Positions 1 through 37,487 of a DNA stretch of 37,487 nt are shown piece after piece (the first letter of the stretch is position 1; each line of letters opens with the position of its first letter). The notes below the pieces were generated by a model that saw only the letters and a program-made list of their open reading frames with translations, searched no databases and was not told the origin of the DNA. A program made the translations under genes and the position numbers. The stretch lies in assembly GCA_003282975.1 (NCBI GenBank), contig QBYD01000012.1:1-37487 (forward strand). The letters run 5' to 3'. This stretch comes from Pelagibacteraceae bacterium AG-325-C10 (GTDB lineage: Bacteria; Pseudomonadota; Alphaproteobacteria; Pelagibacterales; Pelagibacteraceae).

Positions 1-152
1 GCTTGATTTGAATAGGTAACGAGACCCAGGCTAAATACTTTTGATGCTCCACTTATTGAAGTTATTTCTGAAGCAAGCATTCCGCCAGTGCAGGATTCAG
101 CAAAAGCAATTTTTAATTTTTTTTTGGTAAGTATTTTTACAAGGTTTTTCAT
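1..152 (-). CDS. pncC: CinA C-terminal domain / nicotinamide-nucleotide amidohydrolase (PncC), 5' part only
   Basis: The reverse strand reads from an ATG at 152 for 50 codons and runs off the window edge. The visible N-terminus contains AESCTGG at residues 18-24, followed by a stretch ending GLVTYSNQ; both are characteristic of the CinA C-terminal domain, which deamidates nicotinamide mononucleotide in pyridine-nucleotide salvage. There is no room upstream for the N-terminal molybdopterin-binding-like domain of full CinA, so this is the short stand-alone form. Its ATG shares one base with the pgpA stop (TAATG), so it is probably translated together with pgpA and ispDF. The active role is inferred from family membership, since most of the protein lies outside the window. 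Confidence 0.85.
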   Translation of the reverse strand, partial: MKNLVKILTKKKLKIAFAESCTGGMLASEITSISGASKVFSLGLVTYSNQ

Positions 153-655
153 TATAAAATGTAACTTTTTAAAACCATGAAACAAATTAATGATAAGACA
201 ACATAAAATCCAGCACAAACATCATCCATAATCACACCAAAACTGTTTTTATAATTTTTATCAAAATAACTAACTGGAAATGGTTTTACGATGTCAAAGT
301 ACCTGAATAATATGAAACAAACTCCATAAAATATTACTGCTTCATTAGGCTCTTTAACAGTTCCATGTGATACTTCATAAAGGAATATGGGTATTGATTG
401 TCCAATAAATTCATCAATAACTATTTCTCCTGGATCTTTGTTTTCACTATTTTTAGTATGATTTGTGACAGCAATGAACGAATATATAAAAATTATTAAT
501 ATTCCTAAAAGTATAACGTTTGAATTTAAGTTTAAAATATGAAAACAAATGTAAAGAATTATAACAGTAGCTAAAGATCCAAATGTTCCTGGTAGAAATT
601 TTACTTTACCTAGGCCAAGCATAGTAACAAATAAGAAATTAAATGTTTTAATCAT
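152..655 (-). CDS. pgpA: Phosphatidylglycerophosphatase A
   Basis: A 167-residue membrane protein that removes phosphate from phosphatidylglycerophosphate to give phosphatidylglycerol, in the inner membrane. Supporting motifs are GKVKFLPGTFGS near the N-terminus and the acidic IVIDEFIGQ motif at about residue 80, followed by FRYFDIVKPFP and a second acidic patch (IMDDVCAGF) near the C-terminus, all typical of the PgpA family. Several hydrophobic segments fit a 3 to 4 helix protein. The ATG at 655 overlaps the end of ispDF by 8 bases and the stop shares one base with the pncC start, so the three genes look like one operon. Length is normal for the family. Confidence 0.93.
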   Translation of the reverse strand: MIKTFNFLFVTMLGLGKVKFLPGTFGSLATVIILYICFHILNLNSNVILLGILIIFIYSFIAVTNHTKNSENKDPGEIVIDEFIGQSIPIFLYEVSHGTVKEPNEAVIFYGVCFILFRYFDIVKPFPVSYFDKNYKNSFGVIMDDVCAGFYVVLSLICFMVLKSYIL

Positions 656-1754
656 ATTTACAAATAGAAACGACTACTTCACAAGCTATTGCTTTTTCTT
701 TTCCAATTAGACCAAGTTTTTCAACTGTTTTACCTTTTAAATTAATAAGATCTTTATTTAATTTTAACAAATTGGATAATGAACTTATTATTTTTTGCCT
801 ATATTTTGATACTTTGGGTTGTTCGCAAATTAAATTTATATCAAGATTATTTATATAAAAATTACTTTTATCTAAAATTTTAAGAACAGGTTTAAGCATA
901 TTTGGTGATCTAATATTCTTAAATCTATTCTTATTATCTGGAAAAAGTGAACCTATATCTTTTTTTCTAATTGCACCTAGTATTGCATCAATTATTGCAT
1001 GTAAAATTACATCTCCATCCGAGTGACCTTTTAAACCAGAGTGGAAGGGTATTCTAATTCCACCTAAATAAAGTTTCTTTTTCTTAACTAATCTATGTAT
1101 ATCAAAACCAATACCAAAATAAGTTTTTGTATTTTTAATATCTTCTTTAAAAGTAATTTTATCGTTTGTAACTTCACCTTTGATAAATTTAATATTTAAA
1201 TTATTTTCAATAAATAATGTAGCTTCATCTTGAATTTTGTTATTTTGTTTAATTGATAATTCATAAATATCTTTAAATTTAAACGCTTGTGGTGTTTGTG
1301 TTAAAAAAGAATTATCCCTTTTTAAATTAAACAATTGATTTTTAACCTTATATTTTATTGAGTCTTTAGAGTTAATTATAGGCACTGATGCCTTATTCTT
1401 TTTTAATGAATTAATAAGTTTTTTTAAAAGACTAACTGAGAAATTTGGTCTTGCAGCATCATGAATCAAAACATTATTTGGTTTATATTTCTTGACATAT
1501 TTTAAACCTTTTAAAGATGAGTCAGATCTTTCTTTACCACCATTAATAATTATTATATTTTTTGGAAATATATTTTTGATTTGTTTTTTATCATTTGTAA
1601 CTAAAATAATTTTTTTAAATAGTTTTGACTTTACAGCTTTGTCAATGGAATGCTCAAAAAGTGCTTTATTTTTATACTTAATAAATTGTTTTGGTTTAGA
1701 CGAATTAAATCTTTTGCTTTGTCCTGAGGCAAGTATTATAAAATAATTGTTCAT
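648..1754 (-). CDS. ispDF: Bifunctional IspD/IspF (MEP cytidylyltransferase and MECDP synthase)
   Basis: A 368-residue fusion catalysing two non-consecutive steps of the methylerythritol phosphate route to isoprenoids. Residues 1 to about 210 are the IspD nucleotidyltransferase: nucleotide-binding LASGQSKRF at 8-16, KQF at 22-24 and HDAARP at 98-103. Residues from about 213 are IspF: GFDIHRL with the zinc ligands D218 and H220, GHSDGDVILHAIIDAILG with H252, then DIGSLFPD. The fused form is common in Alphaproteobacteria. Its ATG at 1754 is 25 bases from the divergent ntrY ATG, so both promoters must share or overlap coding sequence. It is first in a minus-strand operon with pgpA and pncC. Confidence 0.95.
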   Translation of the reverse strand: MNNYFIILASGQSKRFNSSKPKQFIKYKNKALFEHSIDKAVKSKLFKKIILVTNDKKQIKNIFPKNIIIINGGKERSDSSLKGLKYVKKYKPNNVLIHDAARPNFSVSLLKKLINSLKKNKASVPIINSKDSIKYKVKNQLFNLKRDNSFLTQTPQAFKFKDIYELSIKQNNKIQDEATLFIENNLNIKFIKGEVTNDKITFKEDIKNTKTYFGIGFDIHRLVKKKKLYLGGIRIPFHSGLKGHSDGDVILHAIIDAILGAIRKKDIGSLFPDNKNRFKNIRSPNMLKPVLKILDKSNFYINNLDINLICEQPKVSKYRQKIISSLSNLLKLNKDLINLKGKTVEKLGLIGKEKAIACEVVVSICKYD

Positions 1755-1779
1755 TATTTATGGTGATTATTTATTAAAA

Positions 1780-3561
1780 ATGCACGAATTTATCAAAAAA
1801 AATATATATTTAATATTTCTTTTTATTATCACATTTTCAATAGGTTTTTTAACCTTTTTAACTTTTATTGATAAAGGATACATCGAGTTATCAGATGATA
1901 ATTTGCAACTATTATTAATTTTAAATATTTTTTTACTTTTTTTGCTTTTTGTATTCATTTTTTTAGAAATAAAAAAAGCTATTAAAAATGATATTGATAA
2001 AGATGGCCTAAATTCAAATAAAAAATATATTACTTATTTTGCATTATTTACTCTTATACCTTCACTTTTAATATCAATATTTTCATTGTTTTTATTTTCA
2101 TTTGCCTTAGAAAAATATTTTGACAAAAAAGTAACAACAGTTGTTAATAACTCATATCAATTGGCAAAAGATTATGTCGAAGAAGTAAGAAATAAAATTC
2201 AATCAGAAATAGTACTAGTAGCTTTTGATATTAATAAAAGTAAAAAATTTTTAAACAATAATGTTAATGAATATAAAAGATTTTTAAATACCCAAAAGAT
2301 TATTAGAGGTGTAGATGAAATACACATTATTGATGTTAATAAAAAATTATTATTTACAACTCTTGATGAAGATGAGCCTTATATAGCTCCAGTTGATAAA
2401 GCCTTAAATCTTGTTCTTGATGATGATCGTCCATTAAAGATTATTAATGCATTAGAAAATCGATCTGCTGCAATAATGCGTTTACAAAACTTTGAAGATA
2501 GATTTTTATATGTTGTTAAATATTTAGATAAAGATATTTCGCGTTATTTAATTGAGTCACAAGAGGCTATCAATTTTTATTATACTGTAGAGGAAAAAAG
2601 CACTGGCATCAAAATTTCATTTGCAATAATATATATAATTGTAGTTTCACTTTTATTGTTTATTTCTATTTCTATAGCAATTCGTTTTTCTTCAAGATTT
2701 TTTAGATCAATTAATAATCTTATATTAGCATCATCATCAATTGGTGAAGGTGATTTAAATACTAAAGTTCCTGAGTTAAAAACTGATAAAGATTTAGAAA
2801 TTTTAAATAAGAATTTTAATCAAATGATTGATAAATTAAAAAATCAGCAAGAAAAACTAATAATTAATGAAAGACATGAAGCATGGGGTAATTTAGCACG
2901 AAAGTTAGCTCATGAAATCAAAAATCCATTAACACCAATTCAATTAACAATTGATAGATTAAAAAGCAAATACTCATCTCAATTAAATGAAAATGATAAT
3001 GAGAATTTTAAAGAAAATCTTCAGATTATAAATAATCAAATTAAACAAATTGAAAAATTAGTAAATGAATTCTCTGATTTTGCAAGAATGCCTAAGCCTA
3101 TATTTCAAAATAATGATTTAGTTTCTTTGATGAATGATAATATTAAATTACTTCAAGAGTTAGATAGCTCTATCAATATAAAGTTTATAGATAATAATCA
3201 AAAAATATTATTTAATTGTGATAAGGAGCAATTAAGCAGGGTTTTTTTTAATTTAATAAAGAATTCTATTGAAAGTATTCATCAAAAGTCAGAAAAAGTG
3301 AGTAATTTTAACAAGTTTATATCTATTGAACTAAATCAATCCGATGATCATATAAGCTTAATTATTGATGATACTGGAATAGGATTTAAAGATTTGGACA
3401 CAGATATAAAAAATATTTTAAACCCTTACTTCACAACAAAACAAAAAGGTACTGGACTTGGATTGTCAATTGTAAATAAAATAATAAATGATCATAATGG
3501 TAATATTGAATTTGTATCCAAAAATGAAGGTGCAAAAATAAAAATTATATTCTTAAGATAA
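1780..3561 (+). CDS. ntrY: NtrY-type membrane sensor histidine kinase
   Basis: A 593-residue kinase counted from the ATG at 1780. An in-frame TTG at 1747 is possible but would run into ispDF and add an unlikely leader. Two hydrophobic helices lie at about 9-30 and 45-63, a third at about 84-110, then a periplasmic stretch and a helix at about 280-300. A HAMP-like linker (SIGEGDLNTKVPEL) follows. The phosphoacceptor is H378 in KLAHEIKNPLTPIQ, with an ATPase domain carrying NLIKNSIES, DDTGIGF and KGTGLGLSIV. In Alphaproteobacteria NtrY pairs with NtrX and affects nitrogen metabolism and redox or envelope functions. The stop shares one base with the ntrX start, so the pair is translationally coupled. 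Confidence 0.92.
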   Translation: MHEFIKKNIYLIFLFIITFSIGFLTFLTFIDKGYIELSDDNLQLLLILNIFLLFLLFVFIFLEIKKAIKNDIDKDGLNSNKKYITYFALFTLIPSLLISIFSLFLFSFALEKYFDKKVTTVVNNSYQLAKDYVEEVRNKIQSEIVLVAFDINKSKKFLNNNVNEYKRFLNTQKIIRGVDEIHIIDVNKKLLFTTLDEDEPYIAPVDKALNLVLDDDRPLKIINALENRSAAIMRLQNFEDRFLYVVKYLDKDISRYLIESQEAINFYYTVEEKSTGIKISFAIIYIIVVSLLLFISISIAIRFSSRFFRSINNLILASSSIGEGDLNTKVPELKTDKDLEILNKNFNQMIDKLKNQQEKLIINERHEAWGNLARKLAHEIKNPLTPIQLTIDRLKSKYSSQLNENDNENFKENLQIINNQIKQIEKLVNEFSDFARMPKPIFQNNDLVSLMNDNIKLLQELDSSINIKFIDNNQKILFNCDKEQLSRVFFNLIKNSIESIHQKSEKVSNFNKFISIELNQSDDHISLIIDDTGIGFKDLDTDIKNILNPYFTTKQKGTGLGLSIVNKIINDHNGNIEFVSKNEGAKIKIIFLR

Positions 3562-4916
3562 TGAATACAGAAATTCTAATAGTTGATGACAACACTGATA
3601 TTCGAAATATCATTAATGAATTAATTATAGATGCTGGTTATAAAACAAGAATAGCTGCAAACTATAATCAGGCATTAACTGAAATTGATAAAAAATTACC
3701 TGATGTTGCAATTCTAGATGTTAAATTAGATAAAGGAGATAATGATGGCATTGAACTTTTATCTCATATTAAAACTAAAGATAAAGATGTGCCGGTTATA
3801 ATGATTTCTGGACATGCAAATATGGAAATGGCCATTAAGTCTTTACACTATGGAGCTTTTGAGTTTATTGAAAAGCCTTTTGATAAGGAAAGATTGTTAA
3901 ACTTTGTAAGTCGTGCAGTTGAAAATTTTAATTTAAGAAAACAAAATAAAGAATATGAGACCAAATTATTTTCATCATATGATTTAATTGGAGATAGTAA
4001 AAATACAAAGAATATAATTGAACAAATTAAGAAAATATCTTTAACTGAGAGTAGAGTTTTTATAAATGGTCCTTCAGGATCTGGTAAAGAATTAGTAGCA
4101 AGAAAAATTCACAAAAATTCATCAAGAAATAAAAATCCTTTTGTAATATTAAATGGAGCTTTACTTGACTCAAATAAATATGAACTCGAACTTTTCGGTG
4201 AAGAAAAAGATAATGGATCTATCTCCTATGGTGCTCTTGAAAAAGCAAACAAAGGTACTCTTCTTATTGATCAGATTTCTGAAATTCCATTAGACATCCA
4301 GTCAAAAATTTTAAGAGTTTTAACAGATCAAAAATTTAAAAGAGTAAATGGTAGTAGTGATATTACTGTTGATGTAAGATTAATTTGTTCTACCAGCAAA
4401 GATCTAAAAAAAGAAATTCAAATCGGAAATTTCAGAGAAGATTTGTTCCATAGAATTAATGTTTTTGAAATTAATATAGAACCTTTATGTCAAAGAATTT
4501 CTGATATTCCATTTCTAATAAAATATTTTTCAAAAAAAATTGCTCAAAATTATAATATTAAAGAGTTGAATATTGATGATAACAATAGCTACATTTTAAA
4601 TCATGATTGGAAAGGAAATGTTAGAGAATTACGAAATCTTATTGAAAGGATTGCAATTTTACAACCAGATACAAATGAAAAAATTTCTAATATCATCAAA
4701 GAGTCATTAAAAAATGATAATTTTAAAGATAATATTTCAGAAAATAGCCTATCTGTGCCATTAAAAGAAGCTAGAGAAAAGTTTGAAAAAGAGTATTTAA
4801 CTATCCAACTTAAAAAATTTAAAGGAAATATTTCAAAAACAGCAAACTTTGTTGGTATGGAAAGAAGTGCTTTGCATAGGAAATTAAAAGGCTTGGGAAT
4901 AAAAGAATTTAATTAA
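3561..4916 (+). CDS. ntrX: NtrX-type response regulator, AAA+ domain without GAFTGA loop
   Basis: A 451-residue regulator with the NtrC-family three-domain layout. The receiver domain spans residues 1-120, with acidic pocket D9/D10, phosphoacceptor D53 and K105. The AAA+ domain spans about 140-375, with Walker A GPSGSGK at 170-176. The C-terminal Fis-type helix-turn-helix includes NISKTANFVGMERSALHRKL. Two departures from the family are visible. The GAFTGA loop that contacts sigma-54 is absent: ELFGEEKDNGSISYGALEKA stands where ELFGHEKGAFTGA is expected. The Walker B acidic pair reads D237-Q238 instead of D-E. Lack of GAFTGA fits a regulator not dependent on sigma-54. It probably works through ordinary sigma-70 promoters or as a repressor; this is inference. 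Confidence 0.9.
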   Translation: MNTEILIVDDNTDIRNIINELIIDAGYKTRIAANYNQALTEIDKKLPDVAILDVKLDKGDNDGIELLSHIKTKDKDVPVIMISGHANMEMAIKSLHYGAFEFIEKPFDKERLLNFVSRAVENFNLRKQNKEYETKLFSSYDLIGDSKNTKNIIEQIKKISLTESRVFINGPSGSGKELVARKIHKNSSRNKNPFVILNGALLDSNKYELELFGEEKDNGSISYGALEKANKGTLLIDQISEIPLDIQSKILRVLTDQKFKRVNGSSDITVDVRLICSTSKDLKKEIQIGNFREDLFHRINVFEINIEPLCQRISDIPFLIKYFSKKIAQNYNIKELNIDDNNSYILNHDWKGNVRELRNLIERIAILQPDTNEKISNIIKESLKNDNFKDNISENSLSVPLKEAREKFEKEYLTIQLKKFKGNISKTANFVGMERSALHRKLKGLGIKEFN

Positions 4917-4917
4917 G

Positions 4918-6309
4918 ATGAATATAATCATTTGTGGTGCTGGAAGAGTGGGTTTCACTATAGCTAAACAGCTAAGTGAACAAGGTCATTCTATTACTGT
5001 AATTGACCAATCAAGCGATGATATTCAGAAAATTGATGATTCATTAGATGTAAAAGCAATTGTTGGAAAAGCCACATATCCATCTATTCTTGAAAAAGCG
5101 GATGCGACTGAAGCTGATATGATTATTGCTGTTACCCGTAATGATGAAATAAATATGCTTATCTGTCAAATAGCATTTTCTATTTTTAAGATACCAAAAA
5201 AAATTGCAAGAATAAGATCTCAAGATTATCTAAATCCAAAATTTACAAGGGTTTATAATAAAGAAAATTTACCTATAGATGTTATTATTTCACCGGAACT
5301 TGAAATAGCAAATTCTATACAAAGAAAATTAGAAGCCCCAGGGGCGTTAGATAGTGTTCCCTTTGCCGAAAATAAAATAAGATTATTAGAAATTCAAATT
5401 AATGAAAATTGTAAATTAATAAATTTTAAGCTAAATGAACTTACAAAAAAATATCCAGAGCTAGATGCAAATATAATAGGAATTATAAGAGGAGATAAAT
5501 TTCTAATTCCAAAAAAAAATGATGATATACAACAAAATGATAAGATTTATGTAATCATAAATTCTGCACAAATGTCTCAAACATTAGAAGCATTTGGTCA
5601 TAATGAGAAAATATCTAAAAAAATATTAATAGTTGGTGGTGGAAATATTGGATTTAATTTAGCTAAAAATCTTGAGGATACTTTAGACTCAGCAAGAGTT
5701 AAAATTGTTGAAAAAAGTAAAGATCGATCAGAATTTTTAGCAAATGAACTTAATAACACAATAATAATTAATGGTGATGGGTTAGATGAAGAAGTTTTAT
5801 TAGAGGCAAATTTAGAAGAAGCAGAAACTGTTCTTGCATTAACTAACGATGATGAAGATAATTTAATGGTAAGCGTTCTTGTTGAAAAATTTGCAAAAGA
5901 AGACAAGAAAACTGATGAAAAGAGAACAATGGCATTAATAAATAAACCTAATTACTCATTGTTACAAAATTCACTTAAAATTGATGATCTAATTGATCCA
6001 AGAATGAATACAGTTTCAAGCATTTTAAAACATATTCATAAAGGTACTATAGAAACAGCTTATACTATTCTTAATGGTGAGTATGAAGTAATTGAAGCTG
6101 AAGTTATAGAAACATCAGAATTGATAAATAAAGAGCTTAAGAATTCTAATTTACCAGAAGAAATAAGAATTGGAGCAGTTTTACGTGATCAAAAAGTAAT
6201 TATACCTAGATCGAATTTTGTTTTTCAAAAAGATGATAAAGTGGTTTTTTTAGCCAAAAAAGAGTCAATTTCTGTAGTAGAGAATATATTTAGAATAAGT
6301 TCTATTTAA
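4918..6309 (+). CDS. trkA: Trk potassium uptake protein TrkA (NAD-binding gating subunit)
   Basis: A 463-residue cytoplasmic peripheral protein that gates the TrkH potassium channel in response to nucleotides. It contains two tandem KTN/RCK units. The first Rossmann motif is IICGAGRVGFTIAKQL at residues 3-18, with D32 expected to hold the adenine ribose (VIDQSSDD). The second is ILIVGGGNIGFNLAKNL from about residue 238. Each unit is followed by a TrkA-C-like segment; the last one includes DLIDPRMNTVSSILKHI and RIGAVLRDQKVIIPR. Length matches the family. It starts 1 base after the ntrX stop and 4 bases before trkH, giving an ntrYX-trkAH transcription unit, a recurrent neighbourhood in Alphaproteobacteria. 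Confidence 0.95.
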   Translation: MNIIICGAGRVGFTIAKQLSEQGHSITVIDQSSDDIQKIDDSLDVKAIVGKATYPSILEKADATEADMIIAVTRNDEINMLICQIAFSIFKIPKKIARIRSQDYLNPKFTRVYNKENLPIDVIISPELEIANSIQRKLEAPGALDSVPFAENKIRLLEIQINENCKLINFKLNELTKKYPELDANIIGIIRGDKFLIPKKNDDIQQNDKIYVIINSAQMSQTLEAFGHNEKISKKILIVGGGNIGFNLAKNLEDTLDSARVKIVEKSKDRSEFLANELNNTIIINGDGLDEEVLLEANLEEAETVLALTNDDEDNLMVSVLVEKFAKEDKKTDEKRTMALINKPNYSLLQNSLKIDDLIDPRMNTVSSILKHIHKGTIETAYTILNGEYEVIEAEVIETSELINKELKNSNLPEEIRIGAVLRDQKVIIPRSNFVFQKDDKVVFLAKKESISVVENIFRISSI

Positions 6310-6313
6310 ATAA

Positions 6314-7720
6314 ATGTCCTTGTTCAGAGTAAAATATTTAAGTTTTTTTTTTGGATTAGTTTCTATCTTTTCTTTTTTCAATATTATTTATTCTTACTAT
6401 TTTAATTTATATCTTAATTTAAATACCTATTATTTCAGTTTAGTTCCATCAACATTAATAGCTTTATTATTTTATAAATTAAAATCTAATGAAAGTAAGC
6501 CAAATATATTTGAAAAAATATTAACTGTTTTTTTAGGCTATATATTAATACCATTTGTTTTATCACTACCATTTTATTTTAGTATTTATAACTTAACTTT
6601 TTTAAATTCATTATTTGAGTCAGTTTCAGGATTTACTTCAACAGGTTTTACAATATTTGATAACATTAAGCATATTGATCAAGGATTGATCTTATGGAGA
6701 TCTTCCATTCAATGGATAGGTGGTTTATATTTTTTATTCTCTATTGTTTTTTTAATAGATATTTATGATGATAGTTTAAAAAAATCTCTTACTAATTTTT
6801 TATCATTTAACAGTTCTGAAGTTTTAAAACAAACAGTTAAAATTTTTCTACTTTACTCATCAATTACAATATCAATTTTTTTAATGTTAAATATCTTTGG
6901 TATTAGATCTTTCAATTCATTAAACTTAGCAATGACAATAATCTCATCAGGTGGTTTTTTGCCTGTAAATCAATTATCAACAATTTTAATTAGTGATACT
7001 CAAATAATTATTTTTTCACTCTTAATGCTTGTCTCTTTTTTTAGTATATTTTTTATCTATAATTTAGTTTTTTTACGAAATAAAAATCTAAATTTTTTTT
7101 ATGAAGACATGCATTTATTTTTATATTTTATTTTAGTTGTTACAATTTTTTTTATTTTTTTTAGCTTTGATAACAAATTTACTTATAGTTTTTTATCTTT
7201 GGTAAGTAGTATTTCCAATATTGGTATTTCTTTAAATATAGATCAATCAGAATTAAATTTTGTATATTTAATATTAGTCATTATAGGTGGATCTTTCTTT
7301 TCAACCAGTTCAGGATTAAGATTTTTAAAGATATACTCATTAACTAAATATTCTTTCAATCAAATATTATCTTTTAGTAAACCTAAAAATATTTTTATGA
7401 ATAAATTAATGTTTTCTAAGATAAACTTTGATTTTAAAGAAATTAATAAATATTTTCTAACTATAATAATATTTATAATTTCATTGTTCGTACTTATTTC
7501 GCTTTTAACCATTAGTGGTATTAATTTCGAAAAATCTTTTAAATTGGCAATATTAACTTTAATGAATACAGTTAATTCATCATCATATGGAATAAGTAAT
7601 TTTGATTTTCAAAATTTACATTTTTTAACTAAATATTTTCTAGTATTTTTTATGATAATAGGAAGAGTTGAACTTTTATCTTTATTACTATTATCAAAAA
7701 AATTTCTTTTTAAATATTAA
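6314..7720 (+). CDS. trkH: Trk potassium uptake protein TrkH (channel subunit)
   Basis: A 468-residue, very hydrophobic membrane protein carrying the potassium pathway. The four pore-loop repeats of the SKT superfamily can be picked out: VSGFTSTGFTIF at about 101-113, MTIISSGGFLP at about 207-217, SSISNIGISLN near 297-307 and TVNSSSYGISNF near 422-433. The later loops are less glycine-rich than in well-studied relatives, as often seen in the asymmetric family. No ribosome-binding site is obvious; the ATG at 6314 lies 4 bases after the trkA stop. Its coding sequence is among the most AT-rich in the window, with runs of Phe, Ile and Leu codons. It pairs with TrkA. Confidence 0.9.
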   Translation: MSLFRVKYLSFFFGLVSIFSFFNIIYSYYFNLYLNLNTYYFSLVPSTLIALLFYKLKSNESKPNIFEKILTVFLGYILIPFVLSLPFYFSIYNLTFLNSLFESVSGFTSTGFTIFDNIKHIDQGLILWRSSIQWIGGLYFLFSIVFLIDIYDDSLKKSLTNFLSFNSSEVLKQTVKIFLLYSSITISIFLMLNIFGIRSFNSLNLAMTIISSGGFLPVNQLSTILISDTQIIIFSLLMLVSFFSIFFIYNLVFLRNKNLNFFYEDMHLFLYFILVVTIFFIFFSFDNKFTYSFLSLVSSISNIGISLNIDQSELNFVYLILVIIGGSFFSTSSGLRFLKIYSLTKYSFNQILSFSKPKNIFMNKLMFSKINFDFKEINKYFLTIIIFIISLFVLISLLTISGINFEKSFKLAILTLMNTVNSSSYGISNFDFQNLHFLTKYFLVFFMIIGRVELLSLLLLSKKFLFKY

Positions 7721-7754
7721 TTAAGTATTATATATGTATTAGCAATTGATTAAT

Positions 7755-7831
7755 GCGCCCTTAGCTCAGCTGGATAGAGCATCGGTTTTCTAAACCGAGG
7801 GTCGGAGGTTCGAATCCTCCAGGGCGCGCCA
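7755..7831 (+). tRNA. tRNA-Arg (anticodon TCT)
   Basis: A 77-base cloverleaf. The acceptor stem pairs GCGCCCT (7755-7761) with AGGGCGC (7821-7827), followed by an unpaired G and an encoded CCA (7829-7831). The D arm carries AGCTCAGCTGGATAGAGC. The anticodon stem TCGGT/ACCGA encloses loop TTTCTAA, giving anticodon TCT, which reads AGA, the dominant arginine codon in this AT-rich genome. The T arm has GGTTCGAATCC. It lies between trkH and the amino-acid binding protein gene, in the same direction. Confidence 0.97.
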
Positions 7832-7893
7832 CTAACAATATATATTCACTTTACTTTTTCTCATACCACATATAGTTAAAACAATTCTAAAAA

Positions 7894-7912
7894 GATCAAT
7901 TTTTCTTTGATC
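7894..7912 (+). repeat. Short inverted repeat downstream of tRNA-Arg
   Basis: GATCAA (7894-7899) and TTGATC (7907-7912) form a perfect 6-bp stem with a 7-base loop, followed by GATTTTAG. The position after tRNA-Arg suggests a weak terminator or processing signal, but the T tract is short. It could equally belong to the leader of the following binding-protein gene. Confidence 0.4.
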
Positions 7913-7941
7913 GATTTTAGATAATGATAGAAGATTATTCT

Positions 7942-7980
7942 AATTCAAAATTATTTTTTGAATTATTTGTTAACAAATAA
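7942..7980 (+). promoter_or_regulatory. Two adjacent palindromes in the leader of the amino-acid binding protein gene
   Basis: A 9-bp perfect stem, AATTCAAAA (7942-7950) with TTTTGAATT (7956-7964) around a TTATT loop, runs directly into a perfect 18-base palindrome, TTATTTGTTAACAAATAA (7963-7980). The two share two bases, and the second ends 11 bases before the AAGGAAG ribosome-binding site of the next gene (start 8003). They may be RNA hairpins stabilising a highly expressed message, or an operator for a dimeric regulator; the sequence does not decide which. Confidence 0.55.
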
Positions 7981-8002
7981 ATACAAACAAAAAGGAAGAA
8001 TA

Positions 8003-9043
8003 ATGTTTAAATACTTAAAACAATTAACTTCTTTAGTGGCTATGGTTGCTGTGTTGTTTACTTTTACAACAGAGACAATGGCTGCTAAAAAATCTAAGAC
8101 ACTTAAAAACACTCAGAAGAAGGGTTTTGTAAGATGTGGAGTATCTCAAGGTCTACCTGGGTTTTCAAATGCTGACGCTGCTGGAAATTGGACTGGTGTT
8201 GACGTTGATGTATGTAGAGCGGTAGCTGCTGCAGTACTAGGTGATGCAAACAAAGTTAAGTTTACACCATTAAGTGCTAAAGAAAGATTTACAGCTTTAA
8301 CTTCTGGTGAGATTGATATCTTATCAAGAAACACAACTTGGACTCTTTCTAGAGATGCTGACATTGGACTTACTTTCGTTGGAGTAAACTTCTACGATGG
8401 TCAAGGTTTCATGGTTAGAAAAGACTCTGGAATTACTTCAACAAGCCAATTCAAAGATGGAATCTCAGCTTGTACTAACATTGGTACAACAACTGAGCTT
8501 AACATGAGAGACTTCTTTAATTCTAAAGGAATTTCTTACACTCCAGTTGCTTTTGAAAAAGCTGACGAAGTTGTAGCTGCTTATGATGCTGGTAGATGTG
8601 ATACTTACACTACTGATAAATCTGGTCTTGCAGCACAGAGAACTAAAATGACTAACCCAGATGATCACATGGTGTTACCAGAAACTATTTCAAAAGAGCC
8701 ATTAGGCCCTGTTGTTAGACAAGGTGACTCAGTATGGGAAGATATCGTAAGATGGTCTTTAAATACTATGATCGAAGCTGAGGAGTACGGTGTTACTTCT
8801 GCTAATGCTGACATGATGAAAACTTCAGAAAACCCACAAATCAAAAGATTAGTTGGTGCTGAAGGTGAAATGGGTGCAGCATTCGGTTTAGATAACGAGT
8901 GGAACTTAAGAATTATCAAACAAGTTGGAAACTATGGTGAAAGTTATAAGAGAAATATAGCTGACACTGGTATTTTACCTGACAGAGGTCCAAATGAATT
9001 ATGGACTAAAGGTGGTATTTTATACGTTCCACCATCAAGATAA
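8003..9043 (+). CDS. aapJ: General L-amino-acid ABC transporter, periplasmic binding protein (AapJ/YhdW)
   Basis: A 346-residue periplasmic solute-binding protein that captures amino acids for the AapQMP importer. The ATG at 8003 is chosen because AAGGAAG lies just upstream and it gives a clean signal peptide (MFKYLKQLTSLVAMVAVLF, cleavage near TMA-A at residue 27). An upstream in-frame TTG at 7958 would fall inside a palindrome. The mature part has the family-3 binding-protein pattern: VRCGVSQGLPGFS, WTGVDVDVCRAVAAAVLGD, RFTALTSGEIDILSRNTTWT and GRCDTYTTDKSGLAAQR. Codon use is richer in C- and G-ending codons than in neighbouring genes, as expected for very high expression. It is followed by a strong terminator and then its permease genes. 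Confidence 0.95.
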   Translation: MFKYLKQLTSLVAMVAVLFTFTTETMAAKKSKTLKNTQKKGFVRCGVSQGLPGFSNADAAGNWTGVDVDVCRAVAAAVLGDANKVKFTPLSAKERFTALTSGEIDILSRNTTWTLSRDADIGLTFVGVNFYDGQGFMVRKDSGITSTSQFKDGISACTNIGTTTELNMRDFFNSKGISYTPVAFEKADEVVAAYDAGRCDTYTTDKSGLAAQRTKMTNPDDHMVLPETISKEPLGPVVRQGDSVWEDIVRWSLNTMIEAEEYGVTSANADMMKTSENPQIKRLVGAEGEMGAAFGLDNEWNLRIIKQVGNYGESYKRNIADTGILPDRGPNELWTKGGILYVPPSR

Positions 9044-9062
9044 TTTAAAGTTATAAATTAAT

Positions 9063-9093
9063 AAAAGGGCTAGATAAATCTAGCCCTTTTTTT
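9063..9093 (+). terminator. Rho-independent terminator after aapJ
   Basis: AAAAGGGCTAGA (9063-9074) pairs perfectly over 12 bp with TCTAGCCCTTTT (9079-9090) around a TAAA loop, and the T run continues to 9093. It begins 20 bases after the binding-protein stop and ends 15 bases before the first permease ATG. Most transcripts should stop here, with read-through supplying the permease and ATPase genes, unless they have their own promoter. Confidence 0.93.
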
Positions 9094-9108
9094 ATAGTAT
9101 CAAATCTA

Positions 9109-10254
9109 ATGAAATTTAAAAAAATACTTCCTCAATTCTTAACATTACTATTTATAGTTTTGATATTTGGCTTCTTTACAATGAATGCCCAAGAAAATAT
9201 GGATACCAGAGGTATTGAGTTTGGATTTGGTTTTTTAACAAAGGAAGCTTCATTTGATATTCAGTTTTCTTTAATTGATTACGATGGTTCAATGTCATAT
9301 GCGCGAGCATATCTAGTAGGACTTTTAAACACTTTATTAGTTTCTTTTATTGGCATAATTTTAAGTACTTTATTAGGTGCTGTAATTGGAGTTGCAAGGT
9401 TATCACCAAACTATTTAATTGATAAAACAGCAAGTTTTTATGTAGAATTTTTTAGGAACGTTCCATTGTTATTACAAATATTTTTTTGGTATTTTGCTGC
9501 GTTAAGAGCATTACCGATGCCAGAAGATGCACCATTAATTTTTGGATCTTCTTTTATGACTATTAAAGGCTTATATACGCCAGCTCCAATTTGGAATAAT
9601 TTTGATATTTTTATGATTTCTTTAGTTGTTGCAATGTTTGTCATTTATTTTTTCAATAAATTTGCTAAAAAAAAACAAGAAGAAGAGGGTATACAATATC
9701 CTAAATTTATAATCTCACTTGGAATCTTTATTATCTTACCTTTGCTAACTTTTATAATAGGTGGTGTAGATTTATCTTGGAGTTTTCCAGAATTAAAACA
9801 ATTGGCTAAAACATCTTTTACTTACGAGGGTGGTATGGGGATACCTCCTGAACTAATAGCACTTACACTAGCGTTAACTCTATATACAGCAACTTTTATT
9901 GCAGAAAATGTAAGAGCAGGAATTCAAGGCATAGGCAAAGGTCAAAAAGAAGCCGCTGCATCAATTGGCTTAACGCCCAATCAAGTTTTGAAATTAGTAA
10001 TATTGCCTCAAGCATTAAGAATAATAATTCCACCTACAACTAACCAATATTTAAATTTAACAAAAAATTCATCTTTAGCTGCAGCAATTGCTTACCCAGA
10101 TTTAGTTTTGGTTTTTGCTGGAACAGCAATGATGCAAACTGGTAGAGCAATTGAAATTGTTGGTATTACTATGGCTACTTATTTGACAATTAGTCTAGCC
10201 ATTTCTGTGTTTATGAATTGGTATAACAAAAGAATTGCGATACAGGAAAAGTAA
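9109..10254 (+). CDS. aapQ: General L-amino-acid ABC transporter permease (AapQ/YhdX)
   Basis: A 381-residue inner-membrane permease. One transmembrane segment lies near the N-terminus (residues 10-25). The polar amino-acid permease signature appears in two places: LVGLLNTLLVSFIGIILSTLLG with the conserved FFRNVPLLLQIFFWY at about 118-132, and the ABC-coupling EAA loop ENVRAGIQGIGKGQKEAAAS at about 266-285, followed by LPQALRIIIPPTTNQYLNLTKNSSLA. The long insert between first and second halves is usual for AapQ. There is no convincing ribosome-binding site before 9109. It forms a heterodimer with the next gene product, the two stops and starts being 2 bases apart. Confidence 0.94.
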   Translation: MKFKKILPQFLTLLFIVLIFGFFTMNAQENMDTRGIEFGFGFLTKEASFDIQFSLIDYDGSMSYARAYLVGLLNTLLVSFIGIILSTLLGAVIGVARLSPNYLIDKTASFYVEFFRNVPLLLQIFFWYFAALRALPMPEDAPLIFGSSFMTIKGLYTPAPIWNNFDIFMISLVVAMFVIYFFNKFAKKKQEEEGIQYPKFIISLGIFIILPLLTFIIGGVDLSWSFPELKQLAKTSFTYEGGMGIPPELIALTLALTLYTATFIAENVRAGIQGIGKGQKEAAASIGLTPNQVLKLVILPQALRIIIPPTTNQYLNLTKNSSLAAAIAYPDLVLVFAGTAMMQTGRAIEIVGITMATYLTISLAISVFMNWYNKRIAIQEK

Positions 10255-10256
10255 TA

Positions 10257-11528
10257 ATGAGTAATTTAAATTTTTTAAAACCAAATAAGGATAATCTAAA
10301 TTTATTTTTAGTCCTTGGAACCTTATTTTTTGCCTTAGGAATAATTGATTTCTGTTTAAATAATTTTTATGAAAAAAATATTACTAACTTTTTACCTGGT
10401 TATATAAGTTTCTTTACACCTTTAATTTTTAGCATGATAGGACTTCATTTTATAAGAATAGAGTTCACAGGTATTAAATTTCTGGATGAGCTTAATAAAA
10501 ATATTAATACAAATAATTTTAATGCATCTTTAAGTATATGTATAATTATATTAATTATTTTTAGTGTAGCGCCATTACTTAATTGGTTCGTTCTAGATGC
10601 AACTTTTATTGGTGATAACAAAGAAGCTTGCACAGATGGTGGAGCTTGTTGGGTATATATTAAAACATGGTTTAATAGATTTATGTATGGAATGTATCCA
10701 AATGCTGAGCAATGGAGGGTCAATGCAACATTTATTATTGTTTTAGGATTAATTGGAGCTGGATATTTTTTCCCACTTAACTACAAAAAATATTTAACAT
10801 TCTATTATGTTATCTTTTTACCAATAATTTCATTTTTATTGATTTACTATTTAATTTCTGGAGGTGAATTTGGTTTAGAATGGGTAGAAACAGGTGCTTG
10901 GGGAGGTCTTTCTTTAACGTTTATTGTTTCATTTTTCTCTCTCATATTTTGTTTTCCGATAGGTATGATGTTGGCACTTGGAAGAAGATCTGATTTAGCT
11001 GTTGTTAAATACTCATCACTTTCTTTTATTGAATTTTGGAGAGGTGTACCTTTAATTACAGTACTGTTTATGTCCGCTGTAATGTTTCCAATGTTTTTAC
11101 CAGATGGAACTTATGTAGATAAATTGATTAGAGTAATTGTTGCAATTACTCTATTTGAAGCCGCGTATACAGCTGAAGTTATCAGAGGTGGTTTACAAGC
11201 TTTACCTAGGGGTCAATATGATGCTGCAAAATCTTTGGGTATGGGATATTGGAGATTACATTTATTAGTTATTTTACCCCAAGCTTTAAAATTAGTAATT
11301 CCAGGAATTGCCAATACATTTTTAGCTTTAGTTAAAGACACTCCTTTAATTTTTGTGGTGGGATTATTAGAACTTGTTGGAATGTTGAACTTAGCGAAAA
11401 CAAATCCTAAATGGCTTGGTTTTTCAATGGAGGGATATGTCTTTGCAGGAATAATATTCTGGATTATTTGCTATAGTATGAGTAAATATAGTCAAAAATT
11501 AGAATTAAAATTTAAAACAGATAGATAA
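10257..11528 (+). CDS. aapM: General L-amino-acid ABC transporter permease (AapM/YhdY)
   Basis: A 423-residue permease, the partner of AapQ. The N-terminal third contains extra helices typical of this subunit (LFLVLGTLFFALGIIDF and FFTPLIFSMIGLHFI). The conserved transport half begins near ETGAWGGLSLTFIVSFFSL, with FIEFWRGVPLITVLFMSAVMFP, then the EAA coupling loop AEVIRGGLQALPRGQYDAAKS and LPQALKLVIPGIANTFLALVKDT. The C-terminal helix ends in a basic tail. It is 2 bases after aapQ and 3 bases before aapP. Length is normal for the family. Confidence 0.94.
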   Translation: MSNLNFLKPNKDNLNLFLVLGTLFFALGIIDFCLNNFYEKNITNFLPGYISFFTPLIFSMIGLHFIRIEFTGIKFLDELNKNINTNNFNASLSICIIILIIFSVAPLLNWFVLDATFIGDNKEACTDGGACWVYIKTWFNRFMYGMYPNAEQWRVNATFIIVLGLIGAGYFFPLNYKKYLTFYYVIFLPIISFLLIYYLISGGEFGLEWVETGAWGGLSLTFIVSFFSLIFCFPIGMMLALGRRSDLAVVKYSSLSFIEFWRGVPLITVLFMSAVMFPMFLPDGTYVDKLIRVIVAITLFEAAYTAEVIRGGLQALPRGQYDAAKSLGMGYWRLHLLVILPQALKLVIPGIANTFLALVKDTPLIFVVGLLELVGMLNLAKTNPKWLGFSMEGYVFAGIIFWIICYSMSKYSQKLELKFKTDR

Positions 11529-11531
11529 ATT

Positions 11532-12266
11532 ATGTCAGATTCAATTATACAAATTAAAGATGTGAATAAATGGTACGGTGATTTTCAAGTATTAAAAGAT
11601 ATTAATCTTGAAGTTAAAGCAAAAGAAAAAATTGTTGTTTGTGGACCATCAGGATCTGGTAAATCTACATTAATTAGATGTATAAATAGACTAGAAGAAC
11701 ATCAAAAAGGAAACATTATTGTTGATGGGACAGAGATATCTGAAGATACTAAAAATATTGAACAAGTAAGAGCTGAAGTTGGAATGGTGTTCCAACAATT
11801 TAATTTATTTCCTCATTTATCAATAGTAGATAATTGTACACTAGCTCCAATATGGGTTAAAAAGATGCCAAAAAAAGAGGCTGAAGAATTAGCTCTTAAA
11901 CATCTAGAAAGAGTTCAAATTTTAGATCAAGCTCAAAAATTTCCAGGACAATTATCTGGTGGACAGCAACAAAGGGTAGCTATTGCAAGAGCTCTATGCA
12001 TGGAACCAAAAATTATGTTGTTTGATGAACCAACATCAGCATTAGACCCTGAAATGATTAAAGAAGTTCTAGACGTAATGGTTAATCTAGCAAAAGAAGG
12101 GATGACAATGATAGTTGTTACTCATGAAATGGGTTTTGCTAAAGAAGTTGCAGATAGCATGATATTTATGGACGAAGGAAAGATTGTAGAGAAAGCAGTC
12201 ACTAATGAATTCTTTGCTAACCCAAAGAGTGATAGAACAAAGCTATTTTTAAGTCAAATTTTGTAA
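11532..12266 (+). CDS. aapP: General L-amino-acid ABC transporter ATP-binding protein (AapP/YhdZ)
   Basis: A 244-residue ATPase of the polar amino-acid uptake class that powers the AapQM permease from the cytoplasmic face. It shows Walker [10 protein letters not shown] at 38-46, the Q-loop [13 protein letters not shown], the ABC signature [15 protein letters not shown], Walker [14 protein letters not shown] and the switch histidine in VVTHEMGFA. All key residues are intact. It is the last gene of the transporter operon; a 188-base gap follows before the next gene. Confidence 0.96.
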
Positions 12267-12312
12267 TTTTTTTAAAATTTTGAACCATATTTTAAGGGTT
12301 TTTACTAACCTA

Positions 12313-12409
12313 ATTTGAGTTTTTTTCTAAGAACTTATGCTTGACAGGATTTGAGTTTTTATAATTTTATTTAAAAATAAAAAAACTTTTCTATTGCAGT
12401 AGCTATAAT
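12313..12409 (+). promoter_or_regulatory. Putative promoter/operator region of the XRE regulator
   Basis: The 188-base gap 12267-12454 contains a TTGACA (12341-12346), two TATAAT matches (12360-12365 and 12404-12409) and a 12-base direct repeat ATTTGAGTTTTT (12313-12324 and 12349-12360) spaced 36 bp apart. None of the -35/-10 pairs has ideal spacing, so the exact promoter is uncertain. The direct repeat could be an autoregulatory site for the following regulator. Confidence 0.3.
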
Positions 12410-12454
12410 AAGTTTGTTCAATGAGCTTTTAAAATTTAATTAAGAGGGGTCTTA

Positions 12455-12826
12455 ATGGAAGATAATTTCAATAAACATTTAGGTAATAAACTTAAGCTAA
12501 GAAGATTAGCTCTAGGCTTAACTCAAACTAAAGTAGCAAAAGCAATTAACGTAACATTTCAACAAATTCAAAAATATGAAAAAGGAACGAATGGAGTAAG
12601 TTCTATTAGATTACTTCAATTATCAAATTATTTGAAAGTCCCGATTAACTATTTCTTTGAAGATTTCTCAGAATACTTAATTAACTTAGAAAAATCTCAA
12701 GAAGGACATATGAATGTAAATTATAATTTTTTAACAAAATTATATTCAGAACTTAATGCAGATCAGAAATTGAAATTTAATAAATCTTTACAAATTTCTG
12801 GGGCCGGAATTTCAAAAGTAGGATAA
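12455..12826 (+). CDS. XRE-family transcriptional regulator
   Basis: A 123-residue DNA-binding protein. Residues about 9-65 form a Cro/CI-type helix-turn-helix: GNKLKLRRLALGLTQTKVAK, then NVTFQQIQKYEKGTNGVSSI for helices 2 to 4, then LLQLSNYLKVPINYFFEDF. This arrangement, with a short poorly conserved C-terminal tail, matches small alphaproteobacterial XRE regulators of the PraR/SrfA type. A GAGGGG ribosome-binding site lies 5 bases before the ATG at 12455. It stands alone between the amino-acid transporter and the convergent tRNA-Asn, so its targets cannot be read from context. The function as a regulator is secure; the regulon is unknown. Confidence 0.88.
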   Translation: MEDNFNKHLGNKLKLRRLALGLTQTKVAKAINVTFQQIQKYEKGTNGVSSIRLLQLSNYLKVPINYFFEDFSEYLINLEKSQEGHMNVNYNFLTKLYSELNADQKLKFNKSLQISGAGISKVG

Positions 12827-12920
12827 TTTTATTTTTTAAGACCCAAAAAAATTAATTCTTACAACTCTTACTCTGACAAAAGTCATAATTCTTTAAAAAA
12901 TAATTACAGATTTTTCTTTT

Positions 12921-12996
12921 TGGCTCCTCGGGCAGGACTCGAACCTGCGACCAATTGATTAACAGTCAACTGCTCTACCAACTGAGCTACCGAGGA
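12921..12996 (-). tRNA. tRNA-Asn (anticodon GTT)
   Basis: A 76-base cloverleaf on the minus strand. The acceptor stem is TCCTCGG/CCGAGGA with encoded CCA at 12921-12923. The D arm reads TAGCTCAGTTGGTAGAGC, the anticodon loop CTGTTAA gives GTT (asparagine), and the T arm carries GGTTCGAGTCC. It lies 50 bases downstream of tRNA-Cys on the same strand, so the two are probably one transcript. Confidence 0.96.
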
Positions 12997-13046
12997 ATGT
13001 AAAAAACTCAACTTACTTTTTTTTAGAACTAAAACAAGATTTTTTT

Positions 13047-13120
13047 TGGAGGCAACGCCCGGAATCGAACCGGGATACAAGGATTTGCAATCCTCTGCGT
13101 AACCATTCCGCCACGTTGCC
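13047..13120 (-). tRNA. tRNA-Cys (anticodon GCA)
   Basis: A 74-base cloverleaf on the minus strand. The acceptor stem is GGCAACG/CGTTGCC with a discriminator T and an encoded CCA at 13047-13049. The anticodon stem AGGATT/AATCCT encloses GCA (cysteine), and the T arm reads CCCGGTTCGATTCCGGG. It is first in a tRNA-Cys/tRNA-Asn pair. An AT-rich stretch including TATAAA upstream on the minus strand may be its promoter. Confidence 0.96.
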
Positions 13121-13190
13121 ATCTTGTTTTGACTAATAGCTTCAGATGCCTTTTTATATTAAATTTTTCTCATTAGTCTATTAAATAAAG

Positions 13191-13218
13191 ATCTAAATTG
13201 ATTATTGTTAATTTAGAT
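13191..13218 (+). promoter_or_regulatory. Inverted repeat in the valS leader
   Basis: ATCTAAATT (13191-13199) and AATTTAGAT (13210-13218) are perfect 9-base arms around a 10-base loop, ending 25 bases before the valS ATG. No T run follows, so it is not a standard terminator. It could be an operator or an RNA stem-loop. No clear ribosome-binding site lies between it and valS. The rest of the 123-base gap to tRNA-Cys shows only AT-rich promoter-like sequence. Confidence 0.45.
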
Positions 13219-13243
13219 TATTAAATTATAAACTTTAACATAC

Positions 13244-15871
13244 ATGAGTAGCGATAAATATATACATTCTGATGTTGAAGATAAAATTTATTCCTATTGG
13301 GAAAAAAATGAACTTTTTAAACCTCAAAATAATTCAAAAAAGTTTTCGATTGTAATACCACCACCCAATGTAACTGGCAGTCTTCATATGGGACATGCTT
13401 TGAATAATTCTATTCAAGATCTATTGGCTAGATATCATCGAATGAATAATTATGAAACTTTATGGCAACCAGGTACCGATCATGCTGGTATCGCAACTCA
13501 AGCTTTAGTTGAAAAAAAACTTACAGCAGAAAAAATAGATAAAAATGAAATTGGAAGAGAAAAGTTTATTGAAAAAGTTTGGGAATGGAAAGAGCAATAT
13601 GGTGACATTATTATTAATCAATTAAAAAAACTTGGATGTTCTTGTGATTGGTCACGAAATGCTTTTACAATGGATGAAAATCTTTCAAAATCTGTGATTA
13701 AAGTTTTTGTAGATCTTTACAATAAAGACTTAATATACAAGGATAAAAAACTTGTAAATTGGGACACAGTATTAAAAACTGCAATTTCTGATCTTGAAGT
13801 AGATCAAAGAGAAGTTAACTCAAAAATTTATTATATTAGATATCCTATTGATGGAACTGATGAATTTATAACTATTGCTACAACTCGGCCTGAGACAATG
13901 TTAGGTGATACAGCAATTGCTGTTAACCCAAAAGATGAAAGATTTAAATCTTATGTCGGTAAAATTGTTACAATACCAATTGTTGGAAGAAAGATTAAAA
14001 TTATCGAAGATGATTATGCAGATCCAGAGCAGGGAACTGGAGCTTTAAAGATCACACCAGCACATGATTTTAATGATTATGATGTTGGCCAGAGAAATAA
14101 TCTTGAGATTATTAATATATTTACAGAAGCTGGAAAAATAAATGAAAACGCTCCTAAAGATTATATTGGATTAGATCGATTTGAAGCAAGAAAGAGAATT
14201 TTAAAAAAACTTAAAGAAAATGATTTTTTTGTTAAAGAAGAAAATATTAAAAATAAAGTTCCATATGGTGATAGATCAAACTCTATAATAGAACCTTTTT
14301 TAACAGAACAATGGTTTGCTGATGCTAAAAAATTATCTGTTAAAGCAAAAGAAGTTGTTAATTCTAAAAAAACTAATTTTTTTCCAGAAAATTGGTCTAA
14401 AACATATTTTCAGTGGATGAACAATATAGAACCATGGTGTATTTCAAGACAGCTTTGGTGGGGTCATCAAATACCTGCTTGGTATGGTCCTGATAAGAAA
14501 ATCTTTGTTGCTAATAATCAAGAAGAGGCAAAAGAACTTGCTAACAAACATTATGGTAAAGATGTTGAGTTAATAAGAGATCCAGATGTTTTAGATACTT
14601 GGTTTTCATCTGGTCTTTGGCCTTTTGCAACATTAGGTTGGCCAGATAACAAAGATTACGTTGAAAAATTTTATCCAACTTCAGTTTTGGTTACAGGTTT
14701 TGATATTATATTTTTTTGGGTTGCTAGAATGATTATGTTTGGCACAGAATTTTTAAACAAAGAGCCTTTTAAAGATATTTATGTTCATGCTTTAGTAAGA
14801 GATGAAAAAGGTCAGAAAATGTCTAAATCTAAAGGAAATGTTATTGATCCTTTAGATCTAATAGAAAAATATAGTGCAGATGCATTAAGATTTACTCTTC
14901 TTTCAATGGCATCACCTGGCACAGACGTAAAACTTTCTGAAGATAGAGTTAAAGGATATAGAAATTTTCTAAATAAATTATGGAACGCTAATAATTTTTT
15001 AATCACTAATGAATGTGATTTTACTGATATTGATAAAATTTCAAATTTATCAGTTAATATTAATAAATGGATCTATGCAGAATTAATTGACGCAAAATCA
15101 AAGATTGAAAAAAATTTAGAAGATTACAGATTTGATGAAGCTGCTAAAAATGCTTATCAGTTTGCATGGCATTCTTATTGTGATTGGTATTTAGAATTAT
15201 CAAAAACAATACTATTTTCAGATAATGAAGAAGCTAAATTAGAGGTAAAAAAGGTTTCAAGTTATATATTCAAGCAAATTTTAATTCTACTACACCCATT
15301 TATTCCTTTTGTTACTGAAGAAATTTGGCTCAAAAACAAATTTGATAATTCAAGTAAAGATTTTTTAATGCTCGCTAATTGGCCAACAGGTGAAATTAAT
15401 AAAGATACCAGCACTGAGCAAGTTGAAAATATCATAAGTATTATCTCAGAAATTAGATCTTTTAAGAACGAATTAAACGTAGGCCCAGGTTCATTTATAG
15501 ACATGTCTATTAAAAATATTAATGATAACCAAAAAAAATTCATCAATGATAATGAGATTATCTTAAAAAAATTAGGAAGAATAAATAATATAATCAATGA
15601 GGACTTAGATAAACCAGCTGCAACAATGGTTGTGTCAGGTGATTTGTTCAAGGTTTATTTTGATAAAGATGTTGATTTAAAACTTATTAAAGAAAATTTG
15701 ACTAATAAACAAAATAGAATTCATGATGAGATGAATAAGATATCTCAAAGACTTGAAAATAAAAGTTTTGTAGATAGAGCGCCAAAAGAGATTGTTGAAC
15801 AGGAAAAAACTAATTATAATAATTTAAAGAATGATATTGATAAAATATCAGTAACAATAAAGGGTATATAA
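13244..15871 (+). CDS. valS: Valyl-tRNA synthetase
   Basis: An 875-residue class Ia aminoacyl-tRNA synthetase attaching valine to tRNA-Val. The HIGH-type motif HMGH is at 48-51 in [13 protein letters not shown]. The editing (CP1) domain contains [17 protein letters not shown] and [12 protein letters not shown], with DYDVGQRN. The KMSKS motif is at 525-529. An anticodon-binding helical domain follows, and the C-terminal segment of about 60 residues is a charged tRNA-binding coiled coil ([20 protein letters not shown] region). Length is at the short end of the bacterial range. The stop shares one base with the ilvD start (TAATG), linking valine charging with branched-chain amino-acid synthesis. 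Confidence 0.97.
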
Positions 15872-17589
15872 TGGTAAAATTTAACAAGAAGAAACTTCCA
15901 AGTAGACATACATCGTTAGGAGCTGATAGAGCTCCTCACAGATCATTCTATTATGCAATGGGTGAAACTGAAAAAGATGTAGCAAAACCATTTGTTGGTG
16001 TTGTATCAACTTGGAATGAAGCTGCTCCTTGTAATATTGCTCTTATGAGACAAGCTCAATCTGTTAAAAAAGGAGTAAGAGCTAATGGAGGAACTCCAAG
16101 AGAATTTTGCACTATTACGGTTACTGATGGTATTGCAATGGGTCATGAAGGAATGAAAGCTTCTTTAATTTCAAGAGAAGTGATCGCAGATTCTGCTGAA
16201 CTTACTGTAAGGGGACACTGTTATGATGCTTTAGTTGGTATTGCTGGATGTGATAAATCATTACCAGGATTAATGATGTCTATGGTTAGATTAAATGTAC
16301 CAAGTGTATTTATATATGGAGGATCAATTCTTCCAGGAAGATATAAAGGTAAAGATGTAACTGTTGTAGATGTATTTGAAGCAGTTGGAAAGCATTCATC
16401 AGGGCAAATGTCTGCAGCTGAACTTAGAAAATTAGAATTAGTTGCTTGTCCTAGTGCAGGAGCATGCGGTGGTCAATTTACAGCAAATACAATGGCATGT
16501 GTATCTGAAGCAATTGGTTTAGCACTTCCTTATTCAGCAGGAACCCCAGCTCCTTATGAAGAAAGAGATAAATACGCTAAAGAAAGTGGTAAGACAGTTA
16601 TGAACTTACTTCAAAAAGGAATTAAACCTAGAGACATTGTAACAAAAAAAGCATTAGAAAATGCTGCAACAATAGTTGCTGCAACTGGCGGATCAACAAA
16701 TGCTGGGCTTCATTTACCAGCTATTGCAAATGAAGCTGGAATTAAATTTGATTTAATGGATGTTGCTAAAATTTTTAAAAGAACTCCTTATCTTGCAGAT
16801 TTAAAACCAGGAGGAAAATATGTTGCAAAAGATATGTGGTTAGCAGGCGGTGTCCCAATGTTACTTAAAACTTTATATGATGGTGGTTTTATTCATGGAG
16901 ATTGTATGACAGTTACAGGCAAAACTATGAAAGAGAATTTAAAAAACATTAAATTTAATCCAAAACAAAAAGTAATGAGATCTTACAAAGATCCTTTATC
17001 ACCGACTGGTGGTGTTGTAGGCTTAAAAGGAAATTTAGCACCCGAAGGTGCAATTGTTAAAGTTGCAGGATTAAAGAAATTACAATTTACTGGTAAAGCA
17101 AGATGCTTTGATAATGAAGAAAGTGCAATGAAAGCAGTTCAAAGCAAAAAATATAATGATGGTGATGTGATCATAATTAGATACGAGGGTCCAGTAGGTG
17201 GTCCTGGTATGAGAGAAATGCTATCAACAACAGGAGCTATATACGGACAAGGAAAAGGGGAGAAGGTAGCTCTTATTACTGATGGTAGGTTCTCTGGGGC
17301 TACAAGAGGCTTCTGTGTCGGTCACGTGGGCCCTGAGGCGGCTCTAGGGGGTCCTATAGGCCTATTACGTACTGGTGATATCATTGATATCGATGCCAAA
17401 AAAGGAACTATCGATGTAAGACTATCTAAAAAAGAATTGGCTGCAAGAAGAAGAAAATGGAAGGCTAGAAAATCAGACTTTGGATCAGGCACATTATGGA
17501 AATATGCACAAACTGTTGGTCCAGCTTATTTAGGTGCACCAACTCATCCAGGTAAGAAAAAAGAAGTTAAGGATTATTCAGAAATTTAA
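15871..17589 (+). CDS. ilvD: Dihydroxy-acid dehydratase
   Basis: A 572-residue iron-sulfur dehydratase that converts dihydroxy acids to 2-oxo acids in the valine, leucine and isoleucine pathway. Cluster cysteines are visible at C54 (EAAPCN), C127 (GCDKSLPG) and C199 ([16 protein letters not shown]), and the C-terminal half has the conserved [25 protein letters not shown] and [22 protein letters not shown] segments in separate blocks. The length and residues suit the IlvD rather than the sugar-acid (Edd) branch. It is coupled to valS upstream and manC downstream by one-base stop/start overlaps. About 100 bases around 17281-17380 are strikingly GC-rich compared with the rest of the gene. Confidence 0.96.
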
Positions 17590-18794
17590 TGAAAATTCGT
17601 CCAGTCATTTTATGTGGAGGTGCTGGAACAAGACTTTGGCCTAATTCTAAAAATCATCAAGCAAAACAATTTATTGATTTTGGTAAATGGACTTTATTAG
17701 ACAAAACTTTAAAAAGAACAAAAGCATCTATTTATGATGCGCCAATTATAAGTACTAATAAAAAATATCTTAAGCATGTTAAACAACACCTTAAGAAAAA
17801 TAAGATCAAGAATTATAAAATTGTTTTAGAACCTGCAAAAAGAAATACAGCTCCTGCTATCTTAAGTACTGCTTTAATAAAAGATATTCCAAATGAACAA
17901 CCGTTAATGTTTTTTTCAGCAGATCATTTAATTGAAAAAATGAGTGTACTCAATAAAGCTATTAATAAGAATAAATCAAATTTAACTGATCAAAATATAT
18001 TTATCTTTGGTATTAAACCAATATCACCCTCAAGTGAATATGGGTATTTTGTTACCAAAAAAGTTAAAGGAAATATCAATAAAGTAAATAAATTTATTGA
18101 AAAACCAAAAGTAGCAAAAGCAAAACAAGTTATTAAACAAAAAGGTTATTGGAATTCTGGAATGTTTTTTCTTAGAAAAGACTCAATAATTAATAATTTT
18201 AAAAAGCTTCAGCCAATCATTTATAGAAATTGTGTTAACGCATTTAAAAAAGCTAAATTAAAATCTAATATTTATTATCTAAACAAAGCGTCATTTGAAA
18301 AAGCAACGGCCAAATCATTTGATTATGCAATCTTAGAAAAAACAAAACAAATTAATGCAATTAAATTAGATATTCCCTGGTCAGATCTTGGTAGTTGGAA
18401 GGAAATCTTAAAAATGTATGGAATGAACAAGAATAAGTATATTAAGAAAAAGAATGTTTTTTATAGACCATGGGGCAGATACACTAATTTATTTGAAGGA
18501 AAAGAATTTTTAATTAAAGAATTATTTGTGAAACCTAAAGGTATTTTAAGTTTACAAAAGCATCATCATAGAGCTGAACACTGGTTGGTTACACAAGGAA
18601 ACCCAAAGATTACTCTAAATAAAGATAATTTTATTAAAAAACCTAATGATCATATTTTTATACCATTAGGATCTATACACAGAATTCAAAATCCTGGAAA
18701 AAAACCTGTAAAAATTATGGAAGCTCAAATAGGATCGATTCTCAAGGAAACTGATATTGTTAGATATCAAGATGTATATGGCCGTATTAAATAA
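17589..18794 (+). CDS. manC: Mannose-1-phosphate guanylyltransferase, probably bifunctional with mannose-6-phosphate isomerase
   Basis: A 401-residue enzyme making GDP-mannose for surface polysaccharide. The N-terminal nucleotidyltransferase starts with PVILCGGAGTRLWPNSK and contains LEPAKRNTAPAIL, FSADHLI, FIEKPKVAKA, YWNSGMF and DYAILEKT. The C-terminal part from about residue 295 is a cupin of the type II phosphomannose isomerase: RPWGRYTNLFEG, LSLQKHHHRAEHWLVTQG, FIPLGSIHRIQNPGKKP. The protein is shorter than the usual 460 to 480 residues, mostly in loops of the first domain. No other capsule or polysaccharide genes are in the window. It is the last gene of the valS-ilvD-manC run and faces the PiT-like gene. 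Confidence 0.9.
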   Translation: MKIRPVILCGGAGTRLWPNSKNHQAKQFIDFGKWTLLDKTLKRTKASIYDAPIISTNKKYLKHVKQHLKKNKIKNYKIVLEPAKRNTAPAILSTALIKDIPNEQPLMFFSADHLIEKMSVLNKAINKNKSNLTDQNIFIFGIKPISPSSEYGYFVTKKVKGNINKVNKFIEKPKVAKAKQVIKQKGYWNSGMFFLRKDSIINNFKKLQPIIYRNCVNAFKKAKLKSNIYYLNKASFEKATAKSFDYAILEKTKQINAIKLDIPWSDLGSWKEILKMYGMNKNKYIKKKNVFYRPWGRYTNLFEGKEFLIKELFVKPKGILSLQKHHHRAEHWLVTQGNPKITLNKDNFIKKPNDHIFIPLGSIHRIQNPGKKPVKIMEAQIGSILKETDIVRYQDVYGRIK

Positions 18795-18802
18795 CTAATA
18801 CG
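18783..18802. terminator. Possible bidirectional stem-loop between convergent genes
   Basis: CGTATTA (18783-18789) pairs with TAATACG (18796-18802) around a 6-base loop that contains the manC stop codon. Flanking GG and CC bases could extend the stem across one mismatch. It sits between convergent manC and the PiT-like gene, a position where shared terminators occur, but neither side has a clear T run. Confidence 0.35.
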
Positions 18803-18820
18803 ACCACATAATAAATATTA

Positions 18821-19786
18821 TTAAAACCAATTATTTGGAATAATTATGTAATGAATTGCTAAAACAATTCCAACTGATACGCTTAATCCAAAGATCATTT
18901 TAAGAAAGTCTTTACCAATTAATGGGAAGACATATTTGAACTTATATTCTTTATTCATTGTCGATATTGCAAGTTCTCTACCACATAATAAACCAACGAA
19001 TACCCATGTTGTTGACATTGGTAAATCGTTTAGTTCCTTAAAGTAGAATAAAACAGCAGCATAAATTACATTGATAATTGTAGCTGATCTTGCATATCTA
19101 GTTCCAGTTTTTTCCAAAACTACTGCTTGGATCCGTCCACCTTGAATGTAGAAGATGTAAAATAGCAAAATAGTAAAATATGCCATTACAATCAGCAGTA
19201 TTGTAATATCAAGTTGTCTTGGAAGATATACTGCAATATTTGCTACATCGTGAGATAACCAAACCCACCATAACCAACCTGATGAAACCCAAACAGCATT
19301 TCTCCAAAATCCTATCCATTTGTCATCTACTTCATCAAATTTTTCATTAATGAATTTTGATACAGCTATCCAGGCTATGTAAGCAACCATTGCCGCTAAA
19401 CCATAACCAACTACACTTTTCATTAACATTTTTTCAAGCACAACTGTTGAAGCAAACGCTGAAAGAACTAAAAAGGTTGTTGATACAGGTATACCAACTC
19501 TTGTTAATAACAAAAGTATTGCAGGCGCTACTGCATGATACCATTGAATTTCTTGATAAGGTATTCTAGTTAATCTTCCATACGAAATATCACCATCATA
19601 CGAATACCATCCCCATGCTAACGCTAAAATCATCACACTAGAAGCTGATCCTGCAAGTACGTACCATTTAAACCACTTCTTTTTGGAAGCTATAAATGTA
19701 CCTAGTGTTTGAATTGAGTCGTTAGCGATTACGCTATAACCGGCAAGGGCAAACCCTATAACCGTGTAAATTAAAGTCATTTCCAT
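18821..19786 (-). CDS. Divergent PiT-superfamily (inorganic phosphate transporter-like) permease
   Basis: A 321-residue inner-membrane protein with about ten hydrophobic segments. It shows the internal duplication of the PiT family: an AND motif at 21-23 (VIANDSIQTLGTF) paired with PVSTT at 100-104, and HDVAN at 179-183 (WLSHDVANIAVYLPRQL) paired with PMSTT at 256-260. In PiT phosphate/sulfate permeases these repeats read GANDVANA and P(I/V)STT. The match supports the fold and probably an oxyanion or similar substrate, but the substitutions and the tryptophan-rich segment at 166-176 set it apart. Start: ATG at 19786 has AAGGAG 7 bases upstream; a second ATG two codons later is also possible. 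It is preceded by a 193-base structured leader and follows an aquaporin gene. Confidence 0.7.
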   Translation of the reverse strand: MEMTLIYTVIGFALAGYSVIANDSIQTLGTFIASKKKWFKWYVLAGSASSVMILALAWGWYSYDGDISYGRLTRIPYQEIQWYHAVAPAILLLLTRVGIPVSTTFLVLSAFASTVVLEKMLMKSVVGYGLAAMVAYIAWIAVSKFINEKFDEVDDKWIGFWRNAVWVSSGWLWWVWLSHDVANIAVYLPRQLDITILLIVMAYFTILLFYIFYIQGGRIQAVVLEKTGTRYARSATIINVIYAAVLFYFKELNDLPMSTTWVFVGLLCGRELAISTMNKEYKFKYVFPLIGKDFLKMIFGLSVSVGIVLAIHYIIIPNNWF

Positions 19787-19979
19787 TCTTTATCTCCTTT
19801 ATATTATTATTTTCGGTTCCTATTGATTCATGACTTAAGGAGTGTTTAATCTGAGACGGAAAATAATTCTAGATATAAATTTATTAATATGAGAAATAGA
19901 GAGGGGATTCACCGACTACTAAACTATTTAATATTGATGTCTACTTTTTAATATTTTTTATTTCGCAATAAAGTTGTAT
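19787..19979 (-). promoter_or_regulatory. Long leader of the PiT-like gene with possible ribosome-binding-site sequestration
   Basis: In the minus-strand transcript, a CUCCUU hexamer (plus-strand 19837-19842) is an exact complement of the AAGGAG ribosome-binding site (19794-19799). The hexamer lies inside a region closed by a perfect 9-bp helix whose arms are 19859-19867 and 19806-19814, leaving the ribosome-binding site just outside the helix. Pairing of the two would make a pseudoknot that blocks translation, the general layout of small translational riboswitches. I recognise no known riboswitch consensus. The upstream part (19868-19979) is AT-rich and could hold a promoter; I see no terminator for the preceding aquaporin gene. 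Confidence 0.4.
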
Positions 19980-20624
19980 TTATTTAACCAATTTCTTAAT
20001 TAAATATACAGCTATTAAAGCTCCCAAAAATTCAGCCAAAATATATGTAGGCGTATTTAAATAATTAATTCCTGTAAAAGAATCAGTAAAAGTTCTAGCT
20101 ATAGCAACAGCTGGATTTGCAAAAGATGTTGATGATGTAAACCAATAACCGGCTGTAATATATGTTGCAACGCAAGCTGCAACTGTTGTTTTTCCATCTT
20201 TTAAAGTTGCAAAGATAATAAATATTAGACCAAAAGTGGCTACAATTTCTGCCAGAAATATATGAAAGCCATCTCTACTTTTTGTAGATAATTCAATCAT
20301 ACTATGTTCAAAGAATACATTAGCTAACATTACACCTAATAAGCATCCCAATATTTGAGCTGGAATATATGTTATTAAAAGTTTTCCTTTAATTTTTTTG
20401 GTTAAAAACATTGCTAAACTTACAAAAGGATTAAAGTGAGCACCTGAAATGTCAGCAAAAGCTGTTATTAGAACAAATAAGCCTGCACCAGTTGCTAGTG
20501 TATTTGCTGTAAGTCTTAAAGCATTATCATCTGTTAAGTTTTCTGCCATTATTCCAGAACCAACAATAATCATTACTAAAAAACAACTACCTATAAATTC
20601 ACCGATGAAAATTCTATTCTTCAT
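19980..20624 (-). CDS. Aquaporin / MIP-family channel (AqpS-like)
   Basis: A 214-residue six-helix channel protein. The two half-helix motifs are present as NPF at 65-67 (GAHFNPFVSLAMFL) and NPA at 170-172 (FANPAVAIARTFTDSF), with R177 in the expected selectivity-filter position. A variant first motif and the ARTFTDSF(T)GI tail resemble AqpS channels, which in some Alphaproteobacteria replace an arsenite pump in arsenic operons. No arsR or arsC gene is present here, so an arsenic role is only a possibility; small neutral solutes or water are equally open. It begins 13 bases after a small membrane-protein gene in the same direction and is followed by the PiT-like gene. Confidence 0.85.
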   Translation of the reverse strand: MKNRIFIGEFIGSCFLVMIIVGSGIMAENLTDDNALRLTANTLATGAGLFVLITAFADISGAHFNPFVSLAMFLTKKIKGKLLITYIPAQILGCLLGVMLANVFFEHSMIELSTKSRDGFHIFLAEIVATFGLIFIIFATLKDGKTTVAACVATYITAGYWFTSSTSFANPAVAIARTFTDSFTGINYLNTPTYILAEFLGALIAVYLIKKLVK

Positions 20625-20637
20625 AATCTAATAATAA

Positions 20638-20859
20638 TTAAATTATAATTTTATAAATTCCAATTAAGAATAATGGTATTTGTAGTCCAAAGTTAGTTAG
20701 TATCGCTTTATCTTTTGATATAAAACCAGCTATCGTCCATCCTACAACGCCAAGTCCATGGAAGTAGATGTTAATAGGGTAGATATTTAAATTAGTTAAT
20801 AATATTCCAGTTAATACTAAAGCAGTACTGATCCATTTAAGGTATTTTTTAATAAACAT
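20638..20859 (-). CDS. Small conserved-looking membrane protein, function unknown
   Basis: A 73-residue protein I do not recognise by name. It has a short basic start (MFIKKYLKW), then hydrophobic stretches at about 9-22, 34-47 and 55-72, suggesting two or three membrane helices, and the central HGLGVVGWTIAGFISKDKAIL is its most distinctive part. Evidence that it is a real gene: a good GAGGAG ribosome-binding site directly upstream of the ATG at 20859, 13-base spacing to the aquaporin start on the same strand, and a strong stem-loop that encloses that ribosome-binding site. Its association with aquaporin and PiT-like genes hints at a membrane-transport role, which is inference. Confidence 0.65.
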   Translation of the reverse strand: MFIKKYLKWISTALVLTGILLTNLNIYPINIYFHGLGVVGWTIAGFISKDKAILTNFGLQIPLFLIGIYKIII

Positions 20860-20863
20860 AGTC

Positions 20864-20907
20864 TCCTCTATTTGTAATTTTTAGTATTTTATTACAAATA
20901 TAGAGGA
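20864..20907 (-). promoter_or_regulatory. Stem-loop covering the ribosome-binding site of the 73-residue membrane protein gene
   Basis: Plus-strand TCCTCTAT-TTGTAAT (20864-20878) is the complement of ATTACAA (20891-20897) and ATAGAGGA (20900-20907), separated by a 2-base bulge, giving a 15-bp stem with a 12-base loop. In the minus-strand transcript the 3' arm ends in AGAGGA, which together with the next G is the ribosome-binding site, 5 bases before the ATG at 20859. No T run follows on either strand, arguing against a simple terminator for znuA. A thermometer-like or ligand-controlled translational switch is a reasonable hypothesis. Confidence 0.6.
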
Positions 20908-20939
20908 AACTAAAATCTTAATTTATTTAATCCCTTAAA

Positions 20940-21968
20940 TTAACAGCCTTTAAATGAAGAAGACATGTTTCTAATTAAATCAAAATATAAATCTTTTCCT
21001 GGATTTAAAGTAGCTCCTAAAGGATCTATTACACCAGTTTTTATATTCATATCTTTAGCAACCGCTTTTATGATATCAGGGTTAAATTGAGGTTCTGAAA
21101 ATACGCAACTTACTTTATTGTGCTCAATTATTTCTCTAATTTCAGCTAATTGTTCTGCACCAGGCATCACATCAGCATTAACTGTAAAAGCACCTAATAC
21201 GTTTACATTAAATCTCTTTTCAAAATACTGATAAGCGTCATGAAAAACAATAGATGCTACACTTTGATTTAACTCAACTGTTACATCTTTAGTAAGTTTA
21301 TCAATTTCTTTGTAAGCTTTACTTAAATTTTCTTTATATTTAGTTTCATTTTTAGCATCTAACTCAATCAAGTGTTTAGACATTTCAAATAAAATTACTT
21401 TTGCATTAATTGGATCTAACCAAATGTGTGCATCGAATTCACCATGTGCATGTCCTTCATGATCGTCATGTCCGTCATGATCATCGTGTCCATCTTTCTT
21501 TTTAGCATGTCCATCGTGGTCGTGGTCATCATGATCGTCATGTCCATCTTTTTTCTTTTTAGCATGTCCATCGTGGTCGTCATGATCATCATGTTCATCA
21601 AAAATATTTCTTTCTCTGAATTTTAAAACTTGTAACCCTTTGGTTTCCATTAATTCGATTTTTTCAGCTTTCTTAGCAATTGAACTTAATGGTTTTTCTA
21701 AAAAATTTTCCATACCTTCACCAACCCAAAATATAAGATCAGCATTTTGTAACATCTTTGCATGTGATGGTTTCATTGAAAATCCATGAGGAGATGCATA
21801 ACCATCTACTATTAGATCAGGTTTTGCTACACCATCCATTAAATAACTGGCTAATGAATGTAATGGTTTAATAGATGTAACTACTTTTACTTCAGCATTT
21901 ACTGGTGTAAAGAAGGTCAAAACTGATAAGATTGATAAAATTAGCGGAATTTTTTTAATATTTTTCAT
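20940..21968 (-). CDS. znuA: Zinc ABC transporter, periplasmic binding protein
   Basis: A 342-residue periplasmic protein that captures Zn(II) for the ZnuBC importer. The signal peptide covers residues 1-25 (cleavage after TPVNA). Cluster A-1 features follow: SIKPLHSLASYLMDG, the ligand region SPHGFSMKPSHA (H61) and, after a His/Asp-rich insert, DAHIWLDPINAK (H181), a further histidine in VFHDAYQYF and a C-terminal aspartate in VIDPLGA. The insert at 126-175 is made of HDDHDGH-like units separated by lysine runs and is typical of zinc-specific (rather than manganese) members. The gene is divergent from znuC and shares two Zur operators with it. The protein ends in Cys, which may pair with the Cys in CVFSEPQF. 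Confidence 0.96.
   Translation of the reverse strand: MKNIKKIPLILSILSVLTFFTPVNAEVKVVTSIKPLHSLASYLMDGVAKPDLIVDGYASPHGFSMKPSHAKMLQNADLIFWVGEGMENFLEKPLSSIAKKAEKIELMETKGLQVLKFRERNIFDEHDDHDDHDGHAKKKKDGHDDHDDHDHDGHAKKKDGHDDHDGHDDHEGHAHGEFDAHIWLDPINAKVILFEMSKHLIELDAKNETKYKENLSKAYKEIDKLTKDVTVELNQSVASIVFHDAYQYFEKRFNVNVLGAFTVNADVMPGAEQLAEIREIIEHNKVSCVFSEPQFNPDIIKAVAKDMNIKTGVIDPLGATLNPGKDLYFDLIRNMSSSFKGC
21486..21580 (-). repeat. znuA: Direct repeat encoding the His/Asp-rich loop of ZnuA
   Basis: Two nearly identical copies, at about 21488-21523 and 21542-21580, encode a lysine run flanked by GHA and DGH units (AKKKDGH and AKKKKDGH). They differ by a 3-base insertion, one extra lysine codon. Around them, shorter CATGATCGT-like units are iterated. 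The loop probably grows and shrinks by slippage or unequal exchange; the reading frame is kept by 3-base steps. Confidence 0.8.
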
Positions 21969-21987
21969 AAAAAGTAATTTAATTAGT

Positions 21988-22020
21988 TGTTATAATATAA
22001 CAGTATGTAATAATATAACA
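21988..22020. promoter_or_regulatory. Two Zur operators between znuA and znuCB-zur
   Basis: TGTTATAATATAACA (21988-22002) is a perfect 15-base palindrome and matches the core of the classical proteobacterial Zur box. A second copy, TGTAATAATATAACA (22006-22020), has one mismatched pair. Their centres are 18 bp apart. Both contain TATAAT-like -10 hexamers, so bound Zur would directly cover the divergent promoters of znuA and znuC, whose start codons are at 21968 and 22041. Confidence 0.85.
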
Positions 22021-22040
22021 TTTATGAGTCAAGTAATAAA

Positions 22041-22784
22041 ATGAATTCAGATAACATATTAGTTAAATTAAATAATGTAGGTTTTCGTCAAAACGAAAAG
22101 TATCTTGTTGAAGGTGTATCTTTACAAGTTGAAAAAGGTAAAATTATTACTCTTATAGGACCAAATGGATCTGGTAAAAGTACAACTGCTAAAATTGCCT
22201 TAGGTATTTATAAAAACATTGAAGGAAGTGTTGAAAAATATACTAATAAAATTGGCTATGTGCCTCAAAAAATTTCAATAGATTGGACTTTACCGTTAAG
22301 GGTGAGTGACTTTATGATTTTAACTGACAATATAAAAAATAACGAAATTAATGATGCCTTATCATTAACTGGAGTAATGCATCTTAAAAATAAAAATTTA
22401 GGTAATTTATCTGGAGGAGAATTTCAAAGAGTTCTACTTGCTAGAGCTATTTCTAAAAAACCAGAATTATTAGTATTAGATGAACCAGTACAAGGAGTTG
22501 ACTATGCGGGTGAAATTGCATTATACGAATTAATTAAAAAAATTTCAGATACTTTAAATTGTGGAATTTTATTAATATCACATGATTTACATACAGTAAT
22601 GACTGCTACTGACCATGTGGTTTGTTTAAATGGGCATGTTTGTTGTTCAGGTTCACCAATTGATGTCGCAAAAAATAATGAATATAAAACTTTATTTGGT
22701 GAGCAAGCATCTCAAATACTTTCAGTTTATGAGCATAAACATGATCACGAACATTCTATAGAAGGAGATATAAAAAAAAATTAA
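22041..22784 (+). CDS. znuC: Zinc ABC transporter, ATP-binding protein
   Basis: A 247-residue ATPase for zinc import. Walker A is GPNGSGKST at 40-48, followed by IGYVPQKISIDWTLPLRVSDFM (Q-loop region typical of the metal class), signature LSGGEFQRVLLARAI, Walker B LLVLDEPVQGVD and switch histidine in LLISHDLHTV. The C-terminal tail is histidine-rich (YEHKHDHEHS), a common trait in zinc systems. The ATG at 22041 is the first usable start; an upstream ATG at 22025 closes after a few codons. It is directly followed by znuB with no gap. Confidence 0.96.
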   Translation: MNSDNILVKLNNVGFRQNEKYLVEGVSLQVEKGKIITLIGPNGSGKSTTAKIALGIYKNIEGSVEKYTNKIGYVPQKISIDWTLPLRVSDFMILTDNIKNNEINDALSLTGVMHLKNKNLGNLSGGEFQRVLLARAISKKPELLVLDEPVQGVDYAGEIALYELIKKISDTLNCGILLISHDLHTVMTATDHVVCLNGHVCCSGSPIDVAKNNEYKTLFGEQASQILSVYEHKHDHEHSIEGDIKKN

Positions 22785-23588
22785 ATGTTTGATGATTTTT
22801 TTATAAGAGCTCTAGTTGCTGGAATTGGAATTGCATTAGTTACAGGTCCACTTGGTTGTTTTGTGGTTTGGAGAAGATTATCTTATTTTGGTGATACTCT
22901 TGCTCATTCAGCATTGCTTGGTGTCACATTAGCATATACATTTGATTTAAATATAGCACTTTCTGTATTTATAATTTCATCAATCATTGCTTTGATATTA
23001 ATTCAACTTCAAAGAAAGACTAATTTACCAGGTGATGCTTTGCTTGGTCTTCTAGCTCATTCATCACTTGCTGTTGGATTGGTAGTCATTGGTTTTTTAA
23101 CTTTTATTAGATTTGATATAATGGGATTATTGTTTGGTGATATACTAGCAGTAAATACTAAAGACATTTTTATAATATGGACTGGTGGAACGATAATATT
23201 AATAGTACTTAAATTAATTTGGAAACCTTTATTTGCATCTACTGTAAATTATGAATTAGCAGAAGCTGAAGGATTAAATCCCGATAGAGCAAAAGCTATA
23301 TTTACTATTTTAATGGCTGCAGTTATTGCTATATCGATTAAAATGGTTGGGTTATTACTAATTACTGGGATGCTCATTATTCCAGCTGCTATGGCTAGAA
23401 ATATTTCAGATAGTCCACAAAAAATGGTACTTTATTCTGTTATAGGTGGCTTGTTATCAGTGGTGCTTGGATTATTCTCTTCATTAGAATTTAATACATC
23501 ATCAGGACCTTCAATAATAGTGGCTTCCTTAATTTTGTTTATATTATCTTTGTTAAATATTAAGCAATCGATTAAGTTAAAAAATTAA
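22785..23588 (+). CDS. znuB: Zinc ABC transporter, permease
   Basis: A 267-residue inner-membrane permease of the ABC-3 family with about eight hydrophobic helices. Typical segments are GPLGCFVVWRRLSYFGDTLAHSALLGV near the N-terminus, LGLLAHSSLAVGLVVIG, FGDILAVNTKDI and the late KMVGLLLITGMLIIPAAMAR. The ATG abuts the znuC stop, and a GAAGGAGAT ribosome-binding site lies inside the end of znuC. It forms the membrane channel with ZnuA and ZnuC. A 16-base gap separates it from zur. Confidence 0.95.
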   Translation: MFDDFFIRALVAGIGIALVTGPLGCFVVWRRLSYFGDTLAHSALLGVTLAYTFDLNIALSVFIISSIIALILIQLQRKTNLPGDALLGLLAHSSLAVGLVVIGFLTFIRFDIMGLLFGDILAVNTKDIFIIWTGGTIILIVLKLIWKPLFASTVNYELAEAEGLNPDRAKAIFTILMAAVIAISIKMVGLLLITGMLIIPAAMARNISDSPQKMVLYSVIGGLLSVVLGLFSSLEFNTSSGPSIIVASLILFILSLLNIKQSIKLKN

Positions 23589-23604
23589 TAGATAATTAAT
23601 TAAA

Positions 23605-23997
23605 ATGCAAAAACAACATAGTCTTTCAAAAAACCAACAAATTATTTTGGATCTAATTGTTAAATCCTCTGAACCGTTAAAGGCTTATTCAATACTTTTT
23701 AATGTTCAAAAAAAAGGAATTAATGCACCTCTACAAGTTTATAGAGCTTTGGATAAATTAGTTGAAATTGGAAAAATTCATAAAATTGAAAGTAGAAATG
23801 CATTTATTGCTTGTCAAAATTCAAGTTGCCAAATTTCAAAAGCAACAGCATTTTCAATTTGTGAAAGTTGTGAAAATGTTTCTGAGATAAGTAATTCTAA
23901 ACTATCAAAATACTTAGCTAATTTTGCTGACGAAGCTGGAATGAAATATAATAAATATAATTTAGAATTTTTCGGTTTATGCAAAAAATGTAAATAA
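23605..23997 (+). CDS. zur: Fur-family zinc uptake regulator Zur
   Basis: A 130-residue metal-sensing repressor. The winged helix occupies residues 1 to about 68 (PLQVYRALDKLVEIGKIHKIES is the recognition region). A structural zinc site is formed by C86-x-x-C89 and C126-x-x-C129. By comparison with E. coli Zur, sensing-site ligands H59, C70 and E94 are in place, but the equivalent of the fourth ligand histidine is absent and an extra C75 lies nearby. The only histidines in the protein are H5 and H59. It is co-directional with znuCB and downstream of two Zur boxes, so it is probably autoregulated. Identity as Zur rests on both sequence and context. Confidence 0.92.
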   Translation: MQKQHSLSKNQQIILDLIVKSSEPLKAYSILFNVQKKGINAPLQVYRALDKLVEIGKIHKIESRNAFIACQNSSCQISKATAFSICESCENVSEISNSKLSKYLANFADEAGMKYNKYNLEFFGLCKKCK

Positions 23998-24000
23998 TTT

Positions 24001-24999
24001 ATGAGCAGTATTCCTTTAACATTAGAAGAAATATTTGATTTAGCTAAAAAAACTCTTTTAGCAAATGGATGTGATGATGAAACAGCATCAATATTATCTG
24101 AATTAATTAAAAATGCAGAAAGAGATGGATCTTTATCACATGGATTATTTAGATTACCTGCCTATGTAAGTGGTCTTAAAAGTGGAAAGATTAATGGTAA
24201 AGGCAAACCTGAAATCAATAAAGTTTCCGCGTCTGTTATTAAAGTACAAGGTAATAATTGTTTAGCTCCAGTTGTATTAAACAAAGGATTACCTGAACTG
24301 ATTAATGCTGCAAAAGAAAATGGTGTTGCTGTATTAGCAATTAATAATTCTCATCATATGGCTGCGATGTGGCCAGAAACTGAAAAGTTAGCTGAAGAGG
24401 GTTTGGTAGCTTTTGCTTGTACATCATATAAGCCGGCAGTGGCTCCTGCAGGAGCTATAAAACCATTGTTTGGAACAAACCCAATTTCATTTGCTTGGCC
24501 TAGACCAGGAAGTACTCCTGTTGTTTATGATATGGCCACAGCATCAATGGCTATGGGTGAAGTTCAAGTTGCTAAAAGAGAAGGGCATAAAGTACCTCTT
24601 GGAACTGGTTTAACTAAAGATGGTAAAGAGACAACAGATCCAGGCGAAATTGCTGATGGAGGTGTGTTATTACCATTTGGTGGTTACAAAGGTTCTGCAA
24701 TAGCAATGATGGTTGAATTAATGGCTGGTGCTTTAGTAGGTGATAATTTTAGTTATGAAACTGCTTTAAAAGATAATAATGATGGAGGACCTCCAAGCGG
24801 TGGTGAGTTTATTTTAGCTATTTGTCCAGATAAAACAGCAGGTACAAGCTGGCAAACCCATGCTGATGAATTTTTTGATAAAATGAAATCAATGGGCGAC
24901 GTAAGATTACCAGGCGAAAGAAGACATAAAAATAGACTTGATAAGGGACCAAGGAATATTAACGAAGAGTTGGTTAATAAAATAAAATCTTTAAGCTAA
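24001..24999 (+). CDS. Ldh2/malate-lactate dehydrogenase-family NAD(P)-dependent oxidoreductase
   Basis: A 332-residue enzyme of the family that includes sulfolactate and ureidoglycolate dehydrogenases and Delta1-piperideine-2-carboxylate/pyrroline-2-carboxylate reductases. Supporting features are the catalytic-type histidine in DGSLSHGLFRLPAYV (about 40-54), NNSHHMAAMWPETEKLAEEG, GTNPISFAWPRPG and VVYDMATASMAMGEVQVAKREG, with LLPFGGYKGSAIAMMVELMAGALVG near residue 220-245. The wording of these motifs favours the imino-acid reductase (DpkA/LhpD) branch, but substrate cannot be fixed from sequence. It starts 3 bases after zur, so the two are probably co-transcribed. Its last 9 bases overlap the end of convergent xthA. 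Confidence 0.85.
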   Translation: MSSIPLTLEEIFDLAKKTLLANGCDDETASILSELIKNAERDGSLSHGLFRLPAYVSGLKSGKINGKGKPEINKVSASVIKVQGNNCLAPVVLNKGLPELINAAKENGVAVLAINNSHHMAAMWPETEKLAEEGLVAFACTSYKPAVAPAGAIKPLFGTNPISFAWPRPGSTPVVYDMATASMAMGEVQVAKREGHKVPLGTGLTKDGKETTDPGEIADGGVLLPFGGYKGSAIAMMVELMAGALVGDNFSYETALKDNNDGGPPSGGEFILAICPDKTAGTSWQTHADEFFDKMKSMGDVRLPGERRHKNRLDKGPRNINEELVNKIKSLS

Positions 25000-25767
25000 T
25001 TTAATTTCTATTGGTGTGTGATCAGATGGTTTTTCTCTTCCACGAGGATCTTTATTAATATTTATCTCTTTAACAGTATCAATCATAGAATTTGAAACTA
25101 AGAAATGGTCAATTCTCATACCATTATTTTTTTGCCAAGCGCCTCTCATATAATCCCAGAATGTGTATCCTTCTTTATCTTCATTAAAATGCCTGTAAAC
25201 ATCGCTAAAGCCAAGATTAAGCATTTCTCTAAATTTCTTCCTTATTTCAAGTCGGTACAATGCATCATCTTCAAAACTTTTGACATTATAAACATCTTCG
25301 GCTGCAGGAATAACATTAAAATCACCCGCTAATATTATATTAGAGTTTTTTTTAGAAAGTGTTTTTAATTGTTTGATTAGTTGATCCATCCAATTTTTTT
25401 TATAATCATACTTTTCAGTATCAACAGGATTTCCATTGGGCGTATAAATATTTATTAACTGAATAATTTTCTTTTTATATTCAATCTCAGCTGAAATTAT
25501 TCTAGATTGTTTTAACTTATCTTTGATTAAATCAGTTCTAACATTATTTAATTTATTTTTTGATATAATAGCTACACCATTGTAGCTTTTTTGACCAAAA
25601 ACATAACTTTCATAATCCATTGAAGCAAAATCATCATAAGGAAAATTTACATCTTCCGTTTTAATCTCTTGCATCATTAAAACATCAGGTTTGTATTTTA
25701 GTAAATAATTTTTTATATTTTCAATTCTTGCTCTGACAGAGTTAACGTTCCAAGATGAAATTAACAT
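24991..25767 (-). CDS. xthA: Exodeoxyribonuclease III / AP endonuclease
   Basis: A 258-residue DNA-repair nuclease of the exonuclease-endonuclease-phosphatase fold that cleaves at abasic sites and degrades one strand from 3' ends. It shows SSWNVNSVRAR at the N-terminus, catalytic E34 in MMQEIK, NIYTPNGNP, the GDFNVIP motif with the Asp/Asn pair, and the C-terminal SDHTPI with the catalytic Asp-His. The start is taken at 25767 (MLISSWN), which shares one base with the erpA stop; a longer frame to 25797 exists but would overlap erpA and adds a non-family leader. The 3' end overlaps the convergent reductase gene by 9 bases. Confidence 0.94.
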   Translation of the reverse strand: MLISSWNVNSVRARIENIKNYLLKYKPDVLMMQEIKTEDVNFPYDDFASMDYESYVFGQKSYNGVAIISKNKLNNVRTDLIKDKLKQSRIISAEIEYKKKIIQLINIYTPNGNPVDTEKYDYKKNWMDQLIKQLKTLSKKNSNIILAGDFNVIPAAEDVYNVKSFEDDALYRLEIRKKFREMLNLGFSDVYRHFNEDKEGYTFWDYMRGAWQKNNGMRIDHFLVSNSMIDTVKEININKDPRGREKPSDHTPIEIKLA

Positions 25768-26084
25768 TATAGAGAAAATGAAACACCACAACCACAAGAG
25801 GATTTAGTTTGTGGGTTAGAAATTTTAAAAGATTCACCAATAAGTTCGGATACATAATCAACTTCAGATCCTTTTAATAAATCTGCTGATGTTTTATCAA
25901 TTAAAATATTTTCAAAATTTAAATCGTCATCATTTTTAGATTTATCGAATGTAAATTCATATTGAAAACCTGAGCAACCACCACCTTTGATAGCGATTCT
26001 AAAAAAAGATCCTTGATCTTTTTTAGATAACAAATTCGCTATTTGTTTTAGAGCATTATCTGTAAATTTAATTTCTTTAATCAT
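25767..26084 (-). CDS. erpA: A-type iron-sulfur cluster insertion protein (ErpA)
   Basis: A 105-residue A-type carrier that delivers Fe-S clusters to target enzymes. The three ligand cysteines are in place: C37 in GGGCSGFQY, and C97 and C99 in SSCGCGVSF. The IRVGIKGGGCSG-like pattern, here FRIAIKGGGCSG, and the DYVSELIGESFKISNP segment agree with ErpA more than IscA, though the distinction is not certain from sequence alone. It is coupled to xthA by a one-base overlap and is divergent from dgt with a 50-base gap. Confidence 0.92.
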   Translation of the reverse strand: MIKEIKFTDNALKQIANLLSKKDQGSFFRIAIKGGGCSGFQYEFTFDKSKNDDDLNFENILIDKTSADLLKGSEVDYVSELIGESFKISNPQTKSSCGCGVSFSL

Positions 26085-26134
26085 GTTTCAACACTGATAT
26101 TACTAATATAATACTTAATTATTTAAATTAAAGG
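26085..26134. promoter_or_regulatory. Divergent promoter region erpA / dgt
   Basis: This 50-base gap must serve both erpA (minus) and dgt (plus). A TATAAT (26107-26112) suits dgt, and TATTAT/TATATT can serve erpA on the other strand. TTAATT and AATTAA arms (26115-26131) form a small AT-only palindrome just before the AAAGG ribosome-binding site of dgt. No clear -35 element is visible for either gene. Confidence 0.35.
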
Positions 26135-27253
26135 ATGAAAAAACATACTCAGTTAAGCGTATTTAAAAGTAAAGGGAGACTAAATAATGAGCCTACTTCA
26201 AAATATCGCTCTCCTTTTCAAAGAGATAGAGATAGAATAATACATAGTGCGTCCTTTAGAAGATTGAAGCATAAAACCCAAGTTTTTGTAAATACAGAAG
26301 GCGACCATTTTAGAACAAGAATTACACATTCAATTGAGGTTGCTCAAATTGCGAGATCTATAGCTAAATATCTCAAATTAAATGAAGATTTAACTGAAAC
26401 ATTAAGTCTTGCACATGATTTAGGTCATACACCATTTGGTCATGCTGGCGAAGATGCACTAGATGAATGCATGGAAAATTATGGTGGCTTTGATCATAAT
26501 TTACAAACATTAAGAATAGTTATGTTTTTAGAAAATAAGTATTTTAAATTTAAAGGTCTAAATTTAACAATTGAAACTTTAGAGGGTCTTTTAAAACATA
26601 ATGGACCAGTTAATAACTTAGGTTTAGTTAATAGATTAATTGGTTTAAAAACTTTTAAAGATAAGATTAAATTTAGCACTTATCCTTCTTTAGAAGCACA
26701 AATTTCAGCAATATCTGATGATATAGCCTACAATAATCATGATATCCAAGACGGTATTAATGCCAATTTGTTCAAATTAGAAGAGCTTATGGAAATAGAT
26801 TTTTTTAAATCAATCTATATTAAGTACAAGAAAAAGATTAATAAGAATAACTACAAGATAGCAACTTATCAAATTATTAGAGACTCAATAGATTCAATGA
26901 TTAGAGATTTATTAACTAATACACAAAAGAATTTAAAAGAACTAAAGATAAAATCATTAAAAGATATTTCTAATTCCAGACAATTACTAGTATGTTTTTC
27001 AAATAAAATCCAAAATTCTGAAAAGGAAATTAAGTTTTTTTTAAGAACAAAAATGTATGACAACAAATCAGTTTTAAACAAAAATAAACGAGGAAAAGTA
27101 ATTATTAAAAAATTATTTAAAATAATCAAATCAAATCCCAAAAAATTTCTAACAAAAGATCAATTGACTAAGGACAAATTTAGAGCTATTTCAGATTTTA
27201 TTTCAGGTATGACAGATCGTTATGCAATTAACCTTTATAATAATTATAAATGA
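26135..27253 (+). CDS. dgt: Deoxyguanosinetriphosphate triphosphohydrolase-like protein (dNTPase)
   Basis: A 372-residue HD-domain enzyme that hydrolyses deoxynucleoside triphosphates to nucleoside and triphosphate, balancing dNTP pools. Typical motifs are SPFQRDRDRIIHSASFRRLKHKTQVF (26-51), H65 in RTRITHSIEVAQIARSI, the HD pair H94-D95 in LSLAHDLGHTPFGHAGED and, later, SLEAQISAISDDIAYNNHDIQDG with another metal-binding Asp. The C-terminal third is lysine-rich, in keeping with AT-driven codon use. It overlaps argS by 4 bases (ATGA). Confidence 0.94.
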   Translation: MKKHTQLSVFKSKGRLNNEPTSKYRSPFQRDRDRIIHSASFRRLKHKTQVFVNTEGDHFRTRITHSIEVAQIARSIAKYLKLNEDLTETLSLAHDLGHTPFGHAGEDALDECMENYGGFDHNLQTLRIVMFLENKYFKFKGLNLTIETLEGLLKHNGPVNNLGLVNRLIGLKTFKDKIKFSTYPSLEAQISAISDDIAYNNHDIQDGINANLFKLEELMEIDFFKSIYIKYKKKINKNNYKIATYQIIRDSIDSMIRDLLTNTQKNLKELKIKSLKDISNSRQLLVCFSNKIQNSEKEIKFFLRTKMYDNKSVLNKNKRGKVIIKKLFKIIKSNPKKFLTKDQLTKDKFRAISDFISGMTDRYAINLYNNYK

Positions 27254-28980
27254 ATATTTTTGAATTATATTTAGATAAGATTAAATCAATTATAACAGAT
27301 CTTAATAAAAAAGGTGACTTACTAATTCCTGAGACTTTTAATGGAATTAATGCAGAAATTCCTCCACCTAAATTTGATTGTGATATCTCAACAAATGTGG
27401 CGATGGTTCTTTCAAAACTTAATCAAAAATCACCTATTGATTTAGCAGAACAAATATCACCAATTATTAAAAATAAAGATCCTTTAATTGAGAATATAAA
27501 TGTTGTTAAACCAGGTTTTATAAATATTAAGTTTAAACCATTATTTTGGTCAAATTTTATTCAAGAAATAATAACTAATTCATCAACCTATGGGGTTAAT
27601 GAAAAAGAAAAAAAACTTAATTATTTAGTAGAATTTGTTTCTGCAAATCCTACAGGTCCATTGCATGTTGGTCATTGTAGAGGAGCAATTTTAGGTGATG
27701 TAATTTCAAATGTACTAATTTTTAATAAACACAAGGTTACAAGAGAATATTATGTAAATGATTACGGTAATCAAATAATTAACTTTACTAAATCTGTTTA
27801 TTTTAGAATACGTGAATTAAAGTTTAATGAAACTTTTCCAAGTAATGAGGATCTTTATCCAGGTGACTATCTAATTGATTTTGCTAAAAATATTATATCA
27901 TCAAATTCTGATATTAATTTTGATAATTATGATGATATTTCAGAAAAATTAACCACTTTGTCTATAGAAGAAGCCTTACTTTTAATTAAAAAAAATTTAA
28001 AAAGTTTGGGAATTAATCATGATAATTTTGTAAGTGAAAAGAATATAGTTGTTAATAATGAAGTAGAAGAAGTAATTAAATTTTTAGAAGCTAGTAAATT
28101 TGTATACAAAGGTAAAATTAAAGCACCTGCTGGTGAAGATAATGAAAATTGGGTAGAACGAGAACAATTGTTGTTTAAATCAACAGATTTTGGCGATGAT
28201 AAAGATAGAGCATTACAAAAATCTGATGGTAGTTGGACTTATTTTGCAAGTGATGTTGCATATCATAAAAATAAAGTTGATAGAAATTTTGATTATCTAA
28301 TTAATATACTTGGCGCTGATCATGCTGGTTATATTAAAAGAATTTCATCATCTGTAGAAGCTATATCAGGCATCAAAGGAAAATTAATTTGTAAAGTAAG
28401 CCAACTCGTAAAACTAATCAAAGATAAAAAACCTTTTAAAATGTCTAAAAGAAAAGGTGACTATATTACTGTTGATGACTTAATCGAAGAAGTTGGAAAA
28501 GATGCTACGAGATTTATAATGCTTAATAGAAGTAGTGATGTAGAACTAGATTTCGATTTTGATGCTGTTAAAGAAAAATCAAAAGATAATCCTCTTTATT
28601 ATGTTCAATATTGTTATGCAAGGATTTCATCTGTTTTTAGACATCTAAATAAAGATTTAAACTCAAGTATAGATATTGATAATTATTCATTTGAATATTC
28701 AGACGATGAAATTAAAATATTAAAAAAAGTTTCTGAATGGCCAAAATGTATTGAAGCAGCAAGTAATAAACTTGAACCACATCGTATACCAATTTATCTA
28801 TATGAACTTGCTTCAGAATTTCATTCATATTGGAACTTAGGAAAACAACAGCCAGAAAAAAGATTTATTAATGATCAAAAAGAGATCTCACCTGACATGT
28901 TAGTATTTTTAAAAGCGATTTCAAATGTGATTAAATCAGGTATGTCTATCGTAGGTGTTGATACACCAGATAAAATGTAA
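27250..28980 (+). CDS. argS: Arginyl-tRNA synthetase
   Basis: A 576-residue class Ia synthetase charging tRNA-Arg. An N-terminal Add-1 domain spans residues 1 to about 110. The catalytic HVGH is at 139-142 in SANPTGPLHVGHCRGAILGD, and the KMSKR loop is in PFKMSKRKGDYITVDDL. The DALR anticodon-binding domain at the end begins around YYVQYCYARISSVFRHL, with the family-typical ELASEFHSYWNLGK. It starts within the dgt stop (4-base overlap) and its stop shares one base with the next small gene. Confidence 0.97.
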   Translation: MNIFELYLDKIKSIITDLNKKGDLLIPETFNGINAEIPPPKFDCDISTNVAMVLSKLNQKSPIDLAEQISPIIKNKDPLIENINVVKPGFINIKFKPLFWSNFIQEIITNSSTYGVNEKEKKLNYLVEFVSANPTGPLHVGHCRGAILGDVISNVLIFNKHKVTREYYVNDYGNQIINFTKSVYFRIRELKFNETFPSNEDLYPGDYLIDFAKNIISSNSDINFDNYDDISEKLTTLSIEEALLLIKKNLKSLGINHDNFVSEKNIVVNNEVEEVIKFLEASKFVYKGKIKAPAGEDNENWVEREQLLFKSTDFGDDKDRALQKSDGSWTYFASDVAYHKNKVDRNFDYLINILGADHAGYIKRISSSVEAISGIKGKLICKVSQLVKLIKDKKPFKMSKRKGDYITVDDLIEEVGKDATRFIMLNRSSDVELDFDFDAVKEKSKDNPLYYVQYCYARISSVFRHLNKDLNSSIDIDNYSFEYSDDEIKILKKVSEWPKCIEAASNKLEPHRIPIYLYELASEFHSYWNLGKQQPEKRFINDQKEISPDMLVFLKAISNVIKSGMSIVGVDTPDKM

Positions 28981-29240
28981 TGTTAAAAGAAATTAAATAT
29001 TTAATATTCATTCTAATTATTGGAATATTTCTATTTTTTACAGGAAGATATTATTTCTCTGATCAAAATATTAAAAAATCCTACCGGTCACATAACAATA
29101 TTAAAGAAAAAATAAAGATTTATTCAAAAAATTTACCCATTTTAGAAAGTGATACCCAAGATATAATTGAATACGTAAATCAAACTAACAAAAAAAAGAA
29201 AAAGAAATTTAATTTTTGGAAACTTTTAGAAAATGATTAG
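28980..29240 (+). CDS. Small single-helix membrane protein in the usual SPOR-protein slot
   Basis: An 86-residue protein: short cytoplasmic start, one membrane helix at about 6-22, then a charged, lysine-rich extracytoplasmic tail with the run NKKKKKKFNFWK near the end. I find no SPOR fold or other domain. In many Alphaproteobacteria the gene between argS and nagZ encodes a membrane-anchored SPOR-domain protein that binds denuded glycan strands at the septum. This gene has the right place and N-terminal topology but lacks about 70 or more residues that a SPOR domain needs. Its start overlaps the argS stop by one base and its end overlaps nagZ by 8 bases, both arguing that it is translated. 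Confidence 0.6.
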   Translation: MLKEIKYLIFILIIGIFLFFTGRYYFSDQNIKKSYRSHNNIKEKIKIYSKNLPILESDTQDIIEYVNQTNKKKKKKFNFWKLLEND

Positions 29241-30183
29241 CAATAGAAAGGCTTTTATTGTTGGCTTAAAATCTTATAAATTATCTAATAATGAAAAAAT
29301 TTTCTTAAAGAAACATAAGCCTTGGGGCGTTATTTTATTTTCAAGGAATATTAAATCCATTAATCAAACAAAAACTCTTACAGATAATATTAAAAAAATT
29401 TTTAAGGATAAAAATTATCCAATATTAATTGATCAGGAAGGTGGTAGGGTCAATAGATTAAATAAGATAATATCATTTGATAACTTAACATCAGAGTACT
29501 TCGGAGGTCTTTATAAAAAAAATAAAAAAAACTTTAATATATTTTATAAATTATTTGTTGATAAAACTTCATATTTACTAAAATTAATTGGGTCTAATAT
29601 AAATACCGTTCCAATTCTGGATCTAAGAGTCAAAGGTGCAAGTAACATTATTGGCGATAGATCTTTTTCTAAAAATAAAAATACAGTTTTTAAAATAGGA
29701 GATTTATGTATCAAACTTTTTCATAAAAACTCAGTTGGTACTGTAATTAAACATATTCCTGGTCATGGATTGGCTAAAGTTGATAGTCACAGTTTTACAC
29801 CGATAGTTAAAAAAACTGTCAAATATCTAGAAAAAAATGATTTTTATCCTTTTAAAAATAAAGCATGCTATTTTGCAATGACTGCTCATGTCATTTATGA
29901 AAAATTAGATAAACACAACACAGTAACTCATTCCAAAAAAGTAATTCAATATATTAGAAGGAAAATTGGATTTAAAAATATTCTTATTTCTGACGACCTA
30001 TCTATGAAAAGTTTAAAAGAAGATATGAAAACGAAGACTGTTAAAGCTTTTAAAGCAGGTTGTAACATTGTTTTACATTGTAATGGTAATCAAAAAGAAA
30101 TGACGATTGTTGCTAATAACACACCCTTGATAAGTAGTTTTATAATTAAAAAAACATCACAATTTTATAAAATTTTAAGTTAA
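29233..30183 (+). CDS. nagZ: Beta-N-acetylhexosaminidase (NagZ)
   Basis: A 316-residue glycoside hydrolase family 3 enzyme that removes N-acetylglucosamine from recycled cell-wall muropeptides in the cytoplasm. It shows PWGVILFSRNI, the DQEGGRVNRL motif (67-76), the KHIPGHG loop (173-179) that carries the general acid/base histidine of this family, and the nucleophile region ISDDLSMKSL (about 252-261). The protein is a little shorter than the 330 to 340 residues common in relatives. It starts inside the end of the small membrane gene and is followed by scpA after 9 bases, the standard alphaproteobacterial order. Confidence 0.95.
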   Translation: MISNRKAFIVGLKSYKLSNNEKIFLKKHKPWGVILFSRNIKSINQTKTLTDNIKKIFKDKNYPILIDQEGGRVNRLNKIISFDNLTSEYFGGLYKKNKKNFNIFYKLFVDKTSYLLKLIGSNINTVPILDLRVKGASNIIGDRSFSKNKNTVFKIGDLCIKLFHKNSVGTVIKHIPGHGLAKVDSHSFTPIVKKTVKYLEKNDFYPFKNKACYFAMTAHVIYEKLDKHNTVTHSKKVIQYIRRKIGFKNILISDDLSMKSLKEDMKTKTVKAFKAGCNIVLHCNGNQKEMTIVANNTPLISSFIIKKTSQFYKILS

Positions 30184-30192
30184 TATCTAAGT

Positions 30193-30936
30193 ATGTCTGA
30201 GTCTGATTCTGTATTATTTAATGTTGATATAAATAATTACAGTGGTCCTTTAGATGTACTTTTAGATTTAGCTAAAGCACAAAAAGTTGATTTAGAAGAA
30301 ATTTCAATAACTAAACTAGCAGATCAATTTCACGAATATATTACTAGAGAAAAAGATTTAAATTTAGAAATTGCTTCAGAATATTTATTAATGGCTACTT
30401 GGCTTGCTTATCTAAAATCTAAATTATTATTACCTGGAGATCCTGAAGAAGAATTTAAAGTTCAAGAAGTTGCTGATAAATTAAAATTACAACTTAAAAA
30501 ATTAGAATTAATCAGATTACTATCAGATCAAATGCTCAAAAGAAAAAGATTGGGTAGAGAGATTAGAACTAGAGGCATAAAAGGTAATATAAGGTCAATT
30601 TATAGTTCTGAATATAATTTAACTATGTTTGAATTATTAAAAGCATATTCATCAATTATAATGACTAAAGACTTTCAAAGAATAAACATTCCAAAACTAC
30701 CTGTTTTTACAACTGAGGATGGCATCAAAACAATTAAAGAATTTTTTGGTAAATTAATTGATTGGAAAAATATCGATGATTTGATACCTCGAGCATTTAA
30801 GGATGGATCAAAAAATAAAAAAACTGGCAAAGCTGGAATTTTTTCTGGATCATTAGAGCTTGTTAAAGAAGGTAATATTTCGATAAAACAAGAAAAATTA
30901 TATGGAGATATTTATATTAAAAAAATAAATGATTAA
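30193..30936 (+). CDS. scpA: Segregation and condensation protein A (kleisin)
   Basis: A 247-residue kleisin that bridges the SMC dimer and ScpB in chromosome condensation. The N-terminal SMC-neck-binding part contains YSGPLDVLLDLAKAQKVDLEEISITKLADQF, followed by EYLLMATWLAYLKSKLLLP, a hallmark of ScpA. The C-terminal winged helix includes VTFLALLEL-like sequence, here FSGSLELVKEGNISIKQEKLYGDIYI. It overlaps scpB by 8 bases. Length matches the family. The smc gene is not in the window. Confidence 0.95.
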   Translation: MSESDSVLFNVDINNYSGPLDVLLDLAKAQKVDLEEISITKLADQFHEYITREKDLNLEIASEYLLMATWLAYLKSKLLLPGDPEEEFKVQEVADKLKLQLKKLELIRLLSDQMLKRKRLGREIRTRGIKGNIRSIYSSEYNLTMFELLKAYSSIIMTKDFQRINIPKLPVFTTEDGIKTIKEFFGKLIDWKNIDDLIPRAFKDGSKNKKTGKAGIFSGSLELVKEGNISIKQEKLYGDIYIKKIND

Positions 30937-31630
30937 AAAAGAAAAATTAATCAAAGATAATGTAGTTAATTTTCCTTCTAAGTTAACTGACTTAGAAAAA
31001 GAGATCGAAGCTATAATTTTTGCTGCTGCTGAACCATTGGATGTGGATACAATTGAAAATAAAGTCTCAAAAAAATCAAATGTAGTTAAATCACTAGAAA
31101 AGTTACAAAATGAATATTCTAATCGAGGAATAAATTTAGTTTGCATCAAAAATAAATGGTCTTTTAGGACATCTCCAAAACTTTCAAATTTAATGTCACA
31201 GGAAAAGACTGTTGAAAAAAAATTATCAAGAGCAGCTGTAGAGACGTTAGCTATAATTGTTTATCATCAGCCTGTAACAAGAGCGGAGATTGAAGAAATT
31301 AGAGGAGTAGCTTTTGGAACTAATACCTTGGAAATTTTAATGGAACTCAATTGGGTCAAACCAGGAGGTCGTAAAGAGGTACCGGGTAAACCTATACAAT
31401 ATATGACTACAGATGAATTTTTAAGTCATTTTAATTTGCAAAAACTTTCTGATTTGCCAACAGTAGATGAATTAGGTGCTGCTGGATTGATTGATAGTTC
31501 AAGTATAGATAATGCTATTTTTGGAACAGGAAAATTCTTTAAAGAAAAACAGGATGAAAAGAAAGAAGATATCTATTCCAATATTGATGAAATGTTAAAT
31601 AGTACTCTTGATACTGAAGATAAAGAATAA
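30929..31630 (+). CDS. scpB: Segregation and condensation protein B
   Basis: A 233-residue partner of ScpA with two winged-helix domains. Supporting segments are LEKEIEAIIFAAAEPLDVDTIE near the start and the characteristic RAAVETLAIIVYHQPVTRAEIEEIRGV, followed by LEILMELNWVKPGGRKEVPGKPIQYMTTDEFLSHFNLQKLSDLP. The ATG at 30929 overlaps scpA. A variable acidic and lysine-rich tail closes the protein. The 46-base gap after it precedes the tat genes. Confidence 0.95.
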   Translation: MIKKEKLIKDNVVNFPSKLTDLEKEIEAIIFAAAEPLDVDTIENKVSKKSNVVKSLEKLQNEYSNRGINLVCIKNKWSFRTSPKLSNLMSQEKTVEKKLSRAAVETLAIIVYHQPVTRAEIEEIRGVAFGTNTLEILMELNWVKPGGRKEVPGKPIQYMTTDEFLSHFNLQKLSDLPTVDELGAAGLIDSSSIDNAIFGTGKFFKEKQDEKKEDIYSNIDEMLNSTLDTEDKE

Positions 31631-31676
31631 TAAAAAAGTAACTTTTAAATTATCCATAAAAAGGTTATAAGATTTT

Positions 31677-31877
31677 ATGAGCATAGGAATTTGGCAAATA
31701 GCAATTGTTGTAATATTAGTAGTCTTATTATTTGGTAGAGGAAAAATATCTAGTTTAATGGGAGATGTTGCTAAAGGTATTAAAAGTTTCAAAAAGGGAA
31801 TGGCATCAGATATAACTGATGAGTCAGAGCCAAAAAATATTTCCGACGAAAATAAAGACTCAGAAAATAAAAATTAA
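31677..31877 (+). CDS. tatA: Sec-independent protein translocase subunit TatA
   Basis: A 66-residue single-helix protein that forms the pore-like assembly of the twin-arginine export system. It shows [42 protein letters not shown]: a short periplasmic start, a membrane helix, the FG hinge and an amphipathic helix, then an acidic tail. It is 5 bases before tatB; the trio tatABC follows scpAB and precedes serS, as in many Alphaproteobacteria. Confidence 0.95.
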
Positions 31878-31882
31878 ATCAC

Positions 31883-32101
31883 ATGCCTACTATTGGTTGG
31901 TTTGAGATATTAATAGTTGTTGTTATTGCTATAGTTATTTTGGGACCAAAAGATTTTCCAGTAATGTTAAAAAAAGTAGGTTCTTGGATTGGAACTGCAA
32001 AAAGATATGTGAACAACATACAAAATGAAGTTTCTAATATTGATATTGATGATGAAACAAACAACAATAAAATAAAAAAAGATATTAAAGAAGATGAATA
32101 A
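31883..32101 (+). CDS. tatB: Sec-independent protein translocase subunit TatB
   Basis: A 72-residue protein, far shorter than the 140 to 200 residues of many TatB proteins. The N-terminus MPTIGWFEILIVVVIAIVILGPKDFPVMLKKVGSW has the TatB-type LGPK(D/E)xP hinge instead of the TatA FGxxK hinge. An amphipathic helix follows (IGTAKRYVNNIQNEVSNI), then a brief charged end. TatB and TatC together recognise twin-arginine signal peptides. The short tail leaves just the part known to be needed for the core function. It overlaps tatC by 8 bases. Confidence 0.92.
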   Translation: MPTIGWFEILIVVVIAIVILGPKDFPVMLKKVGSWIGTAKRYVNNIQNEVSNIDIDDETNNNKIKKDIKEDE

Positions 32102-32864
32102 TGAAGAAAATGAAGGTGGCTTTGTAAGCCATTTAACTGAATTAAGAAAAAGACTTATAAATAGTTTTATATTTCTTATTATTTTTTTTATCGGTTGTTA
32201 TTTTTTTGCCGAACATATTTATGGGTTTTTAGTAGATCCTTATGCACAAGCTGTAAAAGATGATGGATCAGATAGAAGACTTATATTTACTGCACTTCAA
32301 GAAACTTTTTTAACTTATTTAAAGGTTTCATTTTTTACCGCTTTCTTTGTTACTTGTCCTTACATACTGATGCAAATATGGAAATTTATCGCACCTGGAT
32401 TATATAAGCATGAAAAAATTGCAATTTTACCTTACTTAATATTAACACCAATATTATTTTTTCTTGGTGGCATGCTTGTTTATTATTTGATTATGCCACT
32501 TGCAATTAAGTTTTTTCTATCGTTTGAAAGTACAGGTCTTTCTACTAGTTTGCCAATCCAACTTGAGGCTAAAGTAAATGAATATTTATCACTTGTAATG
32601 AAATTAATTTTTGCTTTTGGAATAAGCTTTCAGTTACCTGTTGTATTAAGTTTATTAGCAAGAGTAGGGATCGTAGATAGTGATTTTTTAAGAGAAAGAA
32701 GAAAATATGTAGTTGTAATAATTTTTGCAGCTGCAGCTTTATTAACGCCACCTGATCCTATAACTCAAATTGGATTAGCTATACCCTTATTAATTTTATA
32801 TGAATTATCAATATTTTCAGTAAAATTTATAGAGAATAAGAATCTAGAAAAAACAGATGCATAA
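32094..32864 (+). CDS. tatC: Sec-independent protein translocase subunit TatC
   Basis: A 256-residue, six-helix core receptor for twin-arginine signal peptides. It shows the conserved SHLTELRKRLINSF at the N-terminus, followed by ALQETFLTYLKVSFFTAFFVTCPYILMQIWKFIAPGLYKHEK and the late FGISFQLPVVLSLLARVG and LTPPDPITQIGLAIPLLILYE. All these are TatC hallmarks. The ATG at 32094 overlaps the tatB end, and the stop overlaps the serS start by 8 bases. Confidence 0.96.
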   Translation: MNNEENEGGFVSHLTELRKRLINSFIFLIIFFIGCYFFAEHIYGFLVDPYAQAVKDDGSDRRLIFTALQETFLTYLKVSFFTAFFVTCPYILMQIWKFIAPGLYKHEKIAILPYLILTPILFFLGGMLVYYLIMPLAIKFFLSFESTGLSTSLPIQLEAKVNEYLSLVMKLIFAFGISFQLPVVLSLLARVGIVDSDFLRERRKYVVVIIFAAAALLTPPDPITQIGLAIPLLILYELSIFSVKFIENKNLEKTDA

Positions 32865-34116
32865 TTTAAAAGATATTAGAAATGATTTTTCTGCTTTTGC
32901 TAAATCTTTAAAAAACAGATCCACTAATATTGATTTTGAAAATTTACAAAAATTAGATGAAGAAAATAGAAACTTAATTCAAAAAAAAGAGTCTCTAGAA
33001 AAAGAAAAAAAAGATATTTCGAAATCTAAAGATGAAAGTATGTTTGCAAAATCTAAAGAAATATCTGTTGAATTAGGAAAAGTTACTGAAAATCAAAAAA
33101 ATATAAAGATTGAACTAGATAAAATTTTATCAAACATACCTAATATACCACATACTGATGTTCCTGAAGGCAATGATGAGAATGATAATGTTGAAATATC
33201 AAAATCAGGTGAAATAACAAATTTTGATTTTAAACCAAAAACTCACTACGAATTAGGTGAAGCATTAAACATGCTAGATTTTGATCTTGCCACTAAAACA
33301 ACAGGTTCTAGATTTGTTTTTGTAAAAGATAAGCTAGCATTACTAGAAAGAGCACTATCAAATTTTATGCTTGATATACATATCAACACAAATGAATATC
33401 AAGAGATTTCTCCACCTTTGATAGCTTCTGATAATGCAATGTTTGGCACAGGACAGCTTCCAAAATTTGAAAATGATCAATTTGAAATAAAATTTGATCA
33501 AGGTTCAGATAGAAAGTTTTTAATTCCTACTGCAGAAGTTATTCTAACAAATATTGTCAAAGACAAAATCATAGATAAGAAAGATCTTCCAATGAGATTT
33601 GTTGCTTCAACACCGTGTTTTAGAAAAGAAGCAGGAAGCTACGGTAAAGATACCAAAGGCATGATTAGACAGCATCAATTTTATAAAGTTGAAATGGTAA
33701 GTATTGTTGAAAAGGAAAATTGTTTAAAAGAATTAGAAAGAATGACTGACTGTGCTACAGACATTCTTGATAAATTAAAACTTCCATATAAAAAGATTAT
33801 ATTATGTTCTGGTGACATGGGTTTTAGTGCTGAAAAAACATATGATATAGAAGTTTGGCTTCCGTCAGAAAATAGATATCGTGAAATTTCTTCTTGTTCT
33901 TCTTGTTCAACATTTCAAGCTCAAAGAATGAAAACAAGATACAAAAATGAAAATAAAGAAACTGTATTTGTTGGCACCTTAAACGGTAGTGGTTTAGCTG
34001 TTGGTAGAACTCTTATTGCTGTATTAGAAAATTATCAACAAAAAGATGGCTCAATAATTGTTCCTGATGTACTGAGACCATACATGAATAATTTAGAAAT
34101 AATTTCACTCAAATAA
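32857..34116 (+). CDS. serS: Seryl-tRNA synthetase
   Basis: A 419-residue class IIa synthetase charging tRNA-Ser. The first 110 residues form the long antiparallel coiled-coil arm that grips the variable arm of tRNA-Ser (RNDFSAFAKSLKNR and the run of Glu/Lys heptads). The catalytic domain has FGTGQLPKFEND, PTAEVILTNI, motif 2 FRKEAGSYGKDTKGMIRQHQF, and motif 3 GSGLAVGRTLIAVLEN. SSCSSCSTFQAQRM is also typical. It is overlapped by tatC and separated from yajC by 55 bases. Confidence 0.97.
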   Translation: MHNLKDIRNDFSAFAKSLKNRSTNIDFENLQKLDEENRNLIQKKESLEKEKKDISKSKDESMFAKSKEISVELGKVTENQKNIKIELDKILSNIPNIPHTDVPEGNDENDNVEISKSGEITNFDFKPKTHYELGEALNMLDFDLATKTTGSRFVFVKDKLALLERALSNFMLDIHINTNEYQEISPPLIASDNAMFGTGQLPKFENDQFEIKFDQGSDRKFLIPTAEVILTNIVKDKIIDKKDLPMRFVASTPCFRKEAGSYGKDTKGMIRQHQFYKVEMVSIVEKENCLKELERMTDCATDILDKLKLPYKKIILCSGDMGFSAEKTYDIEVWLPSENRYREISSCSSCSTFQAQRMKTRYKNENKETVFVGTLNGSGLAVGRTLIAVLENYQQKDGSIIVPDVLRPYMNNLEIISLK

Positions 34117-34171
34117 AGTTGTTTTAATCAATAAGATAGTATAAGAATTCAGCTAATTTATAAGGAGATTT

Positions 34172-34462
34172 ATGGAAGGTTCAGGAATAGGACAATTTAT
34201 ACCGCTAATTTTAATTTTTGTAATTTTTTATTTTTTCTTAATCAGACCACAGCAAAAAAAAGTAAAAGAGCATAAAGCTATGGTTGAAGGACTTAAACGA
34301 GGTGATAAAGTAATTACTTCTGGAGGTATCACTGGTACTGTAGAAAGATTAATTGATAATGACAAAGTTGAAGTTGAAATAGCTGACAATGTTAAAGTTG
34401 AAATAGTTAAAGCTACTGGTATTCAAGCTCTTCAAGGCAATCCACAAGAAGTTAAGAAATAA
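34172..34462 (+). CDS. yajC: Preprotein translocase accessory subunit YajC
   Basis: A 96-residue, single-helix inner-membrane protein associated with SecDF. One helix covers about 7-24 (FIPLILIFVIFYFFLIRP), followed by QQKKVKEHKAMVEGLKRGDKVITSGGITGTVERL, the family signature. AAGGAG lies 4 bases before the ATG at 34172. The 55-base gap upstream may hold a promoter (TTGTTT and TATAAG are present but poorly spaced), so yajC-secD-secF could be transcribed both with and apart from serS. Confidence 0.95.
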   Translation: MEGSGIGQFIPLILIFVIFYFFLIRPQQKKVKEHKAMVEGLKRGDKVITSGGITGTVERLIDNDKVEVEIADNVKVEIVKATGIQALQGNPQEVKK

Positions 34463-34477
34463 TAATTTTTAGATAAA

Positions 34478-36031
34478 GTGCTTTATTTTTCAAAGTTAAG
34501 AATTTTATTTATTACTTTTTTTTCACTTTTATTTGTTTTAATTGCTTCATCTAATTTATTTAAATTTGATGATAGTTTTTTTGATAAAAAGATAAATTTG
34601 GGTCTGGATCTTCAAGGTGGATCTTATTTGTTATTGGAGATTGATAATACTCCAGTTATAGAACAAAAACTTCAAAACTTAACAACCAGTATTAGAAATT
34701 ATTTTAAGGAAAAAGATATTAAGATAAATAATATCAAGATTGAAAATCAAAATATCTATTTCAACGTCTTAGAAAAAAATAAACAAACTATCATTGATAC
34801 ATTTACAGATGAAAATAGTGATATAAATCCCTATTATCCAAGATTTAAATCTCACCAATTAGAAATTGAAGACACTGGTCTTAATTTTAAATTAAATTTT
34901 TCAAGACAAGGCTTAATAGTTCTCAAAACCTCTTCACAAGATCAAGCTATTGAAATTGTAAGAAGAAGAATTGATGAAGTTGGAACTAATGAACCGAATA
35001 TTTTAAAAAGAGGCAATAATCGTATCTTAGTTGAGTTGCCTGGATTAGATGATCCAATGAGGATTAAATCTTTATTAGGAAAAACTGCTAATTTAACTTT
35101 TAGATTTGTAACTAACGATAATAATGACAGTTTTGGAGTTGAAAAACTTAAATTTGAAGATGGTATTGATGAAGCAACAGTAAGTAAGAGAATAATAATA
35201 AGTGGAGATAATCTTTTAGATGCTCAACCTAAAATGGATACTCAAACAAACCAAACAATAGTATCTTTTTCACTTGATAGGGTAGGAGCAAAGAGATTTG
35301 GTAAGGCAACTTCAACTGGGATTGGTAAACAATTAGCAATAGTTTTAGATGGCAAAATTATAAGTGCACCAGTTGTTAGAGATACAATTGCAAGTGGATC
35401 AGGTCAAATTAGTGGAGGATTTACTTTTCAAACTGCTACAGATTTAGCTTTATTATTAAGATCAGGAGCATTACCAGCGCCTCTAAATATAATTGAAGAA
35501 AGAACAGTTGGACCAGATTTGGGACAAGACTCAATAAACGCAGGTATGATTGCTTTAGCTATAGGTTTTCTTTTAGTTATAATTTTTATGTTTGTAAAAT
35601 ATAGAGTTTTTGGATTAATCACTAATGTAACTTTGATAATAAATTTATTTATCTTACTTGGTATATTAACTTTATTTGAAGCAACATTAACTTTGCCTGG
35701 AATTGCTGGAATAATATTGACAGTTGGTATGGCTGTAGATGCAAACGTACTAATTTTTGAGAGAATTAAAGAAGAATTAAGAGATGAAAATAATAATATT
35801 GTAGCTTTTGATAGTGGTTATACAAAATCTAGAACTGCTATTATTGATGCAAATATAACAACTTTACTAGCAGCAATAATACTTTTCTTTATGGGTTCTG
35901 GACCTGTAAAAGGTTTTTCAGTAACTCTTGGTGTAGGAATTTTTACCACTCTTTTTTCAGTTTATTTTATAGCGAGGTTATTTACTAGTCTTTACGTGTC
36001 TAAAAATAGAGATAAGGAGAAGTTAATTTAA
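34478..36031 (+). CDS. secD: Protein translocase subunit SecD
   Basis: A 517-residue membrane protein that uses the proton gradient to help pull secreted proteins across the inner membrane. The start is a GTG at 34478, 15 bases after yajC; it gives an N-terminal helix followed directly by the family motif INLGLDLQGGSYLLLEID. A periplasmic P1 domain includes QDQAIEIVRRRIDEVGTNEPNI and VELPGLDDPMRIKSLLGKTANLTFR. The last six helices contain VGPDLGQDSINAG, GIAGIILTVGMAVDANVLIFERIKEELR and GPVKGFSVTLGVGIFTTLF. Its stop shares one base with secF. Confidence 0.96.
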   Translation: MLYFSKLRILFITFFSLLFVLIASSNLFKFDDSFFDKKINLGLDLQGGSYLLLEIDNTPVIEQKLQNLTTSIRNYFKEKDIKINNIKIENQNIYFNVLEKNKQTIIDTFTDENSDINPYYPRFKSHQLEIEDTGLNFKLNFSRQGLIVLKTSSQDQAIEIVRRRIDEVGTNEPNILKRGNNRILVELPGLDDPMRIKSLLGKTANLTFRFVTNDNNDSFGVEKLKFEDGIDEATVSKRIIISGDNLLDAQPKMDTQTNQTIVSFSLDRVGAKRFGKATSTGIGKQLAIVLDGKIISAPVVRDTIASGSGQISGGFTFQTATDLALLLRSGALPAPLNIIEERTVGPDLGQDSINAGMIALAIGFLLVIIFMFVKYRVFGLITNVTLIINLFILLGILTLFEATLTLPGIAGIILTVGMAVDANVLIFERIKEELRDENNNIVAFDSGYTKSRTAIIDANITTLLAAIILFFMGSGPVKGFSVTLGVGIFTTLFSVYFIARLFTSLYVSKNRDKEKLI

Positions 36032-36921
36032 TGATTTCTTTTAACAAATATTACAATCATTTTAATGTTGTCTCTTCATTATTAATTATTGTTTCATTAG
36101 TTCTATTGATCTTTAAAGGTCTTAATTTTGGTATTGATTTTAAAGGTGGAACTTTAATCGAACTTAGATCTATAGATACGAAAATAAATGTAAGTTCACT
36201 TAGAGATAAATTTAGTCAGATGGATTTAGGAGATGTATCTGTTAAAAAATTTGGTAATGATACAGATTATTTAATTAAGTTTGAAAATAAAGATAACAAA
36301 AAAAATATAATTGAAGAAATTAAGATAAATTTAGATAAGTCATTTGGTAATAATTTTAACTTTAGAAGAGTTGAAAATGTTGGTCCGAAGGTCAGCTCTG
36401 AATTATTAAAGTCTGGTGTTATCGCAATTTCATTATCATTAGCTGCAATGCTGTTCTATATTTGGATAAGATTTGAATGGCAATTCAGTTTAGGTGCAAT
36501 ACTAGCGTTATTTCATGATGTCATAGTTACATTAGGTGTGTTTTCATTATTTAGTTTAGAAATTAATCTATCTATAATTGCAGCAGTTTTAACAATAGTT
36601 GGTTATTCTATGAATGATACTGTGGTAATTTTTGATCGTGTGCGTGAAAATTTGAGAAAATATTCTGACATTAAAATTTTCGAACTTACAAATATCTCAA
36701 TTAATGAAACATTATCTAGAACAATAATTACTTCTGCTACTACATTGCTTGCTTTACTAGCTATTTATTTTTTTGGCGGAGAGATTTTAAAAGGGTTCTC
36801 ATTAGCAATGATACTTGGAGTTATATTTGGAACATATTCTTCAATTTATATAGCTAATACAGTGCTAGTAAGATTGAGAGTATCTCAAAAAACAGTTCTT
36901 AGAGAAGATAACGAAAAATAA
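36031..36921 (+). CDS. secF: Protein translocase subunit SecF
   Basis: A 296-residue partner of SecD. It has the N-terminal helix, then FGIDFKGGTLIELRS, a short periplasmic domain, VGPKVSSELLKSGVIAISLSL, and the late helices with IVGYSMNDTVVIFDRVRENLRK and GGEILKGFSLAMILGVIFGTYSSIYIA. These are the standard SecF motifs. The start overlaps secD by one base; the stop lies 2 bases from the end of the convergent gene. It is the last gene of the plus-strand housekeeping run. Confidence 0.96.
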   Translation: MISFNKYYNHFNVVSSLLIIVSLVLLIFKGLNFGIDFKGGTLIELRSIDTKINVSSLRDKFSQMDLGDVSVKKFGNDTDYLIKFENKDNKKNIIEEIKINLDKSFGNNFNFRRVENVGPKVSSELLKSGVIAISLSLAAMLFYIWIRFEWQFSLGAILALFHDVIVTLGVFSLFSLEINLSIIAAVLTIVGYSMNDTVVIFDRVRENLRKYSDIKIFELTNISINETLSRTIITSATTLLALLAIYFFGGEILKGFSLAMILGVIFGTYSSIYIANTVLVRLRVSQKTVLREDNEK

Positions 36922-36923
36922 AA

Positions 36924-37487
36924 TTAATAAAGGTTTTGAGCTGCTACCATTGTAAATAACATTGGTAGAGAAAGCAGAGTATTTGTCCTTGAAAACAACA
37001 TTGCGGTTTTTGCTGATTTAGCTTTTAAATCTGGATCACAATCGACAATTCCTAAAGCTCTTTTTTGATTTGGCCAAATTACAAACCAAACATTAAATGC
37101 CATAATAATTCCAAGCCACATGCCAATACCTATTGCTGTGTGTTTTGGTATACCTGATCCAATACTAAATGTCATGGCATCATGCAAATAACCATTAAAT
37201 AAAGCTAATAATAGTCCAGATAAAACCGTAAATGCAGCAGCCCATCTAAAATAAAATAATGCAGCCGGTGCAATTACTTTACCAATAGCTGGTTTTTGTT
37301 CATCAGGAATTTTAGCCATATTTGGTATTTGAACAAAATTGAAATACCAAAGTAAACCAATCCACATAATCGCTACTACAACATGAATGTATCTAAACAA
37401 CCAACTCCAGAACAAAGTATCAAAGGCAAAACCCTCATTTAAATAAAATAGTCCTACAAATAATAAAAACATAAGACCAACAGATGC
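36924..37487 (-). CDS. PuuD-like (urate oxidase N-terminal family) membrane protein, 5' end probably outside window
   Basis: A multi-helix membrane protein related to the N-terminal membrane domain of urate hydroxylase PuuD. It has LFRYIHVVVAIMWIGLLWYFNFVQIP with a conserved His and Trp, a basic FRWAAAFTVLSGLLLAL, KHTAIGIGMWLGIIMAFNVWFVIWPNQKRAL and the closing SRTNTLLSLPMLFTMVAAQN. The first visible ATG is at 37472 (182 residues), but the frame stays open to the window edge (reading ASVGL before it), and the hydrophobic segment there would be longer if it extended, so the true start is probably beyond. The cytochrome c domain of full PuuD is absent. A role in purine degradation is not supported by any neighbour; many SAR11 genomes carry this protein. 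Confidence 0.7.
   Translation of the reverse strand, partial: ASVGLMFLLFVGLFYLNEGFAFDTLFWSWLFRYIHVVVAIMWIGLLWYFNFVQIPNMAKIPDEQKPAIGKVIAPAALFYFRWAAAFTVLSGLLLALFNGYLHDAMTFSIGSGIPKHTAIGIGMWLGIIMAFNVWFVIWPNQKRALGIVDCDPDLKAKSAKTAMLFSRTNTLLSLPMLFTMVAAQNLY

Follow-up and report, generated by a model that had tools for sequence, protein, structure and literature searches.

The locus examined here raises the question of why a short gene should have its start site buried in a long hairpin, and how such a gene could be translated. The window, that is, the whole stretch of DNA that was analyzed, comprises 37,487 nt of contig QBYD01000012.1 from Pelagibacteraceae bacterium AG-325-C10. The masked gene (20638..20859, minus strand) encodes a 73-aa hydrophobic DUF6552 protein (PF20189, E 3.3e-10). 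Directly upstream is znuA (20940..21968, minus strand), encoding a periplasmic zinc-binding protein, with its stop 80 nt before the ATG of the DUF6552 gene.

Predicted fold over the start of the DUF6552 gene

The whole stem-loop is predicted at 20859-20912 on the minus strand and consists of 13 + 7 bp, a 2-nt bulge, and a 12-nt loop. The 5′ outer arm UAGUUUCCUCUAU (20900..20912) is conserved behind znuA, and its partners in the fold are the SD region and the first base of the AUG. It is followed on the same strand by the bulge (20898..20899), the inner 5′ arm UUGUAAU (20891..20897), the loop (20879..20890), the inner 3′ arm AUUACAA (20872..20878), and the outer 3′ arm AUAGAGGAGACUA (20859..20871), which includes the SD-like AGAGGAG (20869-20863, minus strand) and the A of the start codon. 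In relatives, the inner 5′ arm doubles as the opening 7-mer of a Pho-box-like repeat, and the loop contains the second unit of that repeat, which is decayed in the window. The outer arms are 13 nt each, with 28 nt between them. The stem has 20 pairs, including one U-G, and in the minimum-energy fold the ATG at 20859 has its A paired. A reading made from the sequence only had described a 15-bp stem-loop with a 2-base bulge and AGAGGA 5 bases before the ATG. The stem-loop and its bulge were recovered, the stem proved longer, and the computed distance to the ATG is 4 bases. An outer 8-bp helix, weaker than the main stem, is present in both the minimum free energy and the centroid folds. Its 5′ strand AUUUAAGG (20933..20940, minus strand) begins with the final base of the stop codon of znuA and its 3′ strand CCUUAAAU (20835..20842, minus strand) is within the DUF6552 coding sequence, and the helix links bases at the znuA stop to early codons of the DUF6552 gene.

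The minus-strand 121 nt fold at −27.3 kcal/mol, compared with −14.99 ± 3.04 for 200 dinucleotide shuffles (z −4.05, 0 of 200 as good). Among 38 non-overlapping ORF starts in the window, the hairpin start has the lowest energy in the region from −65 to +3 (−21.0), and all 11 counted bases of its SD region are paired; at the next-lowest ORF start (−18.4), 3 of 11 are paired. Sliding segments of 68 nt reach −20 or lower 28 times on the plus strand and 19 times on the minus strand, of 7484 per strand, and three of those on the minus strand are the hairpin itself. The energy of the hairpin alone is not rare in the window, and its placement on the SD is the unusual feature. There is a single full match of the hairpin in its own genome (80% complete), where 13 other matches are 14-24 nt long; a repeat element present elsewhere in the genome was rejected, because a second copy is absent from this 80% complete assembly.

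The proposal that the stem hides the ribosome-binding site was supported by the predicted pairing of the SD. On read-through RNA from znuA, the mean unpaired probability of the SD is 0.010 at 4 °C and 0.018 at 37 °C. The proposed thermosensor did not survive the same calculation, in which the SD stays closed even at 75 °C (0.058), and an RNA thermometer was rejected, as the model is closed throughout 4-75 °C. A heat-capacity peak at 99 °C is the edge of the scan and was left out of this judgement. When the RNA begins 13-30 nt ahead of the ATG, the SD is unpaired at 0.34-0.45, and when it begins at −42 and still has the inner arm, at 0.15-0.20.

Gene neighborhood and transcription signals

The window comes from a SAR11 (Pelagibacter-like) genome, and in this group the spaces between genes are very short and regulators are few. 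In the window, the DUF6552 gene is followed by a MIP-family aquaporin gene (19980..20624, minus strand) and then by a gene for a 321-aa membrane protein without a clear family (18821-19786), for which Pfam gave no match better than E 0.47 and NCBIfam gave none. It contains STT motifs that, to our mind, recall Pit-type phosphate permeases. A divergent ABC-ATPase gene, znuC by position, is located at 22041-22784, and between it and znuA is GTTATAATATAAC (21989-22001), which we take to be a Zur-box-like palindrome. A zinc (Zur) operator in the stem was rejected, since this presumed palindrome sits upstream of znuA instead.

The znuA and DUF6552 genes are co-oriented and 80 nt apart, and the region 20600-21100 includes no terminator-like site (0, shuffles 0.2). 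The sequence 3′ of the stem is UGUUUAUUAA, in which a U run is absent. The stem is accordingly not a typical terminator, as had been said of it, and an intrinsic terminator was rejected. The sole minus-strand promoter-like site in 20600-21100 is at 21099-21070, within znuA, and promoter-like sites in this region are no more numerous than in shuffles. A consensus sigma-70 site was not found at the stem on the minus strand. At the gathering score, Rfam gave nothing at the stem and three tRNAs only in the whole window.

Distribution of the hairpin with the DUF6552 gene

The DUF6552 loci were taken from the best 80 of 454 matches, plus part of a sample of 399 genomes of the genus (among the matches listed). 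These best 80 of 454 matches are all from Pelagibacter, Pelagibacteraceae, or Pelagibacterales, and the gene is present in 259 of the 399 genus genomes. The stem accompanies it behind znuA, behind PhyH-like, proteasome-like, and porin-like genes, and behind a divergent zur; the porin-like neighbor was assigned by reading its C-terminus. Because the same gene and stem are found behind such varied neighbors, the stem belongs to the DUF6552 gene and not to znuA alone, and the earlier assignment of the stem to the small gene is upheld.

The stem lineage makes up 27 of 106 unique upstream regions, 19 of which fold at −15 kcal/mol or lower, and eight of which are weakened or broken (above −15 kcal/mol). 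A 78-base DNA probe detected the lineage at 19 places with E < 1e-11 in 18 of the 399 genomes, one place matching the 3′ part of the probe only. One genome includes two DUF6552 copies on two contigs (L196 and L197); the stem in the porin-like context is intact and the other is lost. Phage carriage was rejected, as none of 46 pattern-matching stretches from viral contigs encodes a DUF6552 relative. No mention of DUF6552 was found in the literature searched, and the portions available of papers on SAR11 and on fold-back or transposase leaders yielded none naming this hairpin element.

Start masking and adjacency to znuA

The masking cost, defined as the energy to free the SD and the AUG, was computed for 146 unique DUF6552 start regions from 226 loci; this set is without 16 loci lacking an accepted start region, some of them DUF6552 (e.g., L090-L092, L096, L103, and L144). 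Adjacency to znuA was called by its usual last codons within 130 nt. A cost of at least 10 kcal/mol was observed at 14 of 15 unique starts directly behind znuA and at 9 of 131 others (Fisher p 1e-12); p values overstate independence here, because the rows share ancestry. The sole znuA-adjacent start under 10 kcal/mol is L020 (8.3). Seven of the nine high-cost starts away from znuA belong to the stem lineage, and the other two are L110 (11.9) and L253 (10.8). This association of masking with a directly upstream znuA was overlooked when the hairpin was first read as a gated leader, and so was the Pho-box-like motif inside the hairpin in relatives.

Two znuA-DUF6552 junctions, L102 and L104, have a clearly different sequence and the same fold layout (z −5.5 and −4.5), with an inner UUGUAA/UUACAA helix followed by pairing across the SD core and then across the AUG. 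Their AUG is closed (unpaired 0.004) and the stretch from −14 to −7 is partly closed (0.40 and 0.37). As these two junctions may be relatives of the window type that have diverged from it, they were counted neither as an independent origin nor as covariation.

Hairpins were also observed behind znuA at other loci. Those of L021, L036, L115, and L140 fold at −19.4 to −23.6 kcal/mol (z −4.4 to −5.4); in each, the first 50 nt past the znuA stop form a hairpin that includes G-C pairs and lacks a clear U tract. At L017, L024, and L027, the gene directly behind znuA is redoxin-like by reading of its sequence, and its ATG is within the 3′ arm of a short hairpin in the first 40 nt after the stop. Thus, start masking behind znuA may extend beyond DUF6552.

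Conservation of the arms

Pairwise diversity was compared among 25 of the 27 lineage rows, omitting L197 (porin-like context) and L199 (5′ arm replaced). The znuA group comprises 12 unique stem rows, with the window omitted. In this group the diversity is 0.026 for the 5′ arm, 0.000 for UUGUAAU, 0.101 for the loop, and 0.071 for the 3′ arm, and it is 0.144 for the 8 bases of spacer just upstream of the arm. In the DUF6552 gene of the same rows, third codon positions show 0.176, with the first six codons omitted, and first and second positions 0.019; third positions of the znuA tail (60 codons) show 0.316. Thirteen random third positions match the conservation of the 5′ arm behind znuA in 0.0002 of draws. 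Behind the divergent zur (five rows), the 5′ arm shows 0.215 against 0.265 at third positions, and the corresponding values are 0.103 against 0.191 in the proteasome context (three rows) and 0.115 against 0.218 in the phyH context (four rows). The pooled 12 non-znuA rows give 0.192 against 0.299 (P 0.037). Judged from these alignments, the 5′ arm is clearly maintained at junctions where znuA leads into the gene; elsewhere, on small numbers of rows, it is maintained at most weakly.

The inner 5′ arm (TTGTAAT in DNA) and the AGG of the SD are both invariant in the 25 aligned rows. Compensatory substitutions in related genomes, which the sequence-only reading had named as a check, did not appear across these close rows; there are no compensatory double changes, and shuffled 3′ letters score equally. 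Therefore, the structure rests on prediction and conservation, not on covariation.

Pho-box-like motif and phosphate genes

At the pstS-like genes of the genus, a repeat of 11-bp spacing, TTGTAAC-N4-CTTTAAC-N4-CTTTAAT, was found at 28 of 30 loci in 10 distinct versions. We take this repeat to resemble the Pho box of Escherichia coli. The pattern was set by eye, and a matrix was built from those sites and applied with 200 shuffles per region. Of the 106 unique DUF6552 upstream regions, 69 match the motif at p ≤ 0.05 and 40 at p ≤ 0.01. The remaining 37 without the motif at p ≤ 0.05 include most of the group with zur directly upstream, as well as the window, whose best match (p 0.114) is not significant. 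Several groups have the motif at −50 to −52; its position is −40/−41 in the rows of the stem lineage and in one group that lacks an SD. In the stem lineage it is inside the hairpin in 18 of 27 rows at p ≤ 0.05, the repeats occupying the inner arm and the loop. The group lacking an SD consists of L105, L115, L119, and L195; the Pho-like motif is at −40 there, and a Pho-type start would give a leaderless mRNA.

The pstS-like genes were matches at E 0.001, below the curated cut-off, in 192 of 399 genus genomes, and PhoB was over its cut-off in 192 of 399. PhoB or PstS was found in 165 of 259 genomes with DUF6552 and in 40 of 140 without it, the genomes being incomplete. Among the DUF6552 genomes, the frequency is 6 of 18 in the stem lineage against 159 of 241 in the others (p 0.009), and when only genomes of high completeness are taken, the figures are 2 of 6 and 38 of 42, with G054, which has both genes, omitted from the count. 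In the window genome (80% complete) there was no PstS match, and the best PhoB match reached 176.6 bits against a cut-off of 296.2.

The neighbors of DUF6552 at L028 are phoB, phoU, and pst genes. At L019 the neighbor is a probable phnM by reading, with a sub-threshold amidohydrolase match in Pfam. In many relatives, although not in the window, DUF6552 is followed by an ArsC-like gene (LMWPc; below the NCBIfam ArsC cut-offs). According to PMC6426599, the arsenic genes found in SAR11 are limited to ArsC and an adjacent aquaporin, and P-starved HTCC7211 shows ArsC 2.3-fold up; by that account, the ArsC-like gene following DUF6552 in relatives belongs to the type induced there.

Interpretation of the hairpin

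The explanation that we favor, tentatively and at somewhat less than an even chance, is that the hairpin is a cis-acting fold-back translational insulator against read-through from znuA, escaped by transcripts that start inside it. An mRNA running on from znuA would carry both arms, the SD and start of DUF6552 would be buried in it, and such a message would give little or no DUF6552 protein. Transcripts begun inside the hairpin would lack the 5′ arm, could not form the hairpin, and would be translated. In relatives, the inner start would be provided by a Pho-box-like promoter with its repeats in the inner arm and loop, and transcripts from it would need no melting of the stem, since their start lies inside the hairpin. 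This explanation is favored because, by prediction, read-through RNA keeps the SD closed, while RNA with a start 13-30 nt ahead of the ATG leaves it more open. Computation gave the fold, the masking of the start, the link of that masking to a neighboring znuA, and the conservation of the 5′ arm at such junctions; that transcription runs on from znuA, that a transcript begins inside the hairpin, and that translation is lost are what we infer from them.

We count for the insulator the znuA-tied masking, the 5′ arm conservation behind znuA, the layout of L102 and L104, the Pho-like repeats, the co-occurrence with PhoB/PstS, and the ArsC-like gene of the P-induced type that comes after DUF6552 in many relatives. 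The inner start site is its weakest step. The window genome (80% complete) gave no PstS match and no PhoB over the cut-off, the motif match in the window is at p 0.114, and the stem-lineage genomes are poorer in PhoB/PstS than the other DUF6552 genomes. Assuming the spacing of E. coli phoA, a motif at −41 would set a PhoB-type start near −3. The RNA would then be nearly leaderless and the SD idle, and the conserved AGG of the SD counts against such a start. An idle SD set against a conserved one would mean that the start is further upstream in the loop, or that some SD-bearing RNA is opened. The absence of compensatory pairs and the weak arm conservation in the other co-oriented contexts (three rows and four rows) also count against the insulator.

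The strongest rival, unlikely as we judge it, is that the hairpin is mainly the 3′ end of the znuA mRNA, produced by factor-dependent termination, processing, or exonuclease protection, and that the cover over the SD is a by-product of tight spacing. Strong 5′ arm conservation only behind znuA agrees with this, and so do 4 of 15 unique znuA ends without DUF6552 next, which have a strong hairpin after the stop. A U tract is absent, however, and the stem is found as well where the upstream gene is a different one or is divergent. Moreover, the pairing in both znuA-DUF6552 types reaches the start, covering the SD in the window type and, in L102 and L104, the AUG together with part of the SD, which a pure 3′-end hairpin need not do. 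Such a role could be combined with that of an insulator. A gated leader, opened by a protein, a small RNA, or a ligand on znuA-derived or leader-bearing mRNA, is improbable. It would account for an SD conserved despite its masking and for the retention of the stem in PhoB/PstS-poor genomes, where expression from upstream RNA would need an opener. For the protein- or ligand-gated leader that had been suggested, no positive evidence emerged; neither an Rfam family nor compensatory changes in the 25 close rows were found, and the model, as far as it goes, excludes temperature as the signal.

Two further readings deny the RNA structure any role. In one of them, quite improbable in our estimate, the inverted repeat is functionless, the product of a copying error close to the SD that recombination then spread along with its gene. 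The lack of compensatory pairs speaks for it, and so do the weakened or broken arms in 8 of 27 lineage rows (above −15 kcal/mol). It is opposed by the low diversity of the 5′ arm behind znuA relative to the adjacent spacer and third codon positions, and by the diverged L102/L104 junction, which keeps the same layout. The other, very improbable, is a DNA-level site in which a regulator binds the inverted repeat and the RNA fold is incidental. The invariance of TTGTAAT in 25 rows and the 11-bp direct repeat like the pstS motif are compatible with regulator binding. What is conserved, however, is this direct Pho-like repeat; the outer arms vary while TTGTAAT stays constant, and two 13-nt arms placed 28 nt apart are unlike the usual spacing of operators.

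Comparison with known systems

Fold-back inhibition is known from the transposases of IS10 and IS50, where a transcript from outside brings along an additional 5′ arm, which base-pairs to the ribosome-binding site, and the element's own transcript lacks this arm. The insulator resembles this arrangement in that the masking arm is carried by the outside transcript and would be absent from the gene's own, whose start is inferred here. It differs in that a host gene linked to nutrient genes is concerned, with no transposon. In bacteriophage T4, read-through RNAs of the genes e (lysozyme), soc, and 49 are masked, and late RNAs start inside the hairpin. The likeness would be a promoter inside the hairpin with a silent long RNA and an active short one, as proposed here; phage timing has no counterpart, and the inner element is Pho-box-like in most of the lineage and decayed in the window. 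The predicted fold shows the mark of the fold-back type (IS10 or T4 e), a 5′ hairpin masking the SD or AUG on upstream RNA. RNA thermometers that sequester the ribosome-binding site, such as ROSE and fourU, consist of a 5′ hairpin whose 3′ arm holds the SD, as is the case here; for the present hairpin, however, no melting up to 75 °C is predicted and there is no Rfam match. Masking of the ribosome-binding site by fold-back is a known kind of device, of which the hairpin in the window is likely another example.

A term look-up in the accessible parts of two papers on insertion sequences (PMC4265352 and PMC5006887) gave no passage on IS10/IS50 fold-back. Meyer et al. 2009 (PMC2704228) presented candidate structured RNAs from SAR11, which are likewise intergenic hairpins. 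According to the part of that paper available, covariation was reported for them, which the stem in the window does not show, and the words znuA, zinc, and phosphate are absent from its main text.

It is conceivable, although doubtful, that genes landing directly behind znuA in SAR11 have been selected for a start-masking hairpin, which would separate zinc from phosphate/arsenate responses at translation and not by terminators, and that the DUF6552 cassette carries an insulator and an inner promoter between places by recombination. If the insulator holds, an SD hairpin with an inner promoter would be a compact device separating neighboring nutrient genes in highly abundant ocean bacteria, and the uncharacterized membrane protein DUF6552 would be tied to phosphate and arsenate genes. 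It would also advise caution against assuming the co-expression of co-oriented, closely spaced SAR11 genes. As a minor observation on the upstream gene, ZnuA has an insert rich in histidine and aspartate with repeated units, at approximately 21440-21605 of the window.
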